Shown here piece after piece: positions 1 through 64,000 of a DNA stretch of 64,000 bases; the first letter of the stretch is position 1; each line of letters starts with the position of its first letter. The stretch spans positions 1,667,501 to 1,731,500 of the forward strand of contig NZ_JQNB01000001.1 in assembly GCF_000745005.1 (NCBI RefSeq), given 5' to 3'. The notes under the pieces were generated by a model, which had not been told where the DNA came from, searched no databases, and was given only the letters and a program-made list of their open reading frames with translations. Made by a program: the position numbers and the translations under genes. This DNA comes from Luteibacter sp. 9135 (lineage in GTDB: Bacteria; Pseudomonadota; Gammaproteobacteria; Xanthomonadales; Rhodanobacteraceae).

Positions 1-43
1 GATAAGGGTGAGGTCGGTGGTTCGAGTCCACCCAGACCCACCA
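1..43 (+). tRNA. tRNA-Ile (GAU), 3' part
   Basis: The window opens on GAT, which fits the anticodon of the rRNA-operon tRNA-Ile. It is followed by the 3' side of the anticodon stem, a T arm with GGTTCGAGTCC, an acceptor strand ending GGGTCTG-complementary CAGACCC, and a genomically encoded ACCA end. The 5' half lies outside the window. Its position just before tRNA-Ala and 23S is the usual Ile-Ala spacer arrangement of gammaproteobacterial rRNA operons. Confidence 0.93.
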
Positions 44-58
44 CTTGAGATCACTTAT

Positions 59-134
59 GGGGCCTTAGCTCAGCTGGGAGAGCATCTGCTTTGCAAGCAG
101 AGGGTCGTCGGTTCGATCCCGACAGGCTCCACCA
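59..134 (+). tRNA. tRNA-Ala (UGC)
   Basis: A complete 76-nt cloverleaf. The acceptor arms GGGGCCT and AGGCTCC pair with one G-U. The D arm is CTCAGCTGGGAGAG, the anticodon arm has TGC in the loop, the T arm contains GGTTCGATCCC, and CCA is encoded. It is the second tRNA of the 16S-23S spacer and is co-transcribed with the rRNAs. Confidence 0.97.
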
Positions 135-206
135 GTTTTGGTTTAAATGGATGTGTACGCACACAAAGATTGAATTTGAAGCCATCCGGCATTGAGGCCG
201 GTGTGG

Positions 207-219
207 TGTTCTTTGAAAA
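207..219 (+). promoter_or_regulatory. boxA-like antitermination site in the 16S-23S spacer
   Basis: TGTTCTTTGAAAA resembles the boxA element (core GCTCTTTAA) that recruits Nus factors to rRNA transcripts, and it sits in the usual place between the spacer tRNAs and 23S. The call rests on similarity and location only. Confidence 0.5.
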
Positions 220-221
220 CA

Positions 222-326
222 TGTAAACGAGTGACAAGCGTCTTGGTTCAAACCGAACCGAGATAAGTGTTAAGGCGAAACGAAGTGGCTGGATGTATAT
301 GGCCCCGAGGCGACTTGGGGTTATAT

Positions 327-333
<7 letters not shown>
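222..333 (+). other. 5' arms of two nested 23S precursor-processing stems
   Basis: Bases 222-242 are an exact inverted complement of 3270-3290 (21 bp). Bases 314-333 are an exact inverted complement of 3203-3222 (20 bp). The inner stem brings the two ends of mature 23S together; the outer one encloses it. Such long-range duplexes are the normal RNase III substrates that release pre-23S. The spacer between tRNA-Ala and 23S holds nothing else that I recognise. Confidence 0.8.
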
Positions 334-3210
<2,877 letters not shown>

Positions 3211-3333
3211 TATAACCCCAAGACGCTTCACCGTCTTAATCTCTTAACTCGCTGTTCGATTAAAACCCGGACGCTTGTCACTCGTTTACACCCTCTGTGG
3301 AGCCGGCGCTCGAAAAGCGCTGCTCCCACCCCT

Positions 3334-3451
3334 TCCCTGGCGGCCATAGCGGCGTGGTACCACCTGATCCCTTCCCGAACTCAGAAGTGAAACGCGCATG
3401 CGCCGATGGTAGTGTGGCTCAAGCCATGCAAGAGTAGGTCACCGCCAGGGG
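3334..3451 (+). rRNA. 5S ribosomal RNA
   Basis: About 118 nt. The terminal helix is formed by CCCTGGCGG and CCGCCAGGG, and the conserved loop CCGAACTCAGAAGTGAAAC is present. It follows 23S after a spacer of about 120 nt. End positions are uncertain by one or two bases. Confidence 0.96.
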
Positions 3452-3462
3452 CTTTATCCCGG

Positions 3463-3497
3463 AAACCCGGTCTCATCTGAGACCGGGTTTTCTTTTT
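3463..3497 (+). terminator. rRNA operon terminator
   Basis: An almost perfect inverted repeat, AAACCCGGTCT against AGACCGGGTTT around a short loop, is followed by TTTCTTTTT. It lies directly after 5S and is a strong intrinsic terminator for the rRNA operon. Confidence 0.92.
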
Positions 3498-3559
3498 GTC
3501 CGCGCACAGCGCAAGACTTGCAGTACGTCATCGCGAACGTGCTCCAGCCAACCGACCAG

Positions 3560-3585
3560 AAGGCCTCCCCACCCAGGGAGGCCTT
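3560..3585. terminator. hairpin between 5S and the convergent exported-protein gene
   Basis: AAGGCCTCC and GGAGGCCTT form a 9-bp stem with an 8-base loop. A T-rich run follows on the plus strand and only a weak one on the minus strand, so it may act as a back-up rRNA terminator or as the end of the minus-strand gene at 3598. Confidence 0.5.
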
Positions 3586-3597
3586 TGCTTTACGCGG

Positions 3598-4164
3598 TCA
3601 AAGGATGTTGATCTGCGTATACAGCGTGTTGTACGGCGCGTTAGTCGACGTGTTCTGGTACTGGAAGTACCCTGACTCATGACCGTCCACGTTGTACTCG
3701 TCGAGCCAACCAACGACGGTCTGGCCCGGCGTGCATGGCCAGGTGTACTGCGTGCCGGTGATGCAGATACCGGTGCTTGCGTAGCGGGCTGAGCGTGGCA
3801 GCTGACCGCCATCCATCGACGCGATCGGGTTGGCGCCGTAGCCGATCTCGATGATCGCCACGCGTAGCTCGCCACCGCCGTGATTACAGGTCGTGCTGCT
3901 GTTGCCGTTGGTGTATTCCCAACCGCAAGCCGTCGAACCGACCGCGTAGACACGGATGCTGGACAGGGCAGGCGCGGGTGCGCGAGGCACCGGCATCACA
4001 GCGAAATCCATCGGTGGCGTGGGCAGAACACGGCCTTCCGCGGCGAGCGAAGGCAGTGCGGTCATCACGCGCGACGTGGATGAGGCGCCTTCCTGGGCCT
4101 GGATACGCGTGGCTGCGGTGGCGGCGAACGCGAGGGTACAAAGTGCAAAACGTACGGAGTTCAA
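3598..4164 (-). CDS. hypothetical exported protein, 188 aa
   Basis: I do not recognise a family. A TTG start at 4164 is chosen because an AAAGGA ribosome-binding site lies about seven bases before it, and translation from there begins with a typical signal peptide (SVRFALCTLAFAATAATRIQA, cut after QA) of about 22 residues. An upstream ATG at 4230 would bury this signal behind a long basic leader. The mature part is rich in G, S, T, N and Y and has four cysteines (CGW, TCN, ICI, PCT) that could form two disulphides, which fits a secreted protein. It is monocistronic, convergent to the rRNA operon. Function is unknown. Confidence 0.7.
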   Translation of the reverse strand: MNSVRFALCTLAFAATAATRIQAQEGASSTSRVMTALPSLAAEGRVLPTPPMDFAVMPVPRAPAPALSSIRVYAVGSTACGWEYTNGNSSTTCNHGGGELRVAIIEIGYGANPIASMDGGQLPRSARYASTGICITGTQYTWPCTPGQTVVGWLDEYNVDGHESGYFQYQNTSTNAPYNTLYTQINIL

Positions 4165-4459
4165 ACGTGGTTCCTTTCCATAAAGCGAAACATACGCTGC
4201 GCGCCTGATCGGTGGGCAGCGTGCGGACATAGCGCGCTTGTCGGTGCGCTACACGCGGTGCACGGCAATCTGCCCATGCACTACGCGATAAGGATCGCCC
4301 GCCATGTCGCGTGCGAATGTCGGATATGGGCATCAGCGCTGCGCTGAATGGGCAAACGTCCGTTCAATCGCGAAGGGTTTGCGTGGATCGCCGGTGCAAC
4401 ATGACACCCGCGTGATTAGTCGGCATGATGTTGGCGCGTCGTGCAGCAAGGAAAACGCC

Positions 4460-5230
4460 ATGGATACACGTCTCAACCGCAGGCAGGAGGAACTGGTCGC
4501 GATCGTGCAGCGCGAAGGCTTCGTCGGTGTCGACGAACTGGCCAGCCATTTCGACGTGGCGCCACAGACGATCCGTAGGGACCTCAACCTCTTGTCCGAC
4601 GGCGGCCTTATCCGCCGCTACCACGGTGGCGTCAGTGTGCCGGCCAGCAGTGTAGAGAACGTAGCCTACGCGGCACGGCAGACGCTGCAGGCGGTGGAAA
4701 AGAGCCGCATCGCCGAGGCCATCGCGCGACAGATCCCGGATGGCTCATCCCTCTTCATCAACCTGGGCACCACGAACGAGGGAGTAGGGCGCGCGTTGCT
4801 CGACCACCGCGATCTGCGCGTCATTACCAACAACCTCAATATCGCGTTGCTGCTGAGCGACAACCCTACGTTCGAGGTGATCGTCGCCGGCGGCGTGGTT
4901 CGTGGCCGGGACCACGGAGTGACGGGAGAAGCGACCATCGAGCTGATCCGCCAGTTCAAGGTGGACTTCGGCATCATCGGTATATCGGGTATCGAGCTCG
5001 ACGGCACCCTGCTGGATTTCGACTTCCACGAAGTGCGGGTGGCCCAGGCCATCATCGAACACTCCCGCCAGGTGCTCCTCGGCGCCGACCATACCAAGAT
5101 CGGCCGTAACGCCATGGTGCGCCTCGGCGACTTCAGCCGTGTCGACGCATGGTTTACCGACCGGCCGCCGCCCGAGGCCTTGTTGCCTGTGCTGGAAGCG
5201 GCGGGCACGCGGCTCTACGTCGCGGACTGA
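4460..5230 (+). CDS. glpR: glycerol-3-phosphate regulon repressor GlpR (DeoR family)
   Basis: A 256-residue DeoR-type repressor. Residues 1-58 hold the winged helix-turn-helix (RRQEELVAIVQREGF, then VAPQTIRRDLNLLSDGG). The rest is the DeoRC sugar-phosphate sensor domain with GTTNEGVGRAL and the D-F-x-E-V region. Members of this group bind glycerol-3-phosphate and release the glp genes. The ATG at 4460 follows AAGGAAAACGCC, and the length matches E. coli GlpR (about 252). A longer in-frame reading from 4304 has no support. It is transcribed towards glpD, from which it is separated by 340 bp carrying probable operators, so it likely controls glpDFK and perhaps itself. Confidence 0.9.
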   Translation: MDTRLNRRQEELVAIVQREGFVGVDELASHFDVAPQTIRRDLNLLSDGGLIRRYHGGVSVPASSVENVAYAARQTLQAVEKSRIAEAIARQIPDGSSLFINLGTTNEGVGRALLDHRDLRVITNNLNIALLLSDNPTFEVIVAGGVVRGRDHGVTGEATIELIRQFKVDFGIIGISGIELDGTLLDFDFHEVRVAQAIIEHSRQVLLGADHTKIGRNAMVRLGDFSRVDAWFTDRPPPEALLPVLEAAGTRLYVAD

Positions 5231-5396
5231 GCCGAACTGCGCCTTCGGGAGGCCAAGGTGCCTCTTATACCCGCGTAAACATCAGGTTAGCTCCTGCCTA
5301 TGAACGGCGGACGGCCGCATGGCAGCCAGGACTCGCCGGTACCGGCGTGAGTCCACCCCATAGGAAAACGCATCGGTACGCTGCACTGCAGCGTGC

Positions 5397-5512
5397 GATG
5401 TTCGTTTGTGTTCGAATATGCTCATTTCAACGCAGGTGTCGCCCTGCCGAGTCATGGATTGTTCGTTTTCGCTCTCCCAGGCCCTTCCGGCCCGTCGCGA
5501 ACGAACGTACCC
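5397..5512 (+). promoter_or_regulatory. cluster of GlpR-like operator half-sites upstream of glpD
   Basis: Three consecutive elements, GATGTTCGTT (5397), TGTGTTCGAA and TATGCTCATT, resemble the E. coli GlpR half-site WATKYTCGWW. Further TTGTTCGTTTTCG and GCGAACGAACGTA elements follow near 5459 and 5499. They lie between glpR and glpD, where a GlpR operator is expected. The rest of the 340-base gap shows nothing else I can name. Confidence 0.5.
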
Positions 5513-5570
5513 GAGCGTAGGGTGTCCTCGTTTCGGTAGGGCAACGCCTCCAGCCAAGTGGGGTGGTGCA

Positions 5571-7082
5571 ATGGTCGAGCAGGTCGATGTTCTGGTGGTG
5601 GGCGGCGGCGTCAATGGCGTCGGTATCGCCCGTGACGCCGTGGGCCGTGGGCTCTCGGTGTGGCTGTGCGAACGCGACGATCTGGCGTCCCATACCTCGA
5701 GTGCGTCGACCAAGCTGATCCACGGCGGTCTGCGTTACCTCGAGCAGTTCGAGTTCGCCCTGGTCGGCAAGGCGCTGGCCGAGCGCGAGGTGCTGCTGCG
5801 CGCGGCACCCCACATCATCTGGCCCCTGCGCTTCGTGCTGCCGCACCAGCCGCACCTGCGCCCTGCCTGGATGATCCGTATCGGGCTGTTCCTCTACGAT
5901 CACCTGGGCCGTGGCCGGCGCACGCTGCCGGGCTCGCGCCGCGTGCGCTTTGCCAAGCATGTCACCGGCGAGCCGATGCGTGACGATTTCTCGGTGGGCT
6001 TCGTGTACTCCGACGCGTGGGTGCAGGATGCCCGCCTGGTGGTGCTCAACGCGATGGACGCGGTGCAGCGTGGCGCCAAGGTCGAGACCCACACGCGCTG
6101 TGTGAGCGCGCGCCGTGACGGCGATGGGTGGATCGCCGAGCTGGAGTCGCGCGACGGCAGCCGTCACTTCGTCAGGGCGCGTGCGCTGGTCAATGCGGCG
6201 GGGCCCTGGGCCGCCAGCTTCCTCGACGACGTGGCCCACCTGAAGCATTCGCACTCGCTGCGCCTGATCAAGGGCAGCCACATCGTCGTGCCGAAGATCT
6301 ACGATCACCGCTACGCCTACATCTTCCAACAGCCGGATCGTCGCATCGTGTTCGCCATTCCGTACGAGCGCGACTTCACGCTGGTCGGCACCACGGATAT
6401 CGAATACAAGGCCGACCCGTCGAAGCCCAAGATCGATGCCGAGGAAATCCAGTACCTCTGCGAGGCGGCCAACCGCTACTTCAAGAAGCAGCTCACCCCT
6501 GACGACGTCGTGTGGAGCTACAGCGGCGTGCGGCCCCTCCTGCAGGACGAATCGGGCAGTGCGTCGGAAGTCACGCGCGACTACCTGCTGGACATCGACC
6601 AGAACGGCCCGCCGCTGCTCAACGTCTTCGGCGGCAAGCTGACCACGTTCCGCAAGCTGGCCGAGGAAGCCGTCGATAAGCTGGCTCCGCTGCTGGGCAA
6701 CGACAAGCCGGCCTGGACGGCGGATGCCCGTCCGCTGCCCGGCGGCGGCGAGCGCGACATCGACGCGCTGACGGACGATCTCCGTGCGTCGCGGCCGTGG
6801 CTGACCGAGCGCTTTGCCTGGCGCTTGACACACCTGTACGGCACGCGAGCTCGCGACCTGTTGGGCGAAGCCAATGGCCTGGCGGCGCTGGGCACGCATT
6901 TCGGCGCGGACCTCTATCAGGCCGAAGTGGACTACCTGATCCGTCACGAATGGGCGACCGAGGCCGAGGACATCCTCTGGCGTCGCAGCAAGATCGGCCT
7001 GCATGTCGGCAAGGACGACGTGCAGCGCCTTACCGAGTACCTCAATCAGCGTGTCCCGCAGGGGCGCGCCACCCAACCGTAG
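5571..7082 (+). CDS. glpD: aerobic glycerol-3-phosphate dehydrogenase GlpD
   Basis: 503 residues, as in E. coli GlpD (501). It oxidises glycerol-3-phosphate to dihydroxyacetone phosphate at the inner membrane and passes electrons to quinone. The N-terminus holds the FAD-binding Rossmann loop VVGGGVNGVGIARDA (about residues 8-22) followed by the family signature SSASTKLIHGGLRYLE. The C-terminal half has the FGGKLTTFRKLAEEA segment and the GlpD C-terminal domain. The start at 5571 is chosen because the FAD motif should lie within the first ten residues; reading frames open further upstream but would add an unrelated leader. It is the first gene of glpD-glpF-glpK. Confidence 0.95.
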   Translation: MVEQVDVLVVGGGVNGVGIARDAVGRGLSVWLCERDDLASHTSSASTKLIHGGLRYLEQFEFALVGKALAEREVLLRAAPHIIWPLRFVLPHQPHLRPAWMIRIGLFLYDHLGRGRRTLPGSRRVRFAKHVTGEPMRDDFSVGFVYSDAWVQDARLVVLNAMDAVQRGAKVETHTRCVSARRDGDGWIAELESRDGSRHFVRARALVNAAGPWAASFLDDVAHLKHSHSLRLIKGSHIVVPKIYDHRYAYIFQQPDRRIVFAIPYERDFTLVGTTDIEYKADPSKPKIDAEEIQYLCEAANRYFKKQLTPDDVVWSYSGVRPLLQDESGSASEVTRDYLLDIDQNGPPLLNVFGGKLTTFRKLAEEAVDKLAPLLGNDKPAWTADARPLPGGGERDIDALTDDLRASRPWLTERFAWRLTHLYGTRARDLLGEANGLAALGTHFGADLYQAEVDYLIRHEWATEAEDILWRRSKIGLHVGKDDVQRLTEYLNQRVPQGRATQP

Positions 7083-7125
7083 CGCTAGCGCGCTGCCAGC
7101 CATGAAACCGATGGAGAGACGGATC

Positions 7126-9482
<2,357 letters not shown>

Positions 9483-9494
9483 GGCTTTGCGATT

Positions 9495-9580
9495 ATCGCC
9501 CACATCGTGGGCTCCTACAAAGGCACGTACCGTCTGGCGTGCCACAGACCATGTAGGAGCGCACGATGTGCGCGAAAAGC
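9495..9580. repeat. inverted pair of REP elements
   Basis: Two copies in opposite orientation: the reverse form at 9495-9518 (stem type CCAC/GTGG) and the forward form at 9553-9580 (stem type GCAC/GTGC). Each has GTAGGAGC at its foot and GAT as hairpin loop. They fill the gap between the convergent glpK and the PfkB kinase gene, as REP pairs often do. Confidence 0.9.
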
Positions 9581-9594
9581 CACCTGTTGGCGCC

Positions 9595-10530
9595 TCAGCC
9601 CAGCGTGTAACCGAACTGGCTTTCGAATTCCGCGGCGAACTGATCGTACGTGAAGTACTGGTTCTGCGTGCCCGGGTGCTCGACTTTCAGCGCGCCCATC
9701 AGCGAGGCCATCTTGCCGACGGTGGGCCAGTCGTAGCCCTTCATGATGCCGAAGATGAGGCCGGCGCGGTACGCGTCGCCGCAGCCGGTGGGATCGACCA
9801 CCTTGTGCTCGCGGGCGGGCGGGATCTCGATCGTTTCGCCGTTGACGTGGATCTGCGAACCGCGCGGGCCCTGCGTGACGATGTACGCGGTGACCTTCGA
9901 GGCGATGTCCGCGGCGTTCCAGCCGGTGCGCTGCTGCAGCAGCTGCGATTCGTAGTCGTTGACGATGACGTACGTGGCCTTCCCGATCATCGAGCGGAAC
10001 TCGTCGCCGTTGAACAGCGGCATCGCCTGGCCCGGGTCGAAGATGAAGGGCACGCCGCGGGCGGCGAACTCGTCAACGTGCTGCAGCATGGCTTCGCGGC
10101 CGTCCGGCGCGACGATGCCGAACTGGTAGTCCGGGATGTCACGCACGTGGTTCTCGTGCGCGCTGGACATGGCGCCGGGATGGAAGGCCGTGATCTGGTT
10201 GTTGTCCAGGTCCGTGGTGATGAAGCACTGCGGGGTGAACTGGTCGTCGAACTGGCGCACGCCGTCGAGGCGGATGCCGAATTTCTCCAGGTGCGCGCGG
10301 TAGGGCGCGAAGTCCTGGCCGACCGTGGCCACCGGCATCGGCTCGCCGCCCAGTAACTTCAGGTTGTAGGCGATGTTGCCCGCGCAGCCCCCGAACTCGC
10401 GACGCATGGCCGGCACCAGGAAAGACACGTTCAGGATGTGGACCTGATCCGGAATGATGTGGTTCTTGAACTGGTCCTGGAACACCATGATGGTGTCGTA
10501 GGCGAGCGATCCGCAGATAACGGCAGTCAT
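9595..10530 (-). CDS. PfkB-family nucleoside/sugar kinase, probably adenosine kinase
   Basis: 311 residues of the ribokinase/PfkB fold. The substrate-side GGCAGNIAYNLKLLGG motif is near residue 47. The catalytic signature DPTGCGDAYRAG has its base aspartate at D252. Proteins of this length and sequence type in Xanthomonadales are usually annotated as adenosine kinase (adenosine plus ATP to AMP plus ADP); the substrate cannot be proved from sequence. The gene is alone, divergent from mreB, with a 281-bp gap that must hold both promoters, though none stands out. Confidence 0.83.
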   Translation of the reverse strand: MTAVICGSLAYDTIMVFQDQFKNHIIPDQVHILNVSFLVPAMRREFGGCAGNIAYNLKLLGGEPMPVATVGQDFAPYRAHLEKFGIRLDGVRQFDDQFTPQCFITTDLDNNQITAFHPGAMSSAHENHVRDIPDYQFGIVAPDGREAMLQHVDEFAARGVPFIFDPGQAMPLFNGDEFRSMIGKATYVIVNDYESQLLQQRTGWNAADIASKVTAYIVTQGPRGSQIHVNGETIEIPPAREHKVVDPTGCGDAYRAGLIFGIMKGYDWPTVGKMASLMGALKVEHPGTQNQYFTYDQFAAEFESQFGYTLG

Positions 10531-10769
10531 GCGTTGGGCAACCCTGAAGGATGTGATGGCACGACCGTGAACCGGCCGCCGCGAGCGCCGAACGCGAGGG
10601 GTTCGGCAAACCGACGGATCGTACCCAAATTTGTCGCCTTAGGCGACAGGCCAACACGTACAGAATTACGGAAATGCCGCAGCTTCCGCTCGCATCCTCC
10701 GGACTTACAAGACTTTCTTAACTTCTTCGCCTCCGCTTCGCCCTTGCGTGGGGGAGGGCGCCAATCTAG

Positions 10770-11858
<1,089 letters not shown>

Positions 11859-11899
11859 TGGCGGCCGCGCGCGGCGCTTTGGCCGGAGCGCGCTGAACC

Positions 11900-12916
11900 A
11901 TGGCCCTCAATCGCGACGAATCGTCGCCGCTGTTCGCACCGGGCGTGGCGGGAACGCTGCGCCTGATCGTCTACCTGGCGCTGGCCTGCGTGCTGATGGT
12001 CCTGGACCATCGGGGCGGGTGGCTGGGCAACGTGCGCTACGGCCTGTCCATCGTCATCGAGCCCATCTACCGGATCGCCGGCCTGCCGTCGCAGGGTTTC
12101 CAGGCGGCCACGGTGGCGTTCGCCGACCGCCAGCGCCTGACCGAGCAGAACCAGCGGCTGCGTGAAGACCTGCTGCTGGCCAACGCCAAGCTCAACCGCA
12201 TGGCCTCGGTGGCCGAGCAGAACCAGCGCCTGAAGGAACTGCTGGACACCCAGCACAGCCTGTCGCTCAACGTGCAGCTCGCCCGGCTGGTCGGCGTGGA
12301 CCTCGGCCCGTTCCGGCATCGGATCGTGCTCAACCTCGGCGCCCGCGACAAGGTCCAGCAGGGCCAGGTCGTGATCGACGCCCGCGGCGTGATGGGCCAG
12401 ATCGTCGACGTGATGCCCACCACCTCGGTGGCCATGCTGATCACCGACCCCAACCACGCGATTCCCGTCACCATCGAGCGCACCGGCCTGCGTACCGTGG
12501 CCTACGGTTCGCGCGCGGGCGACATGCTGACCCTTCCGACCATTCCGGTCTCGGCGGACGTGCAGGCCGGCGACAAGCTGGTTACCTCCGGCCTGGGCGG
12601 CCGCTTTCCCCCCGGCTTTCCGGTGGGGGAAATACGCGACGTGGCGCAGACGCCGTCCGGCACGTTCCTCTCGGCGCAGGCCAGGCCCGCCGCCGACCTG
12701 GACCGCAGCGAGGACGTGCTGCTGCTGCACGACCTGGCCGAGCCGGCCGGGCCGCCGCCGCTCGCCCCGAACGTCGGTCCGTCGAACAGCCTGGCGCCCG
12801 ACCCCAATGCGGCTCCCACGACGCCGGCCGCCGCGGCGCCGACGCTGCCGTCGGTCACCTCGCCGACGGCCAGCCGCGTTCCCGCGCGCGCCGCGTCCAC
12901 GGGGAGCACGCCATGA
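11900..12916 (+). CDS. mreC: rod shape-determining protein MreC
   Basis: 338 residues. One N-terminal membrane span (about residues 18-36), a coiled coil around residues 68-112 rich in QN-QRL repeats, then the paired beta-barrel periplasmic domain (RIVLNLGARDKVQQGQ; SGLGGRFPPGFPVGE). It scaffolds PBP2/RodA in the periplasm. A proline/alanine-rich tail of about 70 residues after the barrels is longer than in E. coli and probably disordered. Its stop overlaps the mreD start (ATGA), a sign of coupled translation. Confidence 0.95.
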   Translation: MALNRDESSPLFAPGVAGTLRLIVYLALACVLMVLDHRGGWLGNVRYGLSIVIEPIYRIAGLPSQGFQAATVAFADRQRLTEQNQRLREDLLLANAKLNRMASVAEQNQRLKELLDTQHSLSLNVQLARLVGVDLGPFRHRIVLNLGARDKVQQGQVVIDARGVMGQIVDVMPTTSVAMLITDPNHAIPVTIERTGLRTVAYGSRAGDMLTLPTIPVSADVQAGDKLVTSGLGGRFPPGFPVGEIRDVAQTPSGTFLSAQARPAADLDRSEDVLLLHDLAEPAGPPPLAPNVGPSNSLAPDPNAAPTTPAAAAPTLPSVTSPTASRVPARAASTGSTP

Positions 12917-13404
12917 ACCGCATCCGGGTTCGCCAGCTGTGGTTCGCCGCCACGCTGCTGCTGTCGCTGTTCCTGATGCTGATCCCGCTGCCCGGGCCGC
13001 TGACGCCGTTCAAGCCCTACTGGCCGGCGCTGGTGCTGCTGTACTGGTGCCTGCAGTCGGGTGATCGCGTGACGCTGGGCATGGCGTTCTGCCTGGGCGT
13101 GGGCGCCGACCTGTTCGACGGCGTGCTGCTGGGCGAGCAGGCCCTGCGCCTCACCGCCATGGTGTTCATCGCGCTGCGCTTCCGTTCGCGCCTGCGCTTC
13201 TTCCCCATGTGGCAGCAGTCGCTGGCCGTGCTGGGCCTGTTGCTCAACGATCGCGTGTTGTTGCTGCTGATCCGCGTACTCGGCGGCGACCCGGCGCCGC
13301 CGGCGGAATACTGGATCTCGCCGCTGGTGGGCGCGGCGCTGTGGCCGTTCGTGTTCCTGATCCTGGACGACCTCCGCGCCCGGCTGCGCATCCACGAGAC
13401 ATGA
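12913..13404 (+). CDS. mreD: rod shape-determining protein MreD
   Basis: 163 residues, five or six predicted membrane spans, inner-membrane member of the MreBCD complex. The family features are the N-terminal hydrophobic span followed by a proline-rich stretch (LIPLPGPLTPFKPYWPALVLLYW) and GVGADLFDG in the third span. It overlaps mreC by ATGA at its start and mrdA by ATGA at its end, so the five elongasome genes are tightly coupled. Confidence 0.93.
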   Translation: MNRIRVRQLWFAATLLLSLFLMLIPLPGPLTPFKPYWPALVLLYWCLQSGDRVTLGMAFCLGVGADLFDGVLLGEQALRLTAMVFIALRFRSRLRFFPMWQQSLAVLGLLLNDRVLLLLIRVLGGDPAPPAEYWISPLVGAALWPFVFLILDDLRARLRIHET

Positions 13405-15434
13405 AGCGGCGCGCCTCCATCAAGGAAGTGCGGGGCGAGGTGGCGCTGTTCCGGCGCCGTGCCCTGGCCGGGTTCGCGCTGATCCTGGCCGGGCTGGTCG
13501 CCGTGTGCTGCCAGTACGTCAACCTGCAGGTGAACCACCACGACGAGTTCGCCGCGCGCTCGGAGCAAAACCGGGTGAAGCCGCGCGCGATCCCACCCGC
13601 CCGCGGGCTGATCTTCGACCGCAACGGTGTGCTGCTGGCCGATAACGTGCCGGCCTTTCGCCTGGAAGTGACGCCGGAACAGGTGGCCGACATGGACACC
13701 ATGCTGGCCAACCTCGGTGCCATCGTGCCGCTGAGCGACGAGGACATCGCCACCTTCCGCAAGCAGGTGAAGGGTAGCCGGCGCTTCGAGGGCGTGCCGC
13801 TGAAGCTCAAGCTGACCGAGGACGAGATCGGCCGCTTCGACGTCAACCGCTGGCGCTTCCCCGGCGTGGACGTGGTGCCCTACCTCACCCGGCGTTACCC
13901 GATGGGCGCGTCGCTGGCCCATGTCATCGGCTATGTCAGCCGCATCGACGTGGACGACCTGGCCCGCATGGACGAGGACGAGGAGGCCAGCTACAAGGGC
14001 ACCACGCATATCGGCCGCATAGGCATCGAGCGCTCCTACGAAAAACTGCTGCATGGCGCGCCCGGCTACGAGCTGGTCGAGGTGAACGCCGACGGGCGTA
14101 CGCAGGCGGTGTTGGACACCACGCCACCGACGCCCGGCAAGAACATCTACCTGAGCATCGACGTGCGCCTGCAGAAGGCCGCGGAGAATGGCCTGAACGG
14201 CCGCGCTGGCGCGGCGATCGCCATCGATCCGCGCAACGGACAGGTGCTGGCTTTCGCCAGCGTGCCCAGCTTCGACCCCAACCTGTTCGTCAACGGCATC
14301 AGCTCGGCCGACTACAAGGCGCTGACCACCTCGCCCGACAAGCCGCTGTACAACCGCGCGCTGCGTGGCGTGTATCCGCCCGGCTCCACGGTGAAGCCGT
14401 TCCTGGCGCTGGGTGGCCTAACCATGGGCATCCGCCGGCCATCGGACACGGTGCTGTCCACGGGCGAGTTCTGCATCCCGGGGCAGTCGCGCTGTTACCG
14501 CGACGACAAGCGCGGCGGCGACGGCACGGTCAACATGATTCGCGCCATTGAGTTGTCCACCAACACCTATTTCTACCGGCTGGCGCTGGACATGGGCATC
14601 GATCGCCTGTCGCAGTGGATGGGTAGCCTGGGCTTCGGCAAGAAGACCGGCATCGACCTGGTCGGCGAGGTGCCCGGCATCCTGCCGTCGCGCGAATGGA
14701 AGGCCACGCGCAGCAAGGCGGGCTGGTACCCCGGCGAAACCATCATCGCCGGCATCGGTCAGGGCTACTGGGCGGTGACGCCGCTGCAGCTGGCGCACGC
14801 GGTGGCCACGTTCGCGGGCCACGGCATTCCTTACACGCCGCATTTCCTGCTGGATACGCAGGACGGCGTGGACAGCCCGCGCGTGCGCCAGGCATTCCCG
14901 CCCAGCGGGCCGTCCGTGGTGCGCAAGCAGGCGGACTGGGATGCCGTGAACGACGGCATGAAGGCGGTGATCAACTCCGGTGCCGGCACCGGCAGGAAGC
15001 TGGGCATCGGCTTCCCGTACCTGATCGCCGGCAAGAGCGGCACCGCCGAGCGCTTCTCGCGCACCACCAACGCCTACAACGAAAACAAGAACACCGCCTA
15101 CCTGGCCACGCGCCACCGTGCGCTGTTCATCGCCTATACGCCGGCGGACGATCCGAAGATCGCAACGACCGTTGTGCTCGAAGCCGGCGCCTGGGGCGCC
15201 GCGGATTCCGGCCCCATCGCGCGCAAGATCCTCGACCAGTGGGCGGTGGACGAAGGCGGCCCGCGCCCGTCCGACCTGCCGCCGGGCCCGATCGTCACCT
15301 CCGACGCACCGCCCGAGGCGTCGCCGGATGCCCATCCGGACGAGCATCCCGAGGCCTCTCCCGTGCAGGGCGTCCAGCCCGCCGATGGCGCCAGCAGCGC
15401 ACCACCCCCCGACGACAACGGTGAGGACCAGTGA
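13401..15434 (+). CDS. mrdA: penicillin-binding protein 2 (peptidoglycan transpeptidase)
   Basis: 677 residues. An N-terminal membrane anchor (about residues 22-40) and PBP dimerisation domain (ARGLIFDRNGVLLADN) precede the transpeptidase domain with S329-T-V-K332, S386-T-N388 and K545-S-G-T, the three class B PBP motifs. It cross-links peptidoglycan made by RodA during elongation. The ATG at 13401 overlaps the mreD stop. The last 65 residues form an acidic, proline-rich tail with repeated DAxPEASP-like steps, which looks disordered and is not needed for the fold. Confidence 0.96.
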   Translation: MKRRASIKEVRGEVALFRRRALAGFALILAGLVAVCCQYVNLQVNHHDEFAARSEQNRVKPRAIPPARGLIFDRNGVLLADNVPAFRLEVTPEQVADMDTMLANLGAIVPLSDEDIATFRKQVKGSRRFEGVPLKLKLTEDEIGRFDVNRWRFPGVDVVPYLTRRYPMGASLAHVIGYVSRIDVDDLARMDEDEEASYKGTTHIGRIGIERSYEKLLHGAPGYELVEVNADGRTQAVLDTTPPTPGKNIYLSIDVRLQKAAENGLNGRAGAAIAIDPRNGQVLAFASVPSFDPNLFVNGISSADYKALTTSPDKPLYNRALRGVYPPGSTVKPFLALGGLTMGIRRPSDTVLSTGEFCIPGQSRCYRDDKRGGDGTVNMIRAIELSTNTYFYRLALDMGIDRLSQWMGSLGFGKKTGIDLVGEVPGILPSREWKATRSKAGWYPGETIIAGIGQGYWAVTPLQLAHAVATFAGHGIPYTPHFLLDTQDGVDSPRVRQAFPPSGPSVVRKQADWDAVNDGMKAVINSGAGTGRKLGIGFPYLIAGKSGTAERFSRTTNAYNENKNTAYLATRHRALFIAYTPADDPKIATTVVLEAGAWGAADSGPIARKILDQWAVDEGGPRPSDLPPGPIVTSDAPPEASPDAHPDEHPEASPVQGVQPADGASSAPPPDDNGEDQ

Positions 15435-16552
15435 GCGCCATCCAGAACCTCACCCTGCGCATGAAGCGTTTCGGCCTGCGCCTGATCAGCCGGCCGCGCC
15501 TGGATATTCCCCTGCTGCTGGCGCTGATGGTGCTGGCGGGCGTGGGCCTGACCACGCTGTACAGCGCGGGCAACGCCAATGTCGGCCTGGTGACGGGGCA
15601 GGCGGCGCGCTTCGCGCTGGGCGGCGTGCTGCTGCTGGTCATTTCCCGCATTCCGCCGCCGGTGCTGCGCTCGTGGACACCGTGGCTGTACATGGGCAGC
15701 ACCGCGCTGCTGGTGGTGGTGGCCGTGCTGGGCGAGGGCAGGGGAGCCTACCGCTGGCTGGACCTGGGCGTGATGCGCTTCCAGCCGTCCGAACTGCTCA
15801 AGCTGACCATGCCGATGATGGTGGCCTGGTACCTGCATCCGCGCCAGCTGCCGCCGAGCTGGAAGGACATCGTGGTGGTGGGCCTGCTGATCGCGGTGCC
15901 GGCCGGCCTGATCGCGGAACAGCCCGACCTCGGCACCGCACTGCTGGTGGCCGGTGCGGGCGCGTTCGCGCTGTTTCTTTCCGGCATGGCCTGGTGGCGC
16001 ATCGGCCTGATCGTGGGCGCGGTGGGCGGGGCCATTCCCGTGGCCTGGCAGTTCCTGCACGAATACCAGCGCAACCGCGTGCGCACGCTGCTCGATCCGG
16101 AATCCGATCCGCTGGGCAACGGCTGGCACATCATCCAGTCGAAGATCGCCGTCGGCTCCGGCGGCGTGTTCGGCAAGGGCTGGCAGCACAGCACGCAGTC
16201 GCGCCTGGAGTTCCTGCCCGAGCACACCACCGACTTCATCTTCGCGGTGTTTTCCGAGGAGTTCGGGCTGATCGGCGTCATCGGCATCATGCTGCTGTAC
16301 GCGTTCATCATCGGCCGCTGCCTTTGGATCGCGATGAACGCGCGCGACACCTATTCGCGCCTGCTCGCCGGCGCCATCGGCATGAGCTTCTTCGTGTACG
16401 TGGCGGTGAACGGCGGCATGGTGGCGGGCATCCTGCCTGTGGTCGGCGTGCCGATGCCCCTGGTCAGTTACGGCGGCACCTCGGCCGTGTCGCTGCTTAC
16501 CGGATTCGGCGTGCTGATGTCGATCCACGCGAACCGCAAGTTGCACGATTGA
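15431..16552 (+). CDS. rodA: peptidoglycan glycosyltransferase RodA (SEDS family)
   Basis: 373 residues with about ten membrane spans. It starts with GTG at 15431 inside the mrdA stop (GTGA). SEDS signatures are intact: GAYRWLDLG, FQPSELLKLTMP, AEQPDLGTALL with the catalytic-region aspartate, and the C-terminal GGTSAVSLLTGFGVLMS. It polymerises glycan strands from lipid II as the partner of PBP2, whose gene it overlaps. Confidence 0.96.
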   Translation: MSAIQNLTLRMKRFGLRLISRPRLDIPLLLALMVLAGVGLTTLYSAGNANVGLVTGQAARFALGGVLLLVISRIPPPVLRSWTPWLYMGSTALLVVVAVLGEGRGAYRWLDLGVMRFQPSELLKLTMPMMVAWYLHPRQLPPSWKDIVVVGLLIAVPAGLIAEQPDLGTALLVAGAGAFALFLSGMAWWRIGLIVGAVGGAIPVAWQFLHEYQRNRVRTLLDPESDPLGNGWHIIQSKIAVGSGGVFGKGWQHSTQSRLEFLPEHTTDFIFAVFSEEFGLIGVIGIMLLYAFIIGRCLWIAMNARDTYSRLLAGAIGMSFFVYVAVNGGMVAGILPVVGVPMPLVSYGGTSAVSLLTGFGVLMSIHANRKLHD

Positions 16553-16614
16553 TGGCTGAACAGCGGCCGCTGCGTGCCCCGGACGCGTCACGACCGCGTG
16601 GTACCCTTCACGGC

Positions 16615-17646
16615 ATGGATGAAGCCCTCACAGCGCGTCGCGCACGCCCCGTACGTCGTCTTCCGCGCCTTGCCGGCGCGTTGTTCGCCTTCCCCCTGAT
16701 CGTCGCGGCATCGGCCCATGCGGAAACGCATCCCGGCCAGGACGCACTGGTGCGCGAAGTGGCGAAGGACACGGGTAAGAGTCCCGCTTCGCTGAATGCG
16801 CTGTTGAATAACGCGAAGAAACAGCAGGCGATCCTCGACGCGATCAGCCGCCCCGCCGAGGGCAAGCCGTGGCGCGATTACCGCCCCATCTTCCTGACCG
16901 AACAGCGGATCGCCGCGGGCGCCGCGTTCTATGAAGAACACCGCGCCCTGCTGGACGGCATCGGTCGCAAGTACGGTGTGCCGCCCGAGTACATCGTGGC
17001 CATCGTCGGCGTCGAGACGTTCTACGGCAAGAACACCGGCAAGTGGAAGGTCATCGATGCGCTCAGCACGCTGGCCTTCTATTACCCCAAGCGCGCGCCG
17101 TTCTTCCGCGAGCAGTTGAAGACCTTGCTGGAGCTGCCGTCCAATCACCTCGGTGGCCCGATCGACACGCTGACCGGATCCTACGCAGGTGCCCAGGGCT
17201 GGGGCCAGTTCATGCCTTCGTCCATTCGCGACTGGGGTGTGGACTACGACCACGACGGCCGGATCGACATGAAGGGCTCGATGGGCGACATCTTCGCCAG
17301 CATCGCCAATTATTTCGTCGAGCACGGCTGGGAGCGAGGCGGCCCGGTGGCCGCGCGTGCGCAGCCGGATGGCCGTGTGACTGCGCCGGAGGTGCCCAAA
17401 GACTGGCGTCCCGTGGCGCCCGTGGAGTCGTTCGTGGCCGATGGCTTCGCTCCGGTGCAGCACCTCAATCCGGGGCGTGAGGCCCAGCTGGTTCGGCTGG
17501 ACGGGCCGGCCGGGGACGAATACTGGCTGACGTTCCAGAACTTCTACGTCATCACCACGTATAACCGCAGTCCCATGTATGCCATGGCCGTGAACCAGCT
17601 CGCCCAGGCGATCCGCGAGCGGGCGGGTGGTGCTGCGCCGCGATGA
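16615..17646 (+). CDS. mltB: lytic murein transglycosylase B (MltB/GH103)
   Basis: 343 residues from ATG 16615, which gives a basic n-region and a hydrophobic core ending SAHAE, a good signal peptide. An in-frame ATG at 16552 that overlaps the rodA stop (TGATG) would give 364 residues and is the alternative start. The GH103 catalytic motif VGVETFYG puts the acid at E134; the AQGWGQFMPSS and DGRIDMKGSMGDIFASIANY motifs follow. It cleaves glycan strands to 1,6-anhydro products. No lipobox is seen, so it would be a soluble periplasmic form. The stop overlaps rlpA. Confidence 0.92.
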   Translation: MDEALTARRARPVRRLPRLAGALFAFPLIVAASAHAETHPGQDALVREVAKDTGKSPASLNALLNNAKKQQAILDAISRPAEGKPWRDYRPIFLTEQRIAAGAAFYEEHRALLDGIGRKYGVPPEYIVAIVGVETFYGKNTGKWKVIDALSTLAFYYPKRAPFFREQLKTLLELPSNHLGGPIDTLTGSYAGAQGWGQFMPSSIRDWGVDYDHDGRIDMKGSMGDIFASIANYFVEHGWERGGPVAARAQPDGRVTAPEVPKDWRPVAPVESFVADGFAPVQHLNPGREAQLVRLDGPAGDEYWLTFQNFYVITTYNRSPMYAMAVNQLAQAIRERAGGAAPR

Positions 17647-19061
17647 GGGAGGGGGCGCCGTCGTTGGGATCGCCTACCGGTTGGGGATCGCCTGTGGCTT
17701 CGGGGTCGCCTGGGGCTTTGGGATCGCCCACATCGTGGGCTCCTACCGGGTGGCGGTTCTGCTTGGTGGTGCTTATGGCGGTGCTGTTGTCGGCGTGTGG
17801 CGGGGCGCAGAATACGCGGCCGGCTTCGCGGGGTAGCAGTGGCGGGGGCTCGTCCTCTTCATCGTCGTCGCGGGGCGGGTACGACGATATCCGCAAGTCG
17901 CAGGGTTCGCGGTATCGCTCGCGTGCCGACAGCGTGCCCACCGAGATTCCGGACGTCAGCAAGCTGCCCGAGCCGGTGCCGAAGGTGGAGCCGCGGTCGA
18001 TCTACGGCAACAAGACCCCTTATTCCGTGCTGGGCCAGACCTACAACGTGCTGCCGACACCGCGCGGTTACGTGGAGCGCGGTATCGCCTCGTTCTACGG
18101 CAACAAGTTCCACGGCTACAAGACCTCCAGCCTGGAGGAATACGACATGTACCAGTTCTCGGGCGCGCACAAGACGCTGCCGCTGCCCAGCTATGCGCGG
18201 GTCACCAACCTCGAGAACGGCAAGAGCGTGATCGTGCGCATCAACGATCGCGGCCCCTTCCACGAGAACCGCATCATCGATCTTTCCTTCGCCGCCGCCG
18301 TCAAGATCGGCGTGTGGCCCAAGGGCACCGGCCTGGTCGAGGTCCGCGCCATCGACCCGACAGAGGCCAACAGCGATCGCGGGGCGCCGTACGTCAACAC
18401 GGCGCCCAAGCCCGCGCCGATCACCGCGCCACCACCGCCTGCGGGGCGGTTCGTCGCGGCCGTGCCGGTGGGCGCGCGCACCGCGCCGACCGCAGAGCGC
18501 GCCGTGACCCGGCCGCCGTCCTCGGCGATTGCCGCGCCCGTGGGGAGCGTGCCCGTGGGTGCCGCCGTGGTCGGGAACGCCGCGGTGGGCAGCGCCCGGC
18601 CGGTCAGCGGCGCCACGCCGGCGACCGGCGCGGCGTCCACCGGCAACGACGACGAGAACCACGTGCCAGGCATGACCGGCATCTCGCCAGCGGAAGCCCT
18701 GCCGCCATTGGCGGGCGCCGGTACCGGCACGGGTGCCACCAGGGGTACAAGGGTGGCCACGACGGGCAACACCGGGGTTCCCTCGGGGGCCGCCCAGGGG
18801 CCGATCACGGCCGCCATTCCCGGAAAGCCCACCATCTACCTCCAGGTCGGCGCGTTTTCCGACGCGGCCAATGCCAACCGGGTGGCTGACCAGTTGAACA
18901 AAGCCGGCCTCGGGCCGGTCAGTGTCATCGAGACCGCCGTGGGTGGCCGCAGCGTGCGTCGCGTTCGCGTCGGGCCGCTGGCCGACGTCGACACGGCCGA
19001 TCGCGTGACCGACCAGATCGCCGGCATGGGTCTGCCCCGTCCGTCGGTCGCGGTAGACTGA
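17643..19061 (+). CDS. rlpA: septal-ring lytic transglycosylase-like lipoprotein RlpA
   Basis: 472 residues from the ATG at 17643, which overlaps the mltB stop. A lipoprotein signal (WRFCLVVLMAVLLSAC) has its lipobox cysteine at C52. The double-psi beta-barrel follows at about residues 140-235 (GIASFYGNKFHGYKTSS, RINDRGPFHENRIIDLS), then a Pro/Ala/Gly-rich linker of about 160 residues and a C-terminal SPOR domain (IYLQVGAFSDAANANRVA) that binds denuded glycans. The first 36 residues, four GSP-type hexapeptides and a REP element, are odd: no other start supplies the arginine of the signal peptide, so the repeat seems to be translated. Confidence 0.88.
   Translation: MREGAPSLGSPTGWGSPVASGSPGALGSPTSWAPTGWRFCLVVLMAVLLSACGGAQNTRPASRGSSGGGSSSSSSSRGGYDDIRKSQGSRYRSRADSVPTEIPDVSKLPEPVPKVEPRSIYGNKTPYSVLGQTYNVLPTPRGYVERGIASFYGNKFHGYKTSSLEEYDMYQFSGAHKTLPLPSYARVTNLENGKSVIVRINDRGPFHENRIIDLSFAAAVKIGVWPKGTGLVEVRAIDPTEANSDRGAPYVNTAPKPAPITAPPPPAGRFVAAVPVGARTAPTAERAVTRPPSSAIAAPVGSVPVGAAVVGNAAVGSARPVSGATPATGAASTGNDDENHVPGMTGISPAEALPPLAGAGTGTGATRGTRVATTGNTGVPSGAAQGPITAAIPGKPTIYLQVGAFSDAANANRVADQLNKAGLGPVSVIETAVGGRSVRRVRVGPLADVDTADRVTDQIAGMGLPRPSVAVD
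17666..17746 (+). repeat. four 18-bp tandem units running into a REP element, inside the rlpA leader
   Basis: Units begin at 17666, 17684, 17702 and 17720, each starting GGGATCGCC or GGGGTCGCC. The last one is the start of a reverse-orientation REP copy (17723-17746, stem type CCAC/GTGG). Read in the rlpA frame they give GSP-xxx repeats. They look like an expansion seeded by the REP edge. Confidence 0.75.
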
Positions 19062-19097
19062 CCTTCTTTTTTTGCATTTCACTGGACCGTTGAAACG

Positions 19098-20315
19098 ATG
19101 AAGCTCCTGCCCCGCTCCCTCCTCGCTTTCGCCGCCGCCGCGCTCGTCGCCGGCGTCGCTGCGCAGCAGCCCCCCCGTCCGACCGCCGTGCCCCGCCCGG
19201 CGGTGCCCGAGGCGCCGGTGCCGCCGCCGCCGGAAGTCGAGGGCAAGAGCTGGGTGCTCATGGACTACAACACGGGTCAGATCATCGCATCCAAGGACAT
19301 GGACGTGCAGCTCGAACCGGCGTCCATCACCAAGATCATGACGGATTACGTGGTCTCGGCCGAACTCGGTAACGGCAAGATCCACATGACCGATCCGGTC
19401 ACCATCAGCGAGAACGCCTGGCGTGGCGGCGGTGCCAGCACCGACGGCTCCACCAGCTTCCTCAAGCTCAACAGCCAGGTGCCGCTGAAAGACCTGCTCT
19501 TCGGCATGATCATCCAGTCGGGCAACGATGCCGCCATCGCGCTGGCCGAGCACACCGCTGGCTCCGAGCCGGCGTTCGCCAACCTGATGAACGCCTATGC
19601 CAAGCAGATCGGCATGACGCATTCGCAGTTCCAGAACGCCTCCGGCTACCCGGTGGCCAACCACTACACGACCGCGCACGACATCGCCATCCTCTCGCGC
19701 GCCCTGATCCACGACTTCCCCGAGGACTACGCGATCTCGGCCGTGAAGGAGTTCGAGTGGAACGGCATCAAGCAGCACAACCGTAACCTGCTGCTGTGGC
19801 GCGACAACACGGTGGACGGCATCAAGACCGGCCATACCGCCGCCGCCGGCTATTGCCTGGCCGCCTCGGCCAAGCAGGGCGACGCCCGCATGATCGCCAT
19901 CATCATGGGCGCCAACAGTGAGAAGGGTCGTGCGGACGCCGCGCTGGCGCTGCTCAACTACGGCTTCCGCTTCTACGAAAGCCACAAGCTGTACGAGGCC
20001 AACAAGCCGCTGGCCACGCCCAAGCTGTGGAAGGGCGCCGAGAACACCGTGCCGCTGGGCCTCACGGAAGACGCTCTGGTCTCGGTCAAGCGCGGCGACT
20101 ACGACAAGCTCAAGGCCAACCTCGACATCCCCACCACGCTGATCGCCCCGTTCAAGAAGGGCCAGCAGGTCGGCACGCTGCGCGTGACGCTGGATGGCCA
20201 GCCGGTGCTCACGGCGCCGCTGGTGGCCCTGAACGACGCGCCCGAAGGCGGCTTCTTCTCCCGCCTGTGGGACACCATCATGCTGTGGTTCCACAGCGAC
20301 GGCGACAAGAAGTAA
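19098..20315 (+). CDS. dacC: D-alanyl-D-alanine carboxypeptidase (PBP5/6 type)
   Basis: 405 residues. Signal peptide of about 22 residues, a proline-rich spacer, then the peptidase S11 domain with S76-I-T-K79, S141-G-N143 and K243-T-G245. The C-terminal beta domain (about 290-385) and a terminal amphipathic helix (FSRLWDTIMLWFHSD) that anchors the enzyme to the outer face of the inner membrane are typical. It trims the terminal D-Ala from pentapeptides, limiting cross-linking. dacA and dacC cannot be told apart from sequence. It follows rlpA by 36 bp and precedes ybeD by 14 bp. Confidence 0.93.
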   Translation: MKLLPRSLLAFAAAALVAGVAAQQPPRPTAVPRPAVPEAPVPPPPEVEGKSWVLMDYNTGQIIASKDMDVQLEPASITKIMTDYVVSAELGNGKIHMTDPVTISENAWRGGGASTDGSTSFLKLNSQVPLKDLLFGMIIQSGNDAAIALAEHTAGSEPAFANLMNAYAKQIGMTHSQFQNASGYPVANHYTTAHDIAILSRALIHDFPEDYAISAVKEFEWNGIKQHNRNLLLWRDNTVDGIKTGHTAAAGYCLAASAKQGDARMIAIIMGANSEKGRADAALALLNYGFRFYESHKLYEANKPLATPKLWKGAENTVPLGLTEDALVSVKRGDYDKLKANLDIPTTLIAPFKKGQQVGTLRVTLDGQPVLTAPLVALNDAPEGGFFSRLWDTIMLWFHSDGDKK

Positions 20316-20329
20316 GAGGGCATCCGGCC

Positions 20330-20620
20330 ATGCGCGAGATCGACTTCAGCGACGCACAGAAGGACGGCAAGGGCTTCCAGTTCCCGGGCGAGTTCGAGAT
20401 CACGGCGATCGGCAATGCCGCCGCCAGTCTCGACAAGCACGTGCCTGCACTGTTGCACGGCATCGGCCTGGAAGTGCTCCACGAGACCCTGTCCACCAAG
20501 CTCACCCCCGCCGGTAACTACCAGTCGGTCACGGTGAGCTTCGTCGCCCCCAGCCGTGAGAAATACCTCGAGGCCCACAGCACGCTGCGTGCGGACGAGA
20601 ACATCCGTTTCACGATGTAA
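20330..20620 (+). CDS. ybeD: YbeD-like DUF493 protein
   Basis: 96 residues, the size of E. coli YbeD, an alpha-beta fold related to ACT domains with no proven biochemical role. The family core is seen as FEITAIGNA, followed by STKLTPAGNYQSVTV and YLEAHSTLRADENIRFTM at the end. AAGAGGG precedes the ATG. Its place between dacC and lipB is the same as in E. coli (dacA-ybeD-lipB), which supports the call. Confidence 0.9.
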   Translation: MREIDFSDAQKDGKGFQFPGEFEITAIGNAAASLDKHVPALLHGIGLEVLHETLSTKLTPAGNYQSVTVSFVAPSREKYLEAHSTLRADENIRFTM

Positions 20621-20647
20621 CCCGCCCCCGCGCAGGACGGGTGGGTG

Positions 20648-20755
20648 AAGGAGCGCACGATGTGCGCGAAAAGCCAACAAAGCGGGGATGCGGCACGTCC
20701 CAATCGCGCACAGCGTGCGCTCCTACGGCTTTTCGCGCACAGCGTGCGCTCCTAC
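20648..20755. repeat. cluster of three REP elements
   Basis: One forward copy at 20648 (its foot reads GAAGGAGC instead of GTAGGAGC) and two reverse copies at 20703 and 20730. The latter two share the variant hairpin loop AGC-type (GCACAGCGTGC on the given strand). The cluster splits ybeD from lipB and may carry RNA hairpins in the shared transcript. Confidence 0.85.
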
Positions 20756-20837
20756 CGGTCGCGGGCATGTGCCGGGAATCCTTGATTCCCGGGCCGCGGG
20801 CCCACAACTTCCCGATAATTCCTACGAACCGTCCCCC

Positions 20838-21506
20838 ATGACCCTCCCCCTCAACGTCCGCCGGCTGGGGCGTGTTCCCTACGAATCCACCTGGAAGGCC
20901 ATGAGCGCCTTCACCGACAACCGCACGGACGACACGGTCGACGAGCTGTGGCTGCTGGAGCACGATCCCGTGTTCACGTTGGGCCAGGCCGGCAAGGAAG
21001 AGCATGTGCTGGCCGCGGGGGATATCCCGGTGGTGCGCGTGGATCGCGGTGGCCAGGTCACCTACCACGGCCCGGGCCAGATCGTGGCCTACCCCATGAT
21101 CGATCTGCGGCGGGTGGGCGTGGGCGTCCGAGAGCTGGTCTGCCGCATCGAGCAGGCCATCATCGATACCCTGGGCGAGTGGAACATCGGGGCGGAACGG
21201 CAGGAGGGCGCCCCTGGGGTCTACGTCGCCGGGGCCAAGGTCGCGGCGCTGGGCCTGCGCATCCGACGCGGGTGCAGCTTCCACGGCCTGGCCTTCAACG
21301 TGGACATGGATCTGGCCCCCTACCACCGCATCAATCCCTGCGGGTACAAGGGTTTGGAAGTCACCCAGGTGTTAGACTTGGGCGGTCCGTCGCGGTTGGT
21401 GGACGTGGAAGACGTCCTGGTACAGGAATTCTGTAAGCAGTTCGGCTTCTCCGCCGTCGCCGCCGATCCTACCCTTCCCGAACTCCCCGCCCGCGTCGCG
21501 GTCTGA
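20838..21506 (+). CDS. lipB: octanoyl-(acyl carrier protein):protein N-octanoyltransferase LipB
   Basis: 222 residues. It moves octanoyl from ACP onto lipoyl domains, the first step of lipoate assembly. The [17 protein letters not shown] motif is near residue 73. The thioester cysteine is C168 in [13 protein letters not shown] and the activating lysine is K134 in [11 protein letters not shown], matching the C/K pair known in this family. Start at ATG 20838 gives the normal length. LipA follows 13 bp later. The likely acceptors, the E2 and E3 of pyruvate dehydrogenase, are encoded 5 kb downstream. Confidence 0.96.
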
Positions 21507-21519
21507 GGACGTAGCCGTC

Positions 21520-22518
21520 ATGAGCCAAACCTCTTCCCCTTCCCCACGCAGCATCCCCATCGCCGTCGTCGACAAGCCCGGCGAGAAGATGCTCGGCAAC
21601 GACAAGATCGCGCTCAACCGCGCGGGCTTCGACACGAACGTGCCCACGCTGCGCAAGCCGGGCTGGATTCGCGTCCGCCTGCCGCAGGGCAATGCCGTGC
21701 AGGAACTGAAGGCGCGCCTGCGCGAGAACTCGCTGGTCACGGTGTGCGAGGAAGCCTCCTGCCCGAACATCCACGAGTGCTTCTCCAAGGGCACGGCCAC
21801 CTTCATGATCCTGGGCGAGGTCTGCACGCGGCGCTGCTCGTTCTGCGACGTGGCCCATGGCCGCCCGCAGCCGCCCGACCCGCTGGAGCCGGCCCGCCTG
21901 GCCGAGACCATCCGCGACATGCGGCTGAAGTACGTGGTGATCACCTCGGTCGACCGCGACGACCTGCGCGACGGCGGTGCCGAGCACTTCGCCTCCTGCA
22001 TCCGTGCCGTGCGCCACGCCAGCCCAAACATCCGCATCGAGATCCTCACCCCGGATTTCCGCGGCAAGGGCCGGATGGAGCGCGCGCTGGAGGTCATGAA
22101 GGATTTCCCGCCGGATGTCTTCAACCACAACCTGGAGACGGTGCCCCACCTCTACCGCGAGGTCCGGCCCGGCGCCGACTACCAGTGGTCGCTGGACCTG
22201 CTCAAGCGGTTCAAGGCGCAGCACCCGGAGGTCCCGACCAAGTCCGGCATCATGCTGGGCCTGGGCGAGACCATGGACCAGGTGCTGGAGACCATGCGCG
22301 ATCTACGCAACCATGACGTCGACATGATCACCATCGGCCAATACCTGCAGCCGACGGCGCATCACCACCCGGTGGTCCGTTACTGGACGCCGGACGAGTT
22401 CGATGCACTGCGCGTGGCGGGTGAGGCGATGGGCTTCGGCCATGTCGCTTCGGGCCCGTTAGTGCGATCCTCCTACCATGCCGACCTCATGGCTCATGCC
22501 GCGGGTGTCGTCGAATAA
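21520..22518 (+). CDS. lipA: lipoyl synthase LipA
   Basis: 332 residues, a radical SAM enzyme that inserts two sulphurs into protein-bound octanoyl groups. Both clusters are present: the auxiliary cluster C76-x4-C81-x5-C87 ([12 protein letters not shown]) and the radical SAM cluster C102-x3-C106-x2-C109 (CTRRCSFC). The conserved C-terminal [11 protein letters not shown], with the serine that ligates the auxiliary cluster, is intact. Co-transcribed with lipB. Confidence 0.98.
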
Positions 22519-22549
22519 ACGTTTCAACGCACTCCGAGGCTGCGATTAC

Positions 22550-24892
22550 ATGATCCTTCGTCCCGCGTTCGCCCTCCTGCTCGCCCTTTCGGCGACAGGT
22601 ATCCACGCTCAGAACGCCAAACCGCAGCCGGACACCGCGCCCGCGACCAAATCGGCCGCTCCCCAGCCGAAGGATGCCTCGGAAGCTGCGACCTCGCCCG
22701 AGCCGCAGCGCAAGGAATCCACCCTGCCGCTGAAGCCGACCCCGGCCGAAGCCCAGGCATCGCAGCTGTCCGCGCGGTTCCTCACGCGTTTCCATTACCA
22801 GGCCCAGCCCCTGGACGACGCCATGTCGGCAAAGATCTACAAGGCCTACATCGAGTCGCTGGACAGCGAGAAGGTCTTCTTCACCCAGGAAGACCTGGCC
22901 AGGTTCGAGCCGATGAAAACCCAGCTCGACGACGCGATCTGGAACCAGGACCTGACCGCCCCGTTCTCGGTGTTCAACCTGTACATCACCCGGGCTGTGG
23001 ACCGCATGAACTACGCGCGCGGGCTTCTGGCCAAGGGCTTCGATTTCAGCGGTAACGAAAGCTTCAACTTCGACCGCAAGAAGGCCACCGCCCCGAAGAA
23101 CCAGGCCGAGCTGGACGACGTGTGGCGCAAGCGCACCATGAACGACTGGCTGCGCCTGAAGCTGGCAGGCAAGACGGACGACGACATCCGCAAGACGCTG
23201 GACAAGCGCTACGCCACCTATATCTCGCGCGTGCGCCAGCTGGACAATGAAGACGCCACCCAGGCCTTCATGACGGCCTACGCTAATTCCACCGACCCGC
23301 ACACCGATTACCTCGGCCCCCGCGCCGCGGACGCCTTCGACATCGCCATGCGCCTGTCGCTCGAGGGCATCGGCGCCGTGCTGCAGGCGCGCGACGACTA
23401 CACCACCATCCGCGAGCTGGTGCCCGGCGGCCCCGCGTTCAAATCCGGCAAGATGAAGGCCGGCGACCGCATCGTGGCCATCGGCCAGGGCGAGACCGGC
23501 CCGATGGTCGACGTGGTCGGCTGGCGCCAGGACGACGTGGTCAAGCTGATCCGCGGCAAGAAGGACACCACGGTTCGCATCGAGGTACTGCCCGCCGATG
23601 CCGGCGTGGACGGCAAGCACGACATCGTCACCCTGGTCCGCAAGAAGGTGACGATGGAAGAGCAGGCCGCCAAGTCCAAGGTCGTCGAGGTCAAGGACGG
23701 TGACGTCACCCGCAAGATCGGCGTGATCGACCTGCCCACGTTCTACCAGGACTTCGGCGCCCGCCGTAACGGCGACACCAACTTCAAGAGCGCCACCCGC
23801 GACGTTTCCAAGCTGCTCACCGAGCTGAAGGCGCAGAAGGTCGACGGCGTCATCATGGACCTGCGCAACAACGGCGGCGGCTCGCTGTCGGAAGCCACCG
23901 AGCTCACCGGCCTGTTCATCGACACCGGCCCCGTGGTGCAGGTGCGCGATGCACGCGGCCAGATCGACGCGCAGGGCGACGACGCGCCGGGCATGGCCTG
24001 GGACGGCCCGATGGCGGTCATGGTCAATCGCGGCTCGGCGTCGGCGTCGGAAATCTTCGCTGCCGCCATCCAGGATTACGGCCGCGGCGTCATCATCGGC
24101 GAGCCCACCTTCGGCAAGGGCACCGTGCAGAATCTGGTCGACCTCGACCGCTTCGGCAAGGCGCAGACGGGCGAGGACGCCAAGTACGGCGAGCTGAAGA
24201 TGACGATCGCGGAGTTCATCCGCATCAACGGCGACAGCACGCAGCTGCGCGGCGTCACTCCGGACGTGCAGTTCCCGCAGAACGGCGACGCGAAGGAATT
24301 CGGCGAGTCCACCTACGACAACGCGCTGCCGTGGCGTCATATCGACCCGGCCGACTACAAGCCGGTCGCCGATCTGAAGCCCATCTTCGGTCCGCTCAAC
24401 CAGAAGCACGACGCCCGCGTGGCCACCTCGCCGGCGTGGAAGCTGATGCTGGATGAGATGGCCCAGTACAAGAAGCTGCGCGACAAGACCGACATCTCGC
24501 TCAACTTTGCGGCCCGCCAGGCCGAGCGCAAGCAGTACGAGGCGATGCAGGCCGACTTCCGCAACCGCCGGAAAGCCATCTTCGGTGGCGACGGCAGCGC
24601 ATCGGACGCGTCCGACGACAGCACGGGCGACGACGGCCTCAACGCCAACGAGCGCAGCCTGAAGTCGGAGATCAAGCAGGAAGCCGACGCGAAGAAGGCC
24701 AAGGACACGCCGCTGGACGAGGCCGCTCACATCGTCAGCGACGAAGTGGCCATGATCAAGGCGGATCCGAAGGTCGCCGCCGAGGTGCTGCCGTACGGCG
24801 GTCGCAAGATCGACGCGCCGCAGACCGCGCAGGTACCGCACAAGGCTGTGGCGCCAGCCGCGGGTACGCCGGCAGGTACGCCCACGCCCTGA
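22550..24892 (+). CDS. prc: periplasmic tail-specific protease Prc (Tsp, S41 family)
   Basis: 780 residues, starting at ATG 22550 with a signal peptide ending IHAQ. Order: Pro/Ala-rich linker, TSP-N domain (about 60-240), PDZ (about 250-340), S41 core, and a C-terminal DUF3340-like part. The catalytic pair is S498 in NRGSASASE and K523 in TFGKGTVQ, 25 residues apart as in E. coli Prc. It degrades exported proteins from their C-termini and tunes peptidoglycan hydrolases, which fits its place next to the wall-synthesis genes. It closes the cluster and is followed by a strong terminator. Confidence 0.95.
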   Translation: MILRPAFALLLALSATGIHAQNAKPQPDTAPATKSAAPQPKDASEAATSPEPQRKESTLPLKPTPAEAQASQLSARFLTRFHYQAQPLDDAMSAKIYKAYIESLDSEKVFFTQEDLARFEPMKTQLDDAIWNQDLTAPFSVFNLYITRAVDRMNYARGLLAKGFDFSGNESFNFDRKKATAPKNQAELDDVWRKRTMNDWLRLKLAGKTDDDIRKTLDKRYATYISRVRQLDNEDATQAFMTAYANSTDPHTDYLGPRAADAFDIAMRLSLEGIGAVLQARDDYTTIRELVPGGPAFKSGKMKAGDRIVAIGQGETGPMVDVVGWRQDDVVKLIRGKKDTTVRIEVLPADAGVDGKHDIVTLVRKKVTMEEQAAKSKVVEVKDGDVTRKIGVIDLPTFYQDFGARRNGDTNFKSATRDVSKLLTELKAQKVDGVIMDLRNNGGGSLSEATELTGLFIDTGPVVQVRDARGQIDAQGDDAPGMAWDGPMAVMVNRGSASASEIFAAAIQDYGRGVIIGEPTFGKGTVQNLVDLDRFGKAQTGEDAKYGELKMTIAEFIRINGDSTQLRGVTPDVQFPQNGDAKEFGESTYDNALPWRHIDPADYKPVADLKPIFGPLNQKHDARVATSPAWKLMLDEMAQYKKLRDKTDISLNFAARQAERKQYEAMQADFRNRRKAIFGGDGSASDASDDSTGDDGLNANERSLKSEIKQEADAKKAKDTPLDEAAHIVSDEVAMIKADPKVAAEVLPYGGRKIDAPQTAQVPHKAVAPAAGTPAGTPTP

Positions 24893-24905
24893 TCGCCGCC
24901 GCATG

Positions 24906-24936
24906 ACCCGCGCCCGTCCAGGGCGCGGGTTTTTTT
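24906..24936 (+). terminator. intrinsic terminator after prc
   Basis: ACCCGCGCCC and GGGCGCGGGT form a 10-bp stem around GTCCA, followed by seven Ts. It ends the lipA-prc transcript before the mscS gene. Confidence 0.95.
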
Positions 24937-25010
24937 ATGCGCCAAACCACCTCTTCACCCGGCCGCTGCTAGCCTCGACGCGCATTTTTCCAACGTCCGA
25001 AGGCAGGCCC

Positions 25011-25871
25011 ATGAACGATTTTCTCGACCGTGTCGGCGTAGACGCCGCCATGCGTGCGCTTATCCTCACGTACTCCATCCGCATCGGCCTGGCCATCGTG
25101 CTGCTGGTGATCGGCTTCTGGATCGCCGCGCGGCTCGCCAACCTGGGCCGGCGCGCGCTGGAGCGGGCGCGGGTCGACGTGACCCTGGCACTGTTCCTGC
25201 GCAACGCCATCTACGGCGTGCTGCTGGCGCTGCTGTTCATCCAGGTGCTGGGTACCATCGGCATCCCCACCGCCTCGTTCATCGCCGCCATCGGCGCCGC
25301 CGGCTTGGCCGTGGGCCTGGCGCTCACCAGCTCGTTGTCCAACCTGGCCTGGGGCGTGCTGCTGATCCTGTTCCGCCCGTTCCGCGTCGGTGACTACGTC
25401 ACCGTGGGCGGCATCGACGGCACGGTGCAGAGCGTCAACCTGATGCACACCTTCCTGATCACGCCGGACAACCGCGAGGCCGTGGTGCCCAACGCCAAGG
25501 TGGGCGGCGACGCGATCATCAACTACAACGTGCGCGGCACCCGCCGGTTCGAGTTCAAGGTGGGCATCGGCTACGGCGACGACATCGGCAAGGCCATGAA
25601 GGTCATCACCGACCTGTTCGAGGCCGATCCGCGCATCCTCAAGGACCCGGCGCCCGGCGTCTGGACCGACGCTCTGGGCGATTCCAGCGTCAACCTGGTC
25701 ATCCGCGCCTGGACCACCGTGGCCGACATGCAGGGCGCGCAGACCAACCTGCTGCGTCGGATCAAGGAGCGCTTCGACGAGGAAGGCATCACCATTCCCT
25801 ACCCGCAGAGCGAGATCCGCGTAGTCGGCACGCCTCCCATCGCCCCGCCGACCGCAAACCGCCCCCTGTAG
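25011..25871 (+). CDS. small-conductance mechanosensitive channel (MscS family)
   Basis: 286 residues, the length of E. coli MscS. Three membrane spans lie in the first 125 residues; the third is the Gly/Ala-rich pore helix (IAAIGAAGLAVGLALTSSLS). The beta domain (FRPFRVGDYVTVGGIDGTVQ) and the alpha-beta vestibule follow. It opens under membrane tension to release solutes on osmotic downshock. AAGGCAG precedes the ATG. The stop codon TAG is the second to fourth base of a REP element, so the C-terminal residues next to it may have been reset by that insertion. Confidence 0.92.
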   Translation: MNDFLDRVGVDAAMRALILTYSIRIGLAIVLLVIGFWIAARLANLGRRALERARVDVTLALFLRNAIYGVLLALLFIQVLGTIGIPTASFIAAIGAAGLAVGLALTSSLSNLAWGVLLILFRPFRVGDYVTVGGIDGTVQSVNLMHTFLITPDNREAVVPNAKVGGDAIINYNVRGTRRFEFKVGIGYGDDIGKAMKVITDLFEADPRILKDPAPGVWTDALGDSSVNLVIRAWTTVADMQGAQTNLLRRIKERFDEEGITIPYPQSEIRVVGTPPIAPPTANRPL

Positions 25872-25944
25872 GAGCGGACGATGTCCGCGATAAGGCGCCA
25901 CGACCGTTTTCGCATACCGGTTCGCGGACATCGTCCGCTCCTAC
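25868..25944. repeat. inverted pair of REP elements, GGAC/GTCC stem type
   Basis: Forward copy at 25868-25890 and reverse copy at 25922-25944. Both carry GGAC on one arm and GTCC on the other where most copies have GCAC and GTGC, so the base change is compensated within the stem. The first copy overlaps the stop codon of the mscS-family gene. The remaining 150 bases up to the E2 gene show no further feature I can name. Confidence 0.88.
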
Positions 25945-26091
25945 AAAGGCGTGGCGGGCCCAACGATCGTTTGAATCGTGGGAAAAGTCGCGCGAGGGAT
26001 TACAATCTTCCGGTTGCGCCGCAGCATGGGCGCCCGTATTCCCCCGCCGGAGGGTTAGCCGCCCGCCGATGCCTGTTTTTCTGGAGGTTCC

Positions 26092-27852
26092 ATGGCCGAC
26101 GTCAAAGAAGCCCGCGTACCCGATATTGGTGGTAACGCGGTCCCCGTCATCGAAATCATGGTCAAGGTCGGCGATCGCGTCGAGAAAGACCAGAGCCTGG
26201 TGACGCTCGAATCCGACAAGGCCACGATGGAAGTGCCTGCGCCGTTCGCCGGCGTCATCAAGGAGCTGAAGGTCAAGGTCGGCGACGAAGTCGACGAAGG
26301 CCACGTGATTGCGCTGGTCGAAGCCGAGGGCGACGCCCCGGCCGAGACGACCAAGGCCGACGCGCCGAAGGCGGAAGCCTCGAAGCCGGCGGCTACCCAG
26401 GCGGCCCCGAAGGCCGACGACGCCAAGCCTGCCGCGGCGCCTGCCGCCGCCGCGGCACCGGCTGCCGCCAAGGCACCGTCGGCGACGAAGGCCTCCGGCC
26501 CGATCAACGTCACGGTGCCCGACATCGGCGGCAAGCCGGTGCCGATCATCGAGCTGATGGTCAAGGTGGGCGACACGGTCGAAAAGGACCAGAGCCTCAT
26601 GACCCTGGAATCCGACAAGGCCACGATGGACATCCCGGCGCCGGCCGCGGGCGTCATCAAGGAGCTGAAGGTCAAGGTTGGCGACGAGGTCAACGACGGC
26701 GACCTGATCGCCGTCCTCGAAGGGCAGGGCGGCGAATCCGCCGAGGCCGCTGCGGCAGACACCCAGCCCGCCGCATCCACCGATAAGCCCGGCATCGCCG
26801 AGGCGCCCGCCGAGGCACCGAAGCGCGAAGCCGCTTCGTCGTCGGCCTCCGGCGCCTCGAAGTCGGAGCCGGTCGGTGGTGCGCCGCGCACGCCGCCGGT
26901 GTCGTTCGACGCCAGTGTCATCATGCCGGGCAACGCCCCGTACGCCAGCCCGGCCGTGCGTGCCTTCGCCCGCGAGCTCGGCGTCGATGTCGCCCAGGTC
27001 AAGGGTAGCGGCCGCGGTGGCCGCATCCAGCGCGAGGACGTGTCCGGCTACGTGAAGCAGGTGATGACCTCGGGCGCTGCGCCGTCCGCGGGTGGTGCTT
27101 CCGCCGGCGGTGGCAACGGGCTCAGCCTGCTGCCGTGGCCGAAGGTGGATTTCTCGAAGTTCGGCGAAGTGGAAGAAAAGCCGCTGGGCCGCATCCCGAA
27201 GATCTCGGCCGCCAACCTCGCGCGCAACTGGGCCATGATTCCGCACGTCACGCAGTTCGAAGATGCGGACATCACCGAGCTGGAAGCCTTCCGCAAGAAG
27301 CTCGGCGAAGAGAACAAGGACCTGAAGGTCACCCCGCTGGTATTCCAGATCAAGGCGGTGGTCGCGGCGCTGAAGAAATTCCCGCAGTTCAACGCGTCGC
27401 TCGATGCGGCCGGTGAAACGCTGACGCTGAAGAAGTACTACAACGTGGGCATCGCGGTGGATACGCCCGATGGCCTGGTCGTGCCGGTCATCCGCAATGC
27501 GGATACCAAGGGCCTGCTCGATCTTGCCGCCGAACTGGGCGAGATCTCGAAGAAGGCGCGCGACAAGAAGCTCACCGCGGCCGACATGCAGGGCGGCTGC
27601 TTCTCCATCTCCTCGCTCGGCGGCATCGGCGGCACGGCGTTCACGCCGATCGTCAACGCGCCGGAAGTGGCGATCCTGGGTGTGTCCAAGGCGCAGATGA
27701 AGCCTGTCTGGAACGGCAAGGAATTCGCGCCGCGCCTGATGCTGCCGCTGTCGCTGTCGTACGACCATCGCGTCATCGACGGTGCCCTGGCCGCACGCTT
27801 CGCCGTGTACCTCGCCCAGCAGCTCGGCGATATCCGTCGCCTGTTGCTCTGA
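26092..27852 (+). CDS. aceF: pyruvate dehydrogenase complex E2 (dihydrolipoamide acetyltransferase)
   Basis: 586 residues. Two lipoyl domains with modified lysines at K43 and K176 (both in ESDKATM), joined by long Ala/Pro/Lys linkers, then the E3/E1-binding domain ([20 protein letters not shown], about 284-320) and the acetyltransferase domain with the catalytic histidine H559 in YDHRVIDG. It moves the acetyl group from lipoate to CoA and forms the core of the complex. lpd follows 15 bp later. No E1 gene (aceE) lies next to it, so E1 must be encoded elsewhere. TTTTCTGGAGGTTCC gives a strong ribosome-binding site. Confidence 0.96.
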
Positions 27853-27867
27853 CCGGAGGCGATACGC

Positions 27868-29712
27868 ATGGCTAACACGATCGAACTGAAAGTACCCGAC
27901 CTCGGCGGCTCGCACGATGTGCCGGTCATCGAGATACTGGTGAAGGTTGGCGACACCGTCGCCAAGGACCAGAGCCTGGTCACGCTGGAGTCGGACAAGG
28001 CCACGATGGACGTGCCTGCGTCGCAGGCCGGCACCATCGTCGAGATCAAGGTCAAGATCGGCGACGAGCTCAACGACGGCAGCGTCATCGCCCTCATCGA
28101 GGCCTCCGGTAGCGACGCGTCGTCCGACGCCGGCAAGGCCGTCGGCCAGTCGACAGTCAAGGATGCCCCCGCGCCGGCTACGCCGTCGCCCGCACCGGCA
28201 CCGCCGAAGGCTTCCGCAGCACCTGCGGCTGCCTCGTCCGTATCGTCCGCCGCTGCGCCGTCGTCGACGGCGAAGGCCGCCGGCGATTCCGGTCGCAAGG
28301 CCGATATCGAGTGCCAGCTGGTCGTGCTCGGCTCGGGCCCGGGCGGCTACACCGCCGCGTTCCGTGGTGCGGACATCGGCCTGGACGTGGTGCTGGTGGA
28401 GCGCTACGAGTCGCTCGGCGGTGTCTGTCTCAACGTCGGCTGCATCCCGTCGAAGGCGCTGCTGCACGCGGCCGCCGTGATCGACGAAGCCGCCGCCATC
28501 GAAGCGCACGGCATCGCGTTCGGCAAGCCGGTGATCGACCTCGACAAGCTGCGCTCGTTCAAGGACAAGGTGGTCGGCAAGCTCACCGGCGGCCTGGCGC
28601 AGATGGCCAAGGCTCGCAAGGTACGCACCGTCACCGGCGTGGGCAGCTTCATCTCCGCGCACGAGCTGGAAGTGCAGACGGCCGAGGGCACCAGGCTGAT
28701 CCGCTTCGAGAACGCCATCATCGCGGCGGGCTCGCAGTCGGTGAAGCTGCCTTCGTTCCCGTGGGACGACGAGCGCGTCATCGACTCCACCGGCGCGCTG
28801 GAGCTGCGCGACGTGCCGAAGAAGATGCTGGTCGTCGGCGGCGGCATTATCGGCCTGGAAATGGCCACGGTGTACGCGGGCCTCGGCTCGGAAGTCACGG
28901 TGGTGGAACTTGCCGACCAGCTGATGCCGGGCGCCGACCTCGACCTGGTCAAGCCGCTGCAGGGCCGGATCGCCAAGCGCTACAAGGGTATCCATCTCAA
29001 GACCAAGGTGGTCGCGGCCAAGGCGACGAAGAAGGGCATCGAGATCACTTTCGAGGGTGAAAGCATCCCCGAGACCACGGTGTACGACCGCGTGCTGGTG
29101 TCGGTCGGGCGCTCGCCCAACGGCAACAAGATCGGCGCCGACAAGGCCGGCGTGGAAGTCAGCGAGCGGGGCTTCATCCCCGTCGACCGCCAGATGCGCA
29201 CCAACGTGCCGCATATCTTCGCCATCGGCGACCTGGTCGGCCAGCCCATGCTGGCGCACAAGGCCACGCACGAGGCCAAGGTGGCCGCCGAAGCCGCCGC
29301 CGGGCAGAAGAGCTTCTTCGACGCACGCGTCATCCCGTCGGTGGCCTACACCGACCCGGAAATCGCCTGGGTCGGCGTGACCGAACGCGAGGCGAAGGAG
29401 AAGGGCCTGAAGGTCGGCGTGGGCAAGTTCCCCTGGGCGGCCTCCGGTCGCGCCATCGGCATCGACCGCACCGAAGGCTTCACCAAGCTCATCTTCGACG
29501 AAGAAACCCACCGCATCGTCGGCGCCGGTATCGTCGGCCCGCATGCGGGCGACCTCATCTCCGAACTGGTCCTGGCCATCGAAATGGGCGCGGAAGCCGG
29601 CGACATCGGCCGCACCGTGCACCCGCATCCGACCTTGGGCGAGTCCGTAGGCATGGCCGCCGAGGTGTACGAAGGGACGATCACGGACCTTTACATTCCG
29701 AAGAAGAAATAG
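27868..29712 (+). CDS. lpd: dihydrolipoamide dehydrogenase (E3) with N-terminal lipoyl domain
   Basis: 614 residues, about 130 more than a plain E3, because a lipoyl domain (lysine K44) and an Ala/Pro/Ser linker precede the FAD disulphide reductase. The redox pair is C187 and C192 in GGVCLNVGCIPSK; the NAD loop is VVGGGIIGLEMATVYAGLG; the C-terminal active-site histidine and glutamate lie in HPHPTLGE. It reoxidises dihydrolipoyl groups with NAD. Lipoylated E3s are known in several proteobacteria and neisseriae next to aceF, as here. An ATCGACCGGAGGC-type site (GGAGG) precedes the ATG. Confidence 0.96.
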   Translation: MANTIELKVPDLGGSHDVPVIEILVKVGDTVAKDQSLVTLESDKATMDVPASQAGTIVEIKVKIGDELNDGSVIALIEASGSDASSDAGKAVGQSTVKDAPAPATPSPAPAPPKASAAPAAASSVSSAAAPSSTAKAAGDSGRKADIECQLVVLGSGPGGYTAAFRGADIGLDVVLVERYESLGGVCLNVGCIPSKALLHAAAVIDEAAAIEAHGIAFGKPVIDLDKLRSFKDKVVGKLTGGLAQMAKARKVRTVTGVGSFISAHELEVQTAEGTRLIRFENAIIAAGSQSVKLPSFPWDDERVIDSTGALELRDVPKKMLVVGGGIIGLEMATVYAGLGSEVTVVELADQLMPGADLDLVKPLQGRIAKRYKGIHLKTKVVAAKATKKGIEITFEGESIPETTVYDRVLVSVGRSPNGNKIGADKAGVEVSERGFIPVDRQMRTNVPHIFAIGDLVGQPMLAHKATHEAKVAAEAAAGQKSFFDARVIPSVAYTDPEIAWVGVTEREAKEKGLKVGVGKFPWAASGRAIGIDRTEGFTKLIFDEETHRIVGAGIVGPHAGDLISELVLAIEMGAEAGDIGRTVHPHPTLGESVGMAAEVYEGTITDLYIPKKK

Positions 29713-29728
29713 CGTTTCGGCAACCCGC

Positions 29729-29785
29729 ATCGCGCACATCGTGCGCTCCTACACCCGCCCTTGTAGGAGCGCACGATGTGCGCGA
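29729..29785. repeat. inverted pair of REP elements left of the RAYT gene
   Basis: Reverse copy 29729-29752 and forward copy 29763-29785, both GCAC/GTGC stem type, only 10 bases apart. A decayed third foot (GTAGAAGCGCACGACGTA) follows near 29795. Together with the pair at 30439-30518 they bracket the transposase gene. Confidence 0.92.
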
Positions 29786-29855
29786 TCGCCGCCGCGTAGA
29801 AGCGCACGACGTACCCGATCGTCCGTGCAGAAACCTCCGACACGAACGACCGCCA

Positions 29856-30350
29856 TCAGGCATCCCGCCCCTCACCCCCATCCGCCCCCACCCAAACCGC
29901 ATCCCAATACGGATAATCCCCCACGCGCCGCACCAGCCCCGCGCGTACCAGATTGGCCACGATGTAACGCGCCGCCGCGCGGACATCCTCATCGGCACGC
30001 AATGCCCGATCATGGAACGCCCTCTGCCAAACAGGCGAGGTACGCCCTTCATCGCGCAGCGCTTTCGTCACCAGCGACTTCAGTTTCCTGACCATCTTCG
30101 ACAGGTCGGCATCGGCATGGTCGTCGAGTTGCACCAGCCCGTGCCAGTGATCGGGCATCAGTACCCAAGCAAGGCATTCGGCGCGCCGCCAGGTGGTCGG
30201 TGCGTGGACGATGCGGGCTATCCGCCGCGCGGTGCGGTAGTCACCGAAGATCGGCGCACGATTCCAGGCCACGGCCGTGACGAGGTAGACGCGACCGGCC
30301 TCGGAAACCCGACCGCGACGAAGTGCCTTGTTGCCAGGATGCGATGTCAT
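29856..30350 (-). CDS. REP-associated tyrosine transposase (RAYT, Y1/HUH family)
   Basis: 164 residues. The HUH metal-binding motif is H68-W-H70 in LMPDHWHGLVQL, and the candidate nucleophile is Y129 in AARYIVANLVRAGL, the standard spacing for TnpA_REP proteins. These single-copy relatives of IS200/IS605 transposases nick single-stranded REP DNA at a GTAG tetranucleotide next to the hairpin. The REPs in this window all carry GTAG at that position, and inverted REP pairs lie on both sides of the gene. It stands alone and is oriented against lpd. Length and motifs are intact, so it may be active. Confidence 0.93.
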   Translation of the reverse strand: MTSHPGNKALRRGRVSEAGRVYLVTAVAWNRAPIFGDYRTARRIARIVHAPTTWRRAECLAWVLMPDHWHGLVQLDDHADADLSKMVRKLKSLVTKALRDEGRTSPVWQRAFHDRALRADEDVRAAARYIVANLVRAGLVRRVGDYPYWDAVWVGADGGEGRDA

Positions 30351-30438
30351 CCGTCCATCGTCCCGACGCCGGCACCGTCGAAACAGCGGCGTTCACCGCA
30401 TCGCAAGATGCCCCGTGCCCGACACCCGACGTCCGGGG

Positions 30439-30518
30439 GTAGGAGCGCACGATGTGCGCGAAAAGCCAACAACGCGGCGACGTGGTAACCCCCCATCGCG
30501 CACATCGTGCGCTCCAAC
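30439..30518. repeat. inverted pair of REP elements right of the RAYT gene
   Basis: Forward copy 30439-30467 and reverse copy 30495-30518, both GCAC/GTGC stem type. The second foot reads GCTCCAAC instead of GCTCCTAC. With 29729-29785 they frame the RAYT gene. Confidence 0.9.
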
Positions 30519-30596
30519 CCGGCGGGATCATCGATCCGCCTCGGTCATCGACAACGGCACATCGCATCGCGCGGGCGGTTGTGGCATCGTCCGGTG

Positions 30597-31916
30597 ATGC
30601 CAGCACCGCAGCCAGCTCACTACCTCCGTCGCCTCGGCATCTGGGATGCCGCGATGATCGTCATCGGCGGCGTGATCGGGGCGGGCATCTTCCGCACGCC
30701 GGCCACCGTGGCGCAGCTGACCAGTTCGGGTACGGAAGTGATCCTGCTCTGGACGCTCGGCGGCCTGCTCACACTTGCCGGCGTGCTCTGCTATGCCGAG
30801 CTGGGGGCGCGTCGGCCACAGGCGGGCGGCACCTACGTGTACCTGCGCGAAGCCTTCGGCCAGTTACCGGCGTTCCTGTTCGGCTGGACGATGGCGCTGA
30901 TCAATTACCCCGGCAGCGTCGCCGCCGTCGCCACCACGTTCGCCGACTACGCGTGTCGTGCGACCGGCCTGCCGCAGGAGTGGGTCAAACCGCTGGCGGT
31001 GGGGGCGATCGCCTTCATCGTGGCGGTGAACCTGTTCGGCATCCGTGCCGGTGCGTGGGTGCAGAACATCTTTACCGTGCTGAAACTCGGCGCGGTCGCA
31101 TTGCTGATCGTCGTGGGCCTGTACCTGGCGCGCGGACACCTGGGCGCGGCGTTCGTGGCCGATCCCACGCACGACGTGCCGGCCAGCACGGTGATCGGTG
31201 CCATCCTCCCGGCGTTGTTCGCCTACGGCGGGTTCCATTACCTCAACGACCTGGCCGGCGAAGTGCGCGAGCCCCAACGCACGCTGCCCCGCGCGCTGGG
31301 CCTGGGCATGCTCGCGGTGGTGGTCTGCTACGTGCTGGTCAACATCGCCTACATGGCCGGCCTGGGACATGCCGGCCTGGCCGCGAGCACGGCGCCCGCG
31401 GCGGACCTGATGCGTCGTGTGTTCGGCGAATCCGGCGCGACCATCATCGCCGTGGGCATTGCCTGCTCGACCTTCGGTTATTGCAGCATCGCCATCGCCG
31501 GCGGCGCACGCGTGCTGCAGGTGATGAGCGCGGACGGCATGTTCTTCCGTCCGATCGCGCGCATCGACGCGAAGACCGGCGCGCCGCAGTTCGCACTGGC
31601 GGCACTGGGCGGCTGGGCGATCGTGCTGATCCTGTCGGGCAGCTTCAAGGCGCTGCTCAACTACACCACGGTCGGCGAATGGCTGTCGCATGCGTTCGGC
31701 ATTGCGACCATCTTCTGGTATCGCAGGAAATTACGCGACGAGCCCTCGCCCTACCTCGTGCCTGGGTATCCGGTGTTGCCGCTCGTGTTCACGACGACGG
31801 TGTTGTGCGTGATTGCCGCCACCGCGATTACCGAGCCGGGCGATGCCGGGATGAGCCTGCTCATCATTGCCGTCGGTGTGCCGGTGTATTACCTGTGGCG
31901 GCGGAAAAGCGTGTAG
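30597..31916 (+). CDS. APC-family amino acid permease
   Basis: 439 residues with about twelve membrane spans. The APC signature GGVIGAGIFRTPATVAQ in the first span, where the substrate carboxylate binds, and the ELGARRPQAGGTYVYL motif in the second are clear. The substrate cannot be told; relatives carry neutral or basic amino acids or polyamines. The ATG at 30597 gives a short cytoplasmic tail before span 1; an upstream in-frame start at 30507 would reach back into REP sequence. It precedes the glycoside hydrolase gene by 63 bp on the same strand. Confidence 0.88.
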   Translation: MPAPQPAHYLRRLGIWDAAMIVIGGVIGAGIFRTPATVAQLTSSGTEVILLWTLGGLLTLAGVLCYAELGARRPQAGGTYVYLREAFGQLPAFLFGWTMALINYPGSVAAVATTFADYACRATGLPQEWVKPLAVGAIAFIVAVNLFGIRAGAWVQNIFTVLKLGAVALLIVVGLYLARGHLGAAFVADPTHDVPASTVIGAILPALFAYGGFHYLNDLAGEVREPQRTLPRALGLGMLAVVVCYVLVNIAYMAGLGHAGLAASTAPAADLMRRVFGESGATIIAVGIACSTFGYCSIAIAGGARVLQVMSADGMFFRPIARIDAKTGAPQFALAALGGWAIVLILSGSFKALLNYTTVGEWLSHAFGIATIFWYRRKLRDEPSPYLVPGYPVLPLVFTTTVLCVIAATAITEPGDAGMSLLIIAVGVPVYYLWRRKSV

Positions 31917-31979
31917 GCGCTCGCCTCGACAGTCGCCCCGTGTAACCCGCGTTCAAGCGTTCCGTGGCAGATTCGGGGC

Positions 31980-34112
31980 ATGCGTACTTACCTGCCCCTG
32001 CTGCTCCTGACGGCCACCGTCTCCGCCCAGGCGACCACGGTCGACCTCGTCCACCCGACATCCGCCACGCATGTCACCACGCGTGACGCCACGCTCGATG
32101 CCAACCCACGCAAGGCGGCCGATGGCGGCGAGCTGGTGGCGGTGACGTTCAAACCGTCCGCCGCGCCATCGCTGGTGATCGCGCCAGCGCAAGGCACGTG
32201 GGCATGGCAGCCGGATGGCACGCTGCGTCTGCGCGTACAGAACGGCATGCCCTGGCCGGTCACGCTCATCGTCGATATCGCCTCGGGCGAGAAGCACCTG
32301 AAGACGGTGGTCGGGCTGCCGCCGGGGCCACCGCAGACGCTGTCGGTAACACTGAAAGCCACCTCGCCGCGTGCGTTCGGCATGCAGGTGGGGCCGCCGA
32401 TGCCGTTCGATGACGGCAAGGACAAACGACTGGTGGCCACGGCCGTGGACGGCGCGGTGGATGCCGGCGCCATCACCTCGGTGACCATGTCCATGCCGCA
32501 ACCGGGTGCCGCACAAACGCTGCTGTTCGGCGCGCTGGACACGGTGGCGGGCGATGGCGACCTGCGCAAGGCGTACACCGGCATCGTCGATCGGTACGGT
32601 CAGTACACCCGCGCGACATGGCCGGAGAAGATCGACAGCGATGCGGCCTTGAAGGAGCGCGCGGCCCTACCCGCCGACGCGGACCACGCGAAGAACGCCG
32701 CTGCGTCGCCGGGTCTCGACCGTTTCGGTGGCCGCCTCGATCGGCCGGCACTCAAGGTCACCGGCTTCTTCCACACGCAGAAGCAGGGCGACCGCTGGTG
32801 GCTGGTGACGCCTGAGGGCCATGCGTTCTTCTCGCTGGGCGTGAATGCCGTGAACCTCACCGATGCCCGCACCTACGTGCAGGGCCGTGAATTCATGTTC
32901 CTCGATCCGGCCGTGGACCACGGCACGTTCAGCGGTGTGGCCGACAGCCGCAGCGATCAGGGCTCGCAGCGCGACAACGGCATGAACCACGGGCGATGGT
33001 GGGACATCTATTCGCAGAACGTGTCGCGCAGCCTCGGCAACGACTTCGCCTCGGCGTGGCGCAAGCGCAGTGTCGATCGACTGCGCAGCTGGCGCTTCAA
33101 CACCCTGGGCAACTGGAGCGACCCGGCCTTCGCCAACGATCACCGTATCGCCTACACGGTACCGATCCTCATCAAGGGCGATTTCAACACGGTGAGCACG
33201 GGCTACGACTACTGGGGCCGGATGCCGGACCCGTTCGATCCGCGTTTCCTCAAGGCCACGCAAGCGGCCGTCGCCAACGCGAGCAAGGGCGTGACGGACG
33301 ATCCGTGGTTGCTCGGTTACTTCGCCGACAACGAACTGGCCTGGGCCGGGCAGGGGCCGCAAGGGCGCTGGGCGCTGGCAGTGGGCTCGCTCGCGCAGGG
33401 GCCGGAAAGCCCCGCCAAGCAAGCCTTCCTCGCCTACCTGAAAAAAACCCACGGCGATGCCGCCAGCTTTGCCAAGGCGTGGGGCGTGAACGTCACCACC
33501 TGGGATCAGGTGGCCGCCAAGGGCTTCAAGGCGCCGGACCCTAGCGAAGCTCATCCCGCCGTGGCCGCCGACAACATGGCCTTCCTGCGCCTGTTCGCCG
33601 ATCAGTATTTCCGCACCGTCGCGCAGACGCTGAAGAAAGCGGACCCGCACCACCTGTTCCTGGGTGGCCGGCTTGCCGTTCGCACGCCGGAAGTGGAGCA
33701 GGCCAGCGCCGCCTACGCGGACGTCACCAGCATCAACACGTACACGGATGTGCCCGAACACGGTTTCGACGTGGCGGCCTTTCGCAAGATGGACAAGCCC
33801 GTGATGATCACGGAGTTCCACTTCGGGTCGGCCGATCGCGGGCCGTTCGGTAACGGCGTGGCCGCGGTGGGTAGTGAGGAAGAGCGGGGCAAGGCCTACG
33901 CGCGCTTCGTGGACGCCGCCGTCGCGTCGGGTGTCGTTGTGGGCACGCACTGGTTCCAGTACATCGACCAGCCGGTCACCGGCCGGGTACTCGACGGGGA
34001 AAACGCGCACATCGGGCTGGTCGGCATCACCGATATCCCGTTCAAGGACTTCACCCGGGCCGTTACCGACACCAATGCCCGGGTCGGCGGGGGCTCAGGC
34101 GGCGCGCGGTAG
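31980..34112 (+). CDS. exported GH50-like (beta-agarase family) glycoside hydrolase
   Basis: 710 residues with a short signal peptide ending VSAQA. Residues 20-190 look like a beta-sandwich accessory domain. The catalytic part starts near 250 (HTQKQGDRWWLVTPEGHAFF, the pattern seen in GH50 agarases) and forms a clan GH-A barrel with probable acid/base E452 in YFADNELAW and nucleophile E612 in MITEFHFG. GH50 enzymes cut beta-1,4 bonds in agarose, but related proteins occur in soil and plant bacteria, where the substrate is likely another galactan. No other polysaccharide-degrading gene is nearby. Confidence 0.72.
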   Translation: MRTYLPLLLLTATVSAQATTVDLVHPTSATHVTTRDATLDANPRKAADGGELVAVTFKPSAAPSLVIAPAQGTWAWQPDGTLRLRVQNGMPWPVTLIVDIASGEKHLKTVVGLPPGPPQTLSVTLKATSPRAFGMQVGPPMPFDDGKDKRLVATAVDGAVDAGAITSVTMSMPQPGAAQTLLFGALDTVAGDGDLRKAYTGIVDRYGQYTRATWPEKIDSDAALKERAALPADADHAKNAAASPGLDRFGGRLDRPALKVTGFFHTQKQGDRWWLVTPEGHAFFSLGVNAVNLTDARTYVQGREFMFLDPAVDHGTFSGVADSRSDQGSQRDNGMNHGRWWDIYSQNVSRSLGNDFASAWRKRSVDRLRSWRFNTLGNWSDPAFANDHRIAYTVPILIKGDFNTVSTGYDYWGRMPDPFDPRFLKATQAAVANASKGVTDDPWLLGYFADNELAWAGQGPQGRWALAVGSLAQGPESPAKQAFLAYLKKTHGDAASFAKAWGVNVTTWDQVAAKGFKAPDPSEAHPAVAADNMAFLRLFADQYFRTVAQTLKKADPHHLFLGGRLAVRTPEVEQASAAYADVTSINTYTDVPEHGFDVAAFRKMDKPVMITEFHFGSADRGPFGNGVAAVGSEEERGKAYARFVDAAVASGVVVGTHWFQYIDQPVTGRVLDGENAHIGLVGITDIPFKDFTRAVTDTNARVGGGSGGAR

Positions 34113-34277
34113 CGGCAGGTCGACTCGGCGCTGCCGTAGCAGGTCCCGACCAAGAGCGAAGGCGATGGGCTCGGCCACGCCGACCAGGGCACTGACGGCC
34201 AGGTTCTGGTTGACGGCGTAGCTCATGGAAAACGCGATGCTGAAATGCGTCGCGGCGTACTTGATGGTGCGGGCCAT
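34095..34277 (-). CDS. small DUF2061-like membrane protein, 60 aa
   Basis: 60 residues starting MARTIKYAATHFSIAFSMSY, with two short hydrophobic segments and a basic end. The pattern MARTI...H(F/W)...ALVGVAEPIAF resembles the DUF2061 family of small inner-membrane proteins of unknown role. TGAGGA lies eight bases before the ATG. It overlaps the 3' end of the hydrolase gene by 18 bp in the opposite direction. The assignment is by eye. Confidence 0.6.
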   Translation of the reverse strand: MARTIKYAATHFSIAFSMSYAVNQNLAVSALVGVAEPIAFALGRDLLRQRRVDLPLPRAA

Positions 34278-34367
34278 GACGAAATCCTCAGATGGGAATG
34301 GATCTCATTATGGGGGTGCCGCGGGTGATGTCCAAGTGATCGTTTTGATGTTTTCGATAGCACACGA

Positions 34368-34781
34368 CTATCGATGCAGGGCCATGAATCCTACGATGCC
34401 GACCACCATCAGGATGGCCACGGTCATGCAGGCGCTGGTCGGCTTGACCCGGCGCGCATCGACGCGTGGGACCAATCGCCAGATCAGGAAGGCGCCGAGC
34501 AGCATGTCCAGCACCAGCCAGCCGCGGACCCAGGCCAACTCGAGCAGGGAGGCATCCAGCGGTTGCCCATGGCGTGTCAGCAAAAGCACCGCCCCGCCCA
34601 CGCCCAGCGCGATCAGCAGCCAGACCAGCATGGCGAGATAGGTGCGGTTGAACACCACCGGGGTGCGTTCGAGCCAGCGCAGGGCCGACCAGCCGATCAG
34701 GGCCGGCACGACCGCGCCGACGCTGGCATAGAGCACCAGCCAGATGATGGCCGACAACAGGGTGAGGAGGGTCTGGGTCAC
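34368..34781 (-). CDS. hypothetical inner-membrane protein, 137 aa
   Basis: Four predicted membrane spans (about residues 5-30, 47-68, 85-103 and 117-135) separated by short basic loops. No family recognised. It starts with GTG at 34781, 13 bp after the stop of the Mpo1-like gene, so the two are probably one transcript. Function unknown. Confidence 0.7.
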   Translation of the reverse strand: MTQTLLTLLSAIIWLVLYASVGAVVPALIGWSALRWLERTPVVFNRTYLAMLVWLLIALGVGGAVLLLTRHGQPLDASLLELAWVRGWLVLDMLLGAFLIWRLVPRVDARRVKPTSACMTVAILMVVGIVGFMALHR

Positions 34782-34794
34782 GTGGGCGCCGGGA

Positions 34795-35262
34795 TCAGTA
34801 CGGTGTGCCGAAGCGGGACAGCGCCTTGCTCATCAGCCAGGCGGGCCCGATCAGCAGGTATTGCAGGTCGGTCAGGAAGGAGGGTCGCTTGCCCTCGATC
34901 CGGTGACCGATGAACTGGCCGACCCACGCGACCACGAAGACGATGATGGCCGACCACAGCAGGCCACTGCTGCCGATGCTGCGGTAAAGCGAATCGGTCA
35001 CCAGGGCCAGGATGATGAAGGCGCCCGCCATGGCGAGGCCGATCTTGCGCGACAGCCGGTAGAAGTAGAAACAGAAGGCCAGGAACATCGCCAGCACCGC
35101 CCACAGCCCCGGGCGCCCGAGCCAGGCCGGCACAGGCAGCAGCCAGAACAACGCCACCACGGACCAGGTAATGGCCGGCACGCACATCCAGTGGATCAGC
35201 TGGTTGGTCTCGTTCTGGTGGTCACGGCCGTAGTTGCCGAACCAGCGTGCCGCGTCGCGCAT
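34795..35262 (-). CDS. Mpo1-like (DUF962/YGL010w) membrane protein
   Basis: 155 residues from ATG 35262, preceded by a G-rich CGGGGG stretch. Four membrane spans. The family pattern is seen at the N-terminus as YGRDHQNETNQLIHWMCVP and further on as GQFIGHRIEGKRPSFLTDLQYLLIGP. In yeast Mpo1 the corresponding histidines bind Fe2+ for alpha-oxidation of phytosphingosine-derived 2-hydroxy fatty acids; the bacterial role is not established. The product sits in the inner membrane. Confidence 0.85.
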   Translation of the reverse strand: MRDAARWFGNYGRDHQNETNQLIHWMCVPAITWSVVALFWLLPVPAWLGRPGLWAVLAMFLAFCFYFYRLSRKIGLAMAGAFIILALVTDSLYRSIGSSGLLWSAIIVFVVAWVGQFIGHRIEGKRPSFLTDLQYLLIGPAWLMSKALSRFGTPY

Positions 35263-35285
35263 GAAAACCCCCGGAGGCGTGGCGT

Positions 35286-35315
35286 CCCAGGCCGGACATG
35301 GCGCTCCGGCCTGGG
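35286..35315. other. perfect 11-bp hairpin between purC and the Mpo1-like gene
   Basis: CCCAGGCCGGA and TCCGGCCTGGG enclose an 8-base loop. There is no T run on either side, so it is not a clear intrinsic terminator; it may separate or stabilise the purC and downstream messages. Confidence 0.5.
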
Positions 35316-35374
35316 CGTGGAAGGTAAGCGTTGAGCCTGGCGCGCTGCAGGTCAACCTTGCGGTGCGGCAAGGC

Positions 35375-36271
35375 TCAGGTCAGGCGGATGCCGGCCAGCT
35401 TGTCCAGGGCCTCGGCGTACTTGGCGGCCGTGCCTTCGATGACGTCGGCAGGCACCTTCGGCGCGGGCGGCGTCTTGTTCCAGCCCAGGGCCTCGAGGTA
35501 GTCGCGGACGAACTGCTTGTCATAGCTGGGCGGGCTGATGCCGCGCTGGTAGTTGTCTGCCGGCCAGAAGCGCGAGGAGTCGGGGGTCAGCATCTCGTCC
35601 ATCACGTGCAGCACCCCGTGCTCGTCCGTGCCGAACTCCAGCTTGGTGTCGGCGATGATCACCCCGCGCTCGGCGGCGTAGGCCGCGGCAAAGGCGTAGA
35701 TCGCCAGGGTGGCCTCGCGCACGGCGTTGGCCAGGTCGCCGCCCACCGCATCCACCACGACGTCGAAGCTGACGTTTTCGTCGTGGTCGCCCACGGCGGC
35801 CTTGGTCGACGGGGTGAAGATCGGCTCCGGTAGCTGCTGCGCCTGCTCAAGGCCCTGGGGAAGGCGGATGCCGCAGATCTCGCCGGTGGCCTGGTAGGCC
35901 TTCCAGCCGGAACCGATGATGTAGCCGCGGGCGATGGCCTCGACCGGCACGGGCTTCAGCCGCTTGGTGATGACGGCACGCTTCGCATAAAGCGCAGGGT
36001 CCACGCCGGCGGGGAGTACCGAGGCGACATCCTCGCCGGTGAGATGATTCGGAATGATGTGCCGGGTCTTCTCGAACCAGAAGTTCGAAATCTGGGTCAG
36101 CATTTCACCCTTGCCGGGGATCGGGTCCGGCAGCACCACGTCGAACGCCGACAGCCGGTCGGTCGCGACCATCAGCAGGCGGTTGCCGGGCAGGGCGTAG
36201 ACGTCGCGCACCTTGCCGCGATGGATGAGCTCGAGGCCGGGCAGGTCGGATTGCGAGAGGGTGGTCGGCAC
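35375..36271 (-). CDS. purC: phosphoribosylaminoimidazole-succinocarboxamide synthase
   Basis: 298 residues, the longer PurC form. It joins CAIR and aspartate with ATP in purine synthesis. Motifs: [23 protein letters not shown] in two overlapping pieces at the N-terminus, [16 protein letters not shown] in the middle, and [15 protein letters not shown] with [14 protein letters not shown] towards the end. A GTG start at 36271 is chosen because GGAG lies nine bases upstream and the family sequence begins there; an in-frame ATG further out would add 50 unlikely residues. Confidence 0.95.
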
Positions 36272-36355
36272 GGCGAAAGCTCCGGAGGGGACGGTTCGAA
36301 GGCCGCCATTGTACGGCCGCCATCGCGTATTTACCGGCGGCCCTGGCGTTCCGGG

Positions 36356-36442
36356 CGATGGGTCTGACCGATGGGCCCGGGCGTCCCTACCGATGGGACC
36401 GACCAATGGGCCTCGGGGGTAGGAGCGCACGATGTGCGCGAT
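36356..36442 (+). repeat. direct repeat of about 26 bp followed by a forward REP element
   Basis: Two near-identical stretches beginning CGATGGG at 36356 and 36391 lie 35 bases apart (units CGATGGG..GACCGATGGGCC and CGATGGG..GACCAATGGGCC). A forward REP (36419-36442, GCAC/GTGC stem) follows at once. They occupy the gap upstream of purC. Confidence 0.75.
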
Positions 36443-36598
36443 CCGTCTACGTCACCTATGGCGAACGAAGCCATCCCCCGCCATGGGCAAGGCGTTTCCA
36501 AACGCCAAACGAAGCCACACCGACCATCACAACCGGGTTCATGGAAGCGCCTGCCTGTGCCGACGCCCCGCTTTATTCGCAGCGTCGGAGGCTGAGGG

Positions 36599-36685
36599 TT
36601 CGCGCACATCGTGCGCTCCTACCCGCAGGCGGACGTAGCTGAGGATTCGCGCACATCGTGCGCTCCTACCCGCAGGCGGACGTAG
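36599..36685. repeat. tandem duplication of a 40-bp REP unit
   Basis: Bases 36599-36638 and 36646-36685 are identical over 40 bp. Each holds a reverse REP plus the tail CCGCAGGCGGACGTAG. The 456-base gap between purC and the cytochrome gene holds this, the repeats at 36356-36442, and about 150 bases (36443-36598) in which I see nothing. Confidence 0.9.
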
Positions 36686-36728
36686 TCCGCCTGCTAGAAT
36701 TCCCGGTTACTGCCCTTATTACCTTGCC

Positions 36729-37043
36729 ATGCGATTCCTACTGCACGCGGCGCTTGTTCTGGCCGTTTCCGCCACTGCCCATGCCGCCACGCCGCCTGCC
36801 AGGCCGGCGCGACTGGGGCTGTGCGCGGCGTGCCATGGCGAGGACGGCATGGCGCGGATACCGGGTGCGCCGAACCTGGCGGGACAGAAGCTCGATTACC
36901 TGCGCGATGCGTTGCGCCAATACCGTGACGGCCGTCGCGACATCCCCGTGATGCGCGCGGCCACCGGCCCACTCACCGATGCGGAGCTCGACCAGCTGGC
37001 CCAGTGGTTTTCCGCACAGATCCCCTCCAGGGCCGCTCCATGA
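36729..37043 (+). CDS. small periplasmic c-type cytochrome, 104 aa
   Basis: A signal peptide ending AHAA is followed by one haem c site, C32-A-A-C35-H36, with M75 in IPVMRAATG as the likely sixth ligand. The layout matches class I cytochromes c553/c5-like of about 80 mature residues. It would carry electrons in the periplasm, but no oxidase genes are adjacent. Its stop overlaps the start of the DjlA-like gene (ATGA). Confidence 0.88.
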   Translation: MRFLLHAALVLAVSATAHAATPPARPARLGLCAACHGEDGMARIPGAPNLAGQKLDYLRDALRQYRDGRRDIPVMRAATGPLTDAELDQLAQWFSAQIPSRAAP

Positions 37044-37852
37044 ACTTTTCCGGCACTCTCATCGGCGCGGTCCTGGGCATGTGGGCTACCCACAACCTGC
37101 TCGGCGCGCTCATCGGCGGCGCGCTCGGCTTCATGTTCGACGCCAGTCGCCAGCAGCAGCGCCGACGCACACCCGCGCAGGGCGGCTACATCGCGCCGCT
37201 GTTCGCGCTGATCGGCGCGGTGGCCAAGGCGGACGGGCACATCTCGCAGGCGGAGATCGCCATCGCCGAGCGGCTGATGGCCCGCATGAGCCTGGACCAG
37301 GAGCAGCGCCGTCAGGCTATCGACGCGTTCAACGAGGGCAAACAGCCCGAATTCAACGCCACCGAGGTCATCGACGAGCTGCGCCAGTGGGTGGGCCACC
37401 GTCGCGACCACGCGTTTCCGGTGATCGACGTAGTCATCGAGACCGTACTGGCCGAGGGCGGCAATCCGTCCACGGAGAAAATGGGCATCCTGCGCCAGCT
37501 GGCCTTCGCGTTGCGAGTCAGCGACATGGAGCTGATGGCGCTGATGGCGATGAAGGGCTATGCCTGGAACGCCACGGGCGGCGGCCGGGCCTACGGCAAC
37601 CCCGGCGGTGGCGGCGGCGGTTACGTGCCGCCGCAGCGAAACACGGCCGGCCCCGATCCCTATGCCGTGCTGGGCATCCAGCGTGGTGCGGACGATCGCG
37701 CCATCAAGCGCGCCTACCGCAAGCTGATCTCGGAACACCACCCCGACCGTCTCGGCGACCTGCCCGACGACATGCGCCGCCGCGCGGAATCGCGGGCCAG
37801 CGAGATCAATGCGGCGTACGAGCGGATCAAGGCGGAGAAGGGCTTCAAGTAA
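37040..37852 (+). CDS. djlA: DjlA-like membrane-anchored DnaJ co-chaperone
   Basis: 270 residues. One glycine-rich N-terminal membrane helix (TLIGAVLGMWATHNLLGALI), a TerB-like domain (about 50-165), a glycine-rich linker, and a C-terminal J domain with H234-P-D236 in ISEHHPDRL. This is the DjlA layout; the J domain stimulates the DnaK ATPase at the membrane. It is translationally coupled to the cytochrome gene. Confidence 0.9.
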   Translation: MNFSGTLIGAVLGMWATHNLLGALIGGALGFMFDASRQQQRRRTPAQGGYIAPLFALIGAVAKADGHISQAEIAIAERLMARMSLDQEQRRQAIDAFNEGKQPEFNATEVIDELRQWVGHRRDHAFPVIDVVIETVLAEGGNPSTEKMGILRQLAFALRVSDMELMALMAMKGYAWNATGGGRAYGNPGGGGGGYVPPQRNTAGPDPYAVLGIQRGADDRAIKRAYRKLISEHHPDRLGDLPDDMRRRAESRASEINAAYERIKAEKGFK

Positions 37853-37889
37853 GGCGTCGCGTGGCGTCCAAGACGCAGCCGGCGGGTGT

Positions 37890-37994
37890 GCAAAATGCAT
37901 CCAGTTGTCCGCAAAATGCATCCGGCGCTGCGCAAAACACGTTCGGCGGTGCGCAGAACACATCCGGCGGTGCATGAAACGCGTCCGGCCGCGC
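37890..37994 (+). repeat. five 21-bp tandem repeats
   Basis: Units start at 37890, 37911, 37932, 37953 and 37974. The common pattern is GCAAAAYRCRTCCGGC followed by five variable bases; the last units drift. Since 21 is a multiple of three, two frames stay open across it, but no start signal supports translation. It sits between djlA and rpe directly against a REP. Confidence 0.85.
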
Positions 37995-38103
37995 GTAGGA
38001 GCGCACGCATGTGCGCGACATGTGTTGAGGCCGGGACTGGGAGCTGGCGCGCCAGCTCGGTGGTTGTCGCGAAAAGATGTCGCGCACGTGCGTGCGCTCC
38101 TAC
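37995..38103. repeat. inverted pair of variant REP elements
   Basis: Forward copy 37995-38021 and reverse copy 38077-38103. Both have a one-base-longer hairpin (GCACGCATGTGC or GCACGTGCGTGC) than the common form and share the outer arm GCGACAT. Between them GAGCTGGCGCGCCAGCTC is a perfect 18-base palindrome at 38041. The following 140 bases to rpe show nothing further. Confidence 0.82.
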
Positions 38104-38244
38104 CGGGCGGGTGTCGTGGCAGGCGGATGTCGTGGCGGGGGATGGGGGTATGTACGCCCCGGGTCGCGGCGGGGTCGTGTACGCCGCTTTTAGGGCCGCC
38201 GGGTTAAGCTGCCGGCTTCCGTCGACACGACCACGGTATTCGCC

Positions 38245-38919
38245 ATGCCCAAGCAAGCCCCCGTCATCGCCCCGTCCATCCTCTCGGCCGATTTTGCCCG
38301 GTTGGGCGAGGACACCCGCAAGGTGCTCGATGCCGGCGCGCAGTGGGTGCACTTCGACGTGATGGACAACCATTACGTGCCCAACCTGACCATTGGGCCG
38401 ATGGTGCTCAAGGCGTTGCGCGATTACGGCATCACCGAGCACATCGACGTGCACCTGATGGTGAAGCCGGTGGATCGCATCGTGCCGGACTTCGCCAAGG
38501 CCGGCGCGCGCAGCATCAGCTTCCATCCGGAGGCCAGCGAGCACGTCGATCGCACCATCCAGCTGATCCAGGGCGAGGGCTGCGAGGCCGGCCTGGTGTT
38601 CAACCCGGCCACGCCGCTGAACTGGCTGGACTACGTGCTGGACAAGATCGACATGGTGCTGATCATGTCGGTCAACCCGGGCTTCGGCGGCCAGAAGTTC
38701 ATCCCCGGCGCGCTGGACAAGATCCGCCATGTGCGCGAGCGCATCGACGCCAGCGGCCGCAATATCCGGCTGGAAGTGGACGGCGGCGTCAACGCCGACA
38801 ACATCGGTGCCATCGCGGCCGCGGGCGCGGACACCTTCGTGGCGGGCTCGGCTATCTTCACCGCGCCGGACTATGCCGACGTGATCCGCCGGATGCATGC
38901 CGCCATCGACGGCGGCTGA
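38245..38919 (+). CDS. rpe: ribulose-phosphate 3-epimerase
   Basis: 224 residues, the usual length. It interconverts ribulose-5-phosphate and xylulose-5-phosphate. The TIM-barrel motifs are intact: [33 protein letters not shown] with metal-binding H and [23 protein letters not shown], and [11 protein letters not shown] near the end. Monocistronic as far as can be seen. Confidence 0.97.
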
Positions 38920-39034
38920 GCCCATTTTCACGATGTAATAGCAAACCCGGTAGTATGGTAATGGCAGGGTAAGGGTAGCCCCACACGAGGGGCCGCCTGA
39001 AAGGGATCGATTCGACCGCTCGGGAGACAGGCTC

Positions 39035-39805
39035 ATGCGCATGTTCCGTACGCTTTCGTTCGCCATACTCGCCACGTTTGCCATGGGCAGCGCGGTCGCC
39101 GACACCGTGGCCGAGCCGGCCGACCCGCGCGCCCTGTTGCGCAAGGTCAACGCCTACTGCCCCGGCGGCATCCAGCGCATCCTCCCCGGCGAGTATTACT
39201 TCTGTGCCGCGGCACGCGATTTTGGGTATGGCCATAACAGTCGTGCCCGCGAACGCCTGCGCGACGCGGCCTACTGGGCCAACAAGCCCGCCCAGTACGT
39301 GCTGGGCCTGATGTATTACAACGGCGACGAAGGCCCGGCCAACCGCCCGCTGGGCGTGGCCTGGCTTGCGCTGGCGTCCGAGCGCCACGACCCGCGTTTC
39401 GAGCCCGCGTTCGCCAAGGCGTACCTGGAGTTGTCGCCGGCGGAGAAGGCGCAGGCGGATGCCTACTGGGCTGACCTGCGCGCCAAGTACGCCGACGCGA
39501 CGGCCGGCAACCGGGCGCATCGCATCTACCTCGCAGAAATGCGCAACCTCGAGGCGGCGGCCATGTTCGGCGGCTCCATCTTCATCGACGGCCTGTCGCC
39601 GCAGAACGGCGAGGAGATCGGCCAGTTCAATGCCGGTGGCGGCTCACGCGTCGGCAGTGGCATGCGTGGCTTCTCGATGGAGCGACTGATCGCCGCGACG
39701 GGCGAAGACTACTTCCGCGGCCTCAACGGCAGCGTGACCGTCGGCGATCCGCAGATGGTGCAGCTGGGCAGCGTGGTGACCAAGCCGACCACGCGGGCCG
39801 AGTGA
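39035..39805 (+). CDS. exported Sel1-repeat-like protein, 256 aa
   Basis: A signal peptide ending AVAD. Residues 60-115 (SRARERLRDAAYWANKPAQY, LGLMYYNGDEGPANRPLGVA) match the alpha-helical Sel1/TPR-like repeat pattern. Two cysteines (AYCPGG and YYFCAA) could form a disulphide. The C-terminal 70 residues are glycine-rich and without a match I recognise. GGGAGACAGGCTC precedes the ATG. Likely a periplasmic protein that binds partners; function unknown. Confidence 0.72.
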   Translation: MRMFRTLSFAILATFAMGSAVADTVAEPADPRALLRKVNAYCPGGIQRILPGEYYFCAAARDFGYGHNSRARERLRDAAYWANKPAQYVLGLMYYNGDEGPANRPLGVAWLALASERHDPRFEPAFAKAYLELSPAEKAQADAYWADLRAKYADATAGNRAHRIYLAEMRNLEAAAMFGGSIFIDGLSPQNGEEIGQFNAGGGSRVGSGMRGFSMERLIAATGEDYFRGLNGSVTVGDPQMVQLGSVVTKPTTRAE

Positions 39806-39811
39806 CGCCCA

Positions 39812-39846
39812 CATAAAAATCTCCCCTGGCCGTCGGGACAGGGGAG
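39812..39846 (-). terminator. intrinsic terminator of the 37-aa gene
   Basis: CTCCCCTG and CAGGGGAG form a stem with a 10-base loop. Read on the minus strand it is followed by ATTTTTATGT, a T run; on the plus strand no T run follows. It therefore ends the small minus-strand gene at 39884-39997. Confidence 0.8.
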
Positions 39847-39883
39847 CGAAGGAAGCTCCGGCAGGAGCATTCGGGGGAAACGG

Positions 39884-39997
39884 TCAGTGCAGGCCGAACA
39901 ACACGCCCAGCACGAGGGCGCCCAGCGCCAGGGCCACGCGCAGCGGCTCGAAGTCGCGCTCGAGTTCGGTATTGTCCGCGTCGGGTTTGGTCGTCAT
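39884..39997 (-). CDS. 37-aa single-span membrane protein
   Basis: A short gene with all expected signals: ATGGAGAT ending nine bases before the ATG at 39997, an open frame of 37 codons, and a terminator 40 bp after the stop. The product begins MTTKPDADNTELERDFEPLR, an acidic head, and ends in one hydrophobic helix VALALGALVLGVLFGLH. It would sit in the inner membrane with the head inside. No family recognised. Confidence 0.7.
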   Translation of the reverse strand: MTTKPDADNTELERDFEPLRVALALGALVLGVLFGLH

Positions 39998-40240
39998 CGT
40001 CGTATCTCCATCGGCGCCACAAGCGCGCCGTCATGCCTAGTTGAATGCCGCGCTCGGCGGACGGAGCGTCCGACAAGGGGCAATCCGCGGATGGTTTATG
40101 GCAAACCGAAGGCAAAGGGTTCGTGCACGGCGCGCAAGGGCCGGGGATAGGGCGAAACGCGGGCAATCGAGGGGCGGGCCTTGCGCCGACGGGCCCCCCA
40201 TAGCACCCTGCGCACGCCGATCCTCCACACCGGAATACCC

Positions 40241-40930
40241 ATGGCCCGCAGCATCGCCATCGTCGAAGACGAACCCCTCATCCGCGCCAACTACGTCGAG
40301 GCGCTGAACCGCTTCGGCTATGAAACGCGGGGCTACGGCTCGCGTCGCGATGCCTCCACCGCCTTCGCCATGCGCCTGCCCGAGCTGGTCATCATCGATA
40401 TCGGCCTGGGCGACGAGCCGGAAGGCGGGTTCGACCTCTGCCGCGAACTCAGGGCCAAATCAGCCACGCTGCCGATCATCTTCCTGACCGCGCGCGATTC
40501 GGATTTCGACGTCATCTCCGGCCTGCGCCTGGGCGCCGACGATTACCTGTCCAAGGACACCAGCCTGCACCAACTGGCCGCACGCATCGCCGCGCTGTTC
40601 CGGCGGATCGAGTCGCTGAAGGCGCCGGCAGCCAGCGAGACGGTGATCGAGCATGGGCCGCTGAAGCTCGAATCCGAGCGCATGCGCGTGCTGTGGAACG
40701 GCATCGAGATTCCGCTGACCGTCACCGAATTCTGGATGGTGCACACGCTGGTGCGTTTCCCCGGCCACGTGAAGAACCGCGACCAGCTGATGCGCGAAGC
40801 CGAGCTGGTGGTGGACGACGCGACCATCACCTCGCACATCAAGCGCATCCGCAAGAAGTTCATCGCGCTGGCGCCGGATTTCGACGCCATCGAAACCGTG
40901 CACGGCGTGGGCTACCGCTGGACGCCGTGA
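40241..40930 (+). CDS. two-component response regulator (PdsR-like, winged-helix output)
   Basis: 229 residues. Receiver domain at 1-120 with phosphoacceptor D53 in LVIIDIGLGD and acidic pocket EDE near residue 9, then an OmpR-type winged helix (LTVTEFWMVHTLVRFPGHV, TSHIKRIRKKF, ETVHGVGYRW). It is close in form to the regulator named in TIGRFAMs for the proteobacterial dedicated sortase system, although no sortase lies here. It is followed 10 bp later by its kinase. The 240 bases upstream hold only the divergent 37-aa gene and its promoter region. Confidence 0.88.
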   Translation: MARSIAIVEDEPLIRANYVEALNRFGYETRGYGSRRDASTAFAMRLPELVIIDIGLGDEPEGGFDLCRELRAKSATLPIIFLTARDSDFDVISGLRLGADDYLSKDTSLHQLAARIAALFRRIESLKAPAASETVIEHGPLKLESERMRVLWNGIEIPLTVTEFWMVHTLVRFPGHVKNRDQLMREAELVVDDATITSHIKRIRKKFIALAPDFDAIETVHGVGYRWTP

Positions 40931-40940
40931 TGCTCCACGC

Positions 40941-42938
40941 ATGAGCCTGCGCCAGAAGCTGCTGCTGGTCGCCCTGTGCACGCTGGCCCTGCCGGTGGCG
41001 GGGTGGCTGTACGTCCGCCAGATGGAAACGCTGCTGCGCGAAGGCCAGGCGCAGGCCCTGGTGGCCTCCGCGCGCGCCATGGCCCGCAGTCTGGTAGTGG
41101 TCGACGCACCGCTGCCGCCCGCCGGGCCGGTCTGGTACGTGCAGCACACCAGCGTGCCGATCACCGTCGACGGGTACGCCGACGACTGGGCCTCGCTCAG
41201 CCCGTGGGCGCAGACGCTGGGCAAGGCCGCGCGGGTGATGCTGGCCGAAGACGATCGCTGGATGTATTTCTACGTGGACGTGCGCGCCCCCCAGCGTCAC
41301 CGTGCGGATGCCGCGGATCGTCTCGCGCTCAATGCCGATCACCTGATCGTCTCCATCGCCAGCGGCGACGACACCCAGCGCTACCTCATGGCCAGCGCCG
41401 CACCGGGTGCGACGACGGCCATCGCCCTGGATGCGGACGCCGGCGTGTTGCCCGACCGCATCAATGCGCAGTGGCAGGAGGACGGTAGCGGCTTCCGGGT
41501 GGAGTTCAAGCTGCCGCGCGGCCTGCGCCTGGATCGCTTCGGACTCGGTGTCCACATCGCCGCCGACGGCGACAGCGAGCCGCTGACGGCCGACAATCGC
41601 CCGCTGCTGGATTTCTCCACGCCGCTGTCGCAGGAAGTGTCGCGGCTGGCACCCGACGGTGTGCGCGTCCGCATCCTGTCCCCCGATGCCTGGCTGGTGG
41701 CGCAGAGCGGCAAGCTGTCGTTGCCGGACCTGCCCGCCGGCGATCGTCCCGGCTGGTTTGCGTCGCTGGTGTACCGCTCATTGCTGGCGACACGGATGGA
41801 CAGCGACAGCGCGTGGGCGGAAGACGCGCCCCGGGTGGACCTGCCCGAGGTGCGCGAGGCGATGCGGGGCAAGACCGCCACGGCATGGCGTGCGGGCGAG
41901 GCACGCGGCAGCGTGGTGCTGGCCGCCGCGATGCCGCTGCAGATGCGCGGCCGCAGCCACGGCGTGGTGTTGCTGGAGCAGCCCAGCCGCTCGGTACCGC
42001 TGCTGGCCAACCGCGCGCTGTTCGGCCTGCTGCTGACCAGCTTCGCCGTGCTGCTGGTGGCCGGCGGCGTGCTGCTGTTGTTCGCCACGCGGCTCACTTT
42101 CCGCCTGCGTCGCCTGCGTAACGCGGCCGAACGGGCACAAGCCAACGACGGCCGCCTGGACGGCCCGTTCCCGCTGACCGACGCCACCGACGAACTGGGC
42201 GACCTGGCGCGCAGCTTCGAGCGCCTGTTCGAGGTGGTGGGCGGCTACACGGACTACCTGCGCACGCTGGCGTCCAAGCTGTCGCACGAACTCAACACGC
42301 CACTGGCGATCGTCAAGTCGTCGCTGGATAACCTGGATCATGCCGGCCTGCCGCCGGAAGCCGCACCCTACCTGGCCCGGGCGCGCGATGGCGTGGCACG
42401 CCTGGGCCAGCTGGTCCGCGCGATGAGCGAAGCCAGCCGCATGGAGCGCGCCATAGCGTCGGCGGAGGCGGAAGACGTCGACCTGGCGGCCGTCGTGCGC
42501 GGCTGCGCCGAAGGCTATCGCGCCCTGGCCGGCGAGCGCCGCCTCGACGCCGATCTGCCGCCCACGCCGGTGCTTATGCACTGTTCGCCGGAACTCATCG
42601 CGCAGGCGCTCGACAAGCTGTTCGACAACGCGCTGTCGTTCACCGCACCGGATGGCTGGTTGCGCATCGCCCTGCGCCCCACGCCCGATGGCGCCGACAT
42701 CGAGCTGGCCAACCAGGGCCCGCCGTTGCCCGCGGCGATGCAGGGTCGCCTGTTCGATTCCCTCGTCAGCCTGCGCGACAAGGCCACCCCCGGCGACGCA
42801 CCGCACCTCGGTCTGGGGCTTTACGTGGTGAGGCTGGTCGCCGAACGCCACCAGGGCAGCGCCAGCGCCCGCAACCTCGACGACGGCGTGGCCTTCACCC
42901 TCCACCTCCGCGGCCTCCCCCGCCAACGCCTGGGCTAA
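40941..42938 (+). CDS. sensor histidine kinase with CBM9-like periplasmic domain
   Basis: 665 residues. Span 1 (about 5-22), a large periplasmic region to about residue 355 that includes a pattern seen in CBM9-like carbohydrate-binding modules (ITVDGYADDWASL, then DDRWMYFYVDVRAP), span 2 (about 357-378), HAMP, and the kinase core. The H box is LSHELNTPLAIVK with H449; the N box is KLFDNALSF; the G2 box is LGLGLYVVRLVAE. The G1 box reads ANQGPPLP rather than D-x-G-x-G, an unusual form. It pairs with the regulator just upstream and resembles the kinase of the dedicated-sortase group. The ligand may be a glycan; this is inference. Confidence 0.85.
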   Translation: MSLRQKLLLVALCTLALPVAGWLYVRQMETLLREGQAQALVASARAMARSLVVVDAPLPPAGPVWYVQHTSVPITVDGYADDWASLSPWAQTLGKAARVMLAEDDRWMYFYVDVRAPQRHRADAADRLALNADHLIVSIASGDDTQRYLMASAAPGATTAIALDADAGVLPDRINAQWQEDGSGFRVEFKLPRGLRLDRFGLGVHIAADGDSEPLTADNRPLLDFSTPLSQEVSRLAPDGVRVRILSPDAWLVAQSGKLSLPDLPAGDRPGWFASLVYRSLLATRMDSDSAWAEDAPRVDLPEVREAMRGKTATAWRAGEARGSVVLAAAMPLQMRGRSHGVVLLEQPSRSVPLLANRALFGLLLTSFAVLLVAGGVLLLFATRLTFRLRRLRNAAERAQANDGRLDGPFPLTDATDELGDLARSFERLFEVVGGYTDYLRTLASKLSHELNTPLAIVKSSLDNLDHAGLPPEAAPYLARARDGVARLGQLVRAMSEASRMERAIASAEAEDVDLAAVVRGCAEGYRALAGERRLDADLPPTPVLMHCSPELIAQALDKLFDNALSFTAPDGWLRIALRPTPDGADIELANQGPPLPAAMQGRLFDSLVSLRDKATPGDAPHLGLGLYVVRLVAERHQGSASARNLDDGVAFTLHLRGLPRQRLG

Positions 42939-42976
42939 CCACCCCGACGCGAACGCCCCTCCCACACCGCACCGTC

Positions 42977-43099
42977 GTAGGAGCTCACGATGTGAGCGAT
43001 CACCCCGCCGTTGTGTAGGAGCTCACGATGTGAGCGATCACCGCATCGTATTTTTGCGTAGCGGTGATGAAGAGCATCGCCCACATCGTGGGCTCCTAC
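42977..43099. repeat. three REP elements, two of the TCAC/GTGA stem type
   Basis: Forward copies at 42977-43000 and 43015-43038 have TCAC paired with GTGA; a reverse copy at 43076-43099 has CCAC paired with GTGG. The stem changes are compensated in each case. The cluster lies between the kinase gene and trpE, in the probable trpE promoter region. Confidence 0.9.
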
Positions 43100-43185
43100 C
43101 AGGGGGCGGGAGGGTGGTCGCGGCCCCATCCCCGTCATGTTGGGCCTACAATCGCGGGTCATCCCAAGGTCACTGCTGACGACCC

Positions 43186-44661
43186 ATGATTTCCCGCGAA
43201 CAATTCGACGCCTACGCCGCCGAGGGCTTTACCCGCATCCCGTTGGTACGGGAGGTGTTTTCCGACCTCGATACACCGCTGTCGGTGTACCTCAAGCTGG
43301 CGGATGGCCCGTACACCTTCCTCTTCGAATCGGTGGAAGGCGGCGCGACCTGGGGTCGTCACTCGATGATCGGGCTGCCGGCACGGCGGGTGTATCGCCT
43401 GCGCGGGCACGAGCTGGAAGTGGAGGAAAGCGGCGAGGTGATCGAGCGGCGCCATCTGGACGATCCGCTGGCCGAGATCGAGGTGCTGCGCAAGCAGTAC
43501 GAGGTGCCGAAACTGCCGGGGCTGCCCGACTTCACCGGCGGTTTGGTCGGCTACTTCGGCTTCGAGACCATCGGTTACATCGAGGAACGGCTGGCGCAGT
43601 GGGACAAGAAAGACGAGCTGGGCACGCCCGACGTCCTGCTGATGCTGGCGGACGAGATCGCGGTGTTCGACAACCTCAAGGGGCGCCTGTACCTCATCGT
43701 GCACGCGGACCCGTCCAGGCCGCAGGCCTACGCGGAAGCCATGCGGCGACTGGATGCCCTGACGTTCCGCCTGCGCCAGGGCGGTGTGTCGTACCCGCAG
43801 CTGCTGCAGCCGGCCGCGCTGGATGAATCCGACTTCAAGTCGTCGTTCACCCGCGAGGAATACGAGGCCATGGTGCGCAAGGCGCAGGAATACATCCTGG
43901 CCGGCGACATCTTCCAGGTGGTGCCGTCGCAGCGCCTGAGCGTCGGTTTCAACGCCCGTCCGGTGGATGTGTATCGCGCGCTGCGCGCCACGAACCCGTC
44001 GCCCTACATGTTCTTCATCGACATGGGTCCGACCCAGATCGTCGGCTCGTCGCCGGAGATCCTGGTGCGCCTGAAGAACGGTCGCGTGGTGCTGCGTCCC
44101 ATCGCCGGCACGCGCCGCCGCGGCAAGGACGAGGCGGAGGACATGGCCCTGGAGACCGAGCTGCTGGCCGACCCCAAGGAGCGCGCCGAGCACCTGATGC
44201 TGATCGACCTGGGCCGCAACGACGTGGGCCGGGTCAGCCAGACGGGCACGGTGGAACTGGCCGAATCCTTCGTGGTGGAGCGCTATTCGCACGTGATGCA
44301 CATCGTCTCCCAGGTGGAAGGCGACATCCGTGGCGATCTTTCCTACATGGACGTGATCAAGGCGACCTTTCCGGCGGGCACGGTCAGCGGCGCGCCTAAG
44401 GTCCGCGCGCTGGAAATCATCCAGGAGCTGGAGCCGTTCAAGCGCAACATCTACGCGGGCGCCATCGGCTGGCTCGGCTGGTGGGGCGATGCCGACACGG
44501 CCATCGCGATCCGCACCGCCGTGATCCAGGATGGCCGCCTGCACGTGCAGGCGGGCGGCGGCGTGGTCTACGACTCCGACCCGGCCGCGGAGTGGGAAGA
44601 GACGATGAACAAGGGGCGGGCGTTATTTCGTGCGGTGGCGCAGGCGGCGAGGGGGCTGTAA
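43186..44661 (+). CDS. trpE: anthranilate synthase component I
   Basis: 491 residues. It makes anthranilate from chorismate with ammonia from TrpG, the first step to tryptophan. The N-terminal part has the feedback-type segment FLFESVEGGATWGRHSMIG; the chorismate-binding domain has FQVVPSQRLS, GSSPEILVRL, PIAGTRRRGKDEAED, DLGRNDVGRV and TFPAGTVSGAPKVRALEII. trpG is not adjacent on this side: the next gene is an exported protein of other function. No leader peptide or attenuator is evident in the REP-filled region upstream. Confidence 0.97.
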   Translation: MISREQFDAYAAEGFTRIPLVREVFSDLDTPLSVYLKLADGPYTFLFESVEGGATWGRHSMIGLPARRVYRLRGHELEVEESGEVIERRHLDDPLAEIEVLRKQYEVPKLPGLPDFTGGLVGYFGFETIGYIEERLAQWDKKDELGTPDVLLMLADEIAVFDNLKGRLYLIVHADPSRPQAYAEAMRRLDALTFRLRQGGVSYPQLLQPAALDESDFKSSFTREEYEAMVRKAQEYILAGDIFQVVPSQRLSVGFNARPVDVYRALRATNPSPYMFFIDMGPTQIVGSSPEILVRLKNGRVVLRPIAGTRRRGKDEAEDMALETELLADPKERAEHLMLIDLGRNDVGRVSQTGTVELAESFVVERYSHVMHIVSQVEGDIRGDLSYMDVIKATFPAGTVSGAPKVRALEIIQELEPFKRNIYAGAIGWLGWWGDADTAIAIRTAVIQDGRLHVQAGGGVVYDSDPAAEWEETMNKGRALFRAVAQAARGL

Positions 44662-44747
44662 TGTCCACCTCGTCGCGCTTGCAACCGGTTGCGGTCGAAG
44701 AGGCACCTACGTTCGGCGCATCCGCCCCCACGGAACGAGAGAGCCCC

Positions 44748-45425
44748 ATGATCCATCCACGCACGCTTATCGCCGCCGGCAGCCTGGCCTTCATGGCTGC
44801 CGCCACCGCCACGCCGTCCCTGGCCCGCGAGCCCTTCTGCGACGACATCGCGTCGCGCACGCAGGCCTTGGCGCTGATCGAGACGCTCAATGCCGACCTG
44901 CTCAGCCATCCCAGCGCCACGCTGACGCTGGAGCGCTGGTGCGGCGACCACGAACTGGCCGCCGTGCCGACCATCGTCGCGCGCCGGATCAAGGGCCAGG
45001 ACAAGCCGCTGCCCGACGACGCAAGGCAGATCCTGGGCATCGGACCGGACGAGCCGGTGCGCTACCGCCACGTGCAGCTGGTGTGCGGCGAGCGCGTGCT
45101 GTCCGAGGCCGACAACTGGTACGTGCCGTCGCGGCTCACGCCGGAAATGAACCAGATCCTGGACACCACCGACCAGCCGTTCGGCAAGGTAGTGCAGGCG
45201 CTGAATTTCCGTCGCCAGACCACCAGCGCCGACCTGCTCTGGGCGCCGCTGCCCAAGGGCTGGGAGATGGATGCGCCGCTGCCGCCGCCGAAGTGGGGCC
45301 CGCTGGCCATTCCGCACGATGTGTTGCAGCACCACGCGGTGCTGTTCACTGGCAGCAACCAGCCCTTCAGCCTGCTGGTCGAGACCTACACCTCCGAGGT
45401 GCTGGCCTTCGGGCGTCGCCCCTGA
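44748..45425 (+). CDS. exported protein, possibly chorismate-lyase-like (UbiC fold)
   Basis: 225 residues from ATG 44748, which gives a signal peptide (TLIAAGSLAFMAAATATPSLA). An alternative ATG at 44661 overlaps the trpE stop and would put 29 residues before it. The mature part follows the UbiC-like order: LLSHPSATLTLERWC, then an arginine-led strand (VRYRHVQLVCGERVLSEADN), VPSRLTPEMN, and a C-terminal strand LLVETYTSEVLAF. The C...C pair (FCDD, LVCG) may form a disulphide. Whether it has lyase activity in the periplasm is unknown; its place behind trpE, another chorismate enzyme, is suggestive only. Confidence 0.6.
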   Translation: MIHPRTLIAAGSLAFMAAATATPSLAREPFCDDIASRTQALALIETLNADLLSHPSATLTLERWCGDHELAAVPTIVARRIKGQDKPLPDDARQILGIGPDEPVRYRHVQLVCGERVLSEADNWYVPSRLTPEMNQILDTTDQPFGKVVQALNFRRQTTSADLLWAPLPKGWEMDAPLPPPKWGPLAIPHDVLQHHAVLFTGSNQPFSLLVETYTSEVLAFGRRP

Positions 45426-45441
45426 GTCCTCAAAGGTCCAC

Positions 45442-46440
45442 TCAAAGGGCCTGGTCCAGCGCCTGGTAGAAACGCTCCGGCGCCTCGATCATCGGCGCAT
45501 GGCCCAGCCCGTCGAGCGGAATCAGTCGGGCGCCGGGGATCTTCGCGGCGGCTTCCCTGCCCAGGGTGGGGTAGTCGCCGAGCGTGGCGGCGATGGCCGG
45601 CGGCGTGCCGTCCTTGCCGATCACCGTGCGGTCGGCCTGGCCGATGATGAGCACGGTCGGCACGCGGATCAGCGGGAACTCGTAGATCACGGGCTGCGTG
45701 TAGATCATCTCGTAGGTGAGCGCGCCGGCCCACGATGACGTCTCGCGCCCGTCGCCTTCGTACTGGCCGGCCTGCATCAGCACCCAGCGGTCGTAGGCCG
45801 GGTTCCATTTGCCGTCGTAGTAGCTCTTCATCTGGTACGCCTTGATGCTGGCGTAGGACGTTTTCAGCTCGCCCGCATACCACTGGTCCACACTGCGCCA
45901 GGGCACGCCCTTGGCGCGCCAGTCTTCCAGGCCCAGCGGGTCGACCAGCACCAGTTTTTCCACGCCCTCGGGATACATCAGCGCGTAGCGCGCGCCGATC
46001 ATGCCGCCCATCGAATGAGCGATCACGGTGGCCTTGTCCACGCCCAGGCTGGCGAGCAACGCATGCGTGTTGGCGGCCAGCTGGTGGATGCCGTAGGGAT
46101 ATTCGCGCGGCTTGGACGACTTGCAGAAGCCGATCTGGTCGGGGATCACCACGCGGTAGCCGCGATCGCGCAGGCGCTCGGCGGTGGCCACCCAGTACGG
46201 GCCGCAGAAATTCTTGCCGTGCAGCAGCACCGCGGTGTGGCCGTTCGGATGGGCGGGCATGAGATCCATGTACGCCATCTCGAACGCGCGGCCTTCGCTG
46301 TGCACGGTGAACATCGTGACCGGATAGGGATAGGACGCGCGCTCCAGGCGTGCGCCCAGCGCCTCGACGCGTGGGGTGTCGTCCGCCAAGGCGGGCAGAG
46401 CGGGAAGCAGTAGAGAGAGGGCAAGAAACACGCGACGCAT
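45442..46440 (-). CDS. exported alpha/beta hydrolase
   Basis: 332 residues with a signal peptide ending ALADD. The start at 46440 has GGAG seven bases upstream; in-frame starts further out lack one. Alpha/beta-hydrolase features: oxyanion loop VLLHGKNFCG, nucleophile elbow AHSMGGMIG with S143, and the catalytic histidine H314 in DGLGHAPMIEAP. It is probably a periplasmic esterase or lipase-like enzyme; the substrate cannot be told. It is convergent with the exported UbiC-like gene (17 bp apart). Confidence 0.88.
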   Translation of the reverse strand: MRRVFLALSLLLPALPALADDTPRVEALGARLERASYPYPVTMFTVHSEGRAFEMAYMDLMPAHPNGHTAVLLHGKNFCGPYWVATAERLRDRGYRVVIPDQIGFCKSSKPREYPYGIHQLAANTHALLASLGVDKATVIAHSMGGMIGARYALMYPEGVEKLVLVDPLGLEDWRAKGVPWRSVDQWYAGELKTSYASIKAYQMKSYYDGKWNPAYDRWVLMQAGQYEGDGRETSSWAGALTYEMIYTQPVIYEFPLIRVPTVLIIGQADRTVIGKDGTPPAIAATLGDYPTLGREAAAKIPGARLIPLDGLGHAPMIEAPERFYQALDQAL

Positions 46441-46539
46441 CGCCATACTCCGACAGGGGATATCGGCCATCGTAGGACACCCCAGTGTGAAGGCCGGTGG
46501 CATACTCGTTCGCCTGAGTCCTACAGGGAGTGCCACCTC

Positions 46540-46857
46540 ATGTCCGAGATCGACCCGCCGCTGCGCGAGTATGCCAAGCCACCGCTGACGCGCGGTGTGG
46601 ACCCGCAGCGCATGAACTGGCTATGGCAACTTATCGTGCAGGCGACGGATCTGGATCCGTCCGACGTGCGCAAGGCGCTCAATGCGATGGGTGTCGGCGC
46701 GACCGACAAACGCGTGGCCAGCTGGCAGGTCGGCGATCGCGATGAAGACTATTTCCCGCTGACCATCGCGGAGCTGGAGCGCAACCTTCGCGCCGTGGTC
46801 GCATGGAAGAAGGCCAGGAGCGACGCATCCGTCGCCCCGGCCAGCGATCAGGCGTAG
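46540..46857 (+). CDS. hypothetical protein, 105 aa
   Basis: A cytoplasmic, mostly helical protein without signal or span. It starts 100 bp from the divergent hydrolase gene and overlaps the aminopeptidase gene tail-to-tail by 10 bp. Residues 25-95 (LWQLIVQATDLDPSDVRKAL, then WQVGDRDEDYFPLTIAELER) look like one compact domain. No family recognised. Confidence 0.65.
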   Translation: MSEIDPPLREYAKPPLTRGVDPQRMNWLWQLIVQATDLDPSDVRKALNAMGVGATDKRVASWQVGDRDEDYFPLTIAELERNLRAVVAWKKARSDASVAPASDQA

Positions 46858-48224
46858 CGCTCGGACAGGAACCGGAAGAACGCGCGAAGCCCCTGGGCTT
46901 CGCCACCGCGCGGATGCGCCGGTCGGTCGGCGTCGTTCCACGAGTAGGTGTCCAGGTGCATCCAGTTCTGGTTTTCCGGCACGAACCGCTCCAGGTACAG
47001 CGCTGCGGTAATCGCGCCTGCGTGCCGCGACGCGCCGGAGTTGGCGAAGTCGGCCACGTGCGATTCCAGCATGCGCCGGTACGGCCGCCACAAGGGCAAG
47101 CGCCACAGCGGATCGGCGGACACCTCGGCCGCACCGATCACATGATCGGCCAGTGCATCGCGGTTGGTGAACAGCGCCGGCACCTCGGGCCCCAGCGCGA
47201 CGCGCGCGGCACCGGTCAGCGTGGCGAAATCCACGATCAGGTCAGGCGTCTGCTCCACCGCGAACGCGAGGGCATCGCACAGCACCAGCCGGCCTTCGGC
47301 ATCGGTGTTGTCCACTTCGACGGTCAGGCCCGCACGCGTGCGAATGATGTCGCCGGGGCGCATGGCGCTGCCGCTGATCGCGTTTTCCACGGCCGGCACC
47401 AGCAAGGTCAGCCGCACGGGCAGCTTGGCCTTCATGACCAGGCTCGCCAGCGCGATTGCGTGCGCGGCGCCGCCCATGTCTTTCTTCATCCAGCGCATGC
47501 CATCGGACGGCTTGATGTCCAGGCCGCCGGTGTCGAAGCACACGCCCTTGCCGATAATGACCAGCCGGGGGTTGGTGTTCTTGCCCCAGGTCAGCTCGAT
47601 CAGGCGCGGTGCGCGATGGCTGGCGCGGCCCACGGCATGGATGGTGGGGAAGTTGGCGGCCAGCAGGTCGTCGCCGATCCACTCGCGCACCTTGGCCTTG
47701 TGCGGAGCGGCCAGCGCGTGGACGGCTTCGGCCAGCTGCTCGGGGCCCATGTCCTCGGCTGGCGTATTGACCAGGTCGCGCACCTGATAGGTCGCATCGA
47801 TGATCGGCTGCAACGCGCGCGACGTGGCCGTATCCACCACCAACTGCGCCGGCGCACGGCCGCGCGCGCGATAGCGCTCGAAGCGATACGCGCCCAGGGC
47901 CCAGCCCAGCGCTACCAGGTCGGTGTCGGTCGCCACGCTTTCCTTGGCGATCTCGTAGTTGCCTTCCGGCAGACGGTAGGGCAACGCACCCAGTGCCATC
48001 AGCGGTTCGGAGGCGTCCACGCCCACCAGCACGCGCTCGATCGCACCGTTGGCGTCAGGTAGCAGGAGTACCGAGCCGGGGCTGGGACGGAAGCTGGTCG
48101 AGGTCATCCACTGTCGGTGCGCCGCGGTGAGCCTCGCTTCCAGCGCAGGCGCGCTGGAGGCATCGATCATCTCGATCGGGATGGAGCGGCGCTTGCCGGG
48201 CTTGGTATCGATCAGTGACGACAT
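46848..48224 (-). CDS. leucyl aminopeptidase family protein (M17)
   Basis: 458 residues. The C-terminal catalytic domain holds the M17 signature NTDAEGRLVLCDAL, the metal and substrate loop GKGVCFDTGGLDIKPSDGM and the lysine pair in MKKDMGGAA. The N-terminal domain is shorter than in E. coli PepA, as in the PepB-like branch. It releases N-terminal residues from peptides in the cytoplasm, using two metal ions. It stands alone, with 66 bp to the downstream HAD gene. Confidence 0.92.
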   Translation of the reverse strand: MSSLIDTKPGKRRSIPIEMIDASSAPALEARLTAAHRQWMTSTSFRPSPGSVLLLPDANGAIERVLVGVDASEPLMALGALPYRLPEGNYEIAKESVATDTDLVALGWALGAYRFERYRARGRAPAQLVVDTATSRALQPIIDATYQVRDLVNTPAEDMGPEQLAEAVHALAAPHKAKVREWIGDDLLAANFPTIHAVGRASHRAPRLIELTWGKNTNPRLVIIGKGVCFDTGGLDIKPSDGMRWMKKDMGGAAHAIALASLVMKAKLPVRLTLLVPAVENAISGSAMRPGDIIRTRAGLTVEVDNTDAEGRLVLCDALAFAVEQTPDLIVDFATLTGAARVALGPEVPALFTNRDALADHVIGAAEVSADPLWRLPLWRPYRRMLESHVADFANSGASRHAGAITAALYLERFVPENQNWMHLDTYSWNDADRPAHPRGGEAQGLRAFFRFLSERYA

Positions 48225-48290
48225 CAGGGCTCCCGTGCCCCGCGGTGTGACACCGCGTATGGGAAGGTGGTGAACGGTATGACAGCTATT

Positions 48291-48989
48291 CTAGCTGTCA
48301 GTGGCCGTCGACGCTTCTATCCAGTCGGCAAGGGATGTCATGTCAGTGAATTCCAGGTCCGGTGCAGGCCCATGCGACCACACCGCGCCGTCGCGATTGA
48401 GCCACACGGTGCGCATGCCGGCCTCGCGCGCGCCCACCACGTCCAGCAGCGGATCGTCACCGACGTGAAGGACCTCGTGCGGCGGCAGGCCCAGCGCCTC
48501 GGCCGCGGCCAGGAAGATGCGCGGATCGGGCTTGGCCACCCCCACGCCCGAGGCGCTCAGGCGGGTGTGGAACAGGTGGTGGAGGCCGATGACTTCCAGA
48601 TCGGCGTTGCCGTTGGAGATCGCCACGAGCGGCACGCGCTCGACGATCCGCTCCAGCGCGGCCAGGGAATCGGGGTAAAGCTCGACGTTGTTGCGGGCGG
48701 CGAAATAGATGCGCCAGGTCTCGTCGACCGGGGCGTCATCGATGCCGCAGGCGGCGAACGCGTGGCGAATGGTCAGCCGGCGCTGTTCGCTGAAATCGTG
48801 GGAGAGGTGCGTGTTGTCGCGGGCGATCTGCTCGCGAAGCTCGCGCATGGCCTCCAGGGGCCATGCGCGGGCGACATCGGGATGGTGCTGTTGCAGCCAC
48901 CGGTCCACGCAGTGCTCGGCCTCGATCAGGGCCGGCAGTACCGGCCACAGGGTGTCGTCGAGGTCGAGGGAGACGGCGCGGACGAGCAC
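48291..48989 (-). CDS. HAD-family hydrolase (YigB/Gph-like phosphatase)
   Basis: 232 residues. HAD motif I is DLDDTLWPV with D9 and D11, motif II the serine/threonine region VAISNGNAD, motif III the lysine in GVAKPDPRIF, and motif IV GDDPLLDVVGAREAG. The alpha-helical C1 cap between motifs I and II fits phosphatases of small phosphometabolites such as YigB (riboflavin pathway intermediate); the true substrate is not known. It starts 3 bp after the stop of the PstS-like/LysM gene and is probably co-transcribed with it. Confidence 0.86.
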   Translation of the reverse strand: MLVRAVSLDLDDTLWPVLPALIEAEHCVDRWLQQHHPDVARAWPLEAMRELREQIARDNTHLSHDFSEQRRLTIRHAFAACGIDDAPVDETWRIYFAARNNVELYPDSLAALERIVERVPLVAISNGNADLEVIGLHHLFHTRLSASGVGVAKPDPRIFLAAAEALGLPPHEVLHVGDDPLLDVVGAREAGMRTVWLNRDGAVWSHGPAPDLEFTDMTSLADWIEASTATDS

Positions 48990-48992
48990 GAC

Positions 48993-50501
48993 TTAGCGGG
49001 CGCCGACCTTCAGCACCTGGCCCGGATGGACATTGTTGTCCTTCAGGCCGTTCATGGCGCGGAGCTTGTCGACCTCGACGTCGTTCTTCTTGGCGATGGA
49101 GTACAGCGTGTCACCGGCCGACACCTTGTAGGTGCGCGAGGCGGCGGCCGACTTCTTCTCGGACTTCGCCTCTGCCTTCTCAGCCTTCTCCGCCTTGGCG
49201 GCAGCCTTGGCCTTGGGGGCCTCGGCTACCTTGGGCGTTTCGACGCGCGTCGACTTCTCGGTGGCGTCCACCGGGGCCGCCGGCTTGGCGACCGGCTTGC
49301 CCTTCACGGTGACGGCATCGGCCGTGACCTTGGCGAACTTGCCACCGACCTTCGCGTTGTCGGACACCGTGACCGCTTCCGAACGAACACCGGAGAAGCC
49401 CATGTGCGCCGAGGTGCTGACGCTGGCGGCGACATGCGCGAACTGCGACGGCTCGGCCGTGGTGGCGACGGAGGCCTTGGTCTCCTTCGCGACCTTGGCA
49501 CCCTTGCCGGCCTTGCCGGTGACCTGCGCCTTGGCGACGGCGGTTTCCTTCGCGGCCTCGGCGGCCGGCGTAGCGGCGGCCACGGTCGGCGTGGTCATCG
49601 CCTGGCCCACGTTGGCACGGGTGCCCACGGTGGAAGCGATCTTGGCGCGACGAGCGGCATCGCCGGAGGCCAGCGACGCGCCATCGGCGTAGGGCACCAG
49701 GCTATGCGAGCGCAGCAGCGAGCTGCCGGCACCGGAGGTGACGAACGCGATGAAATCCTTGACGTCGGCCTCTTTGGGGCCGGTGCTGTTGGAGACCAGG
49801 TAGAGCTCGGTGTACAGCGGGTAGGCGCCGCTGCCGACCGTCGACATGGACGGCGCAACGCCGTCGATGGAGAGGATCTTCACCTTCTTGTTGGACGACG
49901 CACCCGCGAGGGTGGTGGCGCCCAGGCCCTGCTTGTCCAGCGTGACGCCTTCTTCCAGCTTGGCCACGTTGACGTACAGGCGCGGCGCGGCCACCGGCTG
50001 GTTGCCGCGGCCGAACAGCAGCTTGCGCAGGCTGTATTCCACGCCATCGCCCGGGCTGGCCACCGCATAGAGGTTGATCGGCTGGTCGTTGCCGCCGAGT
50101 TCCTTCCAGTTGGTGATCTTGCCCATGTAGATCTCATGCAACTGCATGAGCGTGATGTTGCTCACCGGGTTGGACGGGTAGGTGACCATGACCAGCGCGT
50201 CCCACGCCACCGGCGTGAAGGTCAGCGACTGCTCGGCGGCGCCCACGGCGGGACGGGCGGAGCCGGCGATGTCGGCCGAGCCCTTGGCCACGGCATCGAT
50301 GCCCGAAGCGGTGTTGAAGGGCTGCAGCTCGATCTTGCCCTTGCCGGATTTCTCCCAGGCCTTGGCCACATCGTTGACCACGCCACGGGCGGTGGTGATG
50401 TCACCCCGCCAGATCAGTGTGGAGCCGGCGGCGAGAACGGTAGCGGAGGCACTGAGGCCGATCAGCGTGGCGGTGAACAGTCGCGCAAGACGAAGAGACA
50501 T
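48993..50501 (-). CDS. PstS-like phosphate-binding domain fused to a LysM domain
   Basis: 502 residues. Signal peptide ending VLAAG; a periplasmic binding-protein domain to about residue 290 (GSTLIWRGDITTARGVVNDV; SGKGKIELQPFNTASGIDAV; SADIAGSARPAV) of the PstS-like type; an Ala/Lys-rich linker of about 160 residues with AEKAEKAEAK repeats; and a C-terminal LysM domain (YKVSAGDTLYSIAKKNDVEV, NVHPGQVLKV). LysM binds peptidoglycan. No pstCAB genes are near. ATG 50501 is used; a TTG nine bases upstream, next to GAGG, is an alternative. Confidence 0.85.
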   Translation of the reverse strand: MSLRLARLFTATLIGLSASATVLAAGSTLIWRGDITTARGVVNDVAKAWEKSGKGKIELQPFNTASGIDAVAKGSADIAGSARPAVGAAEQSLTFTPVAWDALVMVTYPSNPVSNITLMQLHEIYMGKITNWKELGGNDQPINLYAVASPGDGVEYSLRKLLFGRGNQPVAAPRLYVNVAKLEEGVTLDKQGLGATTLAGASSNKKVKILSIDGVAPSMSTVGSGAYPLYTELYLVSNSTGPKEADVKDFIAFVTSGAGSSLLRSHSLVPYADGASLASGDAARRAKIASTVGTRANVGQAMTTPTVAAATPAAEAAKETAVAKAQVTGKAGKGAKVAKETKASVATTAEPSQFAHVAASVSTSAHMGFSGVRSEAVTVSDNAKVGGKFAKVTADAVTVKGKPVAKPAAPVDATEKSTRVETPKVAEAPKAKAAAKAEKAEKAEAKSEKKSAAASRTYKVSAGDTLYSIAKKNDVEVDKLRAMNGLKDNNVHPGQVLKVGAR

Positions 50502-50652
50502 GGACGGCAAGAACCTCGGGACGGAAGCGGGGTTGGCAATGGGGCGCCATTGTGGGCCAAGGCGGGCGCGCGCGCACCATTGGCGTCGTTCAGCATCGTG
50601 CCCACCCCAACCGGAACGTAGCCTGTCGGGATGGGCCCGCCTTCGAAGGGGC

Positions 50653-52023
50653 TCAGAGCATCGCGTAATAGACGGCCTCGCCGCGCACCACGGTCAGCAG
50701 CAACTGCCGTCCAGCCAGGGCAGTGCCGACGGGCAGGCCCTTCACCGAGGCCACCTTGCGCTGGCCGATGCCGATCACGATGTCGCCGTCGCGCAGCCCC
50801 GCGCGGTCGGCCGCGGAGCCGCGCCTGATCCCGCTCAGGGCCACGCCGAACAGGCCGGCGGCGCGCTGCTCAGGGCTGAGGTCGCTCAGCACCACGCCCG
50901 CCAGTCGCCCGTCCACCTTGCCGCCGTCCAGCGTCGCCAGCCGCGGCGCCTCGATGGTGGCCTGCACATCGCGGGCCGCGCCCTCGCGCTTCACCGACAG
51001 CGTGACCTTCGCGCCCAGCGGCAGCAGGCCCTCGGCGTTGCGCACGTCCTGCGAGCTGCGGACGGCCTTGCCGTCCACGGCGGTCAGCACGTCGCCCGTC
51101 TGCAAGCCCGCACCCTCGGCGGGGGAGCCGGTGTCGACCCGGGTCACCACCGCGCCCGTGGTGTCCTTCAGGCCCAGCGCCTGGGCGATGCGCGGCGTGA
51201 TGTCCTGCACCTCCACGCCCAGGTTGCCGCGGCGCACCTTGCCGTAGGCCAGCAGCTGCTTCATCACGCCGGTGGCGAGGTCGGTCGGGATGGCGAAGCC
51301 GATGCCGACGTTGCCGCCCGAGGGGGTGAAGATCATCGAGTTGATGCCGACCAGTTCGCCGCGCAGGTTGACCAGCGCGCCGCCGGAGTTGCCGGGGTTG
51401 ATCGAGGCGTCGGTCTGGATGAAGTTCTGGAAGCCCTTGCCCAGGCCCGAACGACCCAGCGCGGAGACCATGCCCGAGGTGGCTGTCTGGCCCAGCCCGA
51501 ACGGATCGCCCACGGCCACCACGAAGTCGCCCACGCGCAGTTGCGACGAATCCGCAATGGGCAGCGCCTGCAGTTTGTCCGCGGGAATCTGCAGCAGCGC
51601 CACGTCGGTGTCCGGATCGCTGCCGACCAGCTTCGCCTTCAGGTCGCGCCCATCCTGCAGGGTGACCGTGATGTCGTCCGCGCCGCCCACCACATGGTGG
51701 TTGGTCAGCACGTAGCCCTTGGCCGCATCCACCACCACGCCCGAGCCCAGGCTCTGCTCAACGCGCTCGCGCGGCGCGCCCTGATTGCCGAACAGCTGGC
51801 GAAACAGCGGATCGTCGAAGTAGGGATCGCGCGCCCGCACGCGTGTCTTGGTGGAAATGTTGACCACCGCCGGTGTGACCTTGGAAAGCATCGGTGCCAA
51901 CGAGGGCAATGGCTCGCCGTTAACGGCGGGTGGCAGGGCGGCGAACGCGGGCGTGGCGAGGGCCATCGCCAGTGCGGCACCGAGGACCAGATTCGGCATC
52001 CGCCGGGGGATAGGAAACGGCAT
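50653..52023 (-). CDS. degQ: periplasmic serine protease of the DegP/DegQ (HtrA) family
   Basis: 456 residues from ATG 52023, which has AAGGAG eight bases upstream; a much longer open frame to 52176 is not supported. Signal peptide ending AFAAL, trypsin-like domain with H110, D140 and S213 (TNHHVVGG, DPDTDVALL, NPGNSGGAL), and two PDZ domains (about 255-345 and 365-450). It degrades or refolds misfolded periplasmic proteins. The lack of the long Q-loop favours DegQ over DegP, with modest certainty. Confidence 0.92.
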   Translation of the reverse strand: MPFPIPRRMPNLVLGAALAMALATPAFAALPPAVNGEPLPSLAPMLSKVTPAVVNISTKTRVRARDPYFDDPLFRQLFGNQGAPRERVEQSLGSGVVVDAAKGYVLTNHHVVGGADDITVTLQDGRDLKAKLVGSDPDTDVALLQIPADKLQALPIADSSQLRVGDFVVAVGDPFGLGQTATSGMVSALGRSGLGKGFQNFIQTDASINPGNSGGALVNLRGELVGINSMIFTPSGGNVGIGFAIPTDLATGVMKQLLAYGKVRRGNLGVEVQDITPRIAQALGLKDTTGAVVTRVDTGSPAEGAGLQTGDVLTAVDGKAVRSSQDVRNAEGLLPLGAKVTLSVKREGAARDVQATIEAPRLATLDGGKVDGRLAGVVLSDLSPEQRAAGLFGVALSGIRRGSAADRAGLRDGDIVIGIGQRKVASVKGLPVGTALAGRQLLLTVVRGEAVYYAML

Positions 52024-52167
52024 GGGTGTACTCCTTGGCTGTGTGCACCAGGCACATCGATCGCCGCCTTCGACCACAGTCGCGTCGCCGGGTTTCAAAC
52101 GGTGAGATGCCTGTCTTCGACACTTTACATCGACCCACGGCGGGGGTAAGGTTCCCACCGGTCGTAA

Positions 52168-52215
52168 CCACAACATCTTGTGTTCCGCTGTTCGCTATTT
52201 ACCAAGCACTGGTGT
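52168..52215 (+). promoter_or_regulatory. candidate NrdR-box pair upstream of nrdJa
   Basis: CCACAACATCTTGTGT at 52168-52183 matches the NrdR consensus ACACWATATATWGTGT at 13 of 16 positions. Exactly 32 bp on, TACCAAGCACTGGTGT at 52200-52215 is a weaker match. NrdR boxes usually occur as pairs about three helical turns apart in front of ribonucleotide reductase genes. The rest of the 364-base gap shows no cobalamin riboswitch or other feature I can name. Confidence 0.62.
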
Positions 52216-52387
52216 TGCGGATCGTCAGGTACCAGCGACAAACCTTCGTCCGCCAAGGCATTTTTGCCGGCGGGCAGGGCGAGCGAGGATGGTCGGCAGC
52301 ACTCGGGGGGAGGGCTGTCGATGCGTGGGGCCGACTCAGCCCAACCCACACGGCCTACAGAAGCCGAGACACGAGGACGACACATAC

Positions 52388-54535
52388 ATGAGCACTGCAC
52401 GTGCGCAAGCCATGGGGCTTGAGACCGCGGCCATCCCGCTTCAGCCCGCCTCGTACGACATCTGGGACAAGAAATACCGCCTGAAGGCGAAGTCCGGCGT
52501 GCCCGTGGACGAATCCGTCGACGGCACCTACCAGCGCGTCGCCCGCGCCCTGTCCGAGGTGGAAGCCACCGACGAGCTGCGCGCGCACTGGTACGAGCGT
52601 TTCCTCTGGGCGCTGCGCCGCGGGGCGATCCCCGCCGGCCGCATCACGTCCAACGCCGGCGCGCTGGCGCACAAGCCGGCCACCTCCACGATCAACTGCA
52701 CCGTGTCCGGCACCATCCTCGACTCGATGGACGACATCCTGGAGAAGGTGCACGAGGCCGGCCTGACGCTGAAGGCCGGTTGCGGCATCGGCTATGAATT
52801 CTCGACGCTGCGCCCTCGCGGTGCCTACGTCTCCGGCGCCGGCGCCCACACGTCGGGCCCGCTGTCGTTCATGGATATCTACGACAAGATGTGCTTCACC
52901 GTCTCGTCGGCCGGCGGTCGTCGCGGCGCGCAGATGGGCACCTTCGACATCAGCCATCCGGACGCGAAGGAGTTCATCCGCGCCAAGCGCGAGGACGGAC
53001 GCCTGCGTCAGTTCAACCTGTCGCTGCTGATCACCGACGGCTTCATGGACGCGGTGGAGAACGACCAGGACTGGCCGACCGTCTTCCCGGTGCACGTGAA
53101 GGAAAAGCACGAGATCGACCTGGACGACGCGTCCAAGGTGGTCTGGCGCGAGTGGCCCACCAAGGAGAACTATGTCACCCGCGAGGATGGCCTGGTCGCC
53201 TGCAAGATCTACGGCCACATCCGCGCGCGGCACCTGTGGGACATGATCATGGTCTCGACGTACGACTACGCCGAGCCGGGTTTCATCCTGATCGACCGCG
53301 TCAACGAGATGAACAACAACTGGTGGTGCGAGCACATCCGCGCTACCAACCCCTGCGGCGAGCAGCCGCTGCCGCCCTACGGCTCGTGCCTGCTGGGCTC
53401 GGTCAACCTCACCACCTTCGTGCGCGACCCGTTCGGCCCCAAGGCCCGGTTCGATTGGGAGGAGTACCGCGAGGTGGTCCGCGTGTTCACCCGCATGCTC
53501 GACAACGTGGTGGAGATCAACGGCCTGCCGCTGGCGCAACAGCGTGAGGAGATCATCTCCAAGCGTCGCCACGGCATGGGCTTCCTCGGCCTGGGTTCCA
53601 CGCTGACCATGCTGAAGATGCGCTACGGCACCGCCGACGCGGTGTCGTTCACCGACGAGGTGTCGCGCGAGATGGCCGTGGCCGGCTGGGAAGTGGGCCT
53701 GGAACTGGCGAAGGAAAAGGGCCCGGCCCCGATCCTGATGCGCGAGTACGCTGTGACCGCCGAGATGCTGCGCAAGCGTCCGGAGATGGTTGCCGACGGC
53801 TGGACCGTGGGCCAGTCGATCAAGGGCAGCGTGCTGCACGCCAAATACTCCCGCTACATGCAGCGCGTGGCCTCCGTGGCCCCGGAGCTGGTGGCCGCCC
53901 TGGCCGAGACCGGTGCGCGCTTCACCCACCACTCGTCCATCGCCCCCACCGGCACCATCAGCCTGAGCCTGGCCAACAATGCCTCCAACGGCATCGAGCC
54001 CAGCTTTGCGCACCACTACTCGCGCAACGTGATCCGCGAGGGCAAGAAGTCCAAGGAAAAGGTCGAGGTGTTCAGCTACGAGCTGCTCGCCTACCGCGCC
54101 CTCATCAACGGCGATGCCCTGCCGTTCTCCGACGACCCGAAGACCCGCCTGCCGGATTACTTCGTGTCGGCCGACGACATCAGTCCCAAGGAGCATGTCG
54201 ATATCCAGGCGGCCTCGCAGAAGTGGATCGACTCCTCCATTTCCAAGACCGCCAACGTCCCCACGGATTATCCGTACGAGGACTTCAAGGACATCTATTT
54301 CTACGCCTATAAGCAGGGTTTGAAGGGGTGCACCACCTTCCGATTCAACCCCGCCGCATTCCAGGGCGTGCTGGTCAAGGAAGCGGACCTCGAGAACACC
54401 CTCTATCGCTTCGAATTGGAAGACGGTAGCGTTGTCGAACTGAAGGGTAACGACGAGGTTGAGTACGACGGTGAAATGCACACCGCCGCGAACCTTTTCG
54501 ATGCCTTGAAGGAAGGCTATTACGGTAAGTTCTGA
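52388..54535 (+). CDS. nrdJ: adenosylcobalamin-dependent (class II) ribonucleotide reductase, catalytic part NrdJa
   Basis: 715 residues. It reduces ribonucleotides to deoxyribonucleotides with a B12-derived thiyl radical. The radical cysteine is C323 in the motif N321-P-C-G-E-Q326; C104 in STINCTVSG is the equivalent of one reducible cysteine. The C-terminal barrel motif PTGTISLSLANNASNGIEP is intact. The last segment ends in EGYYGKF without the TSCPD and zinc parts that single-chain NrdJ carries; these are encoded as a separate protein at 55876. CGAGGACGACACATAC precedes the ATG. Upstream NrdR-like sites suggest repression when nucleotides are abundant. Confidence 0.93.
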   Translation: MSTARAQAMGLETAAIPLQPASYDIWDKKYRLKAKSGVPVDESVDGTYQRVARALSEVEATDELRAHWYERFLWALRRGAIPAGRITSNAGALAHKPATSTINCTVSGTILDSMDDILEKVHEAGLTLKAGCGIGYEFSTLRPRGAYVSGAGAHTSGPLSFMDIYDKMCFTVSSAGGRRGAQMGTFDISHPDAKEFIRAKREDGRLRQFNLSLLITDGFMDAVENDQDWPTVFPVHVKEKHEIDLDDASKVVWREWPTKENYVTREDGLVACKIYGHIRARHLWDMIMVSTYDYAEPGFILIDRVNEMNNNWWCEHIRATNPCGEQPLPPYGSCLLGSVNLTTFVRDPFGPKARFDWEEYREVVRVFTRMLDNVVEINGLPLAQQREEIISKRRHGMGFLGLGSTLTMLKMRYGTADAVSFTDEVSREMAVAGWEVGLELAKEKGPAPILMREYAVTAEMLRKRPEMVADGWTVGQSIKGSVLHAKYSRYMQRVASVAPELVAALAETGARFTHHSSIAPTGTISLSLANNASNGIEPSFAHHYSRNVIREGKKSKEKVEVFSYELLAYRALINGDALPFSDDPKTRLPDYFVSADDISPKEHVDIQAASQKWIDSSISKTANVPTDYPYEDFKDIYFYAYKQGLKGCTTFRFNPAAFQGVLVKEADLENTLYRFELEDGSVVELKGNDEVEYDGEMHTAANLFDALKEGYYGKF

Positions 54536-54556
54536 CCCCGCGGAGAGGGAATACGT

Positions 54557-55816
54557 ATGTCGAGTGAAAACCAGATCGTCGAGGGTGAATTGCCCTCGGA
54601 CGACACCATCGATACCGACAGCACGCCGGCAGCGGAGACGGAAGTCGCCGCTGACGTTGCGCCTGCTGCACCGGCTGTCGCCAAGAAAGTCGTCAAGCGC
54701 AAGCCGGTCGCCAAGAAGGTGATCGACGTGACGGCGGCCACCCCGGCCAGCGACACGGCCGAGCACGACCACCACGCGTTCGACGAAGACGATGCGACCG
54801 ATTCGGTCGATTCGGCGCCCGTCGTGGCCGCGAAGAAGCCGCGCAAGCCGGCGGTGCGCAAGCCGAAGGCTGCCGCTGTCGAAGCCCCGGTCGAGGCGGA
54901 AGCCCCGGTGAAGAAGGCGACGCGCAAGGCTCCGGCCAAGAAGGCTGTGGCCAAGAAAGCCGTGGCGAAGAAGGCTGCCGCCAAGAAGACTGCGGTCAAG
55001 AAGGCGCCGGCCAAGAAAGCCGCTGCCAAGAAGACCGCCGTGAAGAAGGCGACCGCCAAGAAGGCCGTGAAGAAGGCGGCGGTGAAGAAGGTTGCCGCCA
55101 AGAAGGCTGCCGTGAAGAAGGCTCCGGCCAAGAAGACGGCTGCCAAGAAGACGACCGCCCGCAAGGCGACCACCTCGGCCGGTCGCAAGACCGCGGCGAA
55201 GACCACGGGTCGTACGGCCAAGTCGTCGGCGTCGAAGAAGACGGGGCGTGTCGCCAAGTCGGCGGCCGCTTCGAAGAAGACCGGTCGCGTGGCCAAGTCG
55301 GCTGCGTCGAAGAAGACCACGGGTCGGGTGGCCAAGTCGGCCGCGTCGAAGAAGACCGGTCGCGTGACCAAGTCGGCGGCGTCGAAGACCACTGGTCGTT
55401 CGACCAAGACGGCGGCTGCCAAGAAGACGGGCCGTACGGCCAAGTCGGCTGCGGCAAAGAAGACGGGTCGCGTCGCCAAGTCGGCCGTCACCGGCCGCAA
55501 GACCGCCACCAAGTCGGCCGGTCGCGTCGCCAAGAAGGTCACCACCGGTCGCAAGACGACCGCGAAGAAGGCCAGCGCTCGCGTCGTCAAGGCTGACGCA
55601 GGCGCCCGCAAGGCGTTCAAGAAGGCAGCCGCAAGCGTCGCTCGCAGGAGCGGTGCCCGTCCGGCCACGAAGAAGACGGCTCCCAAGGCCGCCGGCAAGA
55701 CGACCGCCCGCAAGGCGGTTGGCAAGAAAGCGGCTAGCGCCGTGAAGAGGTCCACTGCCAGCAAGACCGGCCGTACGTCGGCGCGCAAGTCCGCCGTCCG
55801 TGGTCGTCGCAAGTAA
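54557..55816 (+). CDS. histone H1-like Lys/Ala-rich DNA-binding protein
   Basis: 419 residues. The first 100 residues are acidic and mixed; from about 115 on nearly all residues are K, A, T, S, V, R and G, in PAKKA/VKKA repeats (115-205), then GRVAKSAASKKT repeats (205-320), then a mixed basic tail. This is the composition of bacterial H1/AlgP-like proteins, which coat DNA by charge and are likely disordered. GAGAGGGAA precedes the ATG. It lies 21 bp after nrdJa and 59 bp before nrdJb, in one transcript, a position also familiar from Xanthomonadales. Confidence 0.88.
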   Translation: MSSENQIVEGELPSDDTIDTDSTPAAETEVAADVAPAAPAVAKKVVKRKPVAKKVIDVTAATPASDTAEHDHHAFDEDDATDSVDSAPVVAAKKPRKPAVRKPKAAAVEAPVEAEAPVKKATRKAPAKKAVAKKAVAKKAAAKKTAVKKAPAKKAAAKKTAVKKATAKKAVKKAAVKKVAAKKAAVKKAPAKKTAAKKTTARKATTSAGRKTAAKTTGRTAKSSASKKTGRVAKSAAASKKTGRVAKSAASKKTTGRVAKSAASKKTGRVTKSAASKTTGRSTKTAAAKKTGRTAKSAAAKKTGRVAKSAVTGRKTATKSAGRVAKKVTTGRKTTAKKASARVVKADAGARKAFKKAAASVARRSGARPATKKTAPKAAGKTTARKAVGKKAASAVKRSTASKTGRTSARKSAVRGRRK

Positions 55817-55826
55817 GTAGTACCCA

Positions 55827-55854
55827 TCCGGCCCGGCATCCATGCCGGGCCGGA
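55827..55854 (+). other. 13-bp intercistronic hairpin between the H1-like gene and nrdJb
   Basis: TCCGGCCCGGCAT and ATGCCGGGCCGGA are perfect complements around CC. No T run follows (TAACCTGAC), so it may be a weak terminator, a stability element or an RNA-processing site that sets the ratio of H1-like protein to NrdJb. Confidence 0.65.
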
Positions 55855-55875
55855 TAACCTGACAGAGAAGAGATC

Positions 55876-56649
55876 ATGGCGTTCAAGATCGACAAGAAGA
55901 TCACGGGCTACAACGTCGTCAAGCCCGAGGACAAGGCCACCCCGGCCCCCGCCGCCGCGCCCGTGAAAGAGGCTGCGCCGGTTGCCGAAGTGATCCAGAT
56001 GCACGAGAGCCTGGAGCGTCCGGAAACCCTGGTCGGCAACACGTACAAGATCAAGTCGCCGCTCTTCGAGCACGCGCTGTACGTGACCGTCAACGACATC
56101 GTCCTGAACGCCGGTACCCCGCACGAACAGCGTCGCCCCTTCGAGCTATTCATCAACTCGAAGAACATGGACCACTTCCAGTGGATCGTGGCGCTGACCC
56201 GAATCCTGTCCGCCGTCTTCCGCAAGGGTGGCGACGTGACGTTCATCGTCGAAGAGCTCAAGGCTGTCTTCGACCCGCGCGGCGGCTACTTCAAGGCCGG
56301 CGGCGTCTACATGCCCAGCATCGTGGCCGAGATCGGCGGCGTGGTGGAGCAGCACATGAAGTCGATCGGCCTGATCCACGACCCGGAAATGAGCGATGCG
56401 ACCCGCCAGCTGATCGCAGAGAAGCGCGCCGCTTACGAGAAGGCCAACGCGCCCAAGCCCGTCGCCGCCGTCACCCCGGCCGTGGTGGGATCCGGCGATG
56501 TCGGGGATAACCAGGATGCGGCTGCGCATACCAATGCCTCGGGCTTCCCGGCTGGCGCGACGCTTTGTGCCAAGTGCAATACGCAGGCGTTGGTGCTGAT
56601 GGATGGGTGCCAGACTTGTTTGAATTGTGGGTATTCGAAGTGCGGGTGA
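55876..56649 (+). CDS. class II ribonucleotide reductase C-terminal component NrdJb (TSCPD domain)
   Basis: 257 residues. Residues 45-175 are the TSCPD domain otherwise found at the end of single-chain NrdJ (FELFINSKNMDHFQWIVALT; FRKGGDVTFIVEELKAVFDP). An Ala/Pro linker follows, and the end carries six cysteines: C231, C234, C245, C248, C251 and C256, a zinc-ribbon-like and redox tail expected to re-reduce the active site of NrdJa. Separate NrdJa and NrdJb chains are known from Pseudomonas aeruginosa. AGAGAAGAG precedes the ATG. Confidence 0.92.
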   Translation: MAFKIDKKITGYNVVKPEDKATPAPAAAPVKEAAPVAEVIQMHESLERPETLVGNTYKIKSPLFEHALYVTVNDIVLNAGTPHEQRRPFELFINSKNMDHFQWIVALTRILSAVFRKGGDVTFIVEELKAVFDPRGGYFKAGGVYMPSIVAEIGGVVEQHMKSIGLIHDPEMSDATRQLIAEKRAAYEKANAPKPVAAVTPAVVGSGDVGDNQDAAAHTNASGFPAGATLCAKCNTQALVLMDGCQTCLNCGYSKCG

Positions 56650-56670
56650 GGTTCTAGCCCCGGTGTTAGA

Positions 56671-56694
56671 AAGGCGGCCGCGGCCGCCTTTTTT
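56671..56694 (+). terminator. intrinsic terminator after nrdJb
   Basis: AAGGCGGCC and GGCCGCCTT form a GC-rich stem with a short loop, followed by TTTTTTATT. It ends the nrdJ operon and marks the left edge of the AT-richer segment that follows. Confidence 0.92.
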
Positions 56695-56867
56695 ATTCCC
56701 GGACAGCGGACCGACACCGGCCGCACTTAGTGAGCGTGCCGCCTGCGCAACGAATGCGCTGGAGGTTGGGGGAATGTGTTAATCGCAGGAATTGATATCT
56801 GCGAGACCTAACTTGCGTTTGCAGGCGGCAGGACCGAAGTCATACAAGCGTTTCTAGGAGCACTGCC

Positions 56868-57305
56868 ATGGCTGACATCATGACGTCTAAGGAGCGAAGT
56901 GAGCGGATGTCCAGGATCCGCGGAAAGGATACTAAACCGGAGATGCAGGTTCGTCAGTTCCTCCACGGCCGCGGCTTCCGGTATCGCCTCCACGTAAAGG
57001 ACATGCCTGGTCGTCCGGACATGGTCCTGCCAAAATATGGTGCCGTCGTTCTAGTGGATGGCTGCTTTTGGCACGGACATGTATGTCAAGGCGGTCGCAT
57101 TCCGGGTAATAATTCAGTGTTTTGGCAAGCAAAGATTGCCGCCAATCAAGCGCGTGACCTGCGTAACCAAAAAGCCCTGGCAAGCGCTGGCTGGAAGGTC
57201 ATTCGGGTGTGGGAGTGCCAGCTGTCAACAAAAAAAATGCGCGAAAAGACACTCACTCGACTGGCAGCCAGGCTCGAAGCCTTGCAACCAAGTCAAGGGA
57301 CGTAA
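56868..57305 (+). CDS. vsr: very short patch repair endonuclease Vsr
   Basis: 145 residues, the usual size. It nicks next to T in T:G mismatches left when 5-methylcytosine deaminates, so it normally accompanies a C5 methyltransferase, which is the next gene. Conserved pieces: ERMSRIRGKDTKPEMQVR, the core GRPDMVLPKYGAVVLVDGCF with catalytic aspartate, the zinc-binding CFWHGHVC, and the C-terminal GWKVIRVWECQL. TAGGAGC lies seven bases before the ATG. Base use is clearly less GC-rich than in the genes to the left, a sign of transfer. Confidence 0.95.
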   Translation: MADIMTSKERSERMSRIRGKDTKPEMQVRQFLHGRGFRYRLHVKDMPGRPDMVLPKYGAVVLVDGCFWHGHVCQGGRIPGNNSVFWQAKIAANQARDLRNQKALASAGWKVIRVWECQLSTKKMREKTLTRLAARLEALQPSQGT

Positions 57306-57337
57306 CGTAACTGGGAAAAGCTTCCTTGAAGAACAAA

Positions 57338-58651
57338 ATGTTGAGCGTAGTTGACTTATTTGCTGGATGCGGGGGGTTTGGCCTCGGTCTAGAGCAGGCG
57401 GGGTTTACTCCGATCTACGTGAATGAGATAAATAACGACGCACGTGGCACGTACATCTCAAACCGAATGGCTAAACACGAGTGGTTCGGGTGGGATCTCG
57501 ACAAAGAGACCTGGCTGAACGCTTTCAGTTCGTCCGACGCGCGGCGCATCACACGGAAGGACTACCTGAACAAGCTGCAAGATAATTTCCGCGCGGAGTT
57601 TGGTATCCATCACGGCGATATCGATCTCGTTGTGGGAGGCCCTCCATGCCAGGGTTTCTCGGGAATCGGCCATAGGCGCTCTTATGCAGTCGAAAAAGAG
57701 GCTATGCCCTCGAATCATCTTTATAAGGACATGGCCCGCATCGTTGACGGACTCAGGCCGAAAGCATTCGTGTTCGAGAATGTGCGTGGCTTGCTAACCG
57801 GGCGATGGACCGCTGAAGGTGACAGTGGCGAAATTTGGGCAGATGTGAAGAAGGCATTTGCAAGCATTGGCGAGTACGAGCTTGCGGCCGAAGTCGTCTT
57901 CGCGAAGAACTATGGCGTGGCGCAAAATAGGCCGCGCGTGATGTTAGTGGGAATCCGCAGGGACATCGCTGGCGACATTACTCGCAAGGACGGTATAGAA
58001 GCGATCGACGGGACCGCAATCACTCGCGGCTTTATACCCAAGCCTGTCCCTGGCTCTGCGCCGAGCATCGTCGACCTTCTGGGGGACCTCGTCGACCCGA
58101 ACCATGAGAACGGAGGGGCGACGAGCGAATATCCTTCAAGGGTGCTTTGCGAAGTCCAGCGTCAATTCCGGACATCTTCCGATGGGCTGAAGGTGGCCAG
58201 CAAGGGCGACGCCGTTACGGAGCACGAGTACAGCGAGCATCGCCCAGACGTACGCAAGAAGTTTCACGCAATGATCCACGGCAAGTATTTCGAGGCCACG
58301 AGAAAGTTCGGCCAGCGGGTACTTCCTCGGGAATGGGGCGAAAAGGGACCGTCGATAACGGCCACATCAATGCCCGATGACTATGTTCATTTTGAACAAC
58401 CAAGAACGTTGACCGTGCGGGAATGGGCGCGGCTGCAAGGATTTCCCGACTGGTACCAGTTCAAGGGTAAGCGCACCACCGGCGGAATTCGTCGCGCAGG
58501 AAATCCTGTTGAAGGCAATCACGTTCGCGAGCTTCCGAAATACACCCAGATCGGCAATGCAGTTCCGGTGCCGATGGCTCAAGCGATCGGCAAGCACTTA
58601 GCCAGAATCATTCGTAACCAGACCGTAGGTTTAAAGGGGCGCAAGTCATAG
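57338..58651 (+). CDS. dcm: DNA (cytosine-5-)-methyltransferase, Dcm type
   Basis: 437 residues from ATG 57338; an in-frame TTG at 57326 is the alternative. All key C5 motifs are present: I DLFAGCGGFGLGLEQAGF, IV GGPPCQGFSGIG with catalytic C104, VI FENVRG, VIII QNRPRVMLVGI, and X IGNAVPVPMAQAIG. The target-recognition region (about 270-345) is long and its site cannot be read from sequence. It follows vsr by 32 bp, same strand. It could be a solitary Dcm or the modification part of a restriction system; a large ATPase gene converges on it. Confidence 0.94.
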   Translation: MLSVVDLFAGCGGFGLGLEQAGFTPIYVNEINNDARGTYISNRMAKHEWFGWDLDKETWLNAFSSSDARRITRKDYLNKLQDNFRAEFGIHHGDIDLVVGGPPCQGFSGIGHRRSYAVEKEAMPSNHLYKDMARIVDGLRPKAFVFENVRGLLTGRWTAEGDSGEIWADVKKAFASIGEYELAAEVVFAKNYGVAQNRPRVMLVGIRRDIAGDITRKDGIEAIDGTAITRGFIPKPVPGSAPSIVDLLGDLVDPNHENGGATSEYPSRVLCEVQRQFRTSSDGLKVASKGDAVTEHEYSEHRPDVRKKFHAMIHGKYFEATRKFGQRVLPREWGEKGPSITATSMPDDYVHFEQPRTLTVREWARLQGFPDWYQFKGKRTTGGIRRAGNPVEGNHVRELPKYTQIGNAVPVPMAQAIGKHLARIIRNQTVGLKGRKS

Positions 58652-58720
58652 TCTCTATGATGCGCCGAGGCACCGTCCCGTTCCAAGACAGCGCATCATT
58701 ATAGATACCTGCTCAGGTCG

Positions 58721-58757
58721 GCATCGGCATCGTTCAGCGAAGAAACGATGCCGATGC
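58721..58757. terminator. bidirectional hairpin between dcm and the large ATPase gene
   Basis: GCATCGGCATCGTT and AACGATGCCGATGC form a perfect 14-bp stem with a 9-base loop, exactly between the two convergent genes. T runs are weak on both sides, so termination is likely but not certain. Confidence 0.65.
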
Positions 58758-58774
58758 TTGTGCCGTGAATAAAA

Positions 58775-61700
58775 TTATTGCCACTCGTCCCGTCTATAGA
58801 AAGGCGCGCCTTTTACAAATTCGCCTGCGACGTCGTGCGTCTTGTAGAGACACTCGTGCAACTGTAGGCTCTTGATGCGCTCTGCGACTTGCTGCAACGC
58901 GGCCGGGTCGTTCAAGCCAAGAGGTCCAAGGTCCTTTGCCGATACGTTGGGAACCTTGTGCAAGAACCAGCTGAGTAACATCTCCCGATAGTCCGTTCCA
59001 CCTGCCTTGAAGTGACTCAGGTACTGGGAGGCGAGGATCACGCCTACTCCGAACTCGCGTCCTTGAAGCAAAACTTTTCGGAGTACGTCGAACTCGTACT
59101 GCATTATGTTATCAGCTTCGTCCACCAGTAGCATCGAGTCGACGACTCGCATGGTCCCGTTCGTGCCGAGAAACGGGCGCTTCGGCGTCTTCAACATGCG
59201 CTCATAGAAAACATTGAGCATGATGGCAACCAGCATGTTCTTCGTACGATCGTCCTGGCCGAGGTCATTCAAGGCAATGACCACTACGCCCTTGAGGAAT
59301 TCGGCGGGCCCGACGATTGATGACCGGTCATCTGCGAACAGCTCCATGTCGACTATGTCACCAAGGATGCCTGAAAGAGAATCGGCGCTACCCTTGAGTG
59401 CTGCTACGTAATTGCGATGCACGTCGTGGATCGTTGGATAGATTCCGTCGCCGTACGCCGCATACGCGTCCTTGATCGCAGTTTTTAGCCTGTCGCGTTG
59501 CACAGGCCCAATGCCCGGATAAATCTTATCCAGGACGTCGGCGAAGAAGCGGTACCGTTCGAGCCACGGGCTGATCGCTTGGGACGATGCCGATAGGTCG
59601 AAGAGATTAAGCGGTAAATGCTGCGGCCTAATAACCCGGGCACCCGTTGCATTTACAAAGTCACCGATCGAGTAATCCTTCTTATAGTCAAAGATTAGAA
59701 CGTTGGGCTCAACTCCCCGATTCCCGCCCGAACCGCTCGCTATCTGATAGACGAGTGACTTCAGTAACTGTGTCTTTCCGGTACCCAGATCGCCAACGAC
59801 GCCCATGTTCAATTGGTTGAGCGCGGTGTCTCCAAGATTGAGATGTAGAACGCGTGTCTGGAATCCATCGAGAGTCTCGCCAATTCTAAGGTCCAATCCG
59901 GTCTGATCGAGTCCGTCGGACGTTTCGGCTAAGGCAGGTGGTGCCTGCGCAGGCTCCGTCTGGCGGGGGGCAACCAGCTGCGATCGCAGCGTATCGTCAC
60001 TCGCTTGGACCTCACTCGCCTTTGCGTTGTTATCTGGAAACTCGGCTTGCACTTCGAGCGTCGGCGCGCCCCATTCGACCGATCGTCGCGGCTGCGTGAC
60101 ACCGGCTGCTCTATTTTCGAGAATTAGTGTAGGTGCCGATGAGGTGGATTCAGACGGCAAAAGCCCCCAAGTGGATACACTGGCGTGCATCGATAGATAG
60201 AGATCCTCGCTGTGACCTCGTGCTATTAGGCTTGCATCTGCCTGAGAAAGCTCAATCGTTTCATTGAAGCCATCTCCGTCCGTGTCTCTCGGACCGCTGG
60301 CAGCAGAGCCATCAATGACGATGAGCCTGCCGTGCGCATCGACTTCGATCGCCAGTTCCGACGACAGTATTGCTTCCATTGCCTTCGCGTGAAGCACGGA
60401 CCACTCGCCTGCGCGTCCACTCTCTGCCAACTGTTGGCTATAGACGCGAAAGCCATATCCCACCATGGAAGCGATCAGGTTCTGATACGCCAGGCGCCAG
60501 AGAACCATTTCCTGCTCTTCCGAATAGGTAGCTTGAAGCGCTGCCAACAGAGTGGACAACGACTTTGCCTGTTCCAGCGCGTCCTGGCGTAGCGCATTTG
60601 ACATGACTCCGTGACCAGTCCGATTCTTGACCTCAATAGGCGTCAATTTGCACCGGACGACAGAATCGCTGATCGAGAGGGCGACCACGATGAGGTCTGG
60701 TCGATGCATGGTCGGTTTCTTGATCGCCTTGCCGAGATCGTCCAGATATCGCTGAAACGGATCCACGGGGATCACTAGCGTGATCAGATGCTCCCCGTTC
60801 TTTTCCGTCCAAGGACTGAGGAGGCCGCTTTCGGCGCCGGACGTGCGAAAGCTATCCTGGAGCATACGTGTAGCAACGAAAAGACCTAGGTCACCGGTCG
60901 CGCCTGAATTGCCCGCAGAGAGCCCTCTGACTGTTGGGATTCCTCGACGCGCCACCTCTTGCACGATCGCCGAAAGATGCTCGCGTGAGAGATCGCCGCA
61001 ATCCGGCAGGCGCTTGAGAACGGTCCGCATCGTCTCGATGTCGATCTCGTCGATACTGGAGAGAAGATAGTAGCCGTTACTGTCTCCGGTTCTGCCTGAG
61101 TACGACGGAAGTTCGTAGTCCCATAGATACGTCCCCTCCAGCCAGTTGCCAAGAAAGCACGCTGGGTCGACGGCCGAGGACGAGACCGCCACAAACTCGG
61201 CCTTCTCCAGGGACCTCTTGACGGCAGCAATGCTGGGTGCGAAGACGTAGCCAACGGGACCATCGCCATAGCCTTCCAGCCTCGAAATCGCTTTCGCCGT
61301 GTTGTCCGCAATGCCATCACCCGATATCCGTGCTGGTGCGGACACGCGGGATTCGCATAGGAACTGGCCTCCGCCAGTCCTCTGTTGTTCTCGGATCCTC
61401 ATCCGCACTAGGCCGCCAATCCCTAGAGGGGAGGAGAGCTTTGTCGGCAAGGCAGCAGCGTTTGACGTTTCCAATTGCGCGATGATTGCCAGATCGTGGT
61501 GTCCGATCGTATCCGGTGCGGAATACCATTGCACAGCGTTGGACGTGTCTTCCGCCAGATTCGAAATCTCCGCATCGTCGGGACGGACGCCATCACCGCG
61601 CTCGTCGAATACATGAATCTCGCTCGCACCAATTCCTAGCGTCTTTGTATTGCCGTTCTCATCCCCGGAAAAATTCTTTCTACCCCAAGAAAGCATTCCA

Positions 61701-64000
61701 TCGTTGCAAGCATTGTTCTGTCCCGCGGCGCTCGATACGAGGACGCCGATCACGGGTTTAGCGACCAGCATCTCACACACATCGTCCATCGCGCGGTGGA
61801 CTTGCGAGACGCTGAATCCGCTCGAAATTCCACCCACAAGGAGGCCCATCTCACGATCGAGGGGTGCCGAAGCACTCAGTCCTGCAAGGCGGTCCAGTCG
61901 GTTGGTATTCCAGAGGATGCCCCAGTAATCAGAATTGCATTCGACTGAAAAATACGCCACATCGCTGGTGCCGCCGGTGGCGTCGCGAAGCGGCAACACG
62001 ATGGTGTCAGGTACACAGTCAGGATCAAGTATGCTTGCGGCCGGGCAAGGTAGCTTCCTCGACGCAAGATACATTGCCCGTTGCGCCAAGCAGTGCCAGG
62101 CGAAACGGATTGGATGAAACGGGGAAACGATGATTGCGTTCGGGACTTGCTCAAGCGTAACTCCGTCGTTCTCCAGCCCCATTACCAATCCGATGTCGCA
62201 CCAGCAAGCCTCGCTGGGCGACGAAGAAAGCCAATCAAGGTAGGACCGGATATACGCGTCAACTGAAGCCTCGAATTCGCGATCGGTCGCTAGCAATTCA
62301 CCCAAATTGGTCGACTCGACCAAGTCATTGCCTTCAGCCCCTCGCACCTTGCGCGCGAGCTCGACCCTTGCCATGGTAAACGTTTCTGGCGGGCGCATCT
62401 CGGAAGGCTGTGGGCGGGGGTCGTTCAAGAACCTACCGGCTGAAAAGATTGTGTCTTCGGCCGAAGACCACTCGCGACGCCGCCAGTCAGCCGCGTAGTC
62501 TGGTGCAAGAACGAATGGGTAGTACGAGCGGGCAGCGCATGATTCTTCGATGAGCCAGCCTTGTAGCTGAGCGCATCGAGCCTGATTATCGGCGTGCACC
62601 GTGCGTGGCACACGTCCGTTGTCACGTCGAGCGTTCCGTGCAAGATGGAATTCGAAGTAGCTCTTGCATGCTTCGCCAGCCGCTTCCTCGGCCAATAAAT
62701 GGATTTGAAACTTCTCGGATGCTTTCGACTCGGGACGTTTTACATCGAACTGGTAGGCGCGCTCACCACCAGCTTCGACTTCCAGCCCGTACTCACATTC
62801 AGCGACTTGGCCAATGCGTGTGGGCCCGGTAGCCTCGGGATCAACGCCGTCGTCTTCGCTTATAACGAGCGCGCATTGCGACAATATTTCGACGCCTGGC
62901 CTCACGTAAATGTCAAGGTAATGACGACCTACGCCGGACATCTCTAGTGTCGTCTCAATCGGCTTTCCTGGGGCAGCCTTGGGAATTTTTACCTTGTTGG
63001 CGGAACGCGAGAAAACGACAAGCCCAGGTTCCCAAGTTGCGAGGGAGATAAGCTTTGTCGTTGCCTTTCCTGCGTCGATGCTCACCGCCTCGACCGTGTA
63101 CTTAATCGGCGTTCTGTGCATCGGGATCGCTTCGTCATCGAATTCGATGAACCGATCGCCTGAGAGAACCCATTCTCGCCGGTTAGCCGCTCCGCCAGGT
63201 GCGTCGCGCGTGACGCGAACTGTTATTTCCTCGTTCTCTTCCGTGGCTCTTATCTCAATGCGCAGTCGTGCGATATCGCGTACGACGGGCACCGCGCTCT
63301 TGCCCTGAACCGCAAGAGGATTGATGCATGATAGGGCGATCTCCGCATTTCGCGCCTCCTCTTCTAACAGGTTTTCCCACCGATCGAGCGTCAGGCCGCT
63401 CCACCAAGCTGGCGGCGGGCTAATATCGTCGGGCGCGTAAAAGTACGGCATGGACCTCTTTAGCGCCGTGACGATTTCGCACTTTCGCCGGATATGCGCG
63501 AGAAATGCGTCCAGAAGATCTTTCTCCGTCGGGTTTGCTGCACGCTCTTTAAGCTGCTCTATCCCGATTCCCAAGTTGGCGCTTTCAAATTTCTCCACCA
63601 GAGCGTCAAGAATGGATGCTTTTCTTTCGGCGTCTAGTCGCTGGTCTTCGGATGGCGGAAAGCCCGCAGCCAAACTTACGCGGTCGTTCAGCGTCATTCC
63701 GCCGTCACGCAGTTCCCAAAGCCGTCTTATGACTTCCCAGGCCCCGATCCTGCTCACGTCATGCTGGTCTGCAGCGTCTGCGGCCACGACTGCTTTGAGA
63801 ACTAGGCTGCGCGCTTCATCAAGCTGGGCTGCATCACCATCGCCGATACCACCATCAACCATTTCCTGTACAAAAGAGGAGTTCCACCAGGTTGTTATCG
63901 AGGATCCTCCCTCATTCGCGGCGGACGGGACGCCAAATGCCTTCCGAGTAGATTCGTGCGTGTCACTCGCCTGTCCGCCCGGTGAAACGAGCGTTAGAAA
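58775..64000 (-). CDS. very large HerA/FtsK-like ATPase with predicted PD-(D/E)XK nuclease core, DptH-like; 5' end outside window
   Basis: The frame is open for 1695 codons from an internal Met at 63862 and stays open for 46 more to the window edge, so the true start is outside. Numbering from 63862: residues 1-1000 have no domain I recognise. D1056 (RPDLIVV), E1077 and K1079 (PIEVKNR) form a PD-(D/E)XK-type nuclease core. The ATPase domain has Walker A GDLGTGKT (1357-1364) and Walker B LLVDEAD (D1581, E1582), then GVILASQYLSHF, the HerA/FtsK pattern. Size and layout recall DptH, the ATPase of phosphorothioate-dependent restriction. Base use is like vsr and dcm, unlike the core genome. The DptH label is inference; the two domain calls are read from motifs. 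Confidence 0.72.
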   Translation of the reverse strand, partial: FLTLVSPGGQASDTHESTRKAFGVPSAANEGGSSITTWWNSSFVQEMVDGGIGDGDAAQLDEARSLVLKAVVAADAADQHDVSRIGAWEVIRRLWELRDGGMTLNDRVSLAAGFPPSEDQRLDAERKASILDALVEKFESANLGIGIEQLKERAANPTEKDLLDAFLAHIRRKCEIVTALKRSMPYFYAPDDISPPPAWWSGLTLDRWENLLEEEARNAEIALSCINPLAVQGKSAVPVVRDIARLRIEIRATEENEEITVRVTRDAPGGAANRREWVLSGDRFIEFDDEAIPMHRTPIKYTVEAVSIDAGKATTKLISLATWEPGLVVFSRSANKVKIPKAAPGKPIETTLEMSGVGRHYLDIYVRPGVEILSQCALVISEDDGVDPEATGPTRIGQVAECEYGLEVEAGGERAYQFDVKRPESKASEKFQIHLLAEEAAGEACKSYFEFHLARNARRDNGRVPRTVHADNQARCAQLQGWLIEESCAARSYYPFVLAPDYAADWRRREWSSAEDTIFSAGRFLNDPRPQPSEMRPPETFTMARVELARKVRGAEGNDLVESTNLGELLATDREFEASVDAYIRSYLDWLSSSPSEACWCDIGLVMGLENDGVTLEQVPNAIIVSPFHPIRFAWHCLAQRAMYLASRKLPCPAASILDPDCVPDTIVLPLRDATGGTSDVAYFSVECNSDYWGILWNTNRLDRLAGLSASAPLDREMGLLVGGISSGFSVSQVHRAMDDVCEMLVAKPVIGVLVSSAAGQNNACNDGMLSWGRKNFSGDENGNTKTLGIGASEIHVFDERGDGVRPDDAEISNLAEDTSNAVQWYSAPDTIGHHDLAIIAQLETSNAAALPTKLSSPLGIGGLVRMRIREQQRTGGGQFLCESRVSAPARISGDGIADNTAKAISRLEGYGDGPVGYVFAPSIAAVKRSLEKAEFVAVSSSAVDPACFLGNWLEGTYLWDYELPSYSGRTGDSNGYYLLSSIDEIDIETMRTVLKRLPDCGDLSREHLSAIVQEVARRGIPTVRGLSAGNSGATGDLGLFVATRMLQDSFRTSGAESGLLSPWTEKNGEHLITLVIPVDPFQRYLDDLGKAIKKPTMHRPDLIVVALSISDSVVRCKLTPIEVKNRTGHGVMSNALRQDALEQAKSLSTLLAALQATYSEEQEMVLWRLAYQNLIASMVGYGFRVYSQQLAESGRAGEWSVLHAKAMEAILSSELAIEVDAHGRLIVIDGSAASGPRDTDGDGFNETIELSQADASLIARGHSEDLYLSMHASVSTWGLLPSESTSSAPTLILENRAAGVTQPRRSVEWGAPTLEVQAEFPDNNAKASEVQASDDTLRSQLVAPRQTEPAQAPPALAETSDGLDQTGLDLRIGETLDGFQTRVLHLNLGDTALNQLNMGVVGDLGTGKTQLLKSLVYQIASGSGGNRGVEPNVLIFDYKKDYSIGDFVNATGARVIRPQHLPLNLFDLSASSQAISPWLERYRFFADVLDKIYPGIGPVQRDRLKTAIKDAYAAYGDGIYPTIHDVHRNYVAALKGSADSLSGILGDIVDMELFADDRSSIVGPAEFLKGVVVIALNDLGQDDRTKNMLVAIMLNVFYERMLKTPKRPFLGTNGTMRVVDSMLLVDEADNIMQYEFDVLRKVLLQGREFGVGVILASQYLSHFKAGGTDYREMLLSWFLHKVPNVSAKDLGPLGLNDPAALQQVAERIKSLQLHECLYKTHDVAGEFVKGAPFYRRDEWQ

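Follow-up and report, generated by a model that had tools for sequence, protein, structure and literature searches.

An F-G-H module built like DndFGH and tied to a gene for a cytosine-5 methyltransferase, mostly also to vsr, is a real and recurrent arrangement in bacterial genomes. Here we describe one such locus, which lies across the right edge of the window (the whole stretch of 64,000 nucleotides that was analysed; C1:1667501-1731500 in the whole genome), together with its relatives. By analogy with known systems, vsr, dcm, F, G and H probably make up a single restriction-modification-like defence system whose self mark is 5-methylcytosine in place of phosphorothioate. This five-gene set is found again in many bacteria and is therefore probably a kind of self/non-self DNA defence that has so far gone unrecognised.

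In the sections of the closest study covered here (PMC10853773), DndFGH is called standalone, without an inbuilt modification module, and cytosine methylases are tied to CxC-DndE systems, not to DndFGH; the term Vsr is absent from its main text. No paper with both DndH and Vsr was found, a weak absence with most subscription papers and bioRxiv preprints outside the search, and no earlier description of a methyltransferase-linked F-G-H was found in the literature searched, whose partial coverage makes this absence weak as well. A lineage that spans six phyla and hardly ever lacks a cytosine-5 methyltransferase offers a concrete, testable answer for that lineage.

The five-gene locus and its proteins

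The F-G-H operon is completed by two genes past the window edge, in the order of DptF-DptG-DptH and with an F/G overlap of 4 bases, and makes up a five-gene set with vsr-dcm (Table 1). H is the right neighbour of dcm, and TSCPD and ribonucleotide reductase genes stand left of vsr (Pfam). A whole-genome profile search with PF00145 gave a single match in this genome, the dcm gene of the window.

Table 1. Features of the locus. Positions refer to the window, except those given for L003, whose position 1 is the first base past window base 64000.
Feature	Position	Strand	Size or residues	Evidence
vsr, very short patch repair mismatch endonuclease	56868..57305	+	145 aa	NCBIfam TIGR00632 137 bits; Pfam PF03852
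dcm, cytosine-5 DNA methyltransferase	57326..58651	+	up to 441 aa	PF00145 E 2.3e-58; PPCQ and ENV motifs
H, DndH-like ATPase-nuclease	58775..64000	-	in-window part, 1741 of about 1849 codons	open frame; PADLOC DndH
HerA/FtsK-type ATPase domain of H	58838..59911	-	P0002 1506-1863	hhalign, PDB 7es4
Walker B D1769-E1770 of H	59117..59122	-		69/69 with a residue there
Walker A GDLGTGKT of H	59771..59794	-	P0002 1545-1552	invariant columns
Nuclease E1265-x-K1267 of H	60626..60634	-		70/70
Nuclease D1244 of H	60695..60697	-		70/70
Methyltransferase-fold (Rossmann) domain of H	61049..61813	-	P0002 872-1126	
Ig-like beta-sandwich pair of H	62684..63355	-	P0002 358-581	
G	L003:338-1840, beyond window edge	same as H	500 aa	
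F	L003:1837-3912, beyond window edge	same as H	691 aa	

The open frame of at least 1741 codons that a preliminary description of the window had placed at its edge is real and continues outside; in the whole genome it occupies L002:10775-16426, with 1883 codons counted from the first possible start. The likeliest start is a GTG 13 bases past the stop of the upstream gene and 324 bases outside the window edge (residue 35 of the 1883-codon frame), which would give a protein of 1849 aa. The nuclease-type triad named earlier (D1056, E1077 and K1079) is present and corresponds to D1244, E1265 and K1267 of P0002 (H), 188 being added to each number, and the complete Walker A and Walker B of the HerA/FtsK type lie where that description had put them. 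D1244, E1265, K1267, Q1286 and G1550-K1551-T1552 are identical in all 70 aligned H proteins (own included), as is D1769-E1770 in all 69 that have a residue at that column.

By sequence, the resemblance to DptH proposed at the same time stood only for the HerA/FtsK domain, where hhalign against canonical DptH gave a probability of 100 (E 3.9e-45) and PDB 7es4 was matched at E 1.8e-66; over the first 1500 residues, profile comparison with four canonical proteins gave nothing convincing. PADLOC matched the C-terminal part to DndH with seven models (best E 4.8e-68), and TIGR03237, the NCBIfam model of canonical DptH, did not appear for P0002 at any E-value up to 1. The N-terminal 1000 residues had been taken to lack any visible domain; they are not featureless, because the beta-sandwich pair and the methyltransferase-fold domain lie there.

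The nuclease elements of H were judged by the PD-(D/E)XK motif order. In the AlphaFold2 model (pLDDT 88.8, pTM 0.90), D stands just ahead of one strand, E and K end the next, and Q lies in the helix after it, a predicted placement that agrees with this order. Foldseek with the whole model returned no match at E 0.001 or better; the VIA list for the model was filled by the methyltransferase domain, and chains missing from VIA lists exclude nothing. The conserved stretch D-x-D-x-D-G-F-x-E that follows the nuclease domain (window 60257-60298; P0002 1377-1390) resembles a calcium-binding loop.

The F protein of this locus has a weak SspF match (PADLOC), a match shared by 7 of 20 members of its family (best 1.2e-6). 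With loose patterns, Walker A was present in 70/71 and the Walker B asparagine in 68/71 F frames; stricter patterns gave 48/70 and 65/70 trimmed sequences, respectively. In size, G would fit a triple winged-helix protein. With shallow profiles, F and G gave no convincing similarity to four canonical DptF/DptG proteins, and none was seen between G and the four DptG. Up to E 1, PADLOC listed neither SspG nor SspH for P0003 or P0002.

The left edge of the set is strain-specific, because the DNA similarity to congeners ends at 56649-56652 in all nine loci fetched (12 congeners have the TSCPD gene), and neither F, G, H nor vsr is present in any of the nine within the stretch compared beyond that point. 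P0007, a gene farther right, has a close whole-length relative in only 1 of 12 congeners. The content of position 56650, after the TSCPD gene, differs among congeners, and the spot is perhaps an insertion hot spot; one congener locus (L164) carries another, distant cytosine-5 methyltransferase there.

Linkage of methyltransferase and vsr to F-G-H

Among 5.8 billion proteins searched, 914 were related to H at an E-value of 0.001 or better. The loci were collected with an H-only query (22-row profile) over genome contigs, which yielded 77 distinct loci (best 80 of 84 relatives) and in which the methyltransferase played no role, and they were annotated with iterated profiles. A locus was evaluable if F was present with at least 1.4 kb on each side, which applied to 59 of the 78 loci (the 77 and our own); the other 19 had less than 1.4 kb on a side or were without F.

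In all 59 evaluable loci a cytosine-5 methyltransferase gene was present, and in 58 it stands no more than 1 kb from F-G-H; in the exception, L079, the distance is 7.9 kb. Among loci that also matched the G model the proportion within 1 kb is 49/49. The chance expectation from gene density (111 PF00145 matches in about 270.7 Mb of 50 carrier genomes, rounded sizes summed and fragments counted) comes to about 0.002 per locus within 1 kb and to 0.008 within 10 kb, values that are too low if defence genes cluster. The vsr gene was found in 43 of the 59 loci and was not detected in 16. The position of vsr-dcm beside F-G-H is thus not incidental but a recurrent linkage. Overall, 70 of the 78 loci contain the methyltransferase; of the eight that do not, five end at a contig end (L007, L040, L066, L067, L074), and three (L047, L059, L065) have H with both flanks, yet F, G and the methyltransferase were undetected.

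Gene order was compared in 70 loci that also served for the alignments: our own locus, two plasmid loci (L087 and L088) and 67 of the 77. In 52 of them all four genes share one strand in the order methyltransferase-F-G-H, with the methyltransferase directly upstream of F. The methyltransferase lies downstream of H in 17 others, and in 12 of these the two genes are on opposite strands, as they are in the window. An annotated record of Sinorhizobium fredii lists, in this order, a DNA cytosine methyltransferase, two hypothetical proteins, an ATP-binding protein and vsr. Carrier genomes of 50 of the 77 loci were scanned for DndC and PF00145, and in 20 of these the PF00145 match is the only one. 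The full methyltransferase-F-G-H-vsr set was also seen on a 45-kb viral contig (L154). In Arenimonas daejeonensis (L036:6386-15483), F, G and H are broken over several frames, as pseudogenes or through sequencing errors, and the methyltransferase and vsr occupy one frame each.

In a tree of 79 H proteins, 72 methyltransferase-linked ones fall on one side of a branch with a support of 99; the tree was a quick build and carried a warning of long branches meeting. This side comprises Pseudomonadota, Myxococcota, Actinomycetota, Bacteroidota, Planctomycetota and Verrucomicrobiota. The F-G-H system is sparse, since the H profile matched only 2 of 369 Gammaproteobacteria genomes. Two further Gammaproteobacteria hold F-G-H-methyltransferase (L124) and, at a contig edge, F-H-methyltransferase (L121, whose genome the H profile did not list). 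A 795-aa HATPase protein directly follows H in L124 (L124:2440-4824).

Phosphorothioate genes just past the window edge had been the other expectation of the preliminary description. The genes found there are F- and G-like, but no DndC match was obtained in the genome (with a model that gave matches in 5/14 control genomes, above cut-off in 0/14) and no DndB-E match at the locus, so the candidate dnd locus was rejected. By tblastn, DndB, C, D and E were likewise absent from all 77 loci within the fetched stretches. A search with TIGR03237 over 369 genomes gave no match, and it is uninformative on absence because the controls also gave nothing. DndC-profile matches at E 0.001 or better occur in 4 of the 50 carrier genomes and not in the other 46; one is above the cut-off (genome of L058), and another reached 1.4e-37 (genome of L034).

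The dptFGH genes of E. coli and Aliivibrio adjoin dndBCDE. Among the phosphorothioate-type FGH loci, L085, L141, L142 and L143 have dndBCDE (L085 and L141 being nearly identical DNA) and L146 has dndD-dndE seen; no cytosine-5 methyltransferase was found in any of the five within the fetched stretch. In dptFGH of Massilia (L086), neither dnd genes nor a cytosine-5 methyltransferase were found, and the remote DndH-like loci L149 and L150 are without cytosine-5 methyltransferase and vsr.

Exchange of methyltransferases and proposed mechanism

The methyltransferases form eleven groups by single linkage at 50% identity. Their tree requires 23 changes of group label, the least possible number being 5; the labels are five H lineages, cut from the H tree, plus methyltransferases without F-G-H, and those of L036, L075, L012, L051, L033 and L016 were labelled as unlinked though their loci hold H. 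The methyltransferase type of the window occurs with H from all five lineages. The H protein of L018 is 87-91% identical to those of L037, L062, L015 and L041 and shows no stretch of lower identity peculiar to itself, the one variable linker being different in every pair, and its methyltransferase belongs to another family; the methyltransferase of L056 is 90% identical to that of L031, and the H proteins are very different. No co-variation of reader parts with methyltransferase type was seen in H, F or G between L018 and L037/L062/L015/L041, nor between L056 and L064/L061/L031/L050; only the H linker at about 1381-1440 stands out, and it varies in all pairs of the L018/L037 type.

Judged from these comparisons, methyltransferases are exchanged between F-G-H lineages, and the partner is replaced, not lost, which argues for a required function of 5-methylcytosine. 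The same exchange argues against recognition parts of F-G-H that track the methyltransferase site, unless the methyltransferases share one site. As the candidate site-reading parts of H, F and G did not change with the methyltransferase, isospecific methyltransferases or a site-independent reader would be needed. It is possible, if rather doubtful, that one conserved target site is read across phyla by a large translocating nuclease complex, with isospecific methyltransferases and the methyltransferase-fold domain of H as reader of unmethylated cytosine.

The methyltransferase subfamily is not exclusive to the system. Among seven strong profile matches in the 369 Gammaproteobacteria, three lie beside F-G-H, one in a DISARM-like row, and three have no F-G-H in the fetched stretch. 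A C-terminal signature is present in 71/72 F-G-H-linked methyltransferases, in 3/3 strong matches without F-G-H and in 0/5 weak ones; the DISARM-like enzyme was scored 0/1 in one count, yet fits another version of the pattern. A CCWGG target, guessed by analogy with the DISARM methyltransferase, was dropped because the shared signature is a mark of the subfamily and not of proven specificity.

Gene content, intact catalytic residues, a near-invariant linkage in six phyla, loci free of dnd genes and repeated methyltransferase exchange were seen directly. Marking and restriction, with discrimination by F-G-H, would proceed by analogy with the phosphorothioate-linked DndFGH. The dcm methyltransferase would place 5-methylcytosine onto the target site of the host chromosome. 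F-G-H would act as a DNA-scanning complex. In it, H would move the DNA with its HerA/FtsK ATPase, site reading would fall to G together with the methyltransferase-fold domain of H, and DNA with unmarked sites would be cut by the PD-(D/E)XK domain of H. Vsr corrects T:G mismatches from deaminated 5-methylcytosine, and in this system it may keep the self sites by such repair. The pairing with 5-methylcytosine suggested in the preliminary description is thus borne out as a gene linkage in many genomes, and the step from linkage to discrimination by F-G-H is drawn from analogy.

F-G-H might instead be a standalone complex that senses nucleotides or phage macromolecules, as has been put forward for DndFGH, with dcm-vsr a mere neighbour in a defence island. 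This would suit the published DndFGH model, which has no inbuilt modification module in the sections of PMC10853773 covered here, and also the parts of F, G and H that stay unchanged upon methyltransferase replacement. We regard it as unlikely, given an adjacency in 58/59 loci against about 0.002 per locus from gene density, the succession of a replaced methyltransferase by another cytosine-5 methyltransferase, and the lack of such genes in the phosphorothioate-type loci examined. Hardly any evaluable F-G-H locus is without the methyltransferase, which would also be expected if this enzyme were an antidote or regulator of a toxic F-G-H (addiction) and phage protection were abortive and not a restriction of unmarked DNA; a review, in the part covered here (PMC12707154), states that DndFGH can turn toxic when its modification partner is missing. 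The presence of Vsr in 43/59 loci, however, better suits a long-kept genome-wide methylation than an antidote role, and we consider addiction quite improbable.

A reliance of F-G-H on phosphorothioate made elsewhere in the genome, with 5-methylcytosine unrelated, could draw on the four carrier genomes with a DndC-profile match, one of them above the cut-off, but DndC matches are absent from our own genome and from 46/50 carriers (by the model that exceeded its cut-off in 0/14 controls), which makes it very improbable.

Comparison with known systems

With DndFGH/DptFGH the locus shares the order F-G-H, the HerA/FtsK ATPase and nuclease triad of H, the Walker A of F, and the methyltransferase-fold and two beta-sandwich domains of H. 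It differs in having a cytosine-5 methyltransferase and vsr in place of dnd genes, and also in protein sequence, since neither F nor G nor H over its first 1500 residues has convincing profile similarity to the four canonical proteins. In the sections of PMC10853773 covered here, DndFGH is described as an H protein with HerA/FtsK ATPase, restriction nuclease, inactive methyltransferase and two beta-sandwiches, an F protein with P-loop, Walker A and an asparagine at Walker B, and a triple winged-helix G. Of this architecture, we found the F-G-H order, the HerA/FtsK domain at the end of H, the nuclease catalytic residues, the inactive methyltransferase domain and two beta-sandwiches of H, and the P-loop of F. 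In phosphorothioate-dependent Dnd systems dndBCDE stand beside FGH, which is not so here. SspFGH is similar in the weak SspF profile match of F and different in that PADLOC gives P0003/P0002 no SspG/SspH match up to E 1.

Type II restriction-modification systems with a 5-methylcytosine methyltransferase and Vsr have the same pair of genes, whereas F-G-H here occupies the place of the endonuclease. On the left side of vsr no hidden type II endonuclease was seen: the five frames scanned there gave no Pfam match to a nuclease family. DISARM class 2 and Druantia type II have related methyltransferases (PADLOC; DruM2 best 1.1e-60, DrmMII best 4.3e-50), with MTase_II models ranked ahead of both, but neither DrmA/DrmB nor DruE came up when seven proteins were scanned with PADLOC (for P0008, among the best 25 of 61 matches). 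In a DISARM-like row elsewhere (L119:9247-17193), a methyltransferase from the same subfamily stands ahead of a NERD-helicase, a helicase-like protein of 1051 aa and an MZB-domain protein.

The methylation-associated defence system (MADS) combines base methylation with a HerA-type ATPase. It is similar in this respect, and P0002 (H) matches mad8 at 1.4e-12; it differs in that a C5 methyltransferase and F are present here and no mad7 match was found in P0003 or P0004. The row L149:798-11531 comprises a mad7/SspG-like protein, an N6 DNA methylase with a type I specificity subunit, and a DndH-like protein of 1756 aa, and appears from its proteins to be MADS-like, with the same kind of ATPase beside adenine-type methylation. 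One restriction machine would then work with different DNA marks: sulphur in Dnd, 5-methylcytosine here and perhaps N6-adenine in MADS-like loci.
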